Origin: Corynebacterium kalinowskii
GTDB taxonomy: Bacteria > Actinomycetota > Actinomycetes > Mycobacteriales > Mycobacteriaceae
Direction of reading: 5' to 3'
Assembly: GCF_009734385.1 (NCBI RefSeq)
Contig: NZ_CP046452.1
Coordinates: 1,984,001 to 2,048,000 of the forward strand
DNA: 64,000 bases
Each line of letters opens with the position of its first letter. Position 1 is the first letter of the stretch. The notes beneath the pieces were generated by a model. That model worked only from the letters and a program-made list of their open reading frames with translations. It did no database searches and was not told where the DNA came from. The translations under genes and the position numbers were made by a program. This document shows, one piece after another, positions 1 through 64,000 of this stretch.

Positions 1-874
1 GCGCGTGGTCCGACCACCGCAGGTCATAGGCAGCGGCTTTGTCCACCCAGGTGCGCTGCGCCCGAGCCAGCATGTTCGCCGTGGCGGCTTGGTAATCGAT
101 GCGCCACCCTGCCCCGGTGTCGAAGGCCTGGCCTCGATACGTCCACCACGTGTGTGGCGCATCCTCTGGCTGGAGGCGACGAGCCACATCAAACCACATT
201 GGGTTCGTCGCAGGCTGGCGCACCGGACGGTCTGAAGAGTAATTCACCGCTCCCAAGTAGGCGCCATGGGCCTGGACCTGGGACAGTTCATCTGGGAAAC
301 AACCGAATACGGAGTCCATGAAAGCACGCTCGTCAGCCAAGAAACCTGACTTCTTTTGGTTCGTCTTCCAGTTCTTTAGATCCTCGCGGCGGTGGCAAAT
401 GTTCCAATCTCCGCCAATCACCATGTCCTTGTTCGAGGCCGCAAGCTGAACCAGCTCTTCCCCGAACACATCGAGAAACTCGTACTTCTCATCCTGCTTT
501 TCCGTGTCAGCTGATCCTGAAGGCAAATACAACGAAGCTACCCGAACGTCGCGGGTCGTTGCCTGAATGAAGCGGCCGGCGGCTTCGAACCCTGGGATGC
601 CGATCTGGACGTCGACAAGCGGGGTGCGTGACAAAATGCCCACCCCGGCGCGTCCCTTCGCCTCAGCCTCCGCACCCGCGTAGTGCCACCCTGCATCCAG
701 AGCGGGAGCGAGTGCTTCCAGGGTTTGCTTTTCCGATGCCCGGACTTCTTGCAACAACACCACATCAGCGGGGGTTTCATCGAGCCAGGGCAGAAATCCT
801 CGGTTGGTTTCACTGCGCTCTTTCACTGCTGCGCGAATGCCGTTGACGTTAATCGTCGAGATGGTGAGAGTCAT
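1..874 (-). CDS. xth: Exodeoxyribonuclease III (partial, 3' end outside window)
   Basis: Class II AP endonuclease/3'-5' exonuclease of base-excision repair. The minus-strand frame opens at ATG 874 with MTLTISTINVNGIRAAVKE, the usual exonuclease III N-terminus. It continues without a stop for 291 codons to the window edge. Visible family motifs are INVNGIRAA (metal-ligand Asn), LQEVRA (catalytic Glu), GDWNICHR (the GDxN motif) and, at the edge, LRWSDHA (the C-terminal SDH motif). Because SDH lies near the end of the family, only a few residues are missing. Start and identity are clear; the C-terminus is not in the window. Confidence 0.93.
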   Translation of the reverse strand, partial: MTLTISTINVNGIRAAVKERSETNRGFLPWLDETPADVVLLQEVRASEKQTLEALAPALDAGWHYAGAEAEAKGRAGVGILSRTPLVDVQIGIPGFEAAGRFIQATTRDVRVASLYLPSGSADTEKQDEKYEFLDVFGEELVQLAASNKDMVIGGDWNICHRREDLKNWKTNQKKSGFLADERAFMDSVFGCFPDELSQVQAHGAYLGAVNYSSDRPVRQPATNPMWFDVARRLQPEDAPHTWWTYRGQAFDTGAGWRIDYQAATANMLARAQRTWVDKAAAYDLRWSDHA

Positions 875-912
875 GGCTAAGGATTCTATCGGTCACGTTA
901 CAAGATCGGTTC

Positions 913-1512
913 TTAGCCGACGCGAGCCCGACTTTTTCTTTCTTCAGAGCTAAAGTGCACCCAGGCCAGATGCAATAGCCACAGCGCCAGCCCACCCTCA
1001 GCAAACATGGCGGCCACGTCGTTGACAAAACCAAACATCATCTGCAGAAATACATTCCCACGTACCGCGCTGATAACCATCCACGAAACGGCGAAAAATA
1101 GGTAAGCAAAGCCGCACACGCGTGGCAGCCGAGTGTCTTCCAATACGAGGAAAGCCGCGATCAGACAGCCCAGCGGAAAAAGGATCTGCGAAAAGCGTTG
1201 GGGAGCTTCGATAAGCAGGTAGTTATGAACGTCGTTGTTCGACTCCCACACATAGAACAGGCCACCTACGACCGCAATGATTGCTTGAACGATGGCCCAC
1301 CCGGCCCGACGCTCCCAAAACCAGCTGACCAAAATGAGAGCTACGAAAACCTGATTGAGCCCACCTCCCAGACGCCACAGATTCGGATTCAGCCAACCAG
1401 GTTGCACTGCAACACCCAACACCTGCCACAAGAATCCGACCACAACGGTGCCAGCATAGAGAACAGCGGCCCACGCCTCGCGACGCGATAAGTCGTTCTC
1501 TACTTCGCTCAC
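913..1512 (-). CDS. Multi-pass membrane protein, unknown function
   Basis: A 199-residue very hydrophobic protein with about six predicted membrane segments (near residues 15-35, 50-65, 70-88, 110-127, 132-150 and 165-185) and a short basic C-terminus. No catalytic motif was recognised. The GTG start lies 2 bp after the stop of the upstream MFS gene, so it is almost certainly the last gene of a three-gene minus-strand operon (3325 to 913). Function is unknown; co-transcription with a transporter suggests a membrane-related role. Confidence 0.7.
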   Translation of the reverse strand: MSEVENDLSRREAWAAVLYAGTVVVGFLWQVLGVAVQPGWLNPNLWRLGGGLNQVFVALILVSWFWERRAGWAIVQAIIAVVGGLFYVWESNNDVHNYLLIEAPQRFSQILFPLGCLIAAFLVLEDTRLPRVCGFAYLFFAVSWMVISAVRGNVFLQMMFGFVNDVAAMFAEGGLALWLLHLAWVHFSSEERKSRARVG

Positions 1513-1514
1513 AC

Positions 1515-2786
1515 CTAGGTTCCGTTCACGTCTTTCACGGCAAAATATGTTGATTCTGCCATTTTAAGACTTCGCCGCCGAAGTAGCACTGTTGGTAGCC
1601 ACACGACGAGTGCCGCTATCGCCATTGCAGCTCCAGCGAGGGATGGCGCTGCATAGGAATACCCCGCCGCAATCACGGCACCGCCCAGAGCTGCACCTGC
1701 TGCATTAGCTAGGTTAAGCGCTGAGTGATTCAAAGCCGCGGCTAAGGTTTGCGCCCGCCCAGCGACGTCCATCAGCCGAATTTGCAGCTGTGGCACCAGC
1801 GCCGACCCGAAGAATCCGATGACACCGAACATGATCGTGCCTGAAATGGGATGCGCAGACAGGACATAGAAACCGAGCATCACAGCCACGATGGCAGTCA
1901 GCGTCACACCGATACCGATCTCCAGGTTCCGGTCTGCCAGCCAGCCGCCAAAAAGGTTGCCGACCAAACCGCCCGCCCCATATGCGGCCAGCACTACCGG
2001 GATCAGCACAGGATCCATCGCAGCCCGGGTCGGATCGGTCATCGTCCACGCAATGTAGGTGTACACCGCGAACATGCCACCGAAACCCACAGTGCCCATT
2101 GCGAGAGTGAGCCACACCTGGGACCTAGCCAGCGCACCCAACTCTGTGGCCGCCGATGTCGGCTTCATCTTCGTCATATGTGGCATAAAGAACCACAGCG
2201 CGAGAACCGTCGCCAGACCTGCCGCCACGACAAGGCCATAGGCCGCCTTCCAATGAATTACCTGGCCCAGCCACTGAGCGAAGGGAACACCGCCAATAGT
2301 TGCGGCGGAAAATCCAACGCCCACCAAGGCCAAAGCTCGACCCCGCTGCCCCGGTGGAGCCATCGATGCCGCGCACAGTCCCGAAACCGAGAAGAAGGCT
2401 CCGTGGGGCAATCCGGTAATGAAACGAGCGAGCAGCAGCCAACCGTAACCAGGAGCCAAGATAGTCAAGCTGTTTCCAACAACGAAAAATGCCATGAGTA
2501 TCAACAGCAGTCGGCGACGCGGAATGAAGCCCGTCAATGTGGTGATCAGTGGCGCTCCCACCACGACGCCAAGCGCGTAGGCCGAAATGATGTGCCCGGC
2601 GCGGTCCTCTGACATCCCGTAGTCATCCGCGATCAAAGGGAGCAAACCCATCGAGACGAACTCAGTAGTACCGATACCAAAACCACCCAAAGCGATCGCG
2701 ATCATGACGATAGTTCGTTGAGTTGGCGTGATGTCTGATTGCCGGGGAAGAGCCCTACGTTGCCACGATGGAGAGGTAAATTTCAC
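1515..2786 (-). CDS. MFS transporter, DHA1-type efflux permease
   Basis: Twelve-helix major facilitator related to AraJ/Cmx-type drug or sugar efflux permeases. Early features are the TTEFVSMGLLP segment of helix 1, a basic loop GFIPRRRLL between helices 2 and 3, and LARFITGLPHGAFF in helix 4, which is typical of DHA1 members. The frame is open to 2861, but that start overlaps the preceding gene. GTG 2786, 11 bp after that gene's stop, gives 423 residues and keeps helix 1 complete, so it is preferred. The substrate cannot be told from sequence. Middle gene of a three-gene operon. Confidence 0.85.
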   Translation of the reverse strand: MKFTSPSWQRRALPRQSDITPTQRTIVMIAIALGGFGIGTTEFVSMGLLPLIADDYGMSEDRAGHIISAYALGVVVGAPLITTLTGFIPRRRLLLILMAFFVVGNSLTILAPGYGWLLLARFITGLPHGAFFSVSGLCAASMAPPGQRGRALALVGVGFSAATIGGVPFAQWLGQVIHWKAAYGLVVAAGLATVLALWFFMPHMTKMKPTSAATELGALARSQVWLTLAMGTVGFGGMFAVYTYIAWTMTDPTRAAMDPVLIPVVLAAYGAGGLVGNLFGGWLADRNLEIGIGVTLTAIVAVMLGFYVLSAHPISGTIMFGVIGFFGSALVPQLQIRLMDVAGRAQTLAAALNHSALNLANAAGAALGGAVIAAGYSYAAPSLAGAAMAIAALVVWLPTVLLRRRSLKMAESTYFAVKDVNGT

Positions 2787-2797
2787 GCTGCCACACG

Positions 2798-3325
2798 CTA
2801 CACCTTCGCGACCGCTACCGCACTTTCCGTCTTCATTTTCTCGATCGCGTAAAACGCCCACAGTATTAAGGCGATGGTGGCATTCGCGCCCACGAATTCA
2901 GTAAGGAGCCCCAATGGTGTGCTTAGACGGACCCCGACTCCTGGGATTAGCGATATGAGCCAAAAAGCTCCCGCTAGTAAGTACCCCGCACCGATAAACC
3001 TACGAAACCCTCCCACTCGTATTAAGGCGCAGCCAAAGAACATAAAGGCGACAGGGATAGCAAAATCGGAAATCGGGCCTAGGAGTCGGCCCCCTTCGGT
3101 GGCAGCGAGGAAAGTCCCATCAATCACCCCCACCGAGAGCAAAAAGACAAATGCCACTATCGAATACGGAAACCTTCGAAATAGCGTGAGCGAGAACAAG
3201 ACATAACCACACAAATACAGCGCCACGGAGGTCATGTGCAGCGGGCGCGCATTTTCGCCTGCAACCCAAATACCCAATGCAATCCCCGTACACACGACGT
3301 GAATTAACAAAATTGACGCACCCAA
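2798..3325 (-). CDS. Multi-pass membrane protein, unknown function
   Basis: A 175-residue hydrophobic protein with about five to six membrane helices and a short charged tail (YAIEKMKTESAV). No recognisable active-site residues. No ATG is available near the 5' end and no strong ribosome-binding site is visible, so the TTG at 3325 is a tentative start. It precedes the MFS transporter by 11 bp in the same direction. Function unknown. Confidence 0.6.
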   Translation of the reverse strand: MGASILLIHVVCTGIALGIWVAGENARPLHMTSVALYLCGYVLFSLTLFRRFPYSIVAFVFLLSVGVIDGTFLAATEGGRLLGPISDFAIPVAFMFFGCALIRVGGFRRFIGAGYLLAGAFWLISLIPGVGVRLSTPLGLLTEFVGANATIALILWAFYAIEKMKTESAVAVAKV

Positions 3326-3479
3326 CCGGGCGTACTTTTGTTCAAAGTGAGTAAGAATGATTTCGCCTTAAACGATTAACTGCTTCCCTACTGGCGAATT
3401 CTAACAACAACCGTGAGTGCAGCACTCCCAATCTCGATTCTCAGGGGTATCTCACCCTACCCCGCAAGGCAGTACCTAG

Positions 3480-5792
<2,313 letters not shown>

Positions 5793-5807
5793 CGCGCCGA
5801 CAAAATT

Positions 5808-5860
5808 GGCCCCTAGTTCGGATTCCCACTCAAAGTAAGGATTCGAACTAGGGGCCTTTT
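5808..5860. terminator. Bidirectional terminator between icd and the deacetylase gene
   Basis: Perfect 13-bp arms (GGCCCCTAGTTCG at 5808-5820, its complement at 5844-5856) followed by TTTT on the plus strand and preceded by AAAA. It lies between the convergent stops at 5792 and 5874 and can serve both. Confidence 0.9.
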
Positions 5861-5873
5861 CGGCTTTGCTTAT

Positions 5874-7655
5874 CTACAGTTCCTTTGCTGGTACGAATTC
5901 GTAACCAAGGCCCTCGATGCCGTCAACAATCTCTTCCAAGATCTTGATGTCCAGGAACGGGTGGAAGAAGAAGCTAGCGGTTGCTTCTCGCACCACTGAG
6001 TTCTTTTCCGCATTGCCCACAAGCAGTGAAGGTGGACGCGCCGCGTGGTTATTTAGCATCTGGACTGATGGATTACCGATGTTTTCCGGCAGCACGGTAC
6101 CACCGTAGACATCGCTAACCGAGTACGGCAGGATCTGGGTAAGAGACGTGAAGAAATCCTGGTTCTTTCCGGTGATAAGCCCGGAATAGTAATCGGTTTG
6201 TTCGTAACGGTATTCATAGTTTTGCGCCATCGCCTCGTAGGCGTTGGGGGTGGCGCCGTAGTGTGGCGTTTCGAAGATGTCAGGTTCGCCGAGTCCTGCC
6301 GCAACGAATGCCTGTCGGCCGCGCTCGATACGATCGGCGTGATCGGACACCTCATCATTAATCAGCGGTCCGGTGAGCTGTACCCAGGATTCCTGCTTGC
6401 ACTCTTCAAACACCCACGGCTTCGAGTCTTGGGTGCTACAGCGGGAGCGCAGGAACTCATAGTCGGCAGCGCTGGCAGCACCCGGATATGGGTTTTGCAT
6501 TGCGCCATATTGGTGAGTGGTGCCGTGCTGGATCAAAGTGCCACCCTTTGACTGCATGTATTTCAGCGCCTCGACGACCTTCGGGCGATCCTTGAGCTCT
6601 AGGCCAACGTGTCGATCATCTTTCGGATCCCTCGTTTCTGCCACGTAGAACGGGATGACAGCAACTTGGAACGGCACGTTTCGACTGCCGAGGAAGTCCG
6701 CAACGCGACGAAGGTCATCGGGATTCGACATCGCGCTGACGTCCTCGATACGCACTGCCGCCTTTTGCGTGCGTGGCGCTTCCGGAGCGAGCAGATCGAA
6801 ATACAGGTCAGCGAAGGCTAGGTAGTGAGACCCTTCCTGTTGCCACTCGAAAGGAAGGTCATTTACATAGGTAATGTTCCCAGTGCGAACTGCCCAGGGG
6901 AAGCTCTCCCCTGGCGCGCCAGCACAGGCCTTTGGAGTTTCCTTCGATCCGCAAAGCGCGGTGCCTAGAACCTCGACCTTAGCCGGATCAGTGATTGCAG
7001 GCAGCAACATTTCGCGACTCTTCTCGTGTCGGGAAAGCACCTGTCCCTTGTATTCAATCGCCGTGATTTTGTCTGCGCTGTTGTGCTGAAAGGCATGTGG
7101 ATCAATGCCATATTTTTCAATAAAGGCAGCTTCTTCCGGGGACTCATCCACGCCAGCAAGCTTTTCCAAGTTGCTATTGGCCCATAACACCTTCTTGTCA
7201 CCCTTTAAGATGTCGTCTCTCAGGGCTGCCGGGATTTCTTGGCCATAATCGTATCCCTGATAAATGAGCGCATCGTACTGGTCGATCTGACCGGGTTGGT
7301 AGTCACCAATCGGAAGCACGGAAACCTTACCGAAGTGGGTAGCGAGGTTTCCGGCCAGCATTCCTAGTACCTCGCTGTCGCCGGAAGCGCCGTCGTAAAG
7401 CACCAGCGTGTGCTTGCCGCCATCTTTTCCATAAGTGCTGTCAAAAACAGAACTAGAGTACAAAGGCTCGAGGTCATCCTTGCCCTTGAGCGGGTCGACA
7501 AAACTCTTGGCCACTGGAGAATTCAAACCGGGCTCTGCGTCATCATCAAGTACAAAGAAAACGACCGTCATAGCTGCAATCACGCTCAGGACAGCGATGA
7601 TGGCTAATAAAATCCCAGCTTTTTTACTGCTAGTAGCCATATTGGTCGATTCCAT
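5874..7655 (-). CDS. DUF2334 membrane-anchored polysaccharide deacetylase-like protein
   Basis: A 593-residue protein with one N-terminal membrane anchor (about residues 12-36) and a large extracellular part. The second half (AVRIEDVSAMSNPDDL..., QVAVIPFY, GGTLIQHGTTHQYG, FETPHYGATPNAYEAM) is typical of DUF2334 proteins in the polysaccharide deacetylase superfamily. The paired HG/H and late H residues are candidate metal ligands. GGAG a few bases upstream supports ATG 7655. It is the last gene of a tight four-gene operon with a processive glycosyltransferase, so the likely role is deacetylating or otherwise trimming the exported polymer, as PgaB or IcaB do. The family assignment is firm; the substrate is inferred. 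Confidence 0.82.
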   Translation of the reverse strand: MESTNMATSSKKAGILLAIIAVLSVIAAMTVVFFVLDDDAEPGLNSPVAKSFVDPLKGKDDLEPLYSSSVFDSTYGKDGGKHTLVLYDGASGDSEVLGMLAGNLATHFGKVSVLPIGDYQPGQIDQYDALIYQGYDYGQEIPAALRDDILKGDKKVLWANSNLEKLAGVDESPEEAAFIEKYGIDPHAFQHNSADKITAIEYKGQVLSRHEKSREMLLPAITDPAKVEVLGTALCGSKETPKACAGAPGESFPWAVRTGNITYVNDLPFEWQQEGSHYLAFADLYFDLLAPEAPRTQKAAVRIEDVSAMSNPDDLRRVADFLGSRNVPFQVAVIPFYVAETRDPKDDRHVGLELKDRPKVVEALKYMQSKGGTLIQHGTTHQYGAMQNPYPGAASAADYEFLRSRCSTQDSKPWVFEECKQESWVQLTGPLINDEVSDHADRIERGRQAFVAAGLGEPDIFETPHYGATPNAYEAMAQNYEYRYEQTDYYSGLITGKNQDFFTSLTQILPYSVSDVYGGTVLPENIGNPSVQMLNNHAARPPSLLVGNAEKNSVVREATASFFFHPFLDIKILEEIVDGIEGLGYEFVPAKEL

Positions 7656-7675
7656 GATGCTCCGTTCGTTGCGAT

Positions 7676-8335
7676 TTAGTTGTAAGTCTTTAAGTCAGTG
7701 AAAGTGACGCGCGCGTCTTCTGTGTACAGGCCAATGGCGCCACCAAAGTAAGGGCTCTCTTCGTCGGTGAACTCACCCAGTTGCTGCCCATTAGCGAAGA
7801 ACCGCATGGTCGTGCCCTCGTGAATCACGTGGACGCGGTGTTCCTGGTTCAGCGCGAATGTCGGCTCATGTCCAGATGCGAGGAATCGCTGCGCCCCTGG
7901 ATACGCAGGATCTTGCTTGGATAGTTCCCATCCGTTGGGCTTCAGGGCGAGCGCATAAAAGCGATTATTGTCCTCATAGTTCCACAACACCCAACCCACT
8001 TCCCATGGGTTGGGTTCACCCTTACGCACCTGCTCTTCAGTGTTCACCGTGATTTCAAAATCAACCTTTTCACCGAATTCTTTATCGGTGTGGACCAGGC
8101 AGGCGTGGGTCACGGAAGCGTCTTCGGCAGACTTTGGGTACATCGTGACTGAATCGTCATTACCTGTCACGGCTCCGTGCCCGTCAAATGCTAGATGCCA
8201 TTGACCATAGGTTTTGCCCTGTTCCCATTGGCGGTTCTGCTGGCTTTGCTGCAGTTCGTCTGGTGTGCAACTTGTTCCGGTGCTCAAGACAATTCCGATC
8301 GATAAGGCTGCAAAAAACGATTTTCCCATACGCAT
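7676..8335 (-). CDS. Lipoprotein with concanavalin A-like (LamG/DUF1080-type) domain
   Basis: A 219-residue secreted lipoprotein. The N-terminus is a signal peptide ending in a lipobox (STGTSC, Cys 23). The remainder is a beta-rich domain (WHLAFDGHGAVTG, VGWVLWNYEDNNRFYALALKPNGW, GGAIGLYTEDARVTFTDLKTYN) of the lectin/glucanase jelly-roll type, which often binds carbohydrate. AGGGGA six bases upstream supports ATG 8335. It sits 9 bp after the glycosyltransferase gene and 20 bp before the deacetylase gene. This suggests it helps bind or hold the exopolysaccharide at the cell surface; that role is inferred. Confidence 0.78.
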   Translation of the reverse strand: MRMGKSFFAALSIGIVLSTGTSCTPDELQQSQQNRQWEQGKTYGQWHLAFDGHGAVTGNDDSVTMYPKSAEDASVTHACLVHTDKEFGEKVDFEITVNTEEQVRKGEPNPWEVGWVLWNYEDNNRFYALALKPNGWELSKQDPAYPGAQRFLASGHEPTFALNQEHRVHVIHEGTTMRFFANGQQLGEFTDEESPYFGGAIGLYTEDARVTFTDLKTYN

Positions 8336-8344
8336 AAGTGTCCC

Positions 8345-9730
8345 CTAACGAGTTAGGTTTTCACGTTGCGACGTGCTTGATGTGGTGCCAATTGGATCGA
8401 TTTCTGGACCCTTCGATTCAATAGCGAGAGACTCCTCAGGTTCCTCGGAGTGTTCCTCCGCAACTCGCTCAGTCTTGGCCCAACCGTGCTGTCCGCGAAT
8501 TTGACGCCACAGTGCCTTCCATCCCGCGATTCCCCACAGCTGAGCATAGAAAACGTAGACGTGGCAGAGCAGGAAAGACTTGAAGAAGTTGAGCTTTGGT
8601 TCTTTTCGGAGGTAGATAAGGCTCAAAACCAAAGTCGGGCCGACCGCGAACAGATAGATGAAAGCGTAGCGCCAGTCCACATAGGTGCTGCCTTGGAATA
8701 GGCCGAGGACAAAGGAAATGATCCAGATCATGAACGAGAAAGTAAAGAAGGTGACGCATAAGAGTACGACCGGGCTGACAATCACCACGAAGATATCAAC
8801 GCGGGTAGGTCCCCATAGTCGAGTGAGAACGTTCGGAATCTGACCCCATGCCTGAAGATAGCCCTGGAACCAACGAGTACGCTGACGAATCCAACGGCCA
8901 AGATCTTCTAATCCCTGTTGGTGAACGGCGACCTTAGGACAGTACGCCAGTTTGAACCCGAGCAAGTGCAAGCGAACGCCAAGGTCCAAATCCTCTGTGA
9001 GGGAGTCACTCCATGGGTCGCGCCCAAGTAGGCGTAACGCCGACACGCGCACAAACTGACCATTGCCGCCCAAGCCAACGCTGTCGAAGCGAACTCGTCC
9101 CCGCTGGAATACCTCTGTATAGAGCACAAACTCAAGATCCTGCATGCGGGCGAGCAGGTTGCTCACGCGGTTGTTAATACGAACGCCAATTTGTGCGCCT
9201 GCGAGCTCAGGATCATCGAAAGCTGGGAGCACGTAGTTGAGCGATTCCGGTTCCATACGTCCGTCAGCATCTACAACTACGATGATGGTGTTTTCCGGGT
9301 CAATATTGGGATTCAGGCCACCGTCGTAAATGAACTGGAATGCGGCGTTGAGTGCTTTACCTTTGCCTTTTCGCGCGTTGGGCAAGGTGCGCTGAAACAG
9401 GTGCACTCGCGGGTCATCAATCGACTTAATGATGTCGCCCGTGCCGTCGTCGGAACCATCGTCAATGACAACGATGCTGAGCTTGTCGTAATCCAGAGTG
9501 AGCAGTCGACGAACCGATGCTCCCACCACAGTGGCCTCGTTCAGGCAGGGCATGACGAAAACTACTTCAGGTTTATTGCCCCGATAAGTACGGTAGTCAC
9601 GTGGTTGCCATTCGGACCGGCCGACTCGGGACAAAATCATCAGCACGACAAGGTACAACAAGGACAGCAGAATTACTCCCAGTGAAATCACCAGGACAAA
9701 ATCGATTACTTGACCGTTGAAGTGCAGCAT
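8345..9730 (-). CDS. Processive family 2 glycosyltransferase (poly-N-acetylglucosamine synthase-like)
   Basis: A 461-residue membrane glycosyltransferase resembling PgaC/IcaA. Order: one N-terminal membrane helix (residues 9-34), the GT-A catalytic domain, then a C-terminal bundle of helices. Catalytic motifs are VVIDDGSDDGT, VVVDADG (DxD), SLTEDLDLGVRL (ED) and RQRTRWFQG (QxxRW), so all signatures of a processive synthase-exporter are intact. The C-terminal tail is rich in Glu and Ser. It is second in the four-gene operon, 9 bp after a small membrane protein in the position of PgaD. The polymer could be PNAG or another beta-glycan; the sugar is not determined here. Confidence 0.87.
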   Translation of the reverse strand: MLHFNGQVIDFVLVISLGVILLSLLYLVVLMILSRVGRSEWQPRDYRTYRGNKPEVVFVMPCLNEATVVGASVRRLLTLDYDKLSIVVIDDGSDDGTGDIIKSIDDPRVHLFQRTLPNARKGKGKALNAAFQFIYDGGLNPNIDPENTIIVVVDADGRMEPESLNYVLPAFDDPELAGAQIGVRINNRVSNLLARMQDLEFVLYTEVFQRGRVRFDSVGLGGNGQFVRVSALRLLGRDPWSDSLTEDLDLGVRLHLLGFKLAYCPKVAVHQQGLEDLGRWIRQRTRWFQGYLQAWGQIPNVLTRLWGPTRVDIFVVIVSPVVLLCVTFFTFSFMIWIISFVLGLFQGSTYVDWRYAFIYLFAVGPTLVLSLIYLRKEPKLNFFKSFLLCHVYVFYAQLWGIAGWKALWRQIRGQHGWAKTERVAEEHSEEPEESLAIESKGPEIDPIGTTSSTSQRENLTR

Positions 9731-9739
9731 GACTGACTC

Positions 9740-9988
9740 TTAAACGGCTTTCCGCTCGATTGCGCGCTGCAGGCCGGCCGGGGCGGTTTCCAGGCTTTCA
9801 ATGCGAGATTGCAGCTCGGATCGGTAGGCCAGTGCGGCCCGGCGGCGTTGGCCCGCTGGACGCCAAGTAAGAACGATGACGAGCAGGCTTGCGACGAATC
9901 CGGCGAGCGCAAGCGCCGCGCCGAACTCAAGAAGCACACGTGCGGTCGCGTAAACCACATCAATGATAAGAGTTAGATTAATAGCCAT
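9740..9988 (-). CDS. Small membrane protein, first gene of the exopolysaccharide operon
   Basis: An 82-residue protein with one or two membrane helices (about residues 5-42) and a basic, helical C-terminal tail (RPAGQRRRAALAYRSELQSRIESLE). It precedes the glycosyltransferase by 9 bp. Size, topology and position match PgaD/IcaD-type accessory subunits that help the synthase, but no sequence motif proves homology. An AAGGAT sequence lies about 11 bases before ATG 9988. Confidence 0.65.
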   Translation of the reverse strand: MAINLTLIIDVVYATARVLLEFGAALALAGFVASLLVIVLTWRPAGQRRRAALAYRSELQSRIESLETAPAGLQRAIERKAV

Positions 9989-10370
9989 ACTGAATCATGA
10001 TCCTTATGTGTAGCCGAGGCAGCCCCAACATGGAGCAGCTATTGGCAAAACAGAGAAATCTTGCCTTAGACGATAGCGCCCTTCCTGAAAGATAGGTAGT
10101 TGCAACTTAACATAGGCCAAGAAGCGCTTCTAGTTAATCTCAGGATTCAAAAGATCCTTATGATTTTCATTTCCAGGCAATATTTACCGATATGTGACCT
10201 GAAGCAATGTCCACCTGAGATATAGGTAAGTTTTACCAGATAATTGACGAATGCTAACCATATGATCACATCAGTTTAAGATCACTGTTGACATGTCATA
10301 TTTATAATTGCACACCCCCGTTAGTCACCCCTAATCCGCACATTGGAATCGGCATTCAGCTAAGCAAGCG
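9989..10370. other. AT-rich divergent intergenic region
   Basis: About 380 bp without a convincing gene, clearly richer in A+T than its flanks. It must hold promoters for the exopolysaccharide operon (minus) and the oxidoreductase gene (plus). A 10-bp perfect palindrome TGACATGTCA (10289-10298) lies about 70 bp before the plus-strand gene and could be an operator. No promoter with proper spacing stands out. Confidence 0.5.
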
Positions 10371-11552
10371 ATGACTACACTGGCGGACATGAAACAGACC
10401 TATGACATCGTCTTGTTCGGCGCCACCAGTTTCGTCGGACGTCTTACCGCCGATTATCTCGCTCAGCATCACAGCGATCTCCGCATTGCCATCGCAGGAC
10501 GTAACTGGGCCAAGCTGCAGAATCTACGACTGCCCTTCACTCCGCTGCGTGCAGACGCAGCGAACAAGCAGGAGCTGGATCAACTTGCTCGCAGCGCAAA
10601 GGTGATTATCTCCACCGTCGGACCGTATACCCGCTACGGAGACTACTTAGTCGACGCCTGCGCAGAAAGTGGCACCCACTATGTGGATCTATGTGGCGAA
10701 GCCCTCTTTATCCGTCGAATCATTGACCGTTGGCACGGCAAGACTGACTCAAAGATCGTCCACTCCTGTGGATTCGACTCGGTGCCCAGCGACATGGGCA
10801 TGTTTAATCTGTGGCTCAAGTCGGGGCGCAGCACCTTCCGTGAGGTCGTCATGGCCGTCGATAAGCTGCAAGGCGGGCTGTCCGGCGGCACGATCGACTC
10901 CATGCGCGAGGTAAGCCAGGATGCCAAGCGGATGCCCAAAGGTGGCGCCATCTTGCACAGTCCATATTCCCTCTCCCCGGATCACACACGGGAACCTGAC
11001 CTGGGCGCACAACCGGATCTCGTGGCCGAGTACGTCCCGCTGCTGAAACAATGGGCGGGGCCGTTCTTCATGGCAATGTTTAATACGCGAGTTGTCCGGC
11101 GCAGCAACGCCCTCAGCGACTACCGCTACGGCGATCAGCTCCGTTACCGCGAGGTCACCCCGACCGGCGAGGGCGTGGGCGGCCAGCTGAAGGCCAAGGC
11201 ACTGTTGGGAGCAATCGGCGCGGGTTTCGCCACGATCATGACCGAGCCGCTACGCAAGCCCCTCTCCCGCATCATCCCCGAGCCCGGTGAAGGACCCAAG
11301 AACATTGATGAAGGCGGGTTCGTCATCACTCACCACGGCGTCACCACTGATGGTCGGTACGTCTCAGGACGGGTCAGCGCGGAGGGCGATCCGGGATATA
11401 AGGTCACGGCGATGATGTTGGCCGAAGCGGCAGTCACCCTTGCTACTGCGCCACAGGGATTACCCGCTGCGACCGGAGTGCTCACCCCGGCGACGGGCCT
11501 TGGCGAGCCGTATTTAGCGGCCTTGAAGCGAAACGGTATGGCGTTTGGCTGA
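10371..11552 (+). CDS. Saccharopine dehydrogenase-like / trans-acting enoyl reductase family protein
   Basis: A 393-residue NAD(P)-dependent oxidoreductase. The N-terminal Rossmann motif is YDIVLFGATSFVGRLTADYL, followed by ISTVGPYTRYGDYLVDACAESGTHYVDLCGE, HSCGFDSVPSDMG and a C-terminal segment. This matches the saccharopine-dehydrogenase-like proteins of actinobacteria (Rv2449c and trans-acting enoyl reductase Rv2953 relatives), some of which reduce double bonds in complex lipids. Its own substrate is unknown. A second start, ATG 10389, just before the Rossmann motif, is equally possible. The 3' end overlaps the convergent membrane gene by about 70 bp. Confidence 0.85.
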   Translation: MTTLADMKQTYDIVLFGATSFVGRLTADYLAQHHSDLRIAIAGRNWAKLQNLRLPFTPLRADAANKQELDQLARSAKVIISTVGPYTRYGDYLVDACAESGTHYVDLCGEALFIRRIIDRWHGKTDSKIVHSCGFDSVPSDMGMFNLWLKSGRSTFREVVMAVDKLQGGLSGGTIDSMREVSQDAKRMPKGGAILHSPYSLSPDHTREPDLGAQPDLVAEYVPLLKQWAGPFFMAMFNTRVVRRSNALSDYRYGDQLRYREVTPTGEGVGGQLKAKALLGAIGAGFATIMTEPLRKPLSRIIPEPGEGPKNIDEGGFVITHHGVTTDGRYVSGRVSAEGDPGYKVTAMMLAEAAVTLATAPQGLPAATGVLTPATGLGEPYLAALKRNGMAFG

Positions 11553-11916
11553 CGGAACGTTCGCGCAAGCCGTACAGCAATCCCACTGCGACGACGGCTT
11601 GCCCGGTGACCATGGGGATGGCGCTCAGCTCGAGTTGGATCGGAACAATGCGAAGTAGGAACAGTATTGTGAGCAGGGACTGCAGTCCCATCCCCAGAAT
11701 CTGTCCTGCGACGATGATGCGCGCGCCAGGGCTGTGAGCTTTTTCCCACACAATCGACATGACCGTGGCGACACCAAGCAGGAAAGTCCACAGCCCAGGA
11801 AGGGCGATGAACAGGAACGCCTCCGATCGGACCCCGTCGAGAAACCTCAGCCACCACCACAGTGGCCCGACCTGAAACAGGACGGACCCGCATGCGAGCC
11901 GACGGTAAAGTTCCAC
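11482..11916 (-). CDS. Predicted four-helix membrane protein, unknown function
   Basis: A 144-residue hydrophobic protein starting at GTG 11916, with about four membrane segments (near residues 8-24, 33-55, 66-92 and 97-115) separated by short loops. The last roughly 24 residues overlap the convergent oxidoreductase gene. Hydrophobic patterning and its fit between neighbours argue that it is real, but no family was recognised. A competing minus-strand frame in the same place is Arg/Ser-rich and looks non-coding. Confidence 0.55.
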   Translation of the reverse strand: MELYRRLACGSVLFQVGPLWWWLRFLDGVRSEAFLFIALPGLWTFLLGVATVMSIVWEKAHSPGARIIVAGQILGMGLQSLLTILFLLRIVPIQLELSAIPMVTGQAVVAVGLLYGLRERSVSQTPYRFASRPLNTARQGPSPG

Positions 11917-11978
11917 TCAATCATTCTGTGCCGTCAATGGGATTACCAGAACACATGCGGGAGACATCGTATGTGAAG

Positions 11979-12158
11979 CTAGCAACAGCGGGCACCTGGA
12001 TTAGCATTTTTCTCAGCAAATCGCTGCCGAAAATACTCTCGCTCAGAGGGAGCTTCTCGGTCCGGGTGGTGAGCTCGTAGATGCGCCACATACTTTTCGT
12101 ACTCGCGCTCCCCTACTATTTCACCGAGCCACCACCAGATCGCTTTAATGATGCGCAT
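11979..12158 (-). CDS. YbdD/YjiX family protein
   Basis: A 60-residue protein (MRIIKAIWWWLGEIVGEREYEKYVAHLRAHHPDREAP...) with the hallmarks of YbdD/YjiX: the YEKYVxHxxxxHPD segment, SEREYFRQRF and a terminal Cys-Cys. The longer frame to 12194 is rejected because ATG 12158 matches the family N-terminus. Its start overlaps the cstA stop by 14 bp, so translation is probably coupled. Members usually sit beside CstA/BtsT pyruvate transporters and are thought to assist them. Confidence 0.88.
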   Translation of the reverse strand: MRIIKAIWWWLGEIVGEREYEKYVAHLRAHHPDREAPSEREYFRQRFAEKNANPGARCC

Positions 12159-14409
12159 GGACAACCGGCCCTCGCTCTTCCCACAGCGCCTCAACCTGCT
12201 TCTCGACGTCCGTCGCAGCCATACCCGTCGGCGCGAAGTATGCAGATGGGTGGTCTGGCTCTTCAGTGGTCGGGGTGGCCTCTCCTCGGCGCTGAGCTGC
12301 GATGGTCTTGGCGCAAACTCTCAGCGCTGCCAGGACAACGATGAGGGTCAGCACCGCGAACAGGACGGATAAGCAGCCCTGGATCATCGAGTTGCGAATG
12401 ACGGCGTCCATCGCTTCAGGTGTCTTGGCGCTGCCGAACTGCGTGAGGCCTTGGGCCTTGGCATCGGCGAAGCGGTTGTGCTGGGCGAAGTAGCCGATCT
12501 TCGGGTCGGAAGAGAAGATTTTCTGCCAGGAAGCAGACATCGTGACGATGAGGTCCCACGCGAGTGGCAAACCTGGGATCCAGGCCCACTTCAGGTAGCC
12601 CTTCTTCACTACGATGACCAGCACCAAGCTCAGGGCGATAGCAGCGAGCAGCTGGTTGGCAATGCCGAAGAGCGGGAACAGCACGTTGATGCCACCAAGT
12701 GGATCAGTGACACCCATGATGAGGATGGCGCCCCACAGTCCGCACACGAAGATCGTGGAAATCCAGTGTCCCAGCGTCCACTCCGGATCACGGAACTTCT
12801 TTAGCCCTGGGACATTGGCGAGAGTGTCGGTCATCATGAAGCGAGCGACTCGGGTGCCAGCATCGACGGTAGTGAGGATGAACAGCGCCTCAAACATGAT
12901 GGCGAAGTGGTACCAGAATGCTTGCATCTCTGGGTGTCCGAAGATGCTGGTCAGGATCTGGGACATACCAAAGGCGAGGGTCGGCGCGCCGCCGGTGCGG
13001 GAGATGATGGAGTGCTCGCCTACCGATTGCGCTGCCGTGGTGAGCTGCTCGGCAGTGATGCCAGCGCCCGGCAAGTTGAGCGTGCCGACGAACTGGGCGG
13101 CGGTTACTGGATCCGCACCGGTCAGCGCGACCGGCGCGTTCATGGCGAAGTACAAGTGCCGATCCAGCACCACTGCAGTAATAAGGGCCATGATGGCAAC
13201 GAAAGACTCCATGAGCATGCCGCCATAGCCGATCATGCGCATCTGGGTCTCCTTTTCCACCAGCTTCGGAGTCGTGCCGGAAGAGATCAATGCGTGGAAA
13301 CCAGACAGTGCACCGCAGGCGATGGTGATAAAGAGGAATGGGAACAAACTGCCCGAGAAGACCGGGCCCTGACCATTTCGGGCAAATTCGGTAATCGCTG
13401 GCATGTGGACCTCGGGGCGGTCGATGAGGATGCCGATGGCCAGCATGGCGATGACGCCGATCTTCATGAAGGTGGACAGGTAATCACGCGGAGCCAGCAA
13501 GAGCCAGACCGGCAGGATCGCAGCGACGATGCCGTAGATGATCAGCGCCCACGCCAGGGTCATCTTGGAAAGCGTGAACCATTCCACGCCCCAGGTGGTG
13601 TCGGCGACCCAGCCACCAGCGACGATGGATAGCAACAGTAAAAGGACACCAATGACCGATACTTCCATCACGCGTCCCGGACGCAAGAAGCGCAAGTAAA
13701 TGCCCATGAACAGCGCAATCGGAATTGTCATCGCGATGGAGAACACACCCCAAGGGGACTCGGCGAGAGCGTTGACCACTACGAGCGCGAGGACGGCGAT
13801 GATGATAATCATGATGGTGATCACGGCAATGATTCCGGCGAAACCACCGACGCGGCCGACCTCGTCCTTCACCATTTGCCCCAACGAACGACCACCACGA
13901 CGGGTAGACACCCACAGCACGAGGTAGTCCTGGACAGCGCCCGCCAAGATCACGCCGATAACAATCCACAGCGTTCCCGGTAGGTAGCCCATTTGCGCAG
14001 CCATGACTGGGCCGACCAGAGGGCCGGCGCCTGCGATGGCCGCGAAATGGTGCCCAAAGAGGACGCGACGGTCGGTAGGCATGAAGTCTTTGCCGTCGTT
14101 AAGCTGCTCTGCGGGGGTCGCCCTGGTGTCATCTGGCCGCACGATGGTGCGCTCCACAAATCGCGAGTAGAAGGTTAACGCAATGATGTAAGAACCGATG
14201 GCGGCAAAAACTAGCCAAACAGCATTTACTGTTTCGCCGCGGTGGAATGCCAGCACGCCCCAGCCGGCTGCGGCTAGCACTGCGACGATGGCTAGGAAGA
14301 TCTTCTTTTTCGCCGTCATCGGGCGGCGATCATCCACTCCAACGGGCAGGTCGGTTGCTGTGGAATGCAGGAGGTCAACACCTGCCGGTACCTGCAGCGA
14401 TGTACTCAT
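12145..14409 (-). CDS. cstA: Carbon starvation protein CstA, pyruvate/peptide transporter
   Basis: A 754-residue CstA-family transporter with about 18 membrane helices. Diagnostic segments are RRVLFGHHFAAIAGAGPLVGPVMAAQMGYLPGT near the N-terminus, ACGALSGFHALISSGTTPK in the middle and VTDPLGGINVLFPLFGIANQLLAAIAL near the C-terminus. In E. coli and C. glutamicum such proteins import pyruvate. GAAAGG six bases before ATG 14409 supports the start. It forms a two-gene operon with the overlapping ybdD. A GlxR/CRP-type sequence lies 35-50 bp upstream, fitting control by carbon supply. Confidence 0.95.
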   Translation of the reverse strand: MSTSLQVPAGVDLLHSTATDLPVGVDDRRPMTAKKKIFLAIVAVLAAAGWGVLAFHRGETVNAVWLVFAAIGSYIIALTFYSRFVERTIVRPDDTRATPAEQLNDGKDFMPTDRRVLFGHHFAAIAGAGPLVGPVMAAQMGYLPGTLWIVIGVILAGAVQDYLVLWVSTRRGGRSLGQMVKDEVGRVGGFAGIIAVITIMIIIIAVLALVVVNALAESPWGVFSIAMTIPIALFMGIYLRFLRPGRVMEVSVIGVLLLLLSIVAGGWVADTTWGVEWFTLSKMTLAWALIIYGIVAAILPVWLLLAPRDYLSTFMKIGVIAMLAIGILIDRPEVHMPAITEFARNGQGPVFSGSLFPFLFITIACGALSGFHALISSGTTPKLVEKETQMRMIGYGGMLMESFVAIMALITAVVLDRHLYFAMNAPVALTGADPVTAAQFVGTLNLPGAGITAEQLTTAAQSVGEHSIISRTGGAPTLAFGMSQILTSIFGHPEMQAFWYHFAIMFEALFILTTVDAGTRVARFMMTDTLANVPGLKKFRDPEWTLGHWISTIFVCGLWGAILIMGVTDPLGGINVLFPLFGIANQLLAAIALSLVLVIVVKKGYLKWAWIPGLPLAWDLIVTMSASWQKIFSSDPKIGYFAQHNRFADAKAQGLTQFGSAKTPEAMDAVIRNSMIQGCLSVLFAVLTLIVVLAALRVCAKTIAAQRRGEATPTTEEPDHPSAYFAPTGMAATDVEKQVEALWEERGPVVHAHH

Positions 14410-14443
14410 GTGTGGCCTTTCGTTAGGCTTTGCGGGTCAGCCT

Positions 14444-14459
14444 GGTGACGTGAATCACA
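14444..14459. promoter_or_regulatory. Candidate GlxR (CRP-family) binding site upstream of cstA
   Basis: GGTGA-CGTGAA-TCACA matches the corynebacterial GlxR consensus TGTGA-N6-TCACA at nine of ten defined positions. It lies 35 bp upstream of the cstA start codon. GlxR controls many carbon-uptake genes in C. glutamicum; binding here is inferred from sequence only. Confidence 0.5.
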
Positions 14460-14592
14460 AATCAGTCTTCAGTAATAAGCTAACAGCTTTTCGATCTGCA
14501 CCACAATCCTTTACAACTATCACTTGGGTCACATTATTGCCATGGAAAACATACCAAGAGGTCTATCTTTCCCCCTATCGCTACCCCAAAAA

Positions 14593-14633
14593 TAGACAAA
14601 GCGGTTTACATAGACTGAGCTGTCCGCTATGTT
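14593..14633 (+). promoter_or_regulatory. metYX promoter with McbR-type operator
   Basis: TAGAC-AAAGCG-GTTTA (14593-14608) matches the McbR operator consensus TAGAC-N6-GTCTA at nine of ten positions. It overlaps the -35 element TTTACA (14605-14610) of a promoter whose -10 TATGTT (14628-14633) is 17 bp away. Binding of the sulfur regulator McbR here would block RNA polymerase. A weaker half-matching copy (CATAC-N6-GTCTA) lies at 14550-14565. Confidence 0.72.
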
Positions 14634-14665
14634 GGTGTGAAACCACATCAAAAAAGGACGAGATA

Positions 14666-15979
14666 ATGACCAAGTACGACAATTCAGACACCTCCCAGTG
14701 GGGCTTTTCTACCCGCGCTATCCACGCAGCTCAACCGGTGGATTCCGACACTGGTGCCCGCAACCTGCCGATCTACCTCACCTCTTCTTTTCTCTTCGAT
14801 TCCGCCGAGCACGCCTCTAAGCGATTCGACCTCTCCGACGCGGGCCCGGTGTACTCCCGCCTGACCAACCCGACCGTCGCCGCCGTCGAAAGCCGTTTGG
14901 CCGACCTCGAAGGCGGTGTCCACGGCGTGCTTTTCGCATCCGGAATGGCTGCAGAAACCGCTGCGATCTTGAACATTGCAGAGGTAGGGAGCCACATCGT
15001 GAGCTCACCTCGCATTTACGGTGGCACGGAGACCCTGTTCCAAGTCACTCTCAAGCGTCTCGGCATTGAAACAAGTTTTGTGGAGGACCCTGACGATCCA
15101 GAGTCTTGGCAGGCAGCGGTCCAGGACAATACGGTCTGCTTCTTCGGCGAGACTTTCGGCAATCCGATCGCTGATGTCCTCGACATCCCGGCTGTTGCTG
15201 AGGTCGCCCACCGTAACAGTGTGCCCTTGATCGTGGACAACACCCTGGCCACCGCGGCTTCCGTCCGCCCCATCGAGCTTGGCGCAGATATTGTCGTAGC
15301 TTCGCTCACCAAGTTCTACACGGGTAACGGCTCTGGATTGGGCGGCGTGCTTATCGACGGCGGAAACTTCGACTGGACCGTTGAACGAGACGGAAAGCCC
15401 GTCTTCCCCGGCTTCGTCACCCCAGATCCCGCTTACCACGGCCTGCGCTATGCCGATCTCGGTGCCCCTGCATTCGGTCTGAAGGCCCGCGTTGGTGTTT
15501 TGCGCGATACCGGTGCTGCCCCATCCGCCCTCAATGCGTGGATCACTGCGCAGGGCCTGGACACTCTTAGCCTGCGGGTCGATCGCCACAATGAGAACGC
15601 CCAGAAGGTAGCCGAATTTCTTGCCGCTAACGACAAGGTCGCTTCCGTTAACTACGCTGGCCTGCCAGATTCTCCGTGGTACTCCGTTAAGGAGAAGTTG
15701 GGCTTGAAGCACGCCGGATCGGTACTGTCGTTCGATGTCAAGGGTGGACGCGAGGAGGCATGGCGCTTCATCGACGCGCTGAAGCTGCACTCTAACCTGG
15801 CCAACGTCGGCGACGTTCGCTCCCTGGTGGTTCACCCTGCATCCACCACTCACTCCCAGTCCGACGAAGCCGGCTTGAAGCGCGCTGGTATCACCCAAGC
15901 CACCATCCGCTTGTCGGTCGGTATCGAGGACGCTGCGGACATCATCGCAGACCTGGCACGAGGACTCGAGGCCGTCTAA
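14666..15979 (+). CDS. metY: O-acetylhomoserine sulfhydrylase (aminocarboxypropyltransferase)
   Basis: PLP enzyme that joins O-acetylhomoserine with sulfide to give homocysteine in methionine synthesis. The 437-residue product starts at ATG 14666 (MTKYDNSDTSQWGFSTRAIHAAQ) with AAAGGACG upstream; the frame is open further 5' but only as a shadow of cstA. Motifs include TSSFLFDS, YSRLTNPTVAAVESRLADLEGG, FASGMAAETAAI and VVASLTKFYTGNGSGLGG, where the Lys in SLTK binds PLP. The stop overlaps the metX start (TAATG), so the pair is translationally coupled. Confidence 0.97.
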   Translation: MTKYDNSDTSQWGFSTRAIHAAQPVDSDTGARNLPIYLTSSFLFDSAEHASKRFDLSDAGPVYSRLTNPTVAAVESRLADLEGGVHGVLFASGMAAETAAILNIAEVGSHIVSSPRIYGGTETLFQVTLKRLGIETSFVEDPDDPESWQAAVQDNTVCFFGETFGNPIADVLDIPAVAEVAHRNSVPLIVDNTLATAASVRPIELGADIVVASLTKFYTGNGSGLGGVLIDGGNFDWTVERDGKPVFPGFVTPDPAYHGLRYADLGAPAFGLKARVGVLRDTGAAPSALNAWITAQGLDTLSLRVDRHNENAQKVAEFLAANDKVASVNYAGLPDSPWYSVKEKLGLKHAGSVLSFDVKGGREEAWRFIDALKLHSNLANVGDVRSLVVHPASTTHSQSDEAGLKRAGITQATIRLSVGIEDAADIIADLARGLEAV

Positions 15980-17040
15980 TGTCCACGGTCAGCATCGGAG
16001 ATTTCACCACGGAAGCGGGCGCGATCATCCGCGACGTCCACATCGCCTACCAGACCTGGGGCGAACGCAAGGAGGACAACGTCATCTTGATCGAGCACGC
16101 TCTCACCGGTGACTCGGATGCTGTCTCCTGGTGGGCAGGGCTCATCGGCCCTGGTCTCGCAATCGATACCGACACATTCCACGTGGTCTGCACGAACGTC
16201 CTGGGCGGTTGTAAGGGCAGCACCGGACCGGCTTCGGAACACCCCGATGGCGGCCGCTGGGGCTCCCGCTTTCCGGCTATTTCGATTCGAGACCAGGTGG
16301 CTGCAGAACACACGGCTCTCAATAAACTGGGCTATCAACACTTCGCCGCTGTCATCGGCGGTTCGATGGGAGGTGCTCGTGCTCTCGAGTGGTGCGCGAT
16401 GTACCCAGAGGCCGTGCGCTCTGCACTAATTTTGGCCGTTTCTGCTCGAGCTAGCGCCTGGCAGATCGGCATCCAGATGCAGCAGATTAACTCAATCGAG
16501 CAGGACCCAGCCTGGCAAGGCGGGGATTACTACGACACTGGATCCGCTCCGCTCCAGGGCATGGGCGTGGCGAGAAAGCTTGCGCATCTGACTTACCGTG
16601 GCGAACTGGAGGTCGACGAGCGATTTGGGGCGGATGCCCAAGACGGCGAGAACCCTCGCGGCGCATTCCGCGCTGCCGACCAGCGCTTCGCAGTAGAAAG
16701 CTACCTCGACCACCAAGCGAAGAAGCTAGCAGAGCGCTTCGATCCGGGTTCCTACGTCATCCTCACCGAAGCGCTCAACCGCCACGACATTGGCCGAGGC
16801 CGCGGCGGCTTAAACAAGGCACTCGCGAACATCACCGTGCCGGTCTTCGTGGTGGGCGTGGATACTGACATCTTGTACCCGTATCACCAGCAAGAACACC
16901 TTTCGCGCAACCTGGGCAATCTGCTGGGCATGGGCAAGATTGTGTCTCCTGTTGGACACGATGCCTTCCTCACGGAAACCCGGCAACTAGACCAACTGAC
17001 CAGGCGGTTCTTCCGGCTTGCTGGCTCGCTAGCTTCCTAG
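15979..17040 (+). CDS. metX: Homoserine O-acetyltransferase
   Basis: Transfers acetyl from acetyl-CoA to homoserine, supplying the substrate of MetY. The 353-residue alpha/beta hydrolase-fold protein shows NVILIEHALTGDSDA, NVLGGCKGSTGP, the nucleophile elbow GGSMGGARALEW (catalytic Ser), VDTDILYPYHQQ (Asp) and VGHDAFL (His). The ATG overlaps the metY stop by one base, and both are presumably under the McbR-type operator upstream of metY. The 3' end overlaps the convergent DUF3017 gene by 12 bp. Confidence 0.96.
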   Translation: MSTVSIGDFTTEAGAIIRDVHIAYQTWGERKEDNVILIEHALTGDSDAVSWWAGLIGPGLAIDTDTFHVVCTNVLGGCKGSTGPASEHPDGGRWGSRFPAISIRDQVAAEHTALNKLGYQHFAAVIGGSMGGARALEWCAMYPEAVRSALILAVSARASAWQIGIQMQQINSIEQDPAWQGGDYYDTGSAPLQGMGVARKLAHLTYRGELEVDERFGADAQDGENPRGAFRAADQRFAVESYLDHQAKKLAERFDPGSYVILTEALNRHDIGRGRGGLNKALANITVPVFVVGVDTDILYPYHQQEHLSRNLGNLLGMGKIVSPVGHDAFLTETRQLDQLTRRFFRLAGSLAS

Positions 17041-17364
17041 CGCATCCACAGAAACAGCCAGGAAGATCATGATTGCGCCGAGGGTGGCCGAGTAGCCGGC
17101 GTCGAAACGCCGAGAGCGCACAGCCAGCACCCCGAGCACTCCCGAATCGCAGTAGACGCGGAGCACGGCCAGCCACATCATGGCAATACCAAATGCAAAG
17201 GTGGAGCGGCGCCAGTGCTCGGTGAGCGATAAGACCACCGAAACAACGATAACCACAACAAAGACCAGCAAACCCAATCGCTGGAGTCGAACAGGGACGC
17301 GGGAGGCTGGTAAGTCCACATCATGCGGGTTTACCAGTGGATCCGGTCGACGAGATTGTGCCAC
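17029..17364 (-). CDS. DUF3017 family membrane protein
   Basis: A 111-residue actinobacterial membrane protein. A hydrophilic N-terminus (NPHDVDLPASRVP) is followed by three membrane helices (about residues 30-47, 54-72 and 90-108), the pattern of DUF3017. It starts at GTG 17364, one base after the folD stop, so it is co-transcribed with folD. This pairing is commonly seen in corynebacteria. Function unknown. Confidence 0.8.
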   Translation of the reverse strand: MAQSRRPDPLVNPHDVDLPASRVPVRLQRLGLLVFVVVIVVSVVLSLTEHWRRSTFAFGIAMMWLAVLRVYCDSGVLGVLAVRSRRFDAGYSATLGAIMIFLAVSVDALGS

Positions 17365-17365
17365 G

Positions 17366-18217
17366 CTACTGAGCAGTCAGCTCGGCACGCTCGACGACGT
17401 TCCGCACCAGGAATGCTCGTGTCAGCGGACCAACGCCACCAGGATTAGGGGAAACCCAGCCGGCCACTTCCCAGACGTCAGGGTGGACGTCGCCAAGCAG
17501 CTTGCCGTCCTTGCGGGAGACGCCGACGTCGAGGATAGCTGCGCCTGGCTTGACCATATCTGCGGTGAGCATATGCGGCTGACCTGCAGCTGCGACGATG
17601 ACATCCGCCTCGCGGGTCTCGGCGACAAGATCCTTAGTACCGGTGTGGCACAACGTGACCGTGGCATTTTCGCTGCGGCGAGTCAGCATCAGACCGATCG
17701 GGCGGCCGACAGTCACGCCGCGACCAATAACGACAACCTTCGCGCCATTGAGCTCTACACCGAAGCGGCGTAGCAAGGAGATCGCACCGTTTGGGGTGCA
17801 CGGCAGTGGGGCTGGCTCGTTGAGCACGAGCTTGCCCAGGTTGACTGGGTGTAGGCCGTCTGCGTCCTTGGCCGGATCGATAGCCTCGAGCACGGCGTTT
17901 TCGTCTAGGTGCTTGGGCAAAGGCAGCTGCACAATGTATCCGGTGCATTCAGGATCGTTGTTGAGCTCCTCGATGACCTTAAGCAGCTCTTCCTGGGTGA
18001 CGTCAGCTGGCAGATCCTTGCGGATGGACTTCACACCAATCTGCTCGCAGTCGCGGTGCTTCATCTTCACGTAGGAATGGGAAGCGGGGTCGTCGCCAAC
18101 CAAGACGGTGGCCAGGCCCGGGGTAATTCCCTTGTCCTTCAGCTTTGCCACGCGCTCCGCCAGATCTGCGAAGATCTCGTCACGGTACAGGTTTCCATCA
18201 AGCTTGGATGCAGTCAT
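17366..18217 (-). CDS. folD: Bifunctional methylenetetrahydrofolate dehydrogenase/cyclohydrolase
   Basis: Interconverts 5,10-methylene-THF and 10-formyl-THF for one-carbon metabolism. The 283-residue product contains [22 protein letters not shown] (catalytic Lys and the YxxxK motif), [25 protein letters not shown] and [20 protein letters not shown] for NADP binding. The frame is open to 18262, but ATG 18217 ([16 protein letters not shown]) matches C. glutamicum FolD exactly in position. Confidence 0.97.
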
Positions 18218-18279
18218 GGGCTCCATTATTCCATGGCCACTGCTTTTCGCCGCCCTCCCCACAAGTATTCTTGGTGTTC

Positions 18280-18762
18280 ATGCACGTCCACTCCCCTTAT
18301 GCGCACATCATCTTCGAGCATCCCGTCATTCCGCCCAACACGGGCAACGCCATTCGTATGTGCGCCGGAACGGGAGCCCGCCTCCACCTCGCCGGGCCCC
18401 TCGGCTTTGATCTTGAGGAAAAGAACTTGCGCCGCGCGGGTCTGGACTACCACGATTTGGCTGATGTTCACGTGCACGCCAGCCTTGACGACGCCTTCGC
18501 TGCCCTACCCGGCGCGCGAGTCTTCGCGTTCACTGCGCACTGCGAGAACAACTTCGCGGACGTCAACTACCAACCTGGTGACGTGTTGTTGTTCGGCACT
18601 GAGCCCACCGGACTGACGGAATACGCCCTCAATCATCCGCGGATCACTCAACAGGTTCGCATTCCGATGCTGCCGGGACGCCGATCGATGAACCTTTCCA
18701 ATGCGGCGGCGGTTGCCGCCTACGAAGCCTGGCGCCAGCAAGGTTTCATCGGTGGGTGCTAG
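18280..18762 (+). CDS. trmL: tRNA (cytidine(34)-2'-O)-methyltransferase
   Basis: SPOUT-class enzyme that 2'-O-methylates the wobble base of certain leucine tRNAs. The 160-residue protein has IIFEHPVIPPNTGNAIRMCAGTGARLHLAGPLGF at the N-terminus, LLFGTEPTGL, and the trefoil-knot motif RIPMLPGRRSMNLSNAAAVAAYEAWRQ near the end, as in TrmL (E. coli 157 residues). ATG 18280 fits this length; no ribosome-binding site precedes it, so a leaderless message is possible. It is divergent from folD. Its last 17 bp overlap the convergent PH-domain gene. Confidence 0.9.
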   Translation: MHVHSPYAHIIFEHPVIPPNTGNAIRMCAGTGARLHLAGPLGFDLEEKNLRRAGLDYHDLADVHVHASLDDAFAALPGARVFAFTAHCENNFADVNYQPGDVLLFGTEPTGLTEYALNHPRITQQVRIPMLPGRRSMNLSNAAAVAAYEAWRQQGFIGGC

Positions 18763-20086
18763 TTAGCTCAGTCATTGGCGGGAGTTGGCGACCTCGCAAC
18801 GTCGCGAGCAGTGCCTCCGCATCCTCGAGTACGAGCTGCTTCCCGCTCATTAACACTGGACCGGGGACGAGGTCGAATCGGACGTCGGCAAGCCCGAGCC
18901 ATTGCGCGATCGGCCCCCGATGCAGGGTGAGCTCCTGAATGTGCGATGGATCGATCACGCTCATGCGGTGGCTGAACCGCCCCGAGTGGACGACCACGGC
19001 GCGCTCGTCCAACAAGGTCACTGACTGCTGGCTTTGGTCGATGGGCGAAACCCACCTCGCGGAGCGTGGGCTGCGGAACTGTGGTGCCGTGGCCCGCTCA
19101 GGCTGCACTCGCGAAGCTACGTCATCCGAGGTCAGCGGGCTGAGCACGCACAACATTGCTATGGCTTGATCGCGACTGCCCACGGGCAGCAAGCTCGTTG
19201 TGCCAGCTTGCTTATCGTTTGCTCCATACCCGGCGGTAGATACTGTAATTTTCCACCACTTGAACGGTCGCCACAGCAGTGGTTGGGAAATTTTGACGGC
19301 GTGGATGCGACGCAGCGGAATGGTTTGCTTGCGCTTATCGGCAAGGCCATAGGAGACGTTGAGGTTATCGTCATCGAGTGTGGCCGTGAATTGCCAGCTC
19401 TTGTCTACAATCCCCCACACCCACGGGAGCAAGCCAGCGAAGACTGGAATGACGGCGCCGAACCCTCCGGGAACAGCGAAGACGAACGCGATCGAGACCA
19501 GCACGATCAAGCTCGCGGGGTGAATCAGCGCCGCTGCCAGGCTGCGTTCAATAGGAATCGGTGGAATGAGCTCTCCCTCCGCCGTCCGCTCCGGCTCTGT
19601 AACTTCCCCGCGTACCCGCGCGACCACTTCAGCCCGCACTGCGTCGGCCTCGGGCTTGGACAGGTACAGGATTTCTAGGGTTGATCCGGCGCCGCCTGCA
19701 GTTTCGATGCGTACTTTGGCCACCCGGAAAATGCGTGCGATTACCGGCTCCACCACGTCCACGGATTGAATTCGCTCGTAGCGCGCGGAGCGCAGGTTGG
19801 TGGAGATCACGCCGTGTTTGATTTCGACTTCTTCTTCGCCCAGTTTGAAGCCCATTGCGCGCCACCAAATCCCGGATACGATCCAGATCAATGCGCACGC
19901 CACCACAAAGGCGCCAACTGCGGCAGCGAACCACCACCATTGGACGTCCCCGCCGCGCACGAAATCGGCAATTCCCTTCAGTCCCGAGGAGTTGATATTC
20001 GCGATGAGCACCGCAAACAGCGCTAGGATCGCCGTCCAAAACTTCAGCAGCGGCGTCGCGCGATGAACGTGCCGATACTCGTTCAC
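18746..20086 (-). CDS. PH-domain (bPH2, YdbT-like) membrane protein
   Basis: A 446-residue protein of the YdbT type: two N-terminal membrane helices (about residues 15-65), a bacterial PH domain (VEIKHGVISTNLRSARYERIQSVDVVEP), another helix pair (about 170-215), then two further PH repeats (LNVSYGLADKRKQTIPLRRIHAVKISQP; VVVHSGRFSHRMSVIDPSHIQELTLHRGP). GTG 20086 overlaps the stop of the upstream partner gene (GTGA), so the long frame to 20479 is rejected. The pair resembles B. subtilis YdbS-YdbT, implicated in resistance to membrane-active compounds; the role here is not known. Confidence 0.85.
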   Translation of the reverse strand: MNEYRHVHRATPLLKFWTAILALFAVLIANINSSGLKGIADFVRGGDVQWWWFAAAVGAFVVACALIWIVSGIWWRAMGFKLGEEEVEIKHGVISTNLRSARYERIQSVDVVEPVIARIFRVAKVRIETAGGAGSTLEILYLSKPEADAVRAEVVARVRGEVTEPERTAEGELIPPIPIERSLAAALIHPASLIVLVSIAFVFAVPGGFGAVIPVFAGLLPWVWGIVDKSWQFTATLDDDNLNVSYGLADKRKQTIPLRRIHAVKISQPLLWRPFKWWKITVSTAGYGANDKQAGTTSLLPVGSRDQAIAMLCVLSPLTSDDVASRVQPERATAPQFRSPRSARWVSPIDQSQQSVTLLDERAVVVHSGRFSHRMSVIDPSHIQELTLHRGPIAQWLGLADVRFDLVPGPVLMSGKQLVLEDAEALLATLRGRQLPPMTELTSTHR

Positions 20087-20532
20087 AGCCCGCTCATCTT
20101 CTCCCGCGCGCGCTCGGCCAGGCGGGTGCGCAGGGCGTCGGCGTCGTCGGCAAGCAGCCCGCGCACGGTCGAATCGCTTGTCGACGACGCAGTATGCAGC
20201 TCCACATGCTTGAGCCCAAAGGCTCGCTCGACAGGCCCTGCTTTCACATCCACGAACTGGATGCGGCCATACGGCACCACGATGAAGGAATGCCATAGCT
20301 TGCCTTTGGTCAGCAGGAGCTCGTTTTCGGTTTCGAGCCAGCCGAGCCTCTTCACTTGCGCAGGGATCAGCCATAGCTCCCACAACAGGAGGAGCCCGAA
20401 TACCGCGGCGCCGATGAAAAACCACGTGTTGATGAGGAGGCCACAGACAATAAAGGCGATAATCCCGATCACCGTCCACGGCAGTACGACGAGGTATCTA
20501 ACGGTGGTGAGCTTTGGTGATGCGGAATTCAT
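20083..20532 (-). CDS. PH-domain (bPH2, YdbS-like) membrane protein
   Basis: A 149-residue protein with two membrane helices (about residues 12-55) followed by one bacterial PH domain (ENELLLTKGKLWHSFIVVPYGRIQFVDVKAGPVERAFGLKHVELHTAS) and a helical tail. It is the first gene of a two-gene unit, overlapping the larger YdbT-like gene by 4 bp. The typical R-I/V-Q-x-V-D motif is present. Confidence 0.87.
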   Translation of the reverse strand: MNSASPKLTTVRYLVVLPWTVIGIIAFIVCGLLINTWFFIGAAVFGLLLLWELWLIPAQVKRLGWLETENELLLTKGKLWHSFIVVPYGRIQFVDVKAGPVERAFGLKHVELHTASSTSDSTVRGLLADDADALRTRLAERAREKMSGL

Positions 20533-20550
20533 GCCTTTATCCTACGGAAC

Positions 20551-20587
20551 AAAAACAGCCAGTCCCCATCAACGAGGAGTGGCTGTT
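20551..20587 (-). terminator. Rho-independent terminator of the dicarboxylate carrier gene
   Basis: Arms AACAGCCA (20554-20561) and TGGCTGTT (20580-20587). Read on the minus strand the stem is followed by a run of T. It lies just after the stop of the Dcu gene at 20601. Confidence 0.75.
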
Positions 20588-20600
20588 GTTCTATTCGCAC

Positions 20601-21983
20601 TTAGAGCAGCGCCGTGGCGAGGAGAGAGCCCACCACACACGACGTGATCACCGAGATGAAGCCCGGGATGATGAAGGAGTGGTTGAGGACGTACTTGCCG
20701 ATGCGAGTGGTACCGGTCTTGTCGAAGCCGATGCAGGCGAGATCGGATGGGTACGTCGGCAGGATGAAGTAGCCGTAGGCTGCGCCGTAGAAACCTACGA
20801 TCATTTCAGGTGCCACACCCAATTGGAGACCGATCGGCGCGATTGCGACGAGGGCAGCTGCCTGGGAGTTAACCAGCTTGGACACGATCAGCAGGACGAG
20901 AGCGTAGGCCCATGGTGCGGTTTCGACCACGCCGCCGAGGGAGCTCTTCAGAGCATCGATGTGGACCTGGAAGAAGGTATCAGCCATCCAAGCGACGCCG
21001 AACACGGAGAACACGGCGGTCATGCCGGCCTTGAACACTGCAGTATTGGCGATCTTTCCAGACTCCACCTTGCAGAAGATCAGGATGAATGCACCAGCGA
21101 CCAGCATGACCATCTGGATAACCAGGTTCATGGACAGTGGCTCCATGCCCTTCTTGCCTTCGAAGGCTGGGCGAAGATTTTCAAATGCGCCAAGGATGAC
21201 AACTGTGCCGATGGCGATGAAGAAGGCCCACATGGCACGGAAGGATTCCTTTGGGAAGACCTTGCCGAGCAACGTCTCGGAGGATCCGTACACCAACTTT
21301 TTGAACTCTGGGTCCTTCAAACGCTCTTGGAAAGCTTCGTCCTTGTCCAGATCCTTGCCGCGACGCATGGACCACAGGGCTGCGAGCAGGACGCCAGCGA
21401 GGGAAGCAGGGATGGCGACCATGAGGATCTGCGGAATCGAGTATGCCTTGTCGATGACTCCGGCATCCTTAGCCAGGATCGAGGCCAGCGAGACGGTTGC
21501 CACAGACACTGGCGAGGCCGTGATGCCCATCTGGGCGGAGGTAGAAGCGACGGCCATTGGGCGCTCCGGGCGGATGCCCTTCTTGATGGCAATGTCCTCG
21601 ATGATCGGGAACATGGTGTAGACGACATGGCCAGTACCGCAGAGCACAGTGAGGAACCAGGTGGTGAGCGGAGCCAGGATGGTGACCAACTCCGGCTTCT
21701 TGCGCAGTAGCTTTTCCGCGTATTGCATCATCACGTCGAGACCGCCTGCCTGTTGCAGCGTGGCAGCACAGCCGATGACCGCGATGATGGTGAGCATGAC
21801 GTCGACTGGTGGTTTGCCCGGCTCGATGCCGAACAGGAACACCATGAGCAGTAGGCCGAAACCGGAAATGAGGCCCAGTCCGATGCCGCCGTAGCGGGTG
21901 CCTAGCAGGAGGCAGAATAGTACGACAGCGATCTGGAGGATGATCGCAACCGTTGAGGCTGGGTCGAGAATCGAGGCGAGCAC
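20601..21983 (-). CDS. Anaerobic C4-dicarboxylate transporter, Dcu family
   Basis: A 460-residue membrane carrier with about 12 helices. Segments such as LCGTGHVVYTMFPIIEDIAIKKGIRPERPMAVASTSAQMGITASPVS and GYFILPTYPSDLACIGFDKTGTTRIGKYVLNHSFIIPG are typical of DcuA/DcuB, which exchange fumarate, malate, aspartate and succinate. The frame is open to 22025, but GTG 21983 has an almost perfect AAAAGGAGA 6 bp upstream and gives the family N-terminus (VLASILDP). Whether it is A- or B-type cannot be settled by eye. Confidence 0.9.
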   Translation of the reverse strand: MLASILDPASTVAIILQIAVVLFCLLLGTRYGGIGLGLISGFGLLLMVFLFGIEPGKPPVDVMLTIIAVIGCAATLQQAGGLDVMMQYAEKLLRKKPELVTILAPLTTWFLTVLCGTGHVVYTMFPIIEDIAIKKGIRPERPMAVASTSAQMGITASPVSVATVSLASILAKDAGVIDKAYSIPQILMVAIPASLAGVLLAALWSMRRGKDLDKDEAFQERLKDPEFKKLVYGSSETLLGKVFPKESFRAMWAFFIAIGTVVILGAFENLRPAFEGKKGMEPLSMNLVIQMVMLVAGAFILIFCKVESGKIANTAVFKAGMTAVFSVFGVAWMADTFFQVHIDALKSSLGGVVETAPWAYALVLLIVSKLVNSQAAALVAIAPIGLQLGVAPEMIVGFYGAAYGYFILPTYPSDLACIGFDKTGTTRIGKYVLNHSFIIPGFISVITSCVVGSLLATALL

Positions 21984-22210
21984 GCCGATCTCCTTTTCTT
22001 CTTTTTCAAGAATCCTTAGATTCATCTATTGCATTGCTTTAAACATAGAACTGAATTGATTGAGTTGGAAAGTCCACACGATTAGACATTTCACACACAA
22101 TCCAAACTTGACTGTCACGTGTTTTATGTGTTTAGGTCTGCAATTCGGCCCGGCTTTGAGCGATCCAGTAGTGTCAACTGATTGACGAACCATTGCCAGC
22201 AGGGAGCGCT

Positions 22211-22843
22211 ATGATTTCTTTTCTGAAGATCTTGTGGATCATCGGTATTACCGCCGAAGGTATGACTGGTGCGCTCGCCGCAGGCAAACAGAAGATGGAC
22301 TTGTTCGGCGTCGCGGTGATCGCCTCCGTGACCGCCATCGGCGGCGGGTCGATTCGCGACATGCTCCTCGGTAATTACCCGCTGTCCTGGGTAGCGGAAC
22401 CGCAGTATCTGGTGCTGATCTGGGTCGCCGCTTTCATCACCGTAGGCATGCCCTTCCTATTGGAAAACTTCCGTTGGGCTTTCCTGATCCTGGACGCCAT
22501 CGGCCTATCCGCCTTCGCCGTGATCGGCACCGAAGTTGCGCTCCATCTCGGCCACGGCTTCATTATCGCTACGGTCGCCTCAGTGATCACCGGAGTGTTC
22601 GGCGGTGTCATCCGCGATATCTTGTGCAGCCGAATCCCGTTGGTGTTTCAAAAAGAGCTCTACGCTTCAGTGGCCATTCTGGCCACCTGCGTTCACTTTC
22701 TCCTTACCTGGCTCGGTGCCTCCCCGATTCTCACTGCGGCAGTGTCGGTCATCGTGGCAGTGACCGTCCGACTGCTCGCCATTTGGAAGGGCTGGGCACT
22801 TCCGGTGTTTGATTACCAGGAACGCCCCTCTGCTCAGGAGTGA
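22211..22843 (+). CDS. TRIC-type cation channel family protein (YadS/UPF0126)
   Basis: A 210-residue membrane protein with seven predicted helices in two repeats. The family motif appears twice: FGVAVIASVTAIGGGSIRDMLLGNYP and IIATVASVITGVFGGVIRDILCSRIPLVF. These Gly-rich GGGxxRD segments line the pore in bacterial TRIC homologues. ATG 22211, preceded by AGGGAG, is preferred over 22193. The stop codon falls inside the left arm of a long inverted repeat. Confidence 0.88.
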   Translation: MISFLKILWIIGITAEGMTGALAAGKQKMDLFGVAVIASVTAIGGGSIRDMLLGNYPLSWVAEPQYLVLIWVAAFITVGMPFLLENFRWAFLILDAIGLSAFAVIGTEVALHLGHGFIIATVASVITGVFGGVIRDILCSRIPLVFQKELYASVAILATCVHFLLTWLGASPILTAAVSVIVAVTVRLLAIWKGWALPVFDYQERPSAQE

Positions 22844-22918
22844 GCATAAGTAAAATCTTGCATTTCGAACCGTTTTCGGCGCCTTTTCGAGGTGGAAATG
22901 CAGGATTTTACTTGTGCT
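22843..22918. terminator. Long inverted repeat between convergent genes, probable bidirectional terminator
   Basis: Two 24-bp arms (22843-22866 and 22895-22918) are complementary except at two positions, separated by 28 bp. The arms begin in the stop codon of the TRIC gene and end at the stop codon of dnaE2. Each contains an AAAATC/GATTTT tract. It would form a strong hairpin in either transcript, though the usual GC stem and U run are not textbook. Confidence 0.65.
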
Positions 22919-25900
22919 TATCTAAAGTCCCGCGATCCTCGAGAAATCCACTCGCCAAATGCCAGGGGCTCCAGCCGATCCGCCACGAGGGTGGGCGCGC
23001 CGGTCGAATTCTGGATAATCCCGCGGATAAGCAGCGCCTTCGAGGTACGCGCCACCAGTTTGTCCCGCGCCCACAGCCCCGGCGAGATCATTACGTTGAT
23101 CAGCCCGGTCTCATCCTCGAGTCCCATGAAGGTCACTCCCCCGGCGGTCTGTGGTCGCTGTCGGTGCGTAACGACGCCCGCAACCCGAATCCGCGTCCCG
23201 TCCGCCACGCTCAACAGCCCAGAAGCTGGTACGACCCCTTGAGCAGCCAGCCCGGCACGCAGCATCTCCATCGGCTGCTTGTCATGGGTCACCCCGGTGG
23301 ACGCAATATCAGCTACGAGCAGTGCAAATGCATTCATGCCAGGCAATGACGGCGCGGAAATGGCCGAGAGGCCCGGCAGCATTCCCTCGTTTTCGGTGGC
23401 AGCCACTCCGGCCTCCCACAGGGCTTGCCGACGACTGAGCCCAAAGCAATCCAGTGCACCGGCCCGGGCTAACGCTTCCGTTTGCGCCACGGATAGCGAT
23501 GCCCGGCGCGCCAAGTCAGCGACCCCGGCAAATGGCGCGGCGGCTTCCACTCGGGCGGCCGCGTCATCGCCCAACCCATGGACAAGGTTCAACCCCAGCC
23601 GGATCTCCCCATTCGGGCAGTCAGCCTCCACACCGGAATCGTTCACCGAAATGGGCCGAATCTTCACCCCATGCCTGCGCGCATCCTGAATCAACGACTG
23701 CGGCGAGTAGAAGCCCATCGGTTGCGCGCGCAGCAGCCCGACACAAAATTCCGCCGGGTAATGACACTTAAACCAAGCGGAAAAATACACCAGGCTAGCG
23801 AAGGACTGGGAGTGGGATTCCGGGAAACCGTAGGCGGCAAAGGCCACCATCTTATTCCACAGATTGTCGGCAACGGACCCGTCGATCCCGTTGGTCTCCT
23901 TCAGCCCCGTATAGAAGCGCTCCTTTAGGGCCGCCATCTTTGCGGGCGATCGTTTGGAGCCCATGGCGCGTCGTAAAGCGTCCGCTTCCGCACCGGAAAA
24001 CCCAGCGGCATCGCGGGCCATCTGCATGAGCTGCTCCTGAAACAGCGGGATGCCTAAGGTCTTCTCAAGCGCGCGCTTGAGGCACGGGTGATCGAAGGTG
24101 ACTGGTTCCTCGCCGTTGCGACGCCGGATATAGGGGTGCACCGAACCGCCCTGGATGGGACCGGGACGGATGAGGGCAACTTCCACCACCAGGTCGAAGA
24201 ACGTGCGGGGCTTCAGGCGTGGCAGCGTGGACATTTGGGCGCGGGATTCGACCTGGAAGACGCCCACGGAATCGGCTTTCGACAGCATGGCGTAGACGGC
24301 GGGGTCGGCAAGGTCGAGGTCCCACAGGTTCACTGTGACTCCCTGGTGGGCTAGCACCAGGTCCACCATGTGGTGCAGCGCTTCCAGCATGCCCAGGCCC
24401 AGCAGGTCAAACTTGACCAGCCCCGCGGAGGCGCAGTCATCCTTGTCCCACTGCACCACGGAGCGGTTTTCCATGCGAGCCCACTCCACGGGCACCACAT
24501 CGGCGATGGGACGGTCGCAGATCACCATGCCACCAGAGTGAATGCCCAGGTGGCGCGGCTGTCCCTGGAACTGCGCCGCGAGCTCCAGCACGCGCTGGGG
24601 AGGCTCTGCGACACCACGCGACCAAGCATCGCAGCTGCCTTGCGGATAACCGAGCGCGCGCCCAGCATCGCGGATTGCCCCCTTGCGGCGATAGGTGATC
24701 ACGTTCGCCACCTGCGCCGCATTCTCGCGCCCGTACTTGCCGTAGACATACTGAATCACTTCCTCGCGACGCCCCGATTCGATGTCAATGTCAATGTCCG
24801 GCGGACCGTCGCGGTCCGGAGAAAGGAAGCGCTCGAAGAGCAGGCCAGCCTGGATCGGCTCCACCGCGGTGATACCCAGCGCGAAGCACACCGCGGAGTT
24901 CGCTGCCGAGCCGCGCCCCTGGCACAAAATGTTTGACGACCGGCAAAAATCCACCAGGTCCATAACAATGAGGAAATAGCCCGGAAAACCCAAGTTCTCG
25001 ATCACTGACAGCTCATAGGCGATTTGCTTCTTCGCCTGTTCTTGCACCTCTTCGGTGCGGGTGGCGTACCGACCATCGAAGCGCTGCCAGGTTAGATGCG
25101 CCAACCAGCTCATCTCCGTGTGTCCCTCCGGCACATCCCAGTGTGGGAGATTCGGCGCCACCAGATCCAGTGTGAAGGCGCACGTCTCCGCGAGTGTCAC
25201 GGTGTAGTCGATGAGGTCACTGGCGTCCGGTACCGCCTGCCGCAGCACTGCCTCCGAGCGCAGCCACGCCCCACCCACGGGGTGCAGCTCAGGCTCGGCG
25301 CGCCCCACATCAAGGCGTAGTTTGAGCGCTGCCTTCGCTGCAGCTAGGCGCGCGTCCGCCCGGGTGGCAGCAGTGGGCATTCCCGACATGATCCCCTGCA
25401 GCCCATATTTATCCTGCAATTGACGCAGTTCAGCCAAGCGATCGGCATCACTGGGCAGCATGAGCGCCTGGTGCTCCAGCACCACGTTGCCCACGCCAAA
25501 GACAGACACCAAAGCATCTACTGCCGGAAACCACCGGTGATCAGCTAGAACAACCCAGTGCTGGGCGTGCACCCCGAGCTCTTCAAGCGGCGGGTAGCTA
25601 CACGTATCCTTCGCTCCCCCAGCCATACGAGCCGCAGAGATGACGTGTGAGAGGCGCCGGTAGCCTTCGGGAGACCTGGCGAGGATGGTGAGGGGGGCGT
25701 CGATAAGCGAAAGTTCCGCACCAAACACCGTCTTGATACCCGCCTGAGTGGCGGCTTCCGCGAACTTGACCGCGCCGAAGAAACCGTCGCGGTCAATGAT
25801 CCCAAGGGCGGGCATGCCGAGTTCCACCGCGCGGGCCACCAGATCCTCTGGATCCGACGCACCGACGAGGAAATTGTAGGAACTGCGGGCGTGGAGTTCG

Positions 25901-26061
25901 ACAAAGTCCCCTCGCACGGTAGGGCGAACATCATCCACGGGGGAACCGGCATGCAGCACCGATACGGGCGTCTCCACCTGCCGACCACTGAGGATCTTTT
26001 CGAGCTTTGACCAGCTCAGTGGCCGACCATTAAAGCCGACGGGTCCCCCATTCCATTCCAT
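22918..26061 (-). CDS. dnaE2: Error-prone DNA polymerase DnaE2
   Basis: C-family polymerase that copies damaged DNA together with ImuA' and ImuB. The 1047-residue protein has an N-terminal PHP domain (FVELHARSSYNFLVGASDPEDLVARA), the polymerase core with catalytic PDIDIDIESGRREEVIQYV and CQGRGSAANSAVCFALGI, the FQEQLMQMARDAAGFSGAEADALRRAMGSKR segment, and a C-terminal OB fold. Start ATG 26061 directly follows TATTAT (26073-26068) at about leaderless spacing. A LexA-type box lies at 26081-26096. Its partners are 21 kb away at 47.7-49.9 kb. Confidence 0.95.
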   Translation of the reverse strand: MEWNGGPVGFNGRPLSWSKLEKILSGRQVETPVSVLHAGSPVDDVRPTVRGDFVELHARSSYNFLVGASDPEDLVARAVELGMPALGIIDRDGFFGAVKFAEAATQAGIKTVFGAELSLIDAPLTILARSPEGYRRLSHVISAARMAGGAKDTCSYPPLEELGVHAQHWVVLADHRWFPAVDALVSVFGVGNVVLEHQALMLPSDADRLAELRQLQDKYGLQGIMSGMPTAATRADARLAAAKAALKLRLDVGRAEPELHPVGGAWLRSEAVLRQAVPDASDLIDYTVTLAETCAFTLDLVAPNLPHWDVPEGHTEMSWLAHLTWQRFDGRYATRTEEVQEQAKKQIAYELSVIENLGFPGYFLIVMDLVDFCRSSNILCQGRGSAANSAVCFALGITAVEPIQAGLLFERFLSPDRDGPPDIDIDIESGRREEVIQYVYGKYGRENAAQVANVITYRRKGAIRDAGRALGYPQGSCDAWSRGVAEPPQRVLELAAQFQGQPRHLGIHSGGMVICDRPIADVVPVEWARMENRSVVQWDKDDCASAGLVKFDLLGLGMLEALHHMVDLVLAHQGVTVNLWDLDLADPAVYAMLSKADSVGVFQVESRAQMSTLPRLKPRTFFDLVVEVALIRPGPIQGGSVHPYIRRRNGEEPVTFDHPCLKRALEKTLGIPLFQEQLMQMARDAAGFSGAEADALRRAMGSKRSPAKMAALKERFYTGLKETNGIDGSVADNLWNKMVAFAAYGFPESHSQSFASLVYFSAWFKCHYPAEFCVGLLRAQPMGFYSPQSLIQDARRHGVKIRPISVNDSGVEADCPNGEIRLGLNLVHGLGDDAAARVEAAAPFAGVADLARRASLSVAQTEALARAGALDCFGLSRRQALWEAGVAATENEGMLPGLSAISAPSLPGMNAFALLVADIASTGVTHDKQPMEMLRAGLAAQGVVPASGLLSVADGTRIRVAGVVTHRQRPQTAGGVTFMGLEDETGLINVMISPGLWARDKLVARTSKALLIRGIIQNSTGAPTLVADRLEPLAFGEWISRGSRDFR

Positions 26062-26080
26062 GCCCCCATAATAGCCAGAT

Positions 26081-26096
26081 TAGAACAGGTGTTCCA
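26081..26096. promoter_or_regulatory. Candidate LexA (SOS) box upstream of dnaE2
   Basis: TAGAACAGGTGTTCCA matches the actinobacterial SOS consensus TCGAAC-N4-GTTCGA at ten of twelve defined positions. It sits 20 bp upstream of the dnaE2 start, next to the -10-like TATTAT, where LexA would block transcription. The imuA' gene has a similar box. Confidence 0.7.
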
Positions 26097-26188
26097 AAGT
26101 TGATGTGGCAAAATTTATCGTGCGTTCGCACCCCTTTTAGCTGGAAAGGAACACGGCCGAACGGGCTATTTTCCGCCACAACCACAAT

Positions 26189-26204
26189 GTGACTAGAGTC
26201 ACAA
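26189..26204. promoter_or_regulatory. Perfect GlxR (CRP-type) consensus site
   Basis: TGTGACTAGAGTCACA fits TGTGA-N6-TCACA at every defined position and is itself nearly palindromic. It lies in the divergent region between dnaE2 and metQ, 152 bp before the metQ start. The target gene is uncertain. Confidence 0.65.
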
Positions 26205-26258
26205 ATGTAAGCAAAGTTCCCGCTCACCAGCCCACCCGATCCACAATCCGCCCAAAAA

Positions 26259-26340
26259 CAGACCAAGCTTTCTAGACCAAGCTGTACATTAACCGGATGA
26301 GTTGCTAGGGTTTTCATCAATAAACAGAACGCTTAGTCTA
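26259..26340 (+). promoter_or_regulatory. Cluster of three McbR-like operators before metQNI
   Basis: Three sequences each match TAGAC-N6-GTCTA at eight of ten positions: CAGAC-CAAGCT-TTCTA (26259-26274), TAGAC-CAAGCT-GTACA (26273-26288, sharing two bases with the first) and CAGAA-CGCTTA-GTCTA (26325-26340, next to the ribosome-binding site GAAAGG). The metQNI genes are known McbR targets in C. glutamicum; binding here is inferred. Confidence 0.6.
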
Positions 26341-26355
26341 GAAAGGTAAAAGAAA

Positions 26356-27222
26356 ATGAACCTCCGCCGTACCGCCGCCCTCGGGCTGGCCACCATCCTC
26401 GCCGCCACCTCACTCACCGCTTGCGGTCGAGGTGCCTCCGACACGGATGCAATTAAGCTCGGCACCACCGAAGCCGACATGGGCTACTGGTCGGTATTCA
26501 TCGACGAGGCTGACAAGGCTGGCCTCAAGATCGAGACCAAGCAGTTTGCAGATTACAACACCCCGAACCGCGCGCTCGCCGAGGGTGAAATTGACGCTAA
26601 CCTCTTCCAGCACCTCAAGTTCCTCTCCGAGCACAATGCCGCTTCCGGCGACAACCTGCTGCCTATCGGCTCCACTCAGATCGTGCCGCTGGCGCTGTAC
26701 TGGAAGGGCCACAACTCTATCGACGGCATCGAGGGCCAGGACGTCGCCGTCCCTAACGACCCTTCCAACCAGGGCCGCGCCATCAACGTGCTCGTGCAGG
26801 CTGGGCTGATCACCCTCAAGACCCCAGGTCTGGTTACTCCTACCCCAGCTGACATCGATGAGGCTGCTTCCAAGGTCAAGATCGTCGCTGTAGATTCCGC
26901 ACAGACCCCAGCGGTCTACAACGAGGGCAAGCCTGCCGTCATCAACAACACCTTCCTGGAGCGCGCCAGCATCGATCCAGGCCTGGCCGTGTTCAAGGAT
27001 GACCCGAACTCCACCGAGGCCGAGCCGTACATCAATGCCATCGTGGTTCGCGAGGATAAGGTAAATGACGAAAAGCTCGCTAAGCTTGTCGATGTTTACC
27101 ACACCGAAGCCGTCCAAAAGGCGCTCGCCGAGGATTCCAAGGGCACATCTGTCGAGGTCAAGCGCGACAAGGAAGACCTGAAGAAGATCGTCGAGCGACT
27201 CGAAGCTGACGCAAAGAAGTAA
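26356..27222 (+). CDS. metQ: Methionine ABC transporter substrate-binding lipoprotein
   Basis: NlpA/MetQ-family receptor that delivers D- and L-methionine to MetNI. The 288-residue product has a signal peptide and lipobox SLTAC (Cys 23), then the NlpA fold with QFADYNTPNRALAEGEIDANLFQHLKFL, GSTQIVPLALYWKG, VAVPNDPSNQGRAINVLVQAGLI and PAVINNTFLERASIDPG. ATG 26356 follows GAAAGG. First gene of metQ-metN-metI, behind the McbR-like operator cluster. Confidence 0.95.
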   Translation: MNLRRTAALGLATILAATSLTACGRGASDTDAIKLGTTEADMGYWSVFIDEADKAGLKIETKQFADYNTPNRALAEGEIDANLFQHLKFLSEHNAASGDNLLPIGSTQIVPLALYWKGHNSIDGIEGQDVAVPNDPSNQGRAINVLVQAGLITLKTPGLVTPTPADIDEAASKVKIVAVDSAQTPAVYNEGKPAVINNTFLERASIDPGLAVFKDDPNSTEAEPYINAIVVREDKVNDEKLAKLVDVYHTEAVQKALAEDSKGTSVEVKRDKEDLKKIVERLEADAKK

Positions 27223-27232
27223 AAGGACACCC

Positions 27233-28270
27233 GTGACCGACGCATCCCGTCCCGGCACTCGCATCGAGTTCCGGGACATCACCAAAGTCTTCCGCACCGG
27301 AAAGAAGACCCTCAACGCGCTCGACGGCATCACCCTGACCGTCGAACCGGGCGAGGTCATCGGCATCATCGGCTACTCGGGCGCAGGCAAGTCCACGCTC
27401 GTGCGCCTGATTAATGGCCTCGAGACTGCCACGTCTGGGCAGCTGCTTCTCGACGACATCGATGTCGTCGGCATGTCGGAGAAGAAACTCCGCTCCCTCC
27501 GCCGCGACATCGGCATGATCTTCCAGCAATTCAATCTGTTCTCCTCCCGCACCGCGGCTGGAAACGTGGCGTATCCGCTGGAGCTGGCCGGGATGCCGAA
27601 GAAGGAGCGTGAGGCTCGGGTCAAGGAGCTGCTTGACTTCGTCGGACTCGGAGACAAAGCAGGCCACTACCCTGAGCAGCTGTCGGGCGGCCAGAAGCAG
27701 CGCGTCGGCATTGCTCGCGCTCTCGCCACCCAGCCACGCTTGCTGCTCGCGGACGAGGCCACCTCGGCACTCGACCCAGAAACCACGCATGACGTGCTGG
27801 AACTGCTGCGCCGCGTGAATGAGGAATTCGGCATCACTATCGTCGTGATCACCCACGAGATGGACGTAGTGCGTTCCATCGCCGACAAGGTCGCTGTGAT
27901 GGAGGCCGGCAAGGTGGTCGAATATGGCAGCGTCTACAACGTGTTCTCCGACCCTCAGACGGCCGTCGCCCAGCGCTTCGTGGCAACCTCCCTGCGCAAC
28001 ACTCCGGACATGGTGGAGTCTGACGAGCTGCTGCGCCGACCAGGGCGCATCTTCACCATCAATCTCACCGAGGAAACCGGCTTCTTCGCGGCCGCCGCCG
28101 AAGCCGCCCCGGCGGGAGTGAACATCAACATCGTCCACGGCGGCGTCACCACGCTGCAGCACCACTCCTTTGGCAAGGTGACGGTGCAGCTCACCGGGCC
28201 TGACGACGCCATCGAGAAGTTCTACCAGTCGGTATCTGCCAATGCTGAGGTTCAGGAGATCAAGCGATGA
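27233..28270 (+). CDS. metN: Methionine ABC transporter ATP-binding protein
   Basis: ATPase subunit of the methionine importer, 345 residues from GTG 27233. Walker A GYSGAGKSTLVR, Q-loop FQQFNLFSSRTAAGNV, signature LSGGQKQRVGIARAL, Walker B LLLADEATSALD and switch His in VITHEMDVVRS are all intact. The last about 85 residues form the NIL regulatory domain (NINIVHGGVTTLQHHSFGKVTVQLTG), which binds methionine and inhibits transport in E. coli MetN. It lies 10 bp after metQ and overlaps metI by 4 bp. Confidence 0.96.
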   Translation: MTDASRPGTRIEFRDITKVFRTGKKTLNALDGITLTVEPGEVIGIIGYSGAGKSTLVRLINGLETATSGQLLLDDIDVVGMSEKKLRSLRRDIGMIFQQFNLFSSRTAAGNVAYPLELAGMPKKEREARVKELLDFVGLGDKAGHYPEQLSGGQKQRVGIARALATQPRLLLADEATSALDPETTHDVLELLRRVNEEFGITIVVITHEMDVVRSIADKVAVMEAGKVVEYGSVYNVFSDPQTAVAQRFVATSLRNTPDMVESDELLRRPGRIFTINLTEETGFFAAAAEAAPAGVNINIVHGGVTTLQHHSFGKVTVQLTGPDDAIEKFYQSVSANAEVQEIKR

Positions 28271-28944
28271 ACGAGACTATCCTCGCAGCTAACTGGGATC
28301 GAATCGGCGATTCTTTCGTCACAGCGATCATTGACACCCTTTACATGGTGTCCATCACCATGGTCGCTGGCGGCATCTTTGGCCTGATCCTGGGCATCTT
28401 GCTCTACACCACTCGCTCTGGCGGCATCCTGCAAAGCAAGCCGGTGTATTGGCTGCTCAACGTCCTGGTGAACTTCGTCCGCCCGATCCCGTTCATCATC
28501 CTGATCGCGTTCATCGGCCCGCTGACCAAACTGGCCATCGGCTCCACCATCGGTATCGATGCCGCGACCTTCGTGATGTCGGTCGCCGCTACCTTTGGTG
28601 TCGCTCGCATCGTCGAGCAGAACTTGGTCGCTATTGATCCAGGGGTTATCGAAGCCGCCCGCGCGATGGGCGCCTCCCCATGGCGTATCATCCGCACCGT
28701 GATCATCCCTGAGGCTCTCGGACCACTGATCCTCGGCTTCACCTTCATCTTCATCGCCGTGGTCGATATGTCTGCGATGGCCGGCTACATCGGCGGCGGC
28801 GGACTGGGTGACTTCGCCATCCAATACGGCTACCGTTCCTTCGACACCGAAGTCACCTTGGCAGCAACCGCCGTAATCATCGTGATCGTGCAGATCGCGC
28901 AGCTGCTGGGTAACACACTGTCGAAGAAGATCATGCGCCGATAG
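28267..28944 (+). CDS. metI: Methionine ABC transporter permease
   Basis: A 225-residue permease with about five membrane helices. The cytoplasmic coupling motif EAARAMGASPWRIIRTVIIPEALGPLI is the EAA loop that contacts MetN. Start ATG 28267 overlaps the metN stop (ATGA). Last gene of metQNI, closed by a hairpin terminator about 37 bp downstream. Confidence 0.96.
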   Translation: MNETILAANWDRIGDSFVTAIIDTLYMVSITMVAGGIFGLILGILLYTTRSGGILQSKPVYWLLNVLVNFVRPIPFIILIAFIGPLTKLAIGSTIGIDAATFVMSVAATFGVARIVEQNLVAIDPGVIEAARAMGASPWRIIRTVIIPEALGPLILGFTFIFIAVVDMSAMAGYIGGGGLGDFAIQYGYRSFDTEVTLAATAVIIVIVQIAQLLGNTLSKKIMRR

Positions 28945-28980
28945 TAAGCGTTGGATTTGTGGTTCCGTTTGAACAGATTT

Positions 28981-29019
28981 TGTCCATTGAGATCGACTGA
29001 AAAGCGATCCCAATGGACA
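28981..29019 (+). terminator. Hairpin terminator after metI
   Basis: 15-bp arms (28981-28995 and 29005-29019) pair with a single G-U wobble around a 9-base loop. The right arm is followed by TTCTGTT, so the U-rich tail is weak. Confidence 0.65.
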
Positions 29020-29221
29020 TTTCTGTTGAAACCCGAAAATTTTCTGGCCAGAACTTATAATTAACAGCAATTCGATATCAATGTGATTTCTGTTTATCGA
29101 AGTTCAACTCCGGTGCAGTCATTGAACCAACAAAGACGTTGGTTTTCATGCATTGGTGGATCGACCCAATCCTGCAACCACTGACTGTAAACAAATTAGG
29201 AAATGTCAATTGGAATTACGG

Positions 29222-29611
29222 ATGACCAATCATGAATCGGCAATTTTGTTTGAAAAGGGCTTTCTGCTGGGAGCCCCTCTCCCCGAAATCATTCTCGCAG
29301 CCATTGGGATTTGGAACATGCAGAATGATTATCCAATCGACGAGCCGACCTGGAACCTTTTGATCTCTTCAAACGGATTCACGTTTCCAATCGCCGTATT
29401 GGTTTCATTGATCCTAGGATTCACACCAATTTCAAACTATCTTGCTGAACTGCTCCTCATTGTGATTGGTACAACCGGGCTGTTTTTCTTTGGCGATCAA
29501 TTTAATGGACCAATATTCTTTTTGGCCTTCGTGATGTTCGCTCTCAAGGCTTTCGTACTCTCGGGTTTGCTCACCCTTGCCCGAAAAATGATTGCCATTA
29601 GGCTCCGCTAA
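29222..29611 (+). CDS. Small membrane protein, unknown function
   Basis: A 129-residue hydrophobic protein from ATG 29222 (MTNHESAILFEKGFLLGAPLPEIIL) with about three to four membrane helices and a short basic C-terminus. The longer frame from 29153 lacks a ribosome-binding site. The gene is clearly richer in A+T than its neighbours, and no family was recognised. It ends in a 4-bp overlap with the convergent selO gene. Possibly acquired; function unknown. Confidence 0.55.
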   Translation: MTNHESAILFEKGFLLGAPLPEIILAAIGIWNMQNDYPIDEPTWNLLISSNGFTFPIAVLVSLILGFTPISNYLAELLLIVIGTTGLFFFGDQFNGPIFFLAFVMFALKAFVLSGLLTLARKMIAIRLR

Positions 29612-30765
29612 GTGCCGCAATACGTGGTGTATACCTCAGCCGTCTGTTGATATTCAGCAGGCGGCTTTTCGTATGGCCGTAGCAAGACAGCGTGCAGCTC
29701 TTCGAATGGCCGCAGATCACCTTCGTTCGCTGCGTCCAGGGCGCGCTGAACCACGAAGTTACGCGGGATGACCTGCGGGTTCTCCCCTTCCAAGGAAGCA
29801 TGCGCCAGGGTGTGGTCCTTGCCTGCCAGGGACGCGAACCACTCGTTGATCTTCGCCGGATCCGGAGTTCCTAGCTTGCGGGCAAACACCTGTTGCAAGG
29901 CATCGGAAAAGAGACTGACAAAGTCGCCACTAAAGCCCAATTGCGCGAGATTCCACTGCAAAATCGCAGGTTGGCGGCCATAGGTGTAGCGACTCTGCGT
30001 GTCGATGGAGCTAAAGCTTGCAGCGGGATCGTGCATATCTAGGAACGCGCACGGACCATAGTCGAGGGTTTCACCAGAAATCGACGTGTTGTCGGTGTTC
30101 ATCACGCCGTGAACGAAGCCGATGCCCATCCATTCCGCCACCGTGCGGCACTGCCGCTCCGCTACCGCGTTGACGCCGCCCGGGAACAGCGACCAGGCAT
30201 ATTCTTCCAACCGGGCCTGCATGTCGGGCGTACCGTTGTTTCGCACCAATTCGAAGGTTCCGACCCGCAGGTGCGAACGCGCCACGCGCACCACTACCCC
30301 GGCCGGCACGACCATGCGACGCTGGATTTTTCGGCCCGTGGTGAGCACCGCCAGCGCGCGGGTCGTCGGAATGCCGACGGCGTGCATGTACTCAGAGATC
30401 AGGTACTCCCGGAGCATCGCGTCCAGCGGCCCGCGGCCGTCGCCGCCACGGGAAAACGGGGTGCGACCCGTCCCCTTTGCTTGGACCTCGTAGCCCTGGA
30501 AGGTGCCGAGAAGGAGGGCACGGCCGTCGCCAAGCAGCGGGTTGTACTGGCCGAACTGGTGGCCGGCGTAGGCGAGCGCGAACCCGCCCGCCTGCCCGAG
30601 GAGGTATTTCACGCCCTCGGCGGAGCGCAGCCAGGAAGGATCGAGTCCGAGATCACGGGCGAGAGGTTCGTTGAGAATGAGCAGCTCGGGGCTGGGGGTA
30701 TCCTCGCCGCGAGCCGGGTAAGCAAGCTCGGGCAAGGCCTCGGCGATGGGGAACTCGGGTTTCAT
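29608..30765 (-). CDS. selO: Protein adenylyltransferase SelO (short form)
   Basis: Pseudokinase-fold enzyme that transfers AMP to protein side chains. The 385-residue protein has GHQFGQYNPLLGDGRALLLG, KGTGRTPFSRGGDGRGPLDAMLREYLISE, RVARSHLRVGTFE, GFVHGVMNTDNTSI (catalytic-loop Asp), DYGPCAFLD and the C-terminal redox motif YCGT. E. coli SelO has 478 residues. The difference is mostly a missing helical stretch between FVSLFSDALQQVF and IPRNFVVQRAL, so this is a compact but apparently intact version. Confidence 0.88.
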   Translation of the reverse strand: MKPEFPIAEALPELAYPARGEDTPSPELLILNEPLARDLGLDPSWLRSAEGVKYLLGQAGGFALAYAGHQFGQYNPLLGDGRALLLGTFQGYEVQAKGTGRTPFSRGGDGRGPLDAMLREYLISEYMHAVGIPTTRALAVLTTGRKIQRRMVVPAGVVVRVARSHLRVGTFELVRNNGTPDMQARLEEYAWSLFPGGVNAVAERQCRTVAEWMGIGFVHGVMNTDNTSISGETLDYGPCAFLDMHDPAASFSSIDTQSRYTYGRQPAILQWNLAQLGFSGDFVSLFSDALQQVFARKLGTPDPAKINEWFASLAGKDHTLAHASLEGENPQVIPRNFVVQRALDAANEGDLRPFEELHAVLLRPYEKPPAEYQQTAEVYTTYCGT

Positions 30766-30801
30766 GCTGCCCCAGTATAGGAATTATCTTAAGGTCGAGG
30801 T

Positions 30802-31566
30802 ATGAAGAAGGTTCTCGGCTGGGTTGCTGCAGTGGTCGCCGCCGCTTTCCTCGTCGCAATCCTGTTGGCACTGTTTGGATACACGGAAGCGCTCACCACA
30901 TTCCTCGGCGGTCTGCTGCTGGTGAGTTTTATGGCCTTTCCAGTCGCCTTCATCGGTGGAATCGCGTACCTGTCACGGCGCAAGAATGAGGCCGAAAAAT
31001 GGACCGACGGCAGAGTCGGTGTGGGTACGGTCCAAAGTTTTAGGCACACTGGCCGATACGGAAACATCCGTACCTACGCCATCAGCATGCTGGTGGAGGG
31101 CGAGGATGGCCAGGTGTTCACCGGCACCATGAACCCACAAGTCGGACGCCGCAACCTGCGAAACCTCGCTCCGGGAGTCCGAATGCCAGTCTGCTACCAA
31201 GCTGCATTCCCACAGCGGCTCCACGTGCCCCATGGGCCATTGATCGGCCGGGCGCAGCTGTTCTATGAATACGTCCGACAGCGCGACGGTCTTATCAGCC
31301 CGACTGCGCTGGAAGCCAAGTACCGTGGACTGCCCTGCCGAGCTACTGTGCAAGGAATCCACCAGAGCGGTTATCGGGAAGGCGCGATGATCCAGTGGAT
31401 CCTGGATCTGCAGGTGTTCACTCCAGACGGCCAGCAATTTCATAGCTCAGCGCGAGTGCTTGCCACGGAAGCCCAGTACGAACTCATTCGGACCGCGCGC
31501 TACTTGGAAGCGAAGTACGCACCGCACGACACCAGCGAAGTTGCCGTCCGAATTCCACCCCAGTAG
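30802..31566 (+). CDS. Membrane protein of the RiPP-like operon, paralogue A
   Basis: A 254-residue protein with two N-terminal membrane helices (about residues 5-27 and 32-58) and a beta-rich soluble domain (WTDGRVGVGTVQSFRHTGRYGNIRTYAISMLVEGEDGQVFTG; LHVPHGPLIGRAQLFYEYVRQRDG). It is clearly paralogous to the next gene over its whole length. The soluble part vaguely recalls DUF3592-type domains but no firm family was recognised. It is the first plus-strand gene after the divergent selO and starts the five-gene run that holds the peptide and radical SAM genes. Function unknown; a membrane partner or immunity role is only a guess. Confidence 0.75.
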   Translation: MKKVLGWVAAVVAAAFLVAILLALFGYTEALTTFLGGLLLVSFMAFPVAFIGGIAYLSRRKNEAEKWTDGRVGVGTVQSFRHTGRYGNIRTYAISMLVEGEDGQVFTGTMNPQVGRRNLRNLAPGVRMPVCYQAAFPQRLHVPHGPLIGRAQLFYEYVRQRDGLISPTALEAKYRGLPCRATVQGIHQSGYREGAMIQWILDLQVFTPDGQQFHSSARVLATEAQYELIRTARYLEAKYAPHDTSEVAVRIPPQ

Positions 31567-31598
31567 CCGACCTGGATAACTTCCAGTAGTTTTTCACT

Positions 31599-32384
31599 AT
31601 GCGCCGGTTTCTAATAGCATTTCTGCAGCTCATGGTGGTTGCAGCCTTCATTCGCTGGTCGGTTTATGTCTTTGCGGTTGACACCAGCGCAGGGGGATTC
31701 TTTACCGAGAACAGTTTGGGCATAGCTTTTGGTATCAGCTTCTTTGCCCTCATTTTTGCTCTTTCTTTCCTCGGCTCGTTGTACCCGACAAACCTCGCCA
31801 AGTATTGGAAAGACGGCAAGGTCGGTGTAGGAGAAGTACAAACATACGAACACCGAGGACTGAAAAATGGGGTGCGTAACTACCGCATCGCTATGCAGGT
31901 GGAGGGAGAAGACGGCGCAGTGTTTGATGGCATTCTCAGTGTTCCAGTTGGCAAGAGGCGGCTCCCGGCGCTACACCAGGGGCAGATCCTGCCAGTGGTC
32001 TACCGAGCCAAAAAGCCTAAGCAGCTGTACGTTCCCCATGGCCCATTGAAAGAACGCGCTCAGCTGTTTTATGACTTCTACTGCCTCCGCACCGGCAGAG
32101 TGGACCAATTGACTCTCAATGCGGGCTATTACGGTCTGCCGGGTCGCGCAGTGATAGCCCAAGAAATGAGTGACGGCCTCGTTTTCCCTGGAAAGGAACG
32201 TTTGCACTTAGATCTCAGCGTGTTCACCCCGGACGGGCACCAGTTCCCTTCCACTGCAACGGTGCTAGTAGATGCATACCAAAAGGATGTCCTTCACCAG
32301 GCGCGTTACCTGGAAGTTAAGTACCTACCGGAAGCCCTTGAAAAGGTTGCCGTCCGTATTCCCAAAGCTCCAAAGGTGGGTTAG
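31599..32384 (+). CDS. Membrane protein of the RiPP-like operon, paralogue B
   Basis: A 261-residue protein with the same layout as its neighbour: two N-terminal helices (about residues 7-27 and 38-62), then YWKDGKVGVGEVQTYEHRGLKNGVRNYRIAMQVEGEDGAVFDG and LYVPHGPLKERAQLFYDFYCLRTGRVDQLTLNAGYYGLPGRA. The two genes align end to end with scattered identity, so the duplication is not recent. It lies 32 bp after paralogue A and 27 bp before the peptide gene, consistent with one transcript. Function unknown. Confidence 0.75.
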   Translation: MRRFLIAFLQLMVVAAFIRWSVYVFAVDTSAGGFFTENSLGIAFGISFFALIFALSFLGSLYPTNLAKYWKDGKVGVGEVQTYEHRGLKNGVRNYRIAMQVEGEDGAVFDGILSVPVGKRRLPALHQGQILPVVYRAKKPKQLYVPHGPLKERAQLFYDFYCLRTGRVDQLTLNAGYYGLPGRAVIAQEMSDGLVFPGKERLHLDLSVFTPDGHQFPSTATVLVDAYQKDVLHQARYLEVKYLPEALEKVAVRIPKAPKVG

Positions 32385-32411
32385 GGTGCCAAGTATAAGG
32401 GAGGAAAAACG

Positions 32412-32639
32412 ATGAACAGTTTCGAGAGTTGGCTCGCCCAGAACAGGCTAGATCAGGCGCTAGCGCAGGGCACCGTTTTCCAGGAAACCATCGGATTCAA
32501 CGACGGCTGGACCGACATCGTCGGCAATGAGCTGCGCACCCGCGGTTGGACTGGCGACGGCAGTGGTGGCGGCGGCGGTTTCTACGGCGGCTCGAACAAC
32601 AATAATAATAACAATAATAACAACAACAATAATGGCTGA
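32412..32639 (+). CDS. Gly/Asn-rich small peptide, candidate RiPP precursor
   Basis: A 75-residue peptide. Residues 1-40 (SFESWLAQNRLDQALAQG, then TVFQETIGFNDGWTDIVGNE) look like a helical leader. The C-terminus is low-complexity: GWTGDGSGGGGGFYGGS followed by 13 Asn and a final Gly. A near-ideal AAGGGAGG lies 7 bp before ATG 32412, suggesting strong translation. Its stop overlaps the start of the radical SAM gene by 8 bp. Small size, leader plus repetitive core and coupling to a SPASM enzyme are the usual signs of a ribosomally made, enzymatically modified peptide. The Trp, Phe and Tyr next to Gly/Asn are plausible crosslink sites. Precursor status is inferred, not shown. Confidence 0.75.
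   Translation: MNSFESWLAQNRLDQALAQGTVFQETIGFNDGWTDIVGNELRTRGWTGDGSGGGGGFYGGSNNNNNNNNNNNNNG
32595..32633 (+). repeat. (AAY)13 trinucleotide repeat coding poly-Asn
   Basis: Thirteen consecutive AAC/AAT codons form a microsatellite at the 3' end of the peptide gene. The next gene's start codon begins at 32632, inside it. Gain or loss of whole triplets would change the Asn count without disturbing the overlap. Confidence 0.9.
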
Positions 32640-34392
32640 CCTGCAGTTATTTCACCAAGCGATCAAGCTGACCTTCGTCCCGAACCAGTATTGCAACTTG
32701 GGATGTAGCTACTGCTACCTCGGCGATCTCACCGAGAACCGAGATACCTACGACGACGTGGTCTCCCAGTTTCACGCTATCGCCCGGCATCTAGAGCACC
32801 AGGGCATTCTCATCGACGCGCTCCTCCTCCACGGCGCCGAAATCTCCCTTCTCCCCCAGCCGGTCCTCCGGGAGCTCTTCCAGGCTTATACGGACTACCG
32901 CGCTCGGTATAAGTCCGAGTTCAAGGCCCTCGGCAAGCGCACCAACAGCCCGATCCACATCAAGACGAACCTGTACAACTTCCACGTCCTTCGCCCACTG
33001 TACGAAGAGTTTCAGGTCTCCATTTCCGGTAGCTTTGACCTCCCTTTTTCGCTGCATGAGGAACTGCGGACCACTAAACAGGGCAAGTCCACTTTGCAAA
33101 GGACACTGGACAATGTTCTGTTGCTCAAGGACTACCCGTACCCGAAAGGCATTAGTTGCGTCGTCGGCAAGCCACATCTACTGCGCATTGACGAATTCAT
33201 CGAGAACATCGAATGGCTCGACGCCCAGGGCTTTGACATGTGCACCGATTTCTACATCATGTTCGCCTATGACAGTGCTAATGCGAACTACAAGTCACAG
33301 CTCACGCAGGAAGAGATGGTTGAATTCCTTAACAGGCTGCGAGAGCACTTCACGGGCACCAAATTCGAGCGCGCCATCTACTACGAGTGGTTCAAGGAAT
33401 TTACCCATGACTACTGCACCAATCAGATCAACTGTGGCACCAACAATTTCCTCGCTCAAAAAGACGGCGATGTGTACCCGTGCCACCGCGGTCAGGCCGA
33501 GCCAGATCTGAAATTCGGGAACATCATCCAGCTGGGCATGCCGGAGCTGGTCGCTTCCGGAGAAAAAACCATCCAGAAGTACGAGGCAGCCAACGAACCA
33601 CTCTCCAAGGAATGCCGCGAATGCCCCTGGTTCTACCTGTGTTACGCCGGCTGCCCCATCGAGCGCAACAACACCCGTGGCAACAAGTCCTACACGTGCG
33701 CGCTCCAGAAGGAACTCTATAAAGCGCAGCCCGACCGCTTCCCGCCGAAACCTGAATTCAGCCGCCGCCAAGTGGATGCCTTCATCCGGCAAAATCAGCC
33801 ACACATCTACGACGACCTCACCGTCCCCCGCCTGATGAACTTCAACCCCGAGCTCCTCGACCCAGCCAATTCTCTCCCCGCCCTCATCCAGCGTGACGAC
33901 GTCCTGCAGGAGATGTTCCGGCCCGGCGCGATCAAGCTCATCGTGAACGGGCAGGCCACGGACCTCTACTCTTCCCACCTGTATGGGCGGATGACACAGG
34001 TGACGTTGTCGCCAGAGGATAGCGTGCATGTGGCCGTCGATAAGCGCTATTGGGCGCTAAACGGCGGCGACCTTGGCAACGCCATCAAAGTGCAGCTGCT
34101 CTCCGATTCGCCGGTGGTGTACGGCGACGAGCAGCGCACCAAGATGAGCCACGTGGCCACGTTCGATGCGTACCCCGCGCAATTGCAGGAGCTTAGCGAC
34201 GCCTGGATCCTCGACCTCACGCCGTTCTTGCGACTGCACGCTGCAAGTTTCCTGCCGGACTTTGGGAATTTGATCTCGGTGACCACCCTGCGAGCGCGGG
34301 AGTACCACTACTCCAAGCACGGCAAGAACGCGTTCTACCACCTGGAGACCATCAATTTGCCGTTCCCGGAGTTTCGGTTTGAGTGGGGATGA
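32632..34392 (+). CDS. Radical SAM/SPASM peptide-modifying enzyme
   Basis: A 586-residue radical SAM protein. CNLGCSYC (Cys 21, 25, 28) is the CxxxCxxC motif that binds the SAM-cleaving 4Fe-4S cluster. A SPASM domain follows with CGTNNFLAQKDGDVYPC, then CRECPWFYLCYAGCP and a last Cys in KSYTC, giving ligands for one or two auxiliary clusters. This arrangement is typical of maturases that crosslink or epimerise RiPP precursors. The last about 190 residues form an extra beta-rich domain with no recognised family. No PqqD-like leader-binding domain was seen. ATG 32632 lies within the preceding peptide gene, so the two are translationally coupled. The substrate is presumably that peptide. Confidence 0.88.
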   Translation: MADLQLFHQAIKLTFVPNQYCNLGCSYCYLGDLTENRDTYDDVVSQFHAIARHLEHQGILIDALLLHGAEISLLPQPVLRELFQAYTDYRARYKSEFKALGKRTNSPIHIKTNLYNFHVLRPLYEEFQVSISGSFDLPFSLHEELRTTKQGKSTLQRTLDNVLLLKDYPYPKGISCVVGKPHLLRIDEFIENIEWLDAQGFDMCTDFYIMFAYDSANANYKSQLTQEEMVEFLNRLREHFTGTKFERAIYYEWFKEFTHDYCTNQINCGTNNFLAQKDGDVYPCHRGQAEPDLKFGNIIQLGMPELVASGEKTIQKYEAANEPLSKECRECPWFYLCYAGCPIERNNTRGNKSYTCALQKELYKAQPDRFPPKPEFSRRQVDAFIRQNQPHIYDDLTVPRLMNFNPELLDPANSLPALIQRDDVLQEMFRPGAIKLIVNGQATDLYSSHLYGRMTQVTLSPEDSVHVAVDKRYWALNGGDLGNAIKVQLLSDSPVVYGDEQRTKMSHVATFDAYPAQLQELSDAWILDLTPFLRLHAASFLPDFGNLISVTTLRAREYHYSKHGKNAFYHLETINLPFPEFRFEWG

Positions 34393-34434
34393 CCTGCACT
34401 TTTGCGAGTAGTATGAAGGGGAGGAGTGATCACG

Positions 34435-35406
34435 ATGAAGAAGTTTCTGAAGGTACTCGGAGCGCTGCTGGGAATCCTGATTTTGCTGGTAGCGATTCTG
34501 TTTGGTGTTAATGCCTACAACCGGCACAAATACGCTGTGCCACCCCTCGGCGAATATCAAACATCCGACCAGATCCAACCAGTTCAGGGCGAGTATCTGA
34601 ACGGTTTCCACTTCACCCCTACAGACAAGCGACACAAAGGCGTTGTGGTTACTTTCGGAGGCTCCGAAGGCTCCCCTGATTACGGCCGGGCGAAGCAACT
34701 GTGGGAGGAAGGCTACGAAGTCTACGCCCTGTTCTTCTTCGGTCAGCCGAATCAGAAAGAATCCCTTGCCGAGGTTCCACTGGAGTTCTTTGACGAGGTC
34801 ACTGCCCTCATCCCAGAAGGTCCGGTCACTGTGATCGGCACGTCCAAAGGTGCCGAGCTGGTGGCGAATCTGGCGGCACGGGGCGCCAAGATCGATCACA
34901 TCGTGCTGTACACCCCGACGGAGTACACCTACCAGGGCCTCGCCTATGGCAAAAAGGAGATGTCCTCGTTCGCCAAGGACGGGCAGCCGATCCCATACCT
35001 GTCTTTTAGGAACTCAGAGCCAGGAGCATCGATGAAGATGTTCCTGGATATGATGCTGGGCTTGCCGATCCGTTACCGCGAAACATACTCCACCATCCCC
35101 GCACGCGCCGACAACACTGCCGAGGCCCGCATCCCGATTGAGAACTTCCAAGGCAACGGGCTGGTCTTCGCAGGCGATCAGGACGCCATGTGGCAGGGCG
35201 AGGTGGCAGCGCGTGGGCTCGCCGAGCGTAACCCACGACTAGAAGCTCACGTCTACCCCGACGCTGGCCACATGTTCTCCGAGGACATCACCGAATTCGG
35301 ACGAAGCTGGGAGAAGATGTTCGGCGGGACTGTGGAAGGCAACCGCGCAGCCAAACAAGACTCGGAGCGGGTGCTGATGGACAAACTCGCCACCTGGCAC
35401 CGCTGA
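34435..35406 (+). CDS. Membrane-anchored alpha/beta hydrolase (BAAT/acyl-CoA thioester hydrolase-like)
   Basis: A 323-residue protein with one N-terminal membrane helix (residues 5-27) and an alpha/beta hydrolase domain outside or at the membrane. The nucleophile elbow is GTSKG (Ser 137), with a likely acid in FAGDQDAMW and His 279 in DAGHMF. The fold resembles the C-terminal hydrolase domain of bile-acid-CoA:amino acid N-acyltransferase-like proteins. GGAGGAG before ATG 34435 fixes the start. It follows the radical SAM gene by 42 bp and may act on the modified peptide or on a lipid; this is inferred. The CRISPR locus begins 25 bp after its stop. Confidence 0.8.
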   Translation: MKKFLKVLGALLGILILLVAILFGVNAYNRHKYAVPPLGEYQTSDQIQPVQGEYLNGFHFTPTDKRHKGVVVTFGGSEGSPDYGRAKQLWEEGYEVYALFFFGQPNQKESLAEVPLEFFDEVTALIPEGPVTVIGTSKGAELVANLAARGAKIDHIVLYTPTEYTYQGLAYGKKEMSSFAKDGQPIPYLSFRNSEPGASMKMFLDMMLGLPIRYRETYSTIPARADNTAEARIPIENFQGNGLVFAGDQDAMWQGEVAARGLAERNPRLEAHVYPDAGHMFSEDITEFGRSWEKMFGGTVEGNRAAKQDSERVLMDKLATWHR

Positions 35407-35411
35407 GCAAT

Positions 35412-35432
35412 TAACGCGTCACCTGGTCCAGC
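35412..35432. repeat. Left flanking direct repeat of the CRISPR-Cas locus
   Basis: Twenty of 21 bases match 43127-43147 in the same orientation: TAACGCGTC, one differing base (A here, G there), then CCTGGTCCAGC. The right copy is the natural 3' end of the FAD oxidase gene (LDQATR-stop). This left copy is therefore an orphan fragment directly abutting the first CRISPR repeat. Confidence 0.85.
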
Positions 35433-38414
35433 CTGGGGTTCAACTCTCAAAACCCCTGATAGACTTCTGCTCCGGCAAAGGGTCTGCGACGTACCGCTGG
35501 GGTTCAACTCTCAAAACCCCTGATAGACTTCTTTGAAGCCAGCGCCATTCCTCCTCGGCGCTGGGGTTCAACTCTCAAAACCCCTGATAGACTTCAGATC
35601 GATGCACTACAGAAGACCTTCATGCTGGGGTTCAACTCTCAAAACCACTGATAGACTTCTCGTTCCCGCGTTGCTTGCCGACAATATGCTGGGGTTCAAC
35701 TCTCAAAACCCCTGATAGACTTCGACGCAGGCCAGAGGCGGTTAACGTGTTGCTGGGGTTCAACTCTCAAAACCCCTGATAGACTTCGGCGCGCTGTTCC
35801 TGCAAGCGTTTGTTAGCTGGGGTTCAACTCTCAAAACCCCTGATAGACTTCTCCCGCCCACCACTCGGCTTGATTTCCAGCTGGGGTTCAACTCTCAAAC
35901 CCCCTGATAGACTTCCGTCGGGGAATACATCATCGACTTCGAAGCTGGGGTTCAACTCTCAAAACCCCTGATAGACTTCTCCGAAATCGTGCGGTCACCA
36001 TGCCCACGCTGGGGTTCAACTCTCAAAACCCCTGATAGACTTCGCGGAAGCCGGGCGTGACGACGCGGAAAGCTGGGGTTCAACTCTCAAAACCCCTGAT
36101 AGACTTCGGCATGGGCAAAACCATCATCACGCTCAGCTGGGGTTCAACTCTCAAAACCCCTGATAGACTTCCCGACGTATTCAATCCCCGCGACCTGTTG
36201 CTGGGGTTCAACTCTCAAAACCCCTGATAGACTTCCACGCCGAGGCATGAAGCGTCGTGAGCGGCTGGGGTTCAACTCTCAAAACCCCTGATAGACTTCC
36301 AGGCTTCGACAACGACACAAAGGCAGAGCTGGGGTTCAACTCTCAAAACCCCTGATAGACTTCGCGGGGTGGGGCTTTGACTTGGCTGACCAGCTGGGGT
36401 TCAACTCTCAAAACCCCTGATAGACTTCCTCTTCGGCCTGCTCGTTGACGCTGCGAGCTGGGGTTCAACTCTCAAAACCCCTGATAGACTTCCGAACCCT
36501 AAACGGACTAGTTCACGCTGGCTGGGGTTCAACTCTCAAAACCCCTGATAGACTTCCAGGAACCAGGGAAGGAACCCACCATGAGCTGGGGTTCAACTCT
36601 CAAAACCCCTGATAGACTTCTCATGGAACCGGTCAACCTCTCGGAGAAGCTGGGGTTCAACTCTCAAAACCCCTGATAGACTTCAGTACCGCAACATCGA
36701 CCCGCTGAAGATGCTGGGGTTCAACTCTCAAAACCCCTGATAGACTTCTGCTGCACCCACACCCCACGGCCACAGGGCTGGGGTTCAACTCTCAAAACCC
36801 CTGATAGACTTCTGTCGACGGGGCGGTTGTGGCGTGTGGGGCTGGGGTTCAACTCTCAAAACCCCTGATAGACTTCAATACGTCTGGGGGTCACTCGCTG
36901 CCAAGCTGGGGTTCAACTCTCAAAACCCCTGATAGACTTCTCTTGTTCCGCTTAGTACGCGCGTCGGAGCTGGGGTTCAACTCTCAAAACCCCTGATAGA
37001 CTTCGCACCCGAAAGGACAGTGGAAAATAAATGCTGGGGTTCAACTCTCAAAACCCCTGATAGACTTCGTGGGAGAGTGACAGGCATAACCGGGCTGCTG
37101 GGGTTCAACTCTCAAAACCCCTGATAGACTTCTGGACGGGTTGGAATAGTTGTCAGTCCAGGCTGGGGTTCAACTCTCAAAACCCCTGATAGACTTCAGG
37201 AACATAAGGGTCAGCACCGTCAAGGGCTGGGGTTCAACTCTCAAAACCCCTGATAGACTTCGGTCTTGTTGTGGCGCTCCCATTGCTTGGCTGGGGTTCA
37301 ACTCTCAAAACCCCTGATAGACTTCGGGGGCACCTTATGGCCACGCGAATTTAGCTGGGGTTCAACTCTCAAAACCCCTGATAGACTTCTGTGTCTTGGA
37401 TGCGTTGTTGGCGCTCTGCTGGGGTTCAACTCTCAAAACCCCTGATAGACTTCTGCTGCCATATGCCCCCTATGTTCCATGGCTGGGGTTCAACTCTCAA
37501 AACCCCTGATAGACTTCGCGAAAAGCCTACCGAGATGGAGTACTAGCTGGGGTTCAACTCTCAAAACCCCTGATAGACTTCTTGTCCGACCTGTCACCGA
37601 CGAGCGAGAGCTGGGGTTCAACTCTCAAAACCCCTGATAGACTTCGATGGCACGCGTACCCATGAGCTGGCTTGCTGGGGTTCAACTCTCAAAACCCCTG
37701 ATAGACTTCACCACATAATCCGCGATCAGTTGCTGACGCTGGGGTTCAACTCTCAAAACCCCTGATAGACTTCACAGCATTAACTACCCACTCGGCCTTA
37801 TGCTGGGGTTCAACTCTCAAAACCCCTGATAGACTTCTTGCGGGTCACCAGGCCACCACAACTCAGCTGGGGTTCAACTCTCAAAACCCCTGATAGACTT
37901 CTCCGATCCCGAATGAAATCATCCGTGACGCTGGGGTTCAACTCTCAAAACCCCTGATAGACTTCCAGGTGGTGATGCGGGCGTCGTCTTTCAGCTGGGG
38001 TTCAACTCTCAAAACCCCTGATAGACTTCCAACAAGTCCAGACACCCCGAGTTGATCAGCTGGGGTTCAACTCTCAAAACCCCTGATAGACTTCAACTCG
38101 AGCCCGTACGCATGACCGCGACGCTGGGGTTCAACTCTCAAAACCCCTGATAGACTTCCTAGTTGGCGCGATAAGGCATCGCGTAAGCTGGGGTTCAACT
38201 CTCAAAACCCCTGATAGACTTCTGAGCGGGGCGATCCGTGAACGGAAGTTGCTGGGGTTCAACTCTCAAAACCCCTGATAGACTTCACAACGGATGACTT
38301 CATCTTGTCGAAAGGCTGGGGTTCAACTCTCAAAACCCCTGATAGACTTCCGACCGACAAGCACGAAACCTACGAGCCGCTGGGGTTCAACTCTCAAAAC
38401 CCCTGATAGACTTC
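35432..38414 (+). CRISPR. Type II-C CRISPR array, 47 repeats and 46 spacers
   Basis: The 36-bp repeat begins GCTGGGGTTCAAC and ends CCCCTGATAGACTTC. Repeats start every 64 bp from 35432 to 38379. Spacers are 28 bp except three of 29 bp (before the repeats at 36393, 37162 and 38059). Variant repeats are the first (C for G at base 1), fourth (35624, C to A at base 24) and eighth (35880, A to C at base 21); all others look identical. The plus-strand repeat has the crRNA sense, because the tracrRNA anti-repeat near 43050 is complementary to it and because it resembles the C. diphtheriae Cas9 repeat. Its 3' part, TGATAGACT, resembles an extended -10 element, as in other II-C arrays with repeat-internal promoters. 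Confidence 0.98.
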
Positions 38415-38415
38415 A

Positions 38416-38437
38416 GCATGCCCCAAAACGGGCATGC
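38416..38437. terminator. Hairpin directly after the last CRISPR repeat
   Basis: A perfect 8-bp stem, GCATGCCC and GGGCATGC, around the loop CAAAAC, one base after the last repeat and 27 bp from the cas2 stop. It could end array transcription on the plus strand, cas transcription on the minus strand, or mark the leader. No long U run follows on either strand. Confidence 0.5.
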
Positions 38438-38464
38438 AAGCTGGCATTTCTCTACTTTCTCACG

Positions 38465-38800
38465 CTAGAAAATCATCAACTGTGCAGGCATTTCCTCCTG
38501 CTCGGTCGGTGCCGCATTAGAAAATCGAATCGCTTTCGCCCATTGATTGTCTGTCAAAGTAACAATGCGAATGTCTCCGCCTTCAGGCAAGCAAGATTTC
38601 ACGGTCTTAACGACACTTGAGAGTCTTGACGCCATGGGAAGATATTGCACATAGACACTAAACTGCGCCATTGAAAATCCTTGATCTAGCAATGCATTCC
38701 GAAATACTGTTGCCGCTTTCCGCTGGGGATTCGTCTTTACTGGCAAATCAAACATCACAAGACACCACATTGGCTGATCCTCATCCGTTCGCTTACCCAT
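38465..38800 (-). CDS. cas2: CRISPR-associated endoribonuclease Cas2
   Basis: A 111-residue Cas2 with the ferredoxin-like start WCLVMFDLPVKTNPQRKAATVFRNALLDQGFSMAQFSVYVQYL; the Asp in FDLP is the conserved acidic residue. It structures the Cas1-Cas2 integrase that inserts new spacers. ATG 38800 overlaps the cas1 stop by one base. Last gene of cas9-cas1-cas2, a three-gene set that defines type II-C. Confidence 0.96.
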   Translation of the reverse strand: MGKRTDEDQPMWCLVMFDLPVKTNPQRKAATVFRNALLDQGFSMAQFSVYVQYLPMASRLSSVVKTVKSCLPEGGDIRIVTLTDNQWAKAIRFSNAAPTEQEEMPAQLMIF

Positions 38801-39693
38801 TAGATACTCCAGTGAGTTACTTCAAATCTCTGCCGATTTCCTTCGACGTATAGCCCGAATTCCTGTGCTAGCTCGATCAAACTTGTTGGGATTGACTCTC
38901 CCGTTTTCTTAAACTGTTGATTTACCGCATCGACTAGTAGAGCTTTCGTTTCCCTCACTGCCGGGTCGAACTGCCGTACATTTGAAAGTACGAAATGATC
39001 CACTGCAGGTCGGAAAGGCTCGATCAGGTCATCTGCTAGAGCAAAAGGGTTCGATCGACCTCGGTGAAAAATTCCAAGTGGACCGCTCAGACCACCCGAA
39101 ATTACCGCACGAACCGCATGTCCTCGAAGAACGGTGTAGGCATAATCCAAGCAAGAATTGAGCCCTTGATCACCAGCACCTGGTTCTCGCCGAAATCCTT
39201 CCTCTAAGTTGATAGATGCCCAATAAAGCTTTGCAGCGACGGCTTCTCGATTGGTGGTATCGCCGGATCTCACTTCATTGGCTATTCGATTCAACTCCTG
39301 AGAGTTTTCGCAATGAAGTCTTTCAAGAGTATTCGCCTGCCCCAAAATCTTTGCTCGAACGGTCTGCTGCCAAGCTGATTTCTTTCGAGGCAGGCTTAAA
39401 CCTGCCTGTGCTCGGTGCCTTGCTCCGACTCTCGTGTGTTCGGCCCAAGGCATCGTTCCCGCTATCGGTATACCTCTCCAATCACATACGAGCAATACGA
39501 CATCATATTCGGCCAGTTTGGCCAGTACTGCCCCACTAACACTTGTCTGAATACCGACCAGAACTACGGCCAACTGTGCCAATGGCAAGTCACTAATCAC
39601 TTCAGATTCCTTAACCAATTTGATATGACCGCGCACATATCGGATTGATCCTTCGAACCCTGAAAGATCGATGACTTGCCAGCCGGGATTCAT
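38800..39693 (-). CDS. cas1: CRISPR-associated endonuclease/integrase Cas1
   Basis: A 297-residue Cas1. Metal ligands are recognisable as Glu 150 (NREAVAAKLYW), His 210 (GIFHRGRSNP) and Asp 222 in FALADDLIEPFRP. It catalyses spacer integration with Cas2. It starts four bases after the cas9 stop and overlaps cas2, so the three genes form one transcript. No csn2 or cas4 is present. Confidence 0.96.
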   Translation of the reverse strand: MNPGWQVIDLSGFEGSIRYVRGHIKLVKESEVISDLPLAQLAVVLVGIQTSVSGAVLAKLAEYDVVLLVCDWRGIPIAGTMPWAEHTRVGARHRAQAGLSLPRKKSAWQQTVRAKILGQANTLERLHCENSQELNRIANEVRSGDTTNREAVAAKLYWASINLEEGFRREPGAGDQGLNSCLDYAYTVLRGHAVRAVISGGLSGPLGIFHRGRSNPFALADDLIEPFRPAVDHFVLSNVRQFDPAVRETKALLVDAVNQQFKKTGESIPTSLIELAQEFGLYVEGNRQRFEVTHWSI

Positions 39694-39697
39694 CTGC

Positions 39698-42600
39698 CTA
39701 GGCTTTCCAACTCACTGGAAGGTGCGCAGCGGATTCCAAACGAACGCGGCCAAGCGAATCGCGTCTGATGACTACCGCTTTTCCGTCACCGAAGACTTTG
39801 TTGATTGCGGGAAGCCAACCAGTAGTATCGAGAACTTTCCTGACATCGCTAACGGCATCATCTTTCAGCCCTTCTGCACTAAAAAGACGTGGTCGCAGGC
39901 GAAGTCGGGAATTGCTAAAGAATCCATCCAAGTTCCAGCTCGTGATCTCTCCGAGCTGTTCCTGAGCTGCTCCAATCTGTCCAGTATTGAAGGTCGCCAT
40001 ATCCACTTGAATTTCATCATCAACGACCAACCATCCTAGGTACTCTGCAGTCCCATCTTCCAAGGCCTTACGCAGCTTAGGCTCCGATTGGCGCACACTC
40101 ATTGTTTGTAGTGGAATTTCCACGGAGAACAAATCGTCATTACGGAATCTTGCCAAATCTGCGGTGTAGACACGCATCATTGCAAAAGCAGTTTTCTTCC
40201 CTGAAGGAACTCGGTAGACACGTGCATGGTGCATTGATCTTCCGAGTTCAACGTATCCGCCTCGAACTGCAATCGCTCCGGCAGAAACCGGGAAGAATTC
40301 GATTTCATCGTCGGCGTTCAAGTACCGGTTCCCAACCCGAATTGTTCGTTCTGGGTTGGCTGGAAGTCCGTCCTTCTTGTCAAAGTCTGGGCATCGAGTC
40401 AATGCGCACCACAAGGCTTCGCTAGCAGCTTTGTCGATGTCCGCAATACTCATCGCATCACCAACTAGCTTCTTCGTGAGCTTGCCTACCGTGTCTTCAT
40501 GGACAGCACCGTTGCCAAGTCGCAGTCGCAGGTTGTGCGTGACTGGAATCCTATCTTCTTCCAGGTAAACTTGGAGCATTGCTCCCAGGCGCTTCATCGA
40601 ACTAAGCCACTTGTTGTAGCGAATCTGGTGGTTAGTGCTCGTACCAGTGAATTCTTTCCACTGCTCTGCCTCTCGCCTGTGTCGCTGTGCCTCTTTTAGG
40701 TTGACTCGCAACGCCAACACTTCAGCAACTGTCCGACTCATCATCGCAATCACCGCTGCATCAATGGCATGGTGACGGCGGTCAAGACGAGATTTTCCTA
40801 CGCCATCCGCGAAACGAAGGTTTCCGGAGATCCCAGATGCCCTACGAGCCTCTGCAGTTAGGCTGCCTTTGTACACGTTTACAGTAGTATCTGCAGAATT
40901 CGCCGAGCTTCCACCAAACTTCTGTTGAACTCGAGCACGTAGCTCATTGGCCATCCAAGCAACCGGCTCAATGGAGCGAGCATCAAACTCTTCGTCGAAT
41001 GTCCGTTGCTTGAGACGTTGCGCAACTCGCGACTTAAACTGCGCGAAATCCCGAGTCGTCAATCCTGGATCAACTAACCAATGATTGAGCCGTTCCAGTG
41101 CTTCAGCAACACTAACTCCAGGAATTGCACTTTTCTCCGCCCACAATACAAACGGCGTGTTGGATTTAGAGTGATTGCATCTCTTACATACGGCCAACAA
41201 GTTCTCACGCGTATTTGTGGAACCCATGCCTGCTCGAGGAACGATGTGGTCCATCTCGCAGGTTTTGAAATCAATCGGCTGACCACAGTATGCACACTGT
41301 CCATTTTGACGCTGGATTGACTGGAATCGCCATAGATCAGCGCTCCGTGGGCGCCCCTCGATTCCAAGCCTTGCCTGCATTTCCGAAACGATCTCTAGAT
41401 TTCTTTTGCCGCGTTTCTCCATTTCTCGATCTAGCTGACGAGACATCGCTTCACTGAGGAAACCGCTACGGACGTTTTCAATATTGATTACAGAAGGAGC
41501 ACCCCACTCGGATTCCGCGGCATTGAGCCAACGCGCAACCGCTTTGAGCACTCGGTCTACTGCGGGATTTCCTACAGGCTCAGCGATATCAGGTGCAGGC
41601 GGAGCCCAGTCGTTTGGAACATCAAACTCAAGTTTGCGTGCTTCGTACAGGTCGATTCCATCATTCAGCATGCGATCAGTCAGGCGTTCCAGGGTGGATT
41701 CTGAGTAAGCTGCGCGCCCAAGCGGTAGACGTAGCGAATCTAGCTTCTCATGATCGGAATCTTCCAAACTCTCGAAAAAAGCTTGGACGGAACTGCCCGA
41801 CTCGGTGTCAAAGTCAAAAGATTCGCTGTTCGACAAAGCTTTTAGCATTGCTCTGTGATCCTCATCGGAAGCGGTCTTCCACCAGCTTGACAGTGGCTTG
41901 AGCTTGGATGAGAGAATGCTCCGATTTGTGTCATGAACTGGAGGACGCGCACCAGCCCGCTCTCCATCGTCAGTGATCGTGGCGGTACCGAGCAAGCTGC
42001 CCCGATCGATCCCGAGGATTTCAGCTACGTTGATCCATTCCGGTTCCATCTTCGGAGCAAGGTTGACCAGGTAGTCGAACACAACTCGGCGTTGTTCGAT
42101 CGAAAGGGGTGCTTTTGCGCTTCCCTCCCTAATCCGGAGATTGCCGATCAGGGCAGCTATGCGGTATCGCTGAAACGCATCCGATGCCTTCAATGCTCGT
42201 GGCAAATGCGGTTGGAGGGGATCTTTGCCCACACGTCCTGAAGCAGAGCCCTTGGGGGACTCGGCAGAAAAAACAAGGGAAACGAGCTTTCGAGCGATTT
42301 CGTGGTCAACTCCCTGGGCGTCGAAGATCGTCCACAGCTCATTTGCGTGGTCAGACTGCATGAGTCTTGCAGAAAGCAGACCACCCTCACCTCGGAGCCT
42401 TGCGTTGCCCAGCGCACTTGCAGCAACAATTTGCCCGACAGTTGCATCCTCAGGGATTGGATAACCAATTGCCTTGCTGATATTTGTCCGAATCTCAATC
42501 AGCTGTGCGCTAGGCTCTGTTCGTGCCATTAAGGACTCGACCTTCGAGTATGGATTACGCCATCCTCGGTGACGTGCAATGTGTCGCAAAGCAATGGAGA

Positions 42601-42973
42601 GTTTCTCCTGCATTTCAGAAGCGTCAGCGATTCGTCCTTGGGCGAGCTCTGCGCGCACCTTCCACGGTAGAAAAGGATCCGAATACACTTCGAACGCCTT
42701 CACAGGCCAACCAAGGCCCTCAAGATACTTGTCAAGCTTTTGGAGTCGCTTCTTCTTGCGTCGGAACATTCTCCGAGTTCGTCGAGCGATGCCAGACACT
42801 GCGAGTCTTGTGTCGGCCTTCTTGTTACTGTCGGGATCAATACCCGAATCATGGATGTGTGAAACGAGATTCAAGATCTCGGTTGGTGCGCCATTGTCAT
42901 CCAAAGCAATGGCAGCAAATCCAACTGAGTGAGTTCCGACATCAATGCCTACTGCATAGTTTATGCGTTCCAC
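39698..42973 (-). CDS. cas9: CRISPR-associated endonuclease Cas9, type II-C
   Basis: RNA-guided DNA nuclease of 1091 residues, close to C. diphtheriae Cas9 (1084). RuvC-I is YAVGIDVGTHSVGF (Asp 11). The Arg-rich bridge helix is GIARRTRRMFRRKKKRLQKLD. The HNH domain carries CAYCGQPIDFKTCEMDHIVPRAG with a second CKRC pair, and RuvC-III is RLDRRHHAIDAAVIA. All catalytic residues appear intact. The frame is open to 43021, but that part is the tracrRNA terminator. GTG 42973 is chosen because AAGGTGG lies 5 bp upstream. GC content looks lower than in flanking genes, in keeping with acquisition by transfer. Confidence 0.97.
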   Translation of the reverse strand: MERINYAVGIDVGTHSVGFAAIALDDNGAPTEILNLVSHIHDSGIDPDSNKKADTRLAVSGIARRTRRMFRRKKKRLQKLDKYLEGLGWPVKAFEVYSDPFLPWKVRAELAQGRIADASEMQEKLSIALRHIARHRGWRNPYSKVESLMARTEPSAQLIEIRTNISKAIGYPIPEDATVGQIVAASALGNARLRGEGGLLSARLMQSDHANELWTIFDAQGVDHEIARKLVSLVFSAESPKGSASGRVGKDPLQPHLPRALKASDAFQRYRIAALIGNLRIREGSAKAPLSIEQRRVVFDYLVNLAPKMEPEWINVAEILGIDRGSLLGTATITDDGERAGARPPVHDTNRSILSSKLKPLSSWWKTASDEDHRAMLKALSNSESFDFDTESGSSVQAFFESLEDSDHEKLDSLRLPLGRAAYSESTLERLTDRMLNDGIDLYEARKLEFDVPNDWAPPAPDIAEPVGNPAVDRVLKAVARWLNAAESEWGAPSVINIENVRSGFLSEAMSRQLDREMEKRGKRNLEIVSEMQARLGIEGRPRSADLWRFQSIQRQNGQCAYCGQPIDFKTCEMDHIVPRAGMGSTNTRENLLAVCKRCNHSKSNTPFVLWAEKSAIPGVSVAEALERLNHWLVDPGLTTRDFAQFKSRVAQRLKQRTFDEEFDARSIEPVAWMANELRARVQQKFGGSSANSADTTVNVYKGSLTAEARRASGISGNLRFADGVGKSRLDRRHHAIDAAVIAMMSRTVAEVLALRVNLKEAQRHRREAEQWKEFTGTSTNHQIRYNKWLSSMKRLGAMLQVYLEEDRIPVTHNLRLRLGNGAVHEDTVGKLTKKLVGDAMSIADIDKAASEALWCALTRCPDFDKKDGLPANPERTIRVGNRYLNADDEIEFFPVSAGAIAVRGGYVELGRSMHHARVYRVPSGKKTAFAMMRVYTADLARFRNDDLFSVEIPLQTMSVRQSEPKLRKALEDGTAEYLGWLVVDDEIQVDMATFNTGQIGAAQEQLGEITSWNLDGFFSNSRLRLRPRLFSAEGLKDDAVSDVRKVLDTTGWLPAINKVFGDGKAVVIRRDSLGRVRLESAAHLPVSWKA

Positions 42974-42992
42974 GAAAGCCACCTTAGGTATT

Positions 42993-43075
42993 AAAAAAGC
43001 CGGCTTACGCCGGCGGAGCATTCAACGCCAGAAACGTGCTGGCGCTTACTGAGGTTCAACTCTGGTTTAAATGAT
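42993..43075 (-). ncRNA. tracrRNA
   Basis: Read on the minus strand, AGAGTTGAACC-T-CAG (about 43063-43049) is the anti-repeat that pairs with the 5' part of the CRISPR repeat. It is followed by AAGCGCCAGCACG and TTTCTGGCG, which form a nexus-like hairpin, then AATGCTCC and the terminator hairpin GCCGGC-GTAA-GCCGGC with six T (43014-42993). Order and several blocks match the known C. diphtheriae tracrRNA. The 5' end is uncertain: the promoter at 43099-43071 would start it near 43064, while pairing of CTATCA with the repeat would need a longer form. Confidence 0.85.
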
Positions 43076-43105
43076 AGTGCGATAGCGAAGGTGTTGCAAC
43101 ACCTT
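43071..43105 (-). promoter_or_regulatory. tracrRNA promoter and 18-bp palindrome
   Basis: On the minus strand -35 TTGCAA (43099-43094) and -10 TATCAT (43076-43071) are 17 bp apart. The -35 element lies in the centre of a perfect 18-bp palindrome, AAGGTGTTGCAACACCTT (43088-43105), which could be an operator or, on the plus strand, a loop-less hairpin followed by T residues. Confidence 0.6.
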
Positions 43106-43125
43106 TTTACTGAGATTTCCCAAAC

Positions 43126-46059
43126 CTAACGCGTCGCCTGGTCCAGCAGGTAGATGACGTGTTCGTAGTCGTAGCCGGTCTTTTGTTCCATGCCCATTTC
43201 ACAGGTGCGGTTGGCGGAGACGAAGGCGTCGATAGGCCCATCTTCCAACGCCAATGCCAAGCCGGTTCGCTCATCCTCGGTGGCAGATTCCAACAGTTCT
43301 GGGTGGAGCAAACCACGGTCGCCGGCAGTGCCGCAGCAAGTGGCGCCGAGCGGGATGAAAGCGTCGTCCGAGGCAAAGGACGCCACCTCCATCAACTGAC
43401 CCACCAGGTCCATGTGCTGCAGTGAGCAGTTCGGGTGCACCGCCACGCGGCCGACTGGGTGGCTGGTCGCGAGCGTAGGCAACAACGTAGCAGCCCATTC
43501 AACCGCATCCATCACGTGGATCTTCTCCCACCGCGACAGTTGCTCAGCGGTGAGCTCACCTGGCACATTTTCGAGCATGCCGTGGGTACAAGAAGCGGCA
43601 TCCACCACGATCGGCAAGGAACCGGATTCGGACCACACCCACAGGTCTTCGAGTAGTTTCACTGACATATAGTGCTTGGCATCGCGGAAGCCCTTAGAGC
43701 TAAACGGCGTGCCGCAACAGGTCCCAGCGACGTCTCCTGGGATGTGCAGCGGTTTACCGGCGCGCGCGGAGACGGCAACGAGGGTTTCAGGCAGTGACGG
43801 GCCATCTCCGGAGCGCCCAAACATGCGGTTGATGCAGGCTGGGAAGTAGATCGCAGCGGCGCCGACACGAGAAGTCGCAGGAAGTGAAGACGCTGCTGGC
43901 GGCAAGCCGTCTTTCGCGGAAGGCATGAGATCGTCGGAAACGACAGAGCGCACTACGCCAGTTAGCGCGCCAAGGACGGTAGACCCTAAAGTAGGCCCCA
44001 GCACCTTTTCCACAGCTCCTGCGGCAGAGAGTCCGCCACGTGCGGCCTTTTCCACCGCTGCCCAATTCTTGGCCAGCTTGAGGGCAATCTGGTTCGCCCC
44101 GTCCGATTGCTGCGCCACACGGAAATTCTTCATCAATGCGCCGGTATCAATAGAGATCGGGCACGAGATGGCGCAGGTGCCATCGGCGGCGCACATGTCG
44201 ATGGCATCGTAGCCATAGTCGTCGTAAAGCGCCTTAAGCAGTGCAGATCCCACTGGCTGGCGTGCCATTTCGCGGCGAAGCACGATGCGCTGGCGTGGGG
44301 TGACGGTCGCGTTGCGGGACGGGCACACCGGTTCGCAGAAGCCGCATTCCACGCAGTGAGTGACTTCTTCTTCGACGCGCGGGAAAGACTTGAAGTTCTT
44401 CATGTGCACGTCTTGGTCGCGGGTGAGCTTGACGTTCGGGGCGAGAATGCCGTGGGGATCGAGTAGTTCTTTAACCTCCCACATCAGCCCGAATAGCGTG
44501 GTTCCCCATTCGCGTTCCAGGTATGGCGCCATGGCAAAACCTGTGCCGTGCTCTGCTTTCAGGGAGCCGTCGTAGCGGTCGAGAACCAGCTCTACCAGGG
44601 CATCCATGAAGGTTTCGTAGGAGGCGACTTCTTCTGCGTCGTCAAAGGCGGGGGTCATAAAGAAGTGCAGGTTGCCGAAGGCAGCGTGCCCCATGACCAT
44701 CTCTGGATAGCCATGCTCGCGCAGTAGCGCCATGAGGTCTTTGGCGGCCTCGCCTACCTCAGCAGGCGGGAAACACACGTCCTCAGTGATCAGCGCGGTG
44801 CCTTCCCGACGCTGCTTGCCGAACAGCGGGTACAGGCCACCACGGATCTGCCAGGCGAGGTCGATGTCGCGTTGGTCGCGCATGAAATCGAGTGGCTCGG
44901 TTAGTGGGGCGTCGGCAAGCACAGCGCGAGCGGCGTCAATCTTGGCTTGCAAATCTGCCTCATCCAGGCCAGCGATTTCGAGCAGCAGCGCGGAGGCATC
45001 ATCGTCGAGTTCCTGCCACTGCGGGTCGGCGCCCTTGAAGTTGCCGACCGATTCGCGCAGCACCGGGCTGACCAAGATTTCGCAGGCAGCAGCTCCCGCA
45101 GCCATGAGCTTGGGCACGTATTCCGCCGCCGAGGCCAGCGTCGGCAGCATCACCCAGGTCACGGTCTTTGCCGTCGGCAGTGGCAAGGTGGCCAGCTCTG
45201 CGTCGGCGATGAATCCCAGCGTGCCTTCGGCCCCCACCATCAGCTTGAGGAGAATACCGACCGGTGTATCTGCATCCAGGAATGCATCGAGGCGGATGCC
45301 GTTGGTGTTGCGGATGGAGAATTTGCGGCGTAGTCGGGCGACCAGGGCGTCGTCGGCAAGCAACCGCGCGCGGATGTCCATCAGGCCCGCCACCAGCTCT
45401 GGTTCAGCGGTGGCGAGTGCTTCGTCGGCGTTGGCAGCGCGCGTATCGACGACCGTTCCCGACGGCAGCACGATGGTCGCTTCGCGGATCGAGTGGTACG
45501 AATCCTGATCTACCGTGCAGCGCATACCGCCGGAGTTATTGGAGAGGATGCCGCCGATCGTGGCGACGACGGCCGAAGCTGGGTCGGGAGCAAAGCGACG
45601 CCCCGAGCGTGCCAGCACCGCATTCAGCGCAGTCAGGGTCTCACCCGGGCGGACATACACATTTTCGCCGAGGACCTCGATGCCACGAAAGTTCGATCGC
45701 ACGTCCACCAGGATGTCGTCGCCCTGTGCCTGCCCATTGAGTGAGGATCCACCGGAGCGGAAGGTGAGGTGGCGACCGTGATCGCGGCAGTAGGCAAGCA
45801 ACTGCTGCATGTCTTTGATATCGCGTGGGGAGACCACCACCTGCGGAATGAGCCGGTAGTGTCCGGCGTCGGAGGCATAACGCACGAGGTCCAAAGCGCG
45901 TGAGTGAACTTGTTCTTCACCGAGGAGCTCAATAAGAGCGCTTTTAAGCTGCTCCGGAGTACCCGCTGCCAGCTCTTCCGGGACTCGGTCCGGGAATTCT
46001 CTTTCATTTCCTGCTGGTTTGCCGATTTTGGACGTATCGAGGGTAAAGAGCTGCTTCAT
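43126..46059 (-). CDS. FAD-binding and 4Fe-4S oxidoreductase (D-lactate/2-hydroxyacid dehydrogenase type)
   Basis: A 977-residue fusion. The N-terminal part is an FAD-linked oxidase of the PCMH type (RYASDAGHYRLIPQVVVSPRDIKDMQQLL, TFRSGGSSLNGQAQGDDILVD, GGILSNNSGGM, VGAEGTLGFI). Next is a ferredoxin-like 4Fe-4S region, CVECGFCEPVCPSR and CAADGTCAISCPISI, then two CCG domains ending in GTCCGTPFSSKG and GATCCGTAGDRG. Such proteins oxidise D-lactate, glycolate or D-2-hydroxyglutarate; the substrate is not resolved. ATG 46059 (MKQLFTLDTSKIG) is preferred over the longer frame to 46128, which would overlap the gene upstream. Its 3' end supplies the right direct repeat of the CRISPR locus. Confidence 0.88.
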   Translation of the reverse strand: MKQLFTLDTSKIGKPAGNEREFPDRVPEELAAGTPEQLKSALIELLGEEQVHSRALDLVRYASDAGHYRLIPQVVVSPRDIKDMQQLLAYCRDHGRHLTFRSGGSSLNGQAQGDDILVDVRSNFRGIEVLGENVYVRPGETLTALNAVLARSGRRFAPDPASAVVATIGGILSNNSGGMRCTVDQDSYHSIREATIVLPSGTVVDTRAANADEALATAEPELVAGLMDIRARLLADDALVARLRRKFSIRNTNGIRLDAFLDADTPVGILLKLMVGAEGTLGFIADAELATLPLPTAKTVTWVMLPTLASAAEYVPKLMAAGAAACEILVSPVLRESVGNFKGADPQWQELDDDASALLLEIAGLDEADLQAKIDAARAVLADAPLTEPLDFMRDQRDIDLAWQIRGGLYPLFGKQRREGTALITEDVCFPPAEVGEAAKDLMALLREHGYPEMVMGHAAFGNLHFFMTPAFDDAEEVASYETFMDALVELVLDRYDGSLKAEHGTGFAMAPYLEREWGTTLFGLMWEVKELLDPHGILAPNVKLTRDQDVHMKNFKSFPRVEEEVTHCVECGFCEPVCPSRNATVTPRQRIVLRREMARQPVGSALLKALYDDYGYDAIDMCAADGTCAISCPISIDTGALMKNFRVAQQSDGANQIALKLAKNWAAVEKAARGGLSAAGAVEKVLGPTLGSTVLGALTGVVRSVVSDDLMPSAKDGLPPAASSLPATSRVGAAAIYFPACINRMFGRSGDGPSLPETLVAVSARAGKPLHIPGDVAGTCCGTPFSSKGFRDAKHYMSVKLLEDLWVWSESGSLPIVVDAASCTHGMLENVPGELTAEQLSRWEKIHVMDAVEWAATLLPTLATSHPVGRVAVHPNCSLQHMDLVGQLMEVASFASDDAFIPLGATCCGTAGDRGLLHPELLESATEDERTGLALALEDGPIDAFVSANRTCEMGMEQKTGYDYEHVIYLLDQATR
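43127..43147. repeat. Right flanking direct repeat of the CRISPR-Cas locus
   Basis: Copy of the 21-bp sequence at 35412-35432 with one mismatch. It covers the last codons and stop of the FAD oxidase gene, so this copy is the resident one. Confidence 0.85.
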
Positions 46060-46064
46060 GCCCC

Positions 46065-46928
46065 TTAAAGTACCTGTTTTATTCCCTCGGCAACGATAGT
46101 TTTCCCATTTTTGGGTAGATCCCCGCACGAGGAAATGATCCCCTCAACGGGCCGTTGTCCTAGCTCGACTTCCCAACGGCGACCGTCGGCATGTGTGACG
46201 AGCCCGCCAGTCGCGCTCAGCGAGCCGAGCAGCACGCGCTCACCTGATTCGACCAGGTGCGTGGCCACAGCCAGCTCAGCGACCTGATCAGGCGCAGCGT
46301 AGCAGCTGCGGCCGCGATTGCCGGCGAGGAAGAGCTCACCCCGCTGCAGGTAGCGAACCATGTCGGTGGCAGGGCGCTCGGCTAAGTGCCCGAAGGAGTA
46401 CCCCCAGGGCAGCGCTATTATCGACGGCGCGAAGCGGTGCCCCTTGGTGTGGGAGGATTCCCAAATGTTCTCTCCCGGGAAGGTCTGGTCCAGGTAAGCA
46501 GCCAGTGGCCGACCCTTGAGGGCGCAGCAGCGGTCGCGTTTGCCGTGGGTGCAGACGAGAACGACCGGATGGTTCACTGGTTCGCCACCGGAAGTGCCGG
46601 GGGCACTGATATCCAAGTCGAGCAACTCTTCGATCGAGCGAAGAGAGAGTTTTTCCACGTAGCCTTGTTCCACAAAAGCGATGAAAACACTGCGAATGCT
46701 GCGCTGCTGCCCTTCGCGGCCAGGCTTGCGGATCAATTGCAAGCTAGCCCCGGTGCGGTGGAGAAACTCTGCCACACGAGCTGTGAGTTCGGGGCCGAAC
46801 GCATCGCCATCCATGATGTCGTGGCCCCAGCCGAGGGCGTGTTCAAAGGCAATGAAAACTGTCCCGGTTTTTGCCGTGCCGGGCAGGGGCTCTACGCGCT
46901 GGTCTGAGCAGAGAACTTCGGGAGTCAT
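46065..46928 (-). CDS. Sucrase/ferredoxin-like (thioredoxin-fold 2Fe-2S) protein
   Basis: A 287-residue protein of the Suc_Fer-like family. The C-terminal half contains VVLVCTHGKRDRCCALKGRPLAAYL and WESSHTKGHRFAPSIIALPWGYSFGHL, whose Cys and His residues are the proposed Fe-S ligands. The N-terminal part (GTVFIAFEHALGWGHDIMDG) is also typical. The stop is only five bases before the start of the FAD/Fe-S oxidase, so it probably passes electrons in the same pathway; that link is inferred. ATG 46928 is the start. Confidence 0.85.
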   Translation of the reverse strand: MTPEVLCSDQRVEPLPGTAKTGTVFIAFEHALGWGHDIMDGDAFGPELTARVAEFLHRTGASLQLIRKPGREGQQRSIRSVFIAFVEQGYVEKLSLRSIEELLDLDISAPGTSGGEPVNHPVVLVCTHGKRDRCCALKGRPLAAYLDQTFPGENIWESSHTKGHRFAPSIIALPWGYSFGHLAERPATDMVRYLQRGELFLAGNRGRSCYAAPDQVAELAVATHLVESGERVLLGSLSATGGLVTHADGRRWEVELGQRPVEGIISSCGDLPKNGKTIVAEGIKQVL

Positions 46929-47064
46929 ACTCCCAGGTTAGCCGGTTGCCCAGCAGACAGGAAAGGCAACCCTAACTGTTGCTAAAGTGAAAGTTGTTAT
47001 TACCGTTTCACAACATTTCCTGCGACTGTCCCAATTTTGACTCACAACTAGCTACGGTGAAGCC

Positions 47065-47682
47065 ATGACTGCTGTTTCTCTCCCTATCCGTACCGCTGCC
47101 CTCGTGGCTGCGATTGGCCTGAGCGCCGTCGGTATCGCTGCGTGCGACTCCGACGAAACATCGTCCGGCGGACCAACTCAGATCCAAAAGCAGTCCCTCA
47201 CCAGTGACTCCCAACAGTCCAGCACGTCGAACATTGCCCCGCTAGGCCAGGCTAACTCCACCATGAAGACCCAGCCTGTCGAAGTCCCAGCGAAGCTGGT
47301 CCCTGTTGCCATGCGTACCGGCACCCACCAGGGGTTTGACCGCGTGGTCATCGAGCTCACCGGCGAAGGTAAACCTGGGTGGCACATCGACTACGTTCCA
47401 CTCCCACAGCAGCAAGCTAGCGGCCAAGAGCTCAAAGTTTCCGGCGATACCTTCCTCAACGTCAACATCGACGGCACCACCTACCCTTTCGAGATCGGTG
47501 TCGAAGCCACCGACCTCCCAGCTACAGTTGGCTCCGGCCCTGCCGTGGCTGAAGTCATCTCCGGTGGCACGTTCGAGGGCCGCTCCCAGTTCGTCATCGG
47601 ACTGAAAGGCAGCCCCCGCCCCTACTCCGTCTCCTACCTCGAAGACCCCAAGCGCCTAGTCATCGACTTCACCGAGAACTAG
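47065..47682 (+). CDS. Secreted lipoprotein with AMIN-like domain
   Basis: A 205-residue lipoprotein. The signal peptide ends at lipobox VGIAAC (Cys 27) and is followed by a Ser/Gln-rich linker to about residue 60. A beta-rich domain then follows (VAMRTGTHQGFDRVVIELTGEGKPGWHIDYV...RSQFVIGLKGSPRPYSVSYLEDPKRLVIDF), which has the form of AMIN-like domains in actinobacterial surface lipoproteins. These may bind cell-wall polymers. It stands alone, divergent from the Suc_Fer gene, and ends in a 4-bp overlap with the convergent imuB. Confidence 0.8.
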   Translation: MTAVSLPIRTAALVAAIGLSAVGIAACDSDETSSGGPTQIQKQSLTSDSQQSSTSNIAPLGQANSTMKTQPVEVPAKLVPVAMRTGTHQGFDRVVIELTGEGKPGWHIDYVPLPQQQASGQELKVSGDTFLNVNIDGTTYPFEIGVEATDLPATVGSGPAVAEVISGGTFEGRSQFVIGLKGSPRPYSVSYLEDPKRLVIDFTEN

Positions 47683-49184
47683 TCGTACGTCGCCTCCACG
47701 CGCCACTGCCCCGCGAGCCACACAATCAAGAAGGCCCGCGGGGTATCCTCTTGCACCACCACGACCTGCATCCGCGCGTACTTTTGCGCCACGTCTGGAT
47801 CCCACCACCGGTCATCTACCGGCCACGGCCCGGCCCACGCTGTCACCTCCCAACGATGGTGTCCTCGCACAAGCCACGCAGGTGTAGCGCTGAGGATCGC
47901 GTCCGCAGTGACGTGGATAGCCGTGCCAGTGGCGTCGAGAAGCTGCAGTTTGGTGGCGGGATGGCTAGCTGCACGCGCGGGCAACGGCGACGGCAGCACC
48001 CCCAGCCACGTCCCCGGAGCGCGACGCGGCGTGACCTCCTCCCCGTAGGGGATCAGCTCCGTGCGTTCGGCCGGCCCCCGACCACCGGCAAGACGTGGCT
48101 GCAGCACCGCATCCGTCCCTAAGAGGGACTGCACCCGCGCCACCACGCGCCGAACCTGCTCAGCACGCTCATCCACCGCACCCCACAGCCCGGCGCCCGC
48201 CCCAGGCGAGCTCACTTCCAGCGGCTCGAGAGCTAGCGTCACGATCCCCGGGATCTGCCGCGCGCTCAGCCATCCATCGAGCTGCCAACGCACCCGATCC
48301 GCCGTCGCAGACTCCGTGAGCGGCTCACGGGTGCGCCACACCCGCTCAATAGCCACATCCGCTTCCGCAATCACCTTCAGACGTTGGCATACCACCCCTG
48401 CGCGCTGCAGCTTCTCGTGCAGTTGGGCTGCCAGGGTGCGCGCAAGGAACGCCGCTTCATCAACGCGGGTGATTGCCTCCTCCGGGGTGAGCGATACCCG
48501 CAGGTCCGTAGTGGGCAGCTCCGGCGCGACCTTCCGTTCCTCCCGCCCCAGGGCAATGCGCTGGCAGGTGAGCCCCGCCCGCCCAAAGCGCGTAACGACG
48601 GCCGAAGGTGGCAGTTGCGCCAGTTCGCCGAGCGTCCGAATCCCCAGCATGCCTAGCGCATCGAGCGTTTCCGCCTCGCAGCCGAGTGCTTCTTCGAATT
48701 TCAGTACCCCTAGGGGTTGATCCTTCAGGAACGCCAGAGACTCCCCCGGTGGCACCGCTGCGCCTTGCCGCGCGGCGATGATCGCGGTGGTGATGGTGTC
48801 TGCGATGCCGATCATGCAGTCCACGCCCTTGAGAGAGGCGGCATCGGCGAGGAGCTGCACGGCTTTGTCTTCACTACCGTAAAACCTGCCGGCGGCACCG
48901 GCATCGATCACAACCAGGCCAGGTCGCAGCACCTCCACGCTGGGGGCGATCTCTTCGAGTTCCCGCACCACCGGCTCAAACTCGCGGGCATCCCGATCCG
49001 CATCCCACTCCGCCAGCGTGAGCGCCGGATAGAGCGCTTGTGCTTCACGCACCCGCATGTCACGCCTGATTCCTTTGGCGCGGGCGAAAGAACTGCACGC
49101 CCGTACCCGGTGCTGCTGCGATACCGCCATGACCCCCGCGGCATGCGTGGGCCAATCCGGGAACCACACTGCCATGACCCGCAT
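47679..49184 (-). CDS. imuB: Inactive Y-family polymerase ImuB of the SOS mutasome
   Basis: A 501-residue DinB-like protein that bridges DnaE2 to the sliding clamp in mycobacteria. The N-terminus is a degenerate Y-family palm (MRVMAVWFPDWPTHAAGV, RDMRVREAQALYP, VVIDAGAAGRFYG), where the catalytic acidic pair is not conserved in the usual form. HhH (LRTLGELAQLPPSAVVTRFG) and little-finger regions follow. The C-terminal part is Trp-rich (HHRWEVTAWAGPWPVDDRWWDPD). The start overlaps the imuA' stop (TAATG). The 3' end overlaps the convergent lipoprotein gene by 4 bp. Confidence 0.9.
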   Translation of the reverse strand: MRVMAVWFPDWPTHAAGVMAVSQQHRVRACSSFARAKGIRRDMRVREAQALYPALTLAEWDADRDAREFEPVVRELEEIAPSVEVLRPGLVVIDAGAAGRFYGSEDKAVQLLADAASLKGVDCMIGIADTITTAIIAARQGAAVPPGESLAFLKDQPLGVLKFEEALGCEAETLDALGMLGIRTLGELAQLPPSAVVTRFGRAGLTCQRIALGREERKVAPELPTTDLRVSLTPEEAITRVDEAAFLARTLAAQLHEKLQRAGVVCQRLKVIAEADVAIERVWRTREPLTESATADRVRWQLDGWLSARQIPGIVTLALEPLEVSSPGAGAGLWGAVDERAEQVRRVVARVQSLLGTDAVLQPRLAGGRGPAERTELIPYGEEVTPRRAPGTWLGVLPSPLPARAASHPATKLQLLDATGTAIHVTADAILSATPAWLVRGHHRWEVTAWAGPWPVDDRWWDPDVAQKYARMQVVVVQEDTPRAFLIVWLAGQWRVEATYD

Positions 49185-49861
49185 TAGACCACCCGCAGCC
49201 GCGTCTTTTTATGCCCCGGCTCGCCGACCTGCACCACACGTGTGCTCACGCCTGTCTTGGCGCGAAGCTGCACCTGGATCTGAAACCCGCGGATCCTACC
49301 GGTACCGGGGCCAATGCCATGGAAGCCGCGCACCTTGGCATCCATCACCACATGCGGGGACGGGGCAGTAAGGCCTACCAGCAACAACGCCGCGTTCCCC
49401 TTGCGAAGCTTGCCTAGCAGCGGCCTAGCCCGCACCGGCGAAAGACTCAGCTGAACCTCAGAGCGGTAGACAACTAAGTCCATGCCTTCGCACAGCACAG
49501 CTACCGTGTTCAGCGGTTCCACGCCCGGATCCGGGACCGCCACCACTTTCTCCAGCCCCTGGCCAATCTCTGTCAGTAGCAAGTCCGGCCAGCCCACCAC
49601 GGCTACAAAGTTGCCATCTTGCACTGCTGTTCGAACGATCTCAATGACAAATGCGGGCGTATCGCTGCACTGCAGCACCACCCTGCGCGGAAAGTTCACT
49701 CCCAAGCCCACCGGACCAGGAATGCCCTCTTCAGGCAGGACTTCTGGAGCGGGAATTGCCCCCACAGCATCCATGCGCGCGCGAAGGACAGCGACGCGAT
49801 CAGCCCGGCTTAACCCAGACAGATCCGCCCCCACATCCTTTCGAACACTTGTTCCCGACAC
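49184..49861 (-). CDS. imuA': SOS mutasome accessory protein ImuA'
   Basis: A 225-residue RecA-like-fold protein, partner of ImuB and DnaE2 in damage-induced mutagenesis. No full Walker A motif is visible, as usual for ImuA'; segments such as FVIEIVRTAVQDGNFVAVVGWPDLLLTEIGQGLEKVVAVPDPG outline the fold. GTG 49861 follows TACTAT (49872-49867) at the distance expected of a leaderless message. An alternative start is GTG 49834. A LexA-type box lies over the first codons. Confidence 0.82.
   Translation of the reverse strand: MSGTSVRKDVGADLSGLSRADRVAVLRARMDAVGAIPAPEVLPEEGIPGPVGLGVNFPRRVVLQCSDTPAFVIEIVRTAVQDGNFVAVVGWPDLLLTEIGQGLEKVVAVPDPGVEPLNTVAVLCEGMDLVVYRSEVQLSLSPVRARPLLGKLRKGNAALLLVGLTAPSPHVVMDAKVRGFHGIGPGTGRIRGFQIQVQLRAKTGVSTRVVQVGEPGHKKTRLRVV
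49841..49856. promoter_or_regulatory. Candidate LexA (SOS) box at imuA'
   Basis: TCGAACACTTGTTCCC matches TCGAAC-N4-GTTCGA at ten of twelve defined positions. It begins about six bases downstream of the predicted transcription start. The same type of box controls dnaE2 at 26081. Confidence 0.7.
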
Positions 49862-49912
49862 AAGGAATAGTATGGCGGAATAACCCGCTCAGTTCAAGTG
49901 CCTAGGTGATGT

Positions 49913-50563
49913 CTAGGCCAAGTCGTAGCGCTGCGCCCAGCGCGTCAGCGCATAACGATTCGACTGCTGCGTCTTACGCAGAATATTCGACGAGTGCGTC
50001 TCCACCGTCTTGATCGAAATAAACAGCTCAGCGGCGATTTCCTTGTAGGTGTAACCACGGGCCAGCAGGCGCAGTACCTCAAGCTCCCGGCGCGTCAGCG
50101 CATCCACCAACTCCGGCTGCTCCGGCTGCTCATCAACCACACCCACACCAGCGTGCGCGTCCGGCGCAGCAAACGCATCCAGCACGAACCCTGCCAGGCG
50201 CGGCGAGAAGACGGCGTCGCCTTCGTGAACACGGCGGATGGCGTCGACAAGCTCCGGGCCCGAAATCGACTTGGTGACATATCCGCGGGCACCCGCGCGG
50301 ATCACCGAAATGACATCCTCCGCAGCGTCGGAGACCGACAGCGCCAGATAGCGCGGGAAATGCGCGCCCGCGATCACAGCCTGGCCACCGCCATCCGGCA
50401 TGTGCACGTCCAGCAGGACGACATCGGGGTGGGTGTCGGTGATCCCCTTAATGGCGTCAGCTACGCCGCCTGCCTCACCGACGATCTCTACGTGCTCCGA
50501 AATCTCGGCACGCACGCCGGAACGGAACACGGAATGATCATCAACGAGGAAGACACGAATCAT
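49913..50563 (-). CDS. esrR: Response regulator, NarL/LuxR type (envelope stress)
   Basis: A 216-residue two-domain regulator. The receiver domain has DDHSVFRSG, the phospho-acceptor in VVLLDVHMPDG (Asp 52), and Lys in YVTKSI. The C-terminal LuxR-type helix-turn-helix is LTRRELEVLRLLARGYTYKEIAAELFISIKTVETHSSNILRKT. It overlaps the sensor kinase gene by 4 bp. Together with the divergent PspC-type gene this matches EsrISR (CgtSR7) of C. glutamicum, which responds to cell-envelope stress. Confidence 0.88.
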   Translation of the reverse strand: MIRVFLVDDHSVFRSGVRAEISEHVEIVGEAGGVADAIKGITDTHPDVVLLDVHMPDGGGQAVIAGAHFPRYLALSVSDAAEDVISVIRAGARGYVTKSISGPELVDAIRRVHEGDAVFSPRLAGFVLDAFAAPDAHAGVGVVDEQPEQPELVDALTRRELEVLRLLARGYTYKEIAAELFISIKTVETHSSNILRKTQQSNRYALTRWAQRYDLA

Positions 50564-51720
50564 GCCTTTGAGTCTACTGGCAACTTAATGTGCACCTCGG
50601 TACCTTCCCCCGGCGTGGACTTCACCGTGGCCACGCCGCCGACCCGCTCCACACGACCCAGAATCGAATCCTTCACCCCGTGGCGATCAGGGTCGATGTC
50701 CGACATGTTGAAGCCCACCCCACGATCGCGGACGAAAATCTCCAGGTCCCCGAAGACCTCGGAATACACGTCGACGGAGCTGACATGCGCATGTTTCGCA
50801 GCGTTCACCATGGCCTCGCGGGCGGCAAAGACCGCGGCCTGTGTCTCATCCGTCATCGGGGTATCCCCTACCGTGACCGGGGCAATCCGAATACCGTAGA
50901 GATCCTCGACCTCCCCGGCGGCCAGTTCCAAGGCTTGGGAAACGGTGGTAGAGGAGGCGGTTTTGCCGTCGAAAAGCCACTGGCGCAGTTCACGCTCCTG
51001 ACCGCGGGCGAGGCGAGCGACCTCCATCGGTTCCTCCGAACGCTTCTGGATGAGCGCCAGGGTCTGCAACACCGAATCGTGAATGCGGGAAGCGATCTCG
51101 GCGCGCTCTTCGGCCTTTGCTTTCTCATCGCGCTCCTCAGTGAGGCGCCGCCACATCTGCAGCAGCAATGGAACAGCGAGAACCGCCGCACCGACCAGCG
51201 TAAACAGCACCGCTGTAAACGTCGCGCCGAACACCGCGGGATCCGCCCAGTTGATCGAAACAAAGAAGATACCCGCGAAGACCAAAATCACGCCCACCAT
51301 GATGGTCAGGGTGTTCCGGGGTCGCAGCAACGCTTCCACGCCTTGGTCATAGGCCTGCCACGCCACCAGTGCGCCCACGCCCACAATGACAGCCGGAACC
51401 AGCGTCGATCCCTGGAAACCCGTGAAGGCGGAAAAACTCAAGACAGCAGCGGCGATACCACCGATAACGAAGATCAGGTTGAGCCCCTTCGGGGTCTCGG
51501 TCCCCTCCGGAATCACGCACGAGGCCTCTTGCTCCGCGGTCGCCGGCTTCGTCATCATCCAGGTACCCATATAAAACACCAGGCCAAGACCGCCGAACAA
51601 GCAAGAGACGAGCAGCACGAGGCGAATCGTCAGCACGTCCATCTTTAAATGAACGGCTAGTCCGGAGGCCACGCCTCCCACCACACGCTTACGCGGCCGA
51701 TAAAACTTCGGGTACATCAT
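50560..51720 (-). CDS. esrS: PspC-domain sensor histidine kinase (envelope stress)
   Basis: A 386-residue kinase. An N-terminal PspC domain (YRPRKRVVGGVASGLAVHLKMDVLTIRLVLL) is followed by about five membrane helices to residue 190. Then come the HisKA_3 dimerisation box EERAEIASRIHDSVLQTLALIQ (phospho-His) and an ATPase domain with AAREAMVNAAKHA (N box) and VRDRGVGFNMSDI (G box). It is transcribed ahead of the response regulator. Fusing PspC to the kinase is characteristic of EsrS. Confidence 0.88.
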   Translation of the reverse strand: MMYPKFYRPRKRVVGGVASGLAVHLKMDVLTIRLVLLVSCLFGGLGLVFYMGTWMMTKPATAEQEASCVIPEGTETPKGLNLIFVIGGIAAAVLSFSAFTGFQGSTLVPAVIVGVGALVAWQAYDQGVEALLRPRNTLTIMVGVILVFAGIFFVSINWADPAVFGATFTAVLFTLVGAAVLAVPLLLQMWRRLTEERDEKAKAEERAEIASRIHDSVLQTLALIQKRSEEPMEVARLARGQERELRQWLFDGKTASSTTVSQALELAAGEVEDLYGIRIAPVTVGDTPMTDETQAAVFAAREAMVNAAKHAHVSSVDVYSEVFGDLEIFVRDRGVGFNMSDIDPDRHGVKDSILGRVERVGGVATVKSTPGEGTEVHIKLPVDSKA

Positions 51721-51805
51721 GTCTTATATCTTGGCATGACCCTGAACTTTTGAAATCGGTGTAAACCCTGATGTTTTTGCTGTCAGAGTGCGCGAACATA
51801 AAAGT

Positions 51806-52783
51806 ATGAACACGAACACGGTAAACACGATGTGGGCCACCCGCCCCGCCCGCATCCCTGCCTCCCAGGGCGGCAACGCCAAGATCGCCGGTGTCTGCGA
51901 AGGCATCGGTGTCCGATACCAAGTCGATCCCACCCTTATCCGCATCCTCTTCGTCGCCGCGGGACTTGTGGGAGGTGGCTTAGGCGTCTACCTCGTGGCA
52001 TGGCTGATCATGCCGCGTTACTCCATGCAGTACTCCCCAATTGAGGCGGTGCTCAAGAACCTTAGCGACCAGTACCAGAAGGAAAAGGAAACCGGCTGGT
52101 GGCTCATCGTCGCACTGCTCGTCTTCGGCTTCAGCGCCACAAGCGGCTCCGGAGACTTTGTTAGTGGCAGCACGATGATCTCCCTCGCCCTCGCCTTTGG
52201 GTTCTGGTACTTCCTCCACACCAGGCAACCGGAGCCGCCGAAGGTGGATAACAGCATTATTGCCCCCGCACCGGGCTTCCAAATGCCCACCCCGCCGTCG
52301 TGGGATCCGCTCGGCACCGTGCCTGAGCTGTGGCACCTTCCGGAGCCGGGAACCATGGCGCCAGAGCCACCCAAGAAGAAGTCCTACGGCTGGGTGTGGG
52401 TGGCAGCTGCCGTAGTCCTCGCTGGTCTCGGCGGAATTGCCAACCTGGCATATCACAACGCCGAACCTCCAGAAGGCCTAGGCGATGTCACCACTGTCGT
52501 CCGCACTGAAGCTGACCTGCAGCGCGTCTACGAAAACGGCATCGGCAACCTCACCGTCAATATGCGCGACCTACAACCACTCAGCGAGGACCGCACCGTC
52601 AAGGTGGACAACGGCATCGGCAACGTGCAGATCGAGCTACCCAACGAAGTGCCGGTTCGAGTCGAATGCAACAACGGCATCGGCGACACCAACTGCCAGC
52701 CCGGACTACACAACGCAGGCGAGGGACACGTGCTCACCATCAAGGTGGACAACGGCATCGGCAGTGTAAACATCAAGTATTAA
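51806..52783 (+). CDS. esrI: PspC/LiaF-like membrane protein, inhibitor EsrI
   Basis: A 325-residue protein divergent from esrSR. The N-terminal PspC domain (GNAKIAGVCEGIGVRYQVDPTLIRILFVAAGLVGGGLGVYLVAWLIMP) precedes several membrane helices. The C-terminus is a LiaF-like beta-helix in which the NGIG motif occurs four times (coded at 52535, 52610, 52673 and 52751). In C. glutamicum EsrI holds the EsrSR system inactive without stress, and LiaF does the same in Firmicutes. ATG 51806 (MNTNTVNTMWATR) is preferred to 51788. Confidence 0.85.
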   Translation: MNTNTVNTMWATRPARIPASQGGNAKIAGVCEGIGVRYQVDPTLIRILFVAAGLVGGGLGVYLVAWLIMPRYSMQYSPIEAVLKNLSDQYQKEKETGWWLIVALLVFGFSATSGSGDFVSGSTMISLALAFGFWYFLHTRQPEPPKVDNSIIAPAPGFQMPTPPSWDPLGTVPELWHLPEPGTMAPEPPKKKSYGWVWVAAAVVLAGLGGIANLAYHNAEPPEGLGDVTTVVRTEADLQRVYENGIGNLTVNMRDLQPLSEDRTVKVDNGIGNVQIELPNEVPVRVECNNGIGDTNCQPGLHNAGEGHVLTIKVDNGIGSVNIKY

Positions 52784-52929
52784 GCAGCTGGACTTTTCAC
52801 CCCAGCGATATCACCCGATCAAACACCCGATCCGGCAGCACCGCCTTCAGCACTACCAACAGCTTCGCACCCCTACCCACCGTGTAGCGGGTGCGGGGCT
52901 TTTCTGCTTCCACTGCTTTGAGCAGCGCC

Positions 52930-53592
52930 TTAACGACGACGGCATGGCCGCGACAACCACGGACCGGAATATCCCTTTCGCAACGTCCGCGCCAATTTCT
53001 GGGCTTGGTCTTGATAGACAGAGTCCTTGCTGGATTTTTCGAGATTATCCGCAGTGATCAGACCCCAATTGGTCTTGATTCCGCCCGGTTCGACCACGAT
53101 GACATCGATGCCGAAGGGCTTGAGCTCCATGCGCATCGCGTCGGAAAGCGCTTCCACCGCGTACTTGGAGGCGTGGTACCAGCCGCCAAACGGCATGACC
53201 ATGCGCCCGCCCATGGACGAGATGTTGATAATGCGCCCGCTCCCCTGTGCACGCATGCCCGGTATCACGAGCTTTGTCATTTCGCTGAGGCCAAAGACGT
53301 TGACGTCGAACTGGTACTTGGCATCGGCCTCGCTGACCCCTTCCATAGGGCCATAGAAGCCGAATCCTGCATTGTTGATCAGCACGTCCACGGTGCCAAC
53401 ATTCGCAGCGACGGCCGCACGCTGCTCCTCGTCCGTGATGTCCATGGCCTGCGTCTTCACGCCGAACGGCTCGAGTTCCCGCAGCTTATCTGCCGAGCGG
53501 GCCACTGCCCACACCTCGTGGCCTCTCTTTGCCAGGGCCTGTGCCGCTTCAAACCCGATGCCGCTGGAGGCGCCGGTGATCACAATCTTCAT
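52930..53592 (-). CDS. Short-chain dehydrogenase/reductase with frameshifted 3' end
   Basis: NAD(P)-dependent SDR. The N-terminus MKIVITGASSGIGFEAAQAL binds the nucleotide; NNAGFGFYG, Ser in INISSMGG and YHASK (catalytic Tyr and Lys) are intact. In frame, the protein ends early with GYSGPWLSRPCRRR. A +1 shift in this stretch reads on as GHAVVVKALLKAVEAEKPRTRYTVGRGAKLL to a stop at 52797, which is the normal C-terminus of this subfamily. So the gene has a frameshift between about 52935 and 52990, or the sequence has an error there. Catalysis may survive; the substrate-binding tail is lost. The second ATG (53592) is preferred to 53601. Confidence 0.8.
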   Translation of the reverse strand: MKIVITGASSGIGFEAAQALAKRGHEVWAVARSADKLRELEPFGVKTQAMDITDEEQRAAVAANVGTVDVLINNAGFGFYGPMEGVSEADAKYQFDVNVFGLSEMTKLVIPGMRAQGSGRIINISSMGGRMVMPFGGWYHASKYAVEALSDAMRMELKPFGIDVIVVEPGGIKTNWGLITADNLEKSSKDSVYQDQAQKLARTLRKGYSGPWLSRPCRRR

Positions 53593-53647
53593 GCTTGCCA
53601 TCTTTCACGATTTTGTTTCATGGTATTCCTAAAGAATACGCGCGAAA

Positions 53648-53699
53648 AAGGCCCCGGCTTCGGATTTTTCTCTAGGAGAGAATCCGAAGCCGGGGCCTT
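53648..53699. terminator. Strong terminator downstream of guaA
   Basis: Perfect 19-bp arms (53648-53666 and 53681-53699) with a GGCCCCGG core and a 14-base loop. Just after the guaA stop on the minus strand, with AT-rich ends on both sides. Confidence 0.9.
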
Positions 53700-53714
53700 A
53701 ATTCACGGTGGGGA

Positions 53715-55271
53715 TTACTCCCACTCGATGGTTCCCGGTGGCTTGGACGTGCAGTCCAGCACCACGCGGTTAACATCTGGCACTTCGTTGGTGATGCGGG
53801 TGGAGATCTTCTCTAGGACGTCGTAAGGCAGGCGGGTCCAGTCGGCAGTCATGGCGTCTTCGGAGGACACTGGGCGCAGCACGATTGGGTGGCCGTAGGT
53901 GCGGCCGTCGCCCTGGACGCCGACGGAGCGGACGTCGGCAAGCAACACGACTGGGCACTGCCAGATCTCGCCGTCGAGGCCAGCAGCGGTGAGCTCGGTA
54001 CGGGCGATGAGGTCTGCAGCGCGCAGCGTCTCCAAGCGCTCTTCGGTAACTTCGCCGATGATGCGAATGCCGAGGCCTGGGCCTGGGAACGGCTGGCGGT
54101 TCACGATCTCTTCCGGCAGACCAAGCTCGCGACCCACGGCGCGGACTTCGTCCTTGAACAGGGAGCGCAGTGGCTCAACGAGGTCGAATTCGACGTCGTC
54201 AGGAAGGCCGCCCACGTTGTGGTGGGACTTAATGGTTGCAGTACCGGATCCGCCACCGGACTCGACCACATCTGGGTACAGGGTGCCCTGGACGAGGAAG
54301 CCGACATCCTCGCCTTCCAGAACCTCAGCGACTGAACGTTCGAAAGAGCGGATGAACTCGGCACCAATGGCCTTACGCTTGGCTTCTGGCTCCGTCACGC
54401 CGGCCAGCTTGTCCAGGAATGCAGCACGCTCGTCAGCCACAACCAGCTTGGCACCAGTGGAAGCGACGAAGTCCTTCTCCACCTGCTCGCGCTCACCGGC
54501 ACGTAGCAAGCCGTGATCGACGAGGATACAGGTCAGGCGATCACCGATGGCGCGCTGCACCAGAGCTGCGGCAACAGCGGAGTCAACGCCACCGGACAGA
54601 CCGCAAATCGCGCGGCCTTCCGGACCGACCTGCTCCTTGATCTTCTCGATGAGCTCTTCCGCGATATTCTCGGCGGTCCAGTTCTGCTCCAGACCTGCGA
54701 TCTCAGTGAGGAAGCGCACGAGCACTTCCTGGCCGTGTGGGCTGTGCAAAACCTCAGGGTGGTACTGCACACCGGCCATGCGCTTGTCGACGCACTCGAA
54801 CGCAGCCACCGGTGCACCAGCGGACTGTGCGGTAACAGTGAAGCCTTCCGGAGCCTCGTGCACGGCATCGCCATGAGACATCCATACTTTGTGGGTATCT
54901 TCAAAACCTGCGTGGAGAATGCCACCGGTGACAGTCATGTCGGTACGGCCGTACTCGCGGTTGCCGGTGTTGGCCACGGTGCCGCCCATGGCGTGCGTCA
55001 TGGTCTGGAAGCCGTAACAAATGCCGAATACTGGCAGTCCGAGCTCGAAAACAGCCTCATCGATCTTCGGCGCACCTTCCTCGTACACGGAGGATGGGCC
55101 ACCGGAGAGGATCAAGGCGGCAGGATTCTTGGCCTTGATTTCCTCAATGGTTGCCGTGTGTGGGATGACCTCGGAATAGATCCGGGCCTCACGCACACGA
55201 CGTGCGATGAGCTGGGCGTATTGGGCGCCGAAATCGACGACGAGTACTGGGCGATGAGATTGCGGATTCAC
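53715..55271 (-). CDS. guaA: GMP synthase (glutamine-hydrolysing)
   Basis: Amidates XMP to GMP. The 518-residue enzyme has an N-terminal class I glutamine amidotransferase domain ([21 protein letters not shown], catalytic Cys in [16 protein letters not shown] His), the ATP pyrophosphatase domain with P-loop [15 protein letters not shown], and a C-terminal dimer domain ending KPPGTIEWE. The frame is open to 55403 but GTG 55271 gives the family start. A terminator-like hairpin at 55307-55333 separates it from guaB3. Confidence 0.97.
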
Positions 55272-55306
55272 GCCCCAAAGTCTATCCCACGTTTCACTAA
55301 TGGGAA

Positions 55307-55333
55307 AAGGCAGCCCCAGTGCGGGACTGCCTT
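55307..55333 (-). terminator. Terminator-like hairpin between guaB3 and guaA
   Basis: An 11-bp stem (AAGGCAG plus TCCC pairing with GGGG, one wobble) with a T run on the minus strand, 16 bp after the guaB3 stop. It would end most transcripts before guaA. Confidence 0.75.
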
Positions 55334-55348
55334 CCAAATTACTGCGAC

Positions 55349-56500
55349 CTAGCGAATGTTCAGAGCGACCTTTTGGAAGCTCTTCAGGTCGGTGTAGCCA
55401 CACTTTGCCAACGCGCGGCGCAAACCACCGACGAAGTTGAGGTGGCCGAAGGCATCGGTGGATGGTCCGTGCAGCACGACTTCCAGAGAAGGAAGTGGCT
55501 GGTTATCGAGGTCTTCAAGATTCTCGGCGGTGACAAAGCCACGTGGGAAGCGTGGGTGTGCGGCCACTGCTGGCCAATAGAAGCCCTTGCCTGCAGCCTC
55601 GGCAGCTTGTGCCAGCGGAGCGCCCAGGACTACGGCATCCGCGCCACAGGCGATTGCCTTGATTGCGTCGCCAGAGTTCTCGATCTCACCGTCTGCGATG
55701 ATGTGCACGTAGCGTCCACCGGTTTCATCGAGGTATTCACGGCGGGCAGCGGCAGCATCAGCAATGGCAGTGGCCATCGGAGTCTCAATGCCGAGCGCGA
55801 ATTCGTTGGTGTTTTCGCCGCCACCAACGATGATGCCGGCAGCGCCAGCACGCATGAGGTGCATCGCGGTGGTGTAGTCGCCTACGCCACCTGCGATCAC
55901 AGGAACGTCGAGGTTGCCAATGAACTCCTTGAGGTTCAGTGGTTCACCATCGGCCTGGACGTGCTCAGCAGAAATGAGCGTGCCCTGAATGATGAGCAGT
56001 TCAGCCCCAGCCTTGATAACAACAGGCGCCAGTTCGCGGGCACGCTGTGGTGACACGCGTACTGCCACGGTCGCACCGGAGGCACGAACCTCGGCGATGC
56101 GCTCGGAGAGCAGCTCGGTGTCGAGCGGCGCAGCATGCAGTTCCTGGAGAGCAGCGATCGCCTTGGAGCTGAGGATGTCCGTGGACAGCAGCTCCTCGCG
56201 AGCGATCTGGATGACTCGAGAGATCGCACCATCCAGGTCAGCGTGGCGACCCCACAGTCCCTCTGCGTTGATAACTCCCAAGCCGCCTTGCTTGTCCATT
56301 TCGATGACAAACTCTGGCGTCGCCAAGGCATCCGTTGGGTGCGACATGACTGGAATATCGAAGGTGTACGCATCGATGTTCCAGGTAGTGTCCACGTCTT
56401 TGGACGACCGGGTACGGCGTGAAGGGACGATAGAAATGTCGTTCAGGCTGTAGGAGCGGCGAGCCTCGCGCCCCATGCCGATTTCTACGATTTCTCGCAT
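55349..56500 (-). CDS. guaB3: GuaB3 family IMP dehydrogenase-related protein
   Basis: A 383-residue TIM-barrel protein of the IMPDH/GMP reductase family, lacking CBS domains ([87 protein letters not shown]). The canonical catalytic-loop Cys (GxGSxC) of true IMPDH is not present in that place. Its exact reaction in corynebacteria is unsettled. AGGGAAG precedes ATG 56500. It lies 10 bp after guaB. Confidence 0.93.
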
Positions 56501-56510
56501 TTCAACTTCC

Positions 56511-58067
<1,557 letters not shown>

Positions 58068-58119
58068 CTAGAGTAGTGCTTTCCCAGCATTTGAGGTAAT
58101 TCAAGGTAGGGTATGGACT

Positions 58120-58494
58120 GTGAATTTTGAAGGCATGCCTCTTGACCCTTTCGCAGATGATCCCAATGATCCTGCGTCCTTTCTTGAGCCCGACGAAGAG
58201 TTCCCGCCGCTGTCCATCGACGAGCGTGCTCATATCCTCGAAGACCTCACCTTGTTAGAAAAATTCCAGGTGGCGCTTGAACCCCGTGGCATCCTGGGCA
58301 TTTTCTTCTACTGTGAGGACTGCGATGAGCCTCACTATTACAACTGGGAAATCATGAAGGACAACATGCGTTCCCTCCTCGGCGGGCAGCAAAGCCCGGT
58401 GCATGAGCCATCTGCGCAGCCCGACATCAACGCTTACGTGCCGTGGGACTACTGCCTCGGTTATTTGGACGGACTCGACGCCCACAAGTCCTAG
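58120..58494 (+). CDS. DUF5319 family protein
   Basis: A 124-residue acidic protein (NFEGMPLDPFADDPNDPASFLEPDEEFPPLSIDERAHILEDLTLLEKFQ; IFFYCEDCDEPHYYNWEIMKDNM) of the actinobacterial family DUF5319, orthologous in position to Rv3412 of M. tuberculosis. GTG 58120 follows TAGGGT at the spacing of a leaderless message. The CxxC in YCEDCDEPH could bind metal. Divergent from guaB; function unknown. Confidence 0.88.
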   Translation: MNFEGMPLDPFADDPNDPASFLEPDEEFPPLSIDERAHILEDLTLLEKFQVALEPRGILGIFFYCEDCDEPHYYNWEIMKDNMRSLLGGQQSPVHEPSAQPDINAYVPWDYCLGYLDGLDAHKS

Positions 58495-58502
58495 AAGTAC
58501 AA

Positions 58503-58535
58503 AACACCCCGCATTCCTCATGGAAGCGGGGTGTT
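58503..58535. terminator. Terminator between DUF5319 gene and rsdA
   Basis: Arms AACACCCCGC and GCGGGGTGTT (10 bp, perfect) with T-rich flank on the plus strand and A-rich flank on the other, between convergent stops. Confidence 0.88.
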
Positions 58536-58552
58536 GTTGGGTTTATGGCCGG

Positions 58553-59365
58553 TTAAGGCTGCGGGGTCACGGTGGCCGTGGGCTCCAGGCTTGTCGACGC
58601 CGTTGGCGTCGGGGACACTACTGAAGGCGTGACACTCACGGAAACGGTGGTCGAGCGCACCACAGTTTCTGTGACGGTCTCAGTTTCAGTGATCACGATC
58701 GGAGGCAAGACTTCTGCTGGTTCGCGTGACGTAGTGATGGATACTGAGGTCTCCACGGAGGTAGCAGTGGTCGGCACGGCTTGAGTTACGGTGGTCGGAA
58801 CCTCAATGATGCGTGCTTCCAGTTCCTGAATGGCACGCTGTGTGGATGCACGATCTTGAGAATTCACAGCGTTGGCGAGGATGCGCGCCTGCTCGAGCAC
58901 CTGCATTGCGCCTTCGACATCGCCTTCGGCGTGGCGCTTGTCCACTTCCTCCAGTGCGCTGGCGAGGTCAACTACAGCTGCATGCTCGCCGAACATGGAG
59001 GTCTTCGCTCCCCACAGTGGGGAATCCGGCTGTGCGTTGTATATCGCTCCCCCGGCACCGGCAATGAGCATGGTGGCGGCAGCAGCGCCGACAAGGCCAG
59101 ACATCAATGGGCTGACGCTGCGGCGACGGCGACGTTCGTCGAGAGAGACCACAGGTGAGGCTTCCTCAGGGAGCAGATCATCCAGATCTGGCGCGGCCGG
59201 GATGGGCGCATTGACCTGGTGATGCAGCGAAAGCATCAGTTCCGCTAGCGGGTCGGCGCCGCCAGACGGATCGACGCCGCGCGAAAGTTCATCAAGAAAA
59301 GCGTCGGTGCCAAACAGTTCATCGAACTGCTCGGACGCGCCCTTCTTTTCACCACGATCGGTCAT
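58553..59365 (-). CDS. rsdA: Anti-sigma-D factor RsdA
   Basis: A 270-residue single-pass membrane protein that sequesters SigD. The cytoplasmic N-terminus carries the sigma-binding segment (DELFGTDAFLDELSRGVDPSGGADPLAELMLSLH). One membrane helix lies at about residues 88-108. The outer part has an EEVDKRHAEGDVEGAMQVLEQAR helical region and a long Thr/Val/Ser/Pro-rich tail. It starts directly at the sigD stop (TAAATG). Matches the sigD-rsdA pair of C. glutamicum. Confidence 0.9.
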   Translation of the reverse strand: MTDRGEKKGASEQFDELFGTDAFLDELSRGVDPSGGADPLAELMLSLHHQVNAPIPAAPDLDDLLPEEASPVVSLDERRRRRSVSPLMSGLVGAAAATMLIAGAGGAIYNAQPDSPLWGAKTSMFGEHAAVVDLASALEEVDKRHAEGDVEGAMQVLEQARILANAVNSQDRASTQRAIQELEARIIEVPTTVTQAVPTTATSVETSVSITTSREPAEVLPPIVITETETVTETVVRSTTVSVSVTPSVVSPTPTASTSLEPTATVTPQP

Positions 59366-59929
59366 TTAAAAATCCTGTCCATCCAATTGCTTCCGAAGTG
59401 ATGCCAGCGCCCTATGTTGAGCGACCCGCACCGCACCAGGAGTGCTGCCTACGATGTCGGCAGTTTCTTCCGCCGACAGACCCACGAACACTCGGAGAGT
59501 GATAATTTCGCGTGCCTTCTCATTAAGTGAATCGAGAAGTTGGTGCACTCTGTTACTACCATCAATGACCAGCGCATATTCTTCAGGAGTATCGTGATCC
59601 AAAGCGGAATCAGGCACATCATCAGTCGGATTGGAAAGATCCTTGGCAAAGCTGCGGTGAGCATCGGCTACTTTATTCGAAGCAATGCCGTAGACGAAGG
59701 CCATGAAGGGACGACCGCGGTCGACATACTTGCCAATCGAAGTGGCCACAGCGAGGAGAATTTCCTGCGTGACATCATCTGCCGTGGGATGCTTGCCACC
59801 TCCGATGCGGGCACGGGTGTAGCGGACAATCGGCGGGTGTATCAATGAAATGACTCGTTGGAGCGCCCGACGGTCACCGTCGGCAGCTAGCGGCACCAGC
59901 TCCGCCAGCTCTTGCTCAAAGTCATTCAC
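59366..59929 (-). CDS. sigD: ECF sigma factor SigD
   Basis: A 187-residue group 4 sigma factor: region 2 (RYTRARIGGGKHPTADDVTQEILLAVATSIGKYVDRGRPFMAFVYGIASNKVADAHR) and region 4 (LNEKAREIITLRVFVGLSAEETADIVGSTPGAVRVAQHRALASLRKQL). In C. glutamicum SigD controls mycomembrane and cell-envelope genes. GTG 59929 is the start. The AT-rich 290-bp gap to the whiB gene contains a 6+6 inverted repeat, TCACTA-N10-TAGTGA (59979-60000), that may be regulatory. Confidence 0.93.
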   Translation of the reverse strand: MNDFEQELAELVPLAADGDRRALQRVISLIHPPIVRYTRARIGGGKHPTADDVTQEILLAVATSIGKYVDRGRPFMAFVYGIASNKVADAHRSFAKDLSNPTDDVPDSALDHDTPEEYALVIDGSNRVHQLLDSLNEKAREIITLRVFVGLSAEETADIVGSTPGAVRVAQHRALASLRKQLDGQDF

Positions 59930-60217
59930 TAGGGCTACCTTCCACGTTTGCTCAATAGGCCCAACTAATCATTTTGACTCACTAGATCACAAATTAGTGA
60001 CCATCCATGCATTTCTACATCAAATTGTAACTGAACGCACCCCCTCCTAAAAATTCACCAACAGTTAACCTGGGGCCATTCATGCAGCTAAAGGCTTATT
60101 TATTCAACTGAAAGACCGCTAGGTCAACTCGAATTCATTTACTCCGACACCAATTGTTTACCAAAAGGCTTAAAGATCACTGGCGTAGTTAAAAATCCAC
60201 TTACAGGAGGAACTAGC

Positions 60218-60517
60218 ATGCCGCAGCCTAGCCAGCTTCCAGGCCCGAACGCAGACTTTTGGGATTGGCAGCTTCACGGCGCTTGCCGAGGCGAAGACTC
60301 TGCAGTTTTCTTCCACCCTGACGGAGAACGCGGTCGTGCTCGCACCCAGCGCGAAAACCGCGCCAAGGCCATCTGCCGCGAGTGCCCCGTCCTCACGCAG
60401 TGCCGCCGCCATGCTCTTGAGGTAGCTGAGCCATACGGCATCTGGGGCGGGCTCTCTGAATCTGAGCGCGATCTTCTCCTGCGCCCTCGTCGCAACAACC
60501 GCCGCATGGTTGTCTAA
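60218..60517 (+). CDS. whcB: WhiB-family Fe-S transcriptional regulator
   Basis: A 99-residue WhiB protein. Four Cys that bind the 4Fe-4S cluster are visible: one in HGACRGED, and CRECPVLTQC plus its spacing. The family turn EPYGIWGGLSESER and a basic C-terminal tail RPRRNNRRMVV for DNA binding follow. CAGGAGG lies 7 bp before ATG 60218. Its position between groEL1 and sigD corresponds to whiB3 in mycobacteria and, as I recall, whcB in C. glutamicum; the symbol rests on that synteny. Confidence 0.9.
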   Translation: MPQPSQLPGPNADFWDWQLHGACRGEDSAVFFHPDGERGRARTQRENRAKAICRECPVLTQCRRHALEVAEPYGIWGGLSESERDLLLRPRRNNRRMVV

Positions 60518-60547
60518 CAGAATTCTGCTTCACTTCACGCAACACGC

Positions 60548-60584
60548 AAAAAGCCGCTTCCCCACACTAGGAAAGCGGCTTTTT
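60548..60584. terminator. Bidirectional terminator between whiB gene and groEL1
   Basis: Arms AAAAAGCCGCTT and AAGCGGCTTTTT (perfect, 12 bp) with a 13-base loop, between convergent stops at 60517 and 60593. Confidence 0.92.
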
Positions 60585-60592
60585 CTCACTGC

Positions 60593-62206
<1,614 letters not shown>

Positions 62207-62213
62207 CTAAGGC

Positions 62214-62507
62214 CTACTTTTCAATGACAGCGAGTACGTCACGCTGAGACAGGATGAGGTACTCCTGGCCCTGGTACTTGATCTCGGTTCCGCCGTACTT
62301 GGAGAAGATGACAACGTCACCCTCCTTGACGTCCATTGGGATGCGGTCGCCATCTTCGTCGAAGCGGCCAGCGCCCACGGCGATTACAGTTGCCTCCTGT
62401 GGCTTCTCCTTAGCGGAGTCTGGAATGACCAGGCCAGATGCGGTGGTGGTCTCAGCCTCGTTGATCTGGACGAGGATCTTGTCTTCCAAAGGCTTGATGT
62501 TTGCCAC
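62214..62507 (-). CDS. groES: Co-chaperonin GroES
   Basis: A 97-residue 10-kDa chaperonin lid ([79 protein letters not shown]) with the mobile loop [10 protein letters not shown]. First gene of groES-groEL1, with a CIRCE element about 90 bp upstream. Confidence 0.97.
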
Positions 62508-62596
62508 GATTAAAGCTCCTTATGAGTTGTGATGTGCCGGTTGCGATGCCTGCACAGCCGTCGTCGCGGGTGAACAACTGTGTTCTAAACAACCTA

Positions 62597-62630
62597 CTGG
62601 CACTCTACCCTTACGAGTGCCAGCCCTCAA
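62597..62630 (-). promoter_or_regulatory. groES promoter with CIRCE (HrcA) operator
   Basis: CTGGCACTC-N9-GAGTGCCAG (62597-62623) matches CIRCE TTAGCACTC-N9-GAGTGCTAA apart from two symmetric changes per arm. On the minus strand it overlaps a promoter with -35 TTGAGG (62630-62625) and -10 TAGAGT (62607-62602), 17 bp apart. Confidence 0.85.
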
Positions 62631-62650
62631 CCACAAGGCCAAACCTATGC

Positions 62651-62705
62651 AAAAAAGGCCCCGTTGCAGGACATTCACCCAAGGTGAAAATCCCAAAACG
62701 GGGCC
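62651..62705 (-). terminator. Terminator of the hypothetical gene upstream of groES
   Basis: GGCCCCGTT (62657-62665) pairs with AACGGGGCC (62697-62705), with a smaller hairpin TTCACC...GGTGAA inside. Six T follow on the minus strand. Confidence 0.85.
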
Positions 62706-62724
62706 AGATCTGAAGCGCCTAAAC

Positions 62725-63144
62725 CTACTTGTGCAGGTTGATCACTGCGCCGCGCCAGAGCTGGAAGTCTTCTGGCTCGTCATCGCGGTAATGGCGGGCG
62801 GCACGGATACCGTCGTGAATGCGCTCGATTTCAGCGTCGGTGATGTCTGCACCATCGGCTCCAACGAAGATCACTGGGCCACAGATGGCGGAGGTTGGGT
62901 CGGTGTAGAAAGCAGCGTTGCCAGTGGCAGCTTCGTTCTTTGCCATGGATGCAACAGGGTTTGGCTCTGCACCCTCTGCGCGGGCATCAGGGGAGTACAG
63001 GGCTGCAAGGGTGGTGCCGTCTTCTTGGAAGGCGACAGAGACACGGTCACTGTCAATGCGGCCTAGGAATTGAGCGGCGTGCTCGAGTTCGAATTCGATC
63101 TTGCGGCTCGTCAGGTCAGGATTTACCAGGTAACCGAGGGTCAT
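62725..63144 (-). CDS. Conserved hypothetical protein
   Basis: A 139-residue soluble, acidic protein (MTLGYLVNPDLTSRKIEFELEHAAQFLGRIDSDRVSVAFQEDGTTLAALYSPDARAEGAEPNPVASMAKN...). No catalytic motif or family recognised. It stands alone between tsaD and groES with its own terminator. Composition and third-position GC look like those of neighbouring genes, which supports a real gene. Confidence 0.75.
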   Translation of the reverse strand: MTLGYLVNPDLTSRKIEFELEHAAQFLGRIDSDRVSVAFQEDGTTLAALYSPDARAEGAEPNPVASMAKNEAATGNAAFYTDPTSAICGPVIFVGADGADITDAEIERIHDGIRAARHYRDDEPEDFQLWRGAVINLHK

Positions 63145-63238
63145 GAAGATGCTCCCAATAGCTAGGGGAAGGATAATTACTGGTTCCCATCATACATGGG
63201 TTAATTCAATGTTTTCCTTCGGTTAAGCAAATATTCAT

Positions 63239-64000
63239 TTATACTTGCGGGATTTCCACTTCCAACGATGGATCACAACCCACCAACAGCGAGGAGGGCG
63301 CTGCCCCCTCGTAAATCCGCTGTGCCGCTAATGCAGCAATCATGACACCGTTGTCTGTACACAACTTGAACCGTGGCACACGCAGCTCAATGCCTGCCGA
63401 TGCACACCGCCGCTCTGCCAGCGACCGCAGCCGGGAATTGGCTGCCACGCCACCTCCGAGCAGCAGTACTGTTGCGCCGGTGTCTTTGCAGGCCTGCACT
63501 GCCTTCTTAGTCAAGGAATCACAACCGGCCTCCTGGAAAGACGCACACACGTCCTCCACCACGATCTGCTCCCCCGCCTTCTCAGCCGCCTCGACATAGC
63601 GAGCAACCGCAGTCTTGACACCCGAAAAGGAAAAGTCCAGCGAATTCGGGATCGCGCGCGGAAACTTGATGTTGGCCTCACCGCGAGCTGCCAACTTATC
63701 GATCACCGGACCGCCCGGATATCCCAAGCCGAGCAGGCGCGCCACCTTGTCGTAGGCTTCACCGACGGCGTCGTCAAGCGTTGCCCCCAGCTCCTTCATC
63801 GGGGCGCCGACGCTGGTGACCTCCAAAATTTGGGTGTGCCCGCCGGAGACGAGCAACGCGATGGCGTGCGGCAGCGGTTCGCCCTCCAGGTTCGCCACGG
63901 CCACGTGCCCACCAAGGTGATTGACACCGTAAAAGGGCACGCCCCATGCCGCCGCATAAGCCTTCGCTGCACTGGCACCGACCAGCAGCGCACCTGCCAG
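63239..64000 (-). CDS. tsaD: tRNA N6-adenosine threonylcarbamoyltransferase TsaD (partial, 5' end outside window)
   Basis: Completes the t6A37 modification of ANN-decoding tRNAs with TsaB and TsaE. The frame is open from the window edge ([32 protein letters not shown]), covering the last 253 residues. Visible motifs are VNHLGGHV (family HxxxH metal site), [43 protein letters not shown] and [14 protein letters not shown] plus CTDNGVMIA with the metal-binding Asp. The start codon lies beyond 64000. Neighbourhood with groES-groEL1 matches mycobacteria. Confidence 0.95.

Follow-up and report, generated by a model that had tools for sequence, protein, structure and literature searches.

Several described enzymes resemble the one encoded by the locus reported here. 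The anaerobic sulfatase maturase is known to oxidise Ser or Cys. DynA (NF041298) is the maturase of dynobactin; it is a radical SAM enzyme with a SPASM domain, and the dynobactin precursor is unlike the Asn-tailed peptides described below. Further, RiPP enzymes in which a radical SAM domain is fused to an HExxH domain reportedly carry out both cyclophane formation and hydroxylation. To our knowledge, an Asn homopolymer tail is the substrate of no RiPP class, and we know of no earlier case of a phage tail fibre matured by a radical SAM enzyme. The nitrilobacillins are RiPPs whose precursor has Asn as its last residue and undergoes modification there, an asparagine-synthetase-like enzyme converting the C-terminal carboxylate into a nitrile (PMC13060819). 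Unlike the system considered here, the nitrilobacillins involve neither an oligo-Asn run nor a radical SAM enzyme in the pathway, as far as the accessible part of that source goes.

On the phage side, 11 radical SAM proteins are encoded by CP220 and 12 by CPt10, both of them lytic phages of Campylobacter (PMC2853527). The PHROGs family phrog_1802, named ‘radical SAM domain-containing protein’, resembles the enzymes of our window, of a Campylobacter phage and of another phage contig (L024) over nearly its full length, but it has no function assigned. A literature search by title and start of abstract, with subscription journals mostly outside its scope, returned nothing on Asn-tail RiPPs, on phrog_1802 together with Asn tails, or on such an enzyme acting on a tail fibre. 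Taken together, the pattern formed by a Corynebacterium operon, by relatives in another actinobacterial class and by phages looks like an undescribed protein-modification system. The best reading, which we regard as probable, is a new radical SAM/SPASM family of RiPP type whose members modify oligo-Asn tails at the C-terminus of their partners, the chemistry being a prediction.

The operon and its enzyme

The window, i.e., the whole stretch of 64,000 nucleotides that was analysed, comes from a Corynebacterium kalinowskii genome of one contig of 2.51 Mb. Five plus-strand genes occupy positions 30802-35406, with successive gaps of 32, 27, -8 and 42 bp. The first two encode membrane proteins of 254 residues (30802-31566) and 261 residues (31599-32384), the latter with N-terminal hydrophobic segments followed by a soluble region. 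The third gene (32412-32639) encodes the putative precursor, a 75-residue peptide with an F-x-[EQ]-[ST]...G-W region, a Gly/Ser linker and a Ser-Asn13-Gly tail. Its C-terminus reads ...GGGGGFYGGS-N13-G, and the tail (32592-32636), written in mixed AAC and AAT codons, is the proposed site of modification. The stop of the peptide gene and the start of the enzyme gene overlap by 8 bp. The enzyme (32632-34392) is a 586-residue radical SAM/SPASM protein with a CNLGCSYC (CX3CX2C) motif, eight further Cys and a C-terminal domain (33712-34389; about 220 residues), which serves as the family marker through its invariant YG-E-R-K--H and TT---R--HY-K---N--YH----N-PF residues. The last gene (34435-35406, with an in-frame GTG start at 34426) encodes a membrane-anchored alpha/beta hydrolase of 323 residues that matches BAAT_C (32.0 bits, cut-off 20.9). 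The sequence bore out the original prediction in its coordinates and intergenic gaps, in the tail of the peptide and in the CX3CX2C motif, and also in the paralogy of the two membrane proteins, which are 44% identical.

The radical SAM/SPASM identity proposed for the enzyme was likewise upheld by domain models of Pfam and NCBIfam. It scores 31.5 bits with Radical_SAM (cut-off 29.5) and 25.3 bits with SPASM (cut-off 21.5), nothing else in Pfam being above cut-off; in NCBIfam, TIGR04085 for the SPASM domain gives 50.2 bits (cut-off 27). The motif residues C21, C25 and C28 are invariant across seven aligned relatives, as are C262, C268, C284, C328, C331, C337, C341 and C356, making 11 Cys in total. 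By analogy with anSME, the latter eight presumably hold two auxiliary clusters. The TIGR04085 score and the invariant Cys identify a SPASM domain with Cys for two such clusters. The dN/dS value is 0.17 when the enzymes of L010 and L016 are compared; L009 and L066 are near-identical, and their value of 0.28 rests on only 6 changed codons. From the dN/dS values and the invariant Cys, the enzyme is under constraint.

The curated models place it in no named family. Four enzymes were scored, and among the best 25 NCBIfam rows for each, no equivalog cut-off was reached. The top curated model for the window enzyme is DynA, with 89.8, 66.1, 87.8 and 88.3 bits for the four enzymes against a cut-off of 450; the anaerobic sulfatase maturase model TIGR03942 gave 83.4, 82.0, 79.9 and 82.8 bits (cut-off 349.45). 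With PapB and AmcB, the window enzyme scores 61.5 and 49.6 bits (cut-offs 340 and 425). The NCBIfam matches listed for it, that of DynA included, end at or before residue 365, ahead of the C-terminal domain. By comparison, phrog_1802 of PHROGs v4, a collection that supplies no score cut-off for it, takes in this domain as well. It matches the window enzyme over positions 45-551 of 556 (168.9 bits, E 4.1e-49), a Campylobacter phage enzyme over 42-556 (475.2 bits) and the L024 enzyme over 43-546 (170.3 bits). These scores suggest that the operon belongs to a family absent from the curated models listed. The earlier statement that no named RiPP class fits therefore stands after the NCBIfam scoring.

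Structure comparison places the predicted fold of residues 9-371 close to that of SPASM enzymes that modify peptides. The search effectively covered residues 7-371, and no match extended past about residue 398 among the matches listed. The closest fold among the matches listed is that of anSMEcpe (4k36-4k39), from which the window enzyme differs in its low TIGR03942 score, its extra C-terminal domain and its partner. ChlB with its ChlA leader (9gm3, 9gmc) is 16% identical, and the match ends at model residue 371. When the C-terminal domain was compared with solved structures by sequence profile, the best E value was 0.15. A winged-helix assignment was rejected, as DNA-binding response regulators appeared only at E 0.15-0.19 and the model consists mainly of beta structure, with helices besides. 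An HExxH oxygenase domain was also dropped, the motif being absent in 8 of 8 relatives. The idea of an anti-phage defence system was abandoned too, as PADLOC models at E 0.001 gave no family for the five proteins.

The original prediction had the accessory proteins handling or sensing the product, and this held only in part. A related membrane protein lies upstream of the peptide in four Corynebacterium loci by alignment (the window and three others) and in three more by eye, G496 being outside these seven. No such protein was seen by eye near the enzymes of the other class. The sole profile lead is DUF3592, which matches the C. amycolatum copy only, at 18.7 bits and below its cut-off of 25.3. 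No protease or exporter was recognised in the operon, nor elsewhere among neighbours judged by eye. For the hydrolase, a role in handling the product was not borne out. Among the Corynebacterium neighbourhoods inspected by eye, it adjoins the enzyme only in the window; a 71%-identical copy persists at the same locus in G455, which has an enzyme relic only and no peptide pattern. This copy lies near what we take to be the same SelO-like and transporter genes as in the window. Judged by these neighbourhoods, the hydrolase is probably a bystander, and a part in the pathway is unlikely.

Pairing of the enzyme with Asn-tailed partners

The enzyme profile A2 was searched in 242 Corynebacterium genomes at E 1e-10 or better. 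It matched ten, eight of them substantially; G455 (a relic of 70 positions) and G483 (weak, at 45.5 bits, and covering the SPASM region only in part) were left out of the counts, as were weak matches in other genera from a separate scan that matched 7 of 401 genomes, 2 of them strongly. Independently of the enzyme, the tail alone was searched as (AAY)5-GGN-TRR, i.e., (Asn)5-Gly-stop. This pattern occurs once each in 8 of the 242 genomes, which are exactly the eight with a substantial enzyme gene, and the window genome accordingly has a single occurrence. The pattern read backwards, used as a control, gave no match in the 242 genomes, and about 0.14 matches are expected by chance on a uniform-base estimate. 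The probability of the overlap is 4e-15 if genomes are assumed independent; as they are related, it is to be read as a measure of fit and not as a p-value.

In all eight Corynebacterium genomes, a peptide of 58-111 residues ending in 5-14 Asn and Gly lies directly upstream of the enzyme. The F...G-W region and the tail are common to the seven peptides aligned; the eighth, from G464, was outside the alignment and is nearly identical to the C. amycolatum peptide. In two of the eight, C. suicordis and G496, the enzyme frame is interrupted and the tail is still present, with 13 Asn in the former and 5, the shortest run, in the latter. The window peptide has no match in NCBIfam or PHROGs and only sub-cut-off matches in Pfam, and six further partners likewise have no match in NCBIfam.

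Relatives were also looked for across the phylum. A scan with phrog_1802 matched 378 of 396 genomes, with at most a few candidates per genome scored, and it was uninformative because the first 400 model positions match any SPASM enzyme. Among the matches listed, only those of the window and of G872 passed model position 540. The latter belongs to another class, as read from a same-phylum kinship label. In this class, the C-terminal domain profile A7 matched 3 of 396 genomes; in the family of G872 (138 genomes), A7 and the tail pattern each occur in three, and these are the same three genomes. The distribution is thus patchy, at 8 of 242 genomes in Corynebacterium and 3 of 138 in the other-class family.

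Here, the partners lie downstream of the enzyme. They are proteins of 125-158 residues with a conserved N-terminal region that contains one hydrophobic stretch, and they end in Thr-Asn(13, 11 and 9)-Gly. When the two partner groups were compared by profile, they aligned only at the Asn-Gly tail and over a weak, short stretch before it. As the tail is the sole clear feature common to both, it is the likely site of modification. A genetically linked candidate precursor, as expected of RiPP biosynthesis, accompanies the enzyme in 8 of 8 Corynebacterium and 3 of 3 other-class genomes. The peptide had earlier been proposed as the likely substrate, and relatives consistently lacking an upstream peptide would have spoken against it. 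The opposite was found, every one of these enzymes having an adjoining Asn-tailed partner, which supports the proposal strongly, while the site is a prediction.

The codons of the tails point in the same direction. Over the 11 actinobacterial loci, the 126 Asn codons comprise 75 AAC and 51 AAT, and none is AAA or AAG. Such mixing without a Lys codon indicates that selection acts on the Asn residue and makes a simple DNA repeat unlikely. The final Gly is kept even where the tail does not overlap the enzyme start codon. Immediately before the run, 10 of the 11 loci have Ser or Thr, the exception being G496.

Phage relatives and the ends of tail fibres

A tblastn search found a full-length relative, 40.8% identical, both in a C. 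coli plasmid record (one of three records listed) and in Campylobacter phage CAM-P21 (one of six records listed). The remaining matches among those listed are shorter, with 22-34% identity. The full-length phage relatives are about 40% identical to the window enzyme, the roughly 220 residues of the C-terminal domain included. Both the C. coli and the CAM-P21 copies lie inside tail modules. Viral contigs supplied 12 more Campylobacter-type records, along with L024; scanned with the other-class enzyme, these contigs gave no match. Where the gene order could be seen, a fibre gene is followed by a protein of about 210 residues and then by the enzyme. The intermediate protein is phrog_10241 in the C. 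coli copy, a family without function.

In each of the 14 Campylobacter-type records, the product of the gene in the fibre position has an Asn-rich C-terminus. It is NNNNY in nine (L025-L032 and L085), GNNF in three (L033, L035 and L096), GNNS in one (L034) and CNNNNN in one (L095), and the remainder of these proteins differs between records. For the proteins of L032, L034 and L035, whose start does not resemble that of the C. coli fibre, the name ‘fibre’ is assigned by position, L034 having weak tail-fibre profile matches in addition. Many of these phages are near-identical, and the bacterial genomes are related as well, so that the counts are not independent events; moreover, the two-Asn ends (GNNF and GNNS) are weak evidence by themselves.

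As controls, fibre homologues were taken from records without a listed enzyme match, i.e., PC10, one CGC-2007 record and three Helicobacter prophages (5 of 287 records). None of the five has an Asn-rich end; they terminate in FMELR, FIRYS or LEFS. The gene after the control fibre is DUF4376 in three of them, a name taken from the annotation for PC10 and an H. apodemus prophage and from Pfam for CGC-2007. In two H. pullorum prophages, the gene after the fibre is unnamed.

Among the 14 phage records, two (L034 and L096) have an interrupted enzyme frame. As the same occurs in Corynebacterium genomes, the enzyme can evidently be lost. Two phage records speak against the pairing. In the phage contig L024, whose enzyme is 40% identical, no Asn-tailed partner was seen in the stretch covered around the enzyme; its 96.8-kb record has one (AAY)4 match, which is not part of any Asn-run frame exceeding 60 codons. 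L080 encodes a phage protein ending in N8-G, and no enzyme match was found within this 22-kb record, which is possibly a fragment.

Proposed maturation and its alternatives

The pairing, the gene order, the family, the co-occurrence and the conservation of the tail are observed directly. On this basis, we think it likely that the operon carries out a RiPP-type maturation in which the enzyme would modify the 75-residue peptide on its oligo-Asn tail. The peptide would be co-produced with the enzyme via the overlapping stop and start. The enzyme may bind the N-terminal part of the peptide, probably around F-x-[EQ]-[ST]...G-W, with its own C-terminal domain assisting. C-H activation would then proceed stepwise along the C-terminal Asn run. 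In what may be the likeliest chemistry, each event would remove two hydrogens at an Asn carbon and yield either a cross-link via a neighbouring side-chain or backbone amide, or a desaturation. The membrane proteins of Corynebacterium may anchor, export or sense the product. The same family may also act on the other-class partners and, again at the C-terminal end, on some tail fibres of phages.

The next candidate chemistry would be epimerisation of Asn to D-Asn, giving a helical or ladder-forming tail of alternating L- and D-Asn. We hold it to be rather unlikely, the oxidative outcome being favoured because of the two auxiliary clusters, although any choice of chemistry is a guess. It is also doubtful, a little more so, that the enzyme targets another residue, be it the Ser/Thr before the run or an upstream aromatic or Gly, with the run acting only as a recognition or spacer tag. 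A preceding Ser or Thr is indeed present in the NNNNY phage fibres as well as at 10 of the 11 actinobacterial loci, and the anaerobic sulfatase maturase is among the high-scoring models and has the closest fold. However, the GNNF, GNNS and CNNNNN ends have no Ser/Thr immediately before the run, the TIGR03942 score is far below its cut-off, and the constraint is strongest on the Asn residues.

Two further explanations are much less probable. If the run were a by-product of translational coupling or of a DNA repeat, the peptide would be no substrate at all; its position at the enzyme start in Corynebacterium would agree with this, as would the enzyme frame, which is open through the run in the four loci inspected. 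Yet AAC and AAT alternate, never giving Lys, the other-class run is located after the enzyme gene, and Asn ends occur also on phage fibres two genes away from the enzyme, all of which makes such an origin highly improbable. The repeat in particular was dropped on the codon pattern and the reversed gene order of the other class. It is nearly as improbable that the enzyme is an ordinary new member of a known RiPP family, whether of the DynA, darobactin, PapB or cyclophane type or a fused radical SAM/alpha-ketoglutarate-HExxH enzyme. This would account for the matches to DynA, PapB and AmcB, and fused radical SAM/HExxH-domain RiPP enzymes have been reported; but the respective cut-offs were reached by none of the four enzymes among their best 25 rows, the C-terminal domain remains uncovered, HExxH is absent from 8 relatives and an aromatic residue is missing from most actinobacterial tails.

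Maturation on the Asn tail thus remains the preferred reading. More tentatively, and at somewhat less than an even chance, one radical SAM family may modify the C-terminal oligo-Asn tails of otherwise unrelated proteins, namely the Corynebacterium peptides, the other-class proteins with one hydrophobic stretch and the fibre tips of Campylobacter-type phages, which would make the system a transferable ‘Asn-tail’ modification module. The two-way co-occurrence provides a search rule, a C-terminal Asn run together with the C-terminal enzyme domain, and two small genes are enough to test the product chemistry directly. If the phage side of the proposal is true, it would be, as far as we know, the first case of a tail fibre matured by a radical SAM enzyme. 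Phages would then apply chemical maturation to the tip of the fibre with which they adsorb, and tail-fibre specificity would have to be deduced from sequences in a different way.

The Corynebacterium loci and their surroundings

Upstream of the radical SAM/SPASM enzyme, between window positions 32527 and 32631, the frame of the enzyme is open across the run of Asn codons of the preceding peptide gene, which it reads as Thr and Ile codons. It is likewise open upstream across the Asn run at L009, L010 and L011, three Corynebacterium loci with relatives of the enzyme. In another Corynebacterium genome, G455, the gene surroundings (L068, 5457-9681) resemble those of the window. Here, the radical SAM gene is present as a C-terminal relic only, and the membrane-anchored alpha/beta hydrolase is retained despite this reduction.

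A probable CRISPR-Cas region downstream of the operon

Downstream of the operon lies a probable CRISPR/Cas stretch (35440-43021), which begins with a CRISPR-type repeat array (about 35440-38400). Past the array, three minus-strand genes encode proteins that, judged by sequence, appear to be Cas2-like (38465-38800), Cas1-like (38800-39693) and Cas9-like (1107 aa; 39698-43021).

Radical SAM genes and apparent fibre cassettes in phages

PMC2853527 attributes 11-12 radical SAM proteins to the lytic Campylobacter phages CP220/CPt10. These phages are absent among the matches listed for tblastn with the C. coli plasmid-borne relative of the enzyme as the query. In a further phage record, L080, a 456-aa phage protein (4617-5987, minus strand) has the C-terminus LNNNNNNNNG; no match to the enzyme was found in this 22-kb record. 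The Campylobacter-type phage records L025-L035, L085, L095 and L096, which carry a radical SAM gene, were compared with L081, L082 and L084, which carry a DUF4376 gene. Among these related phages, the fibre end, a gene of about 210 aa and the radical SAM gene appear to form a cassette that is swapped for a fibre end with the DUF4376 gene.
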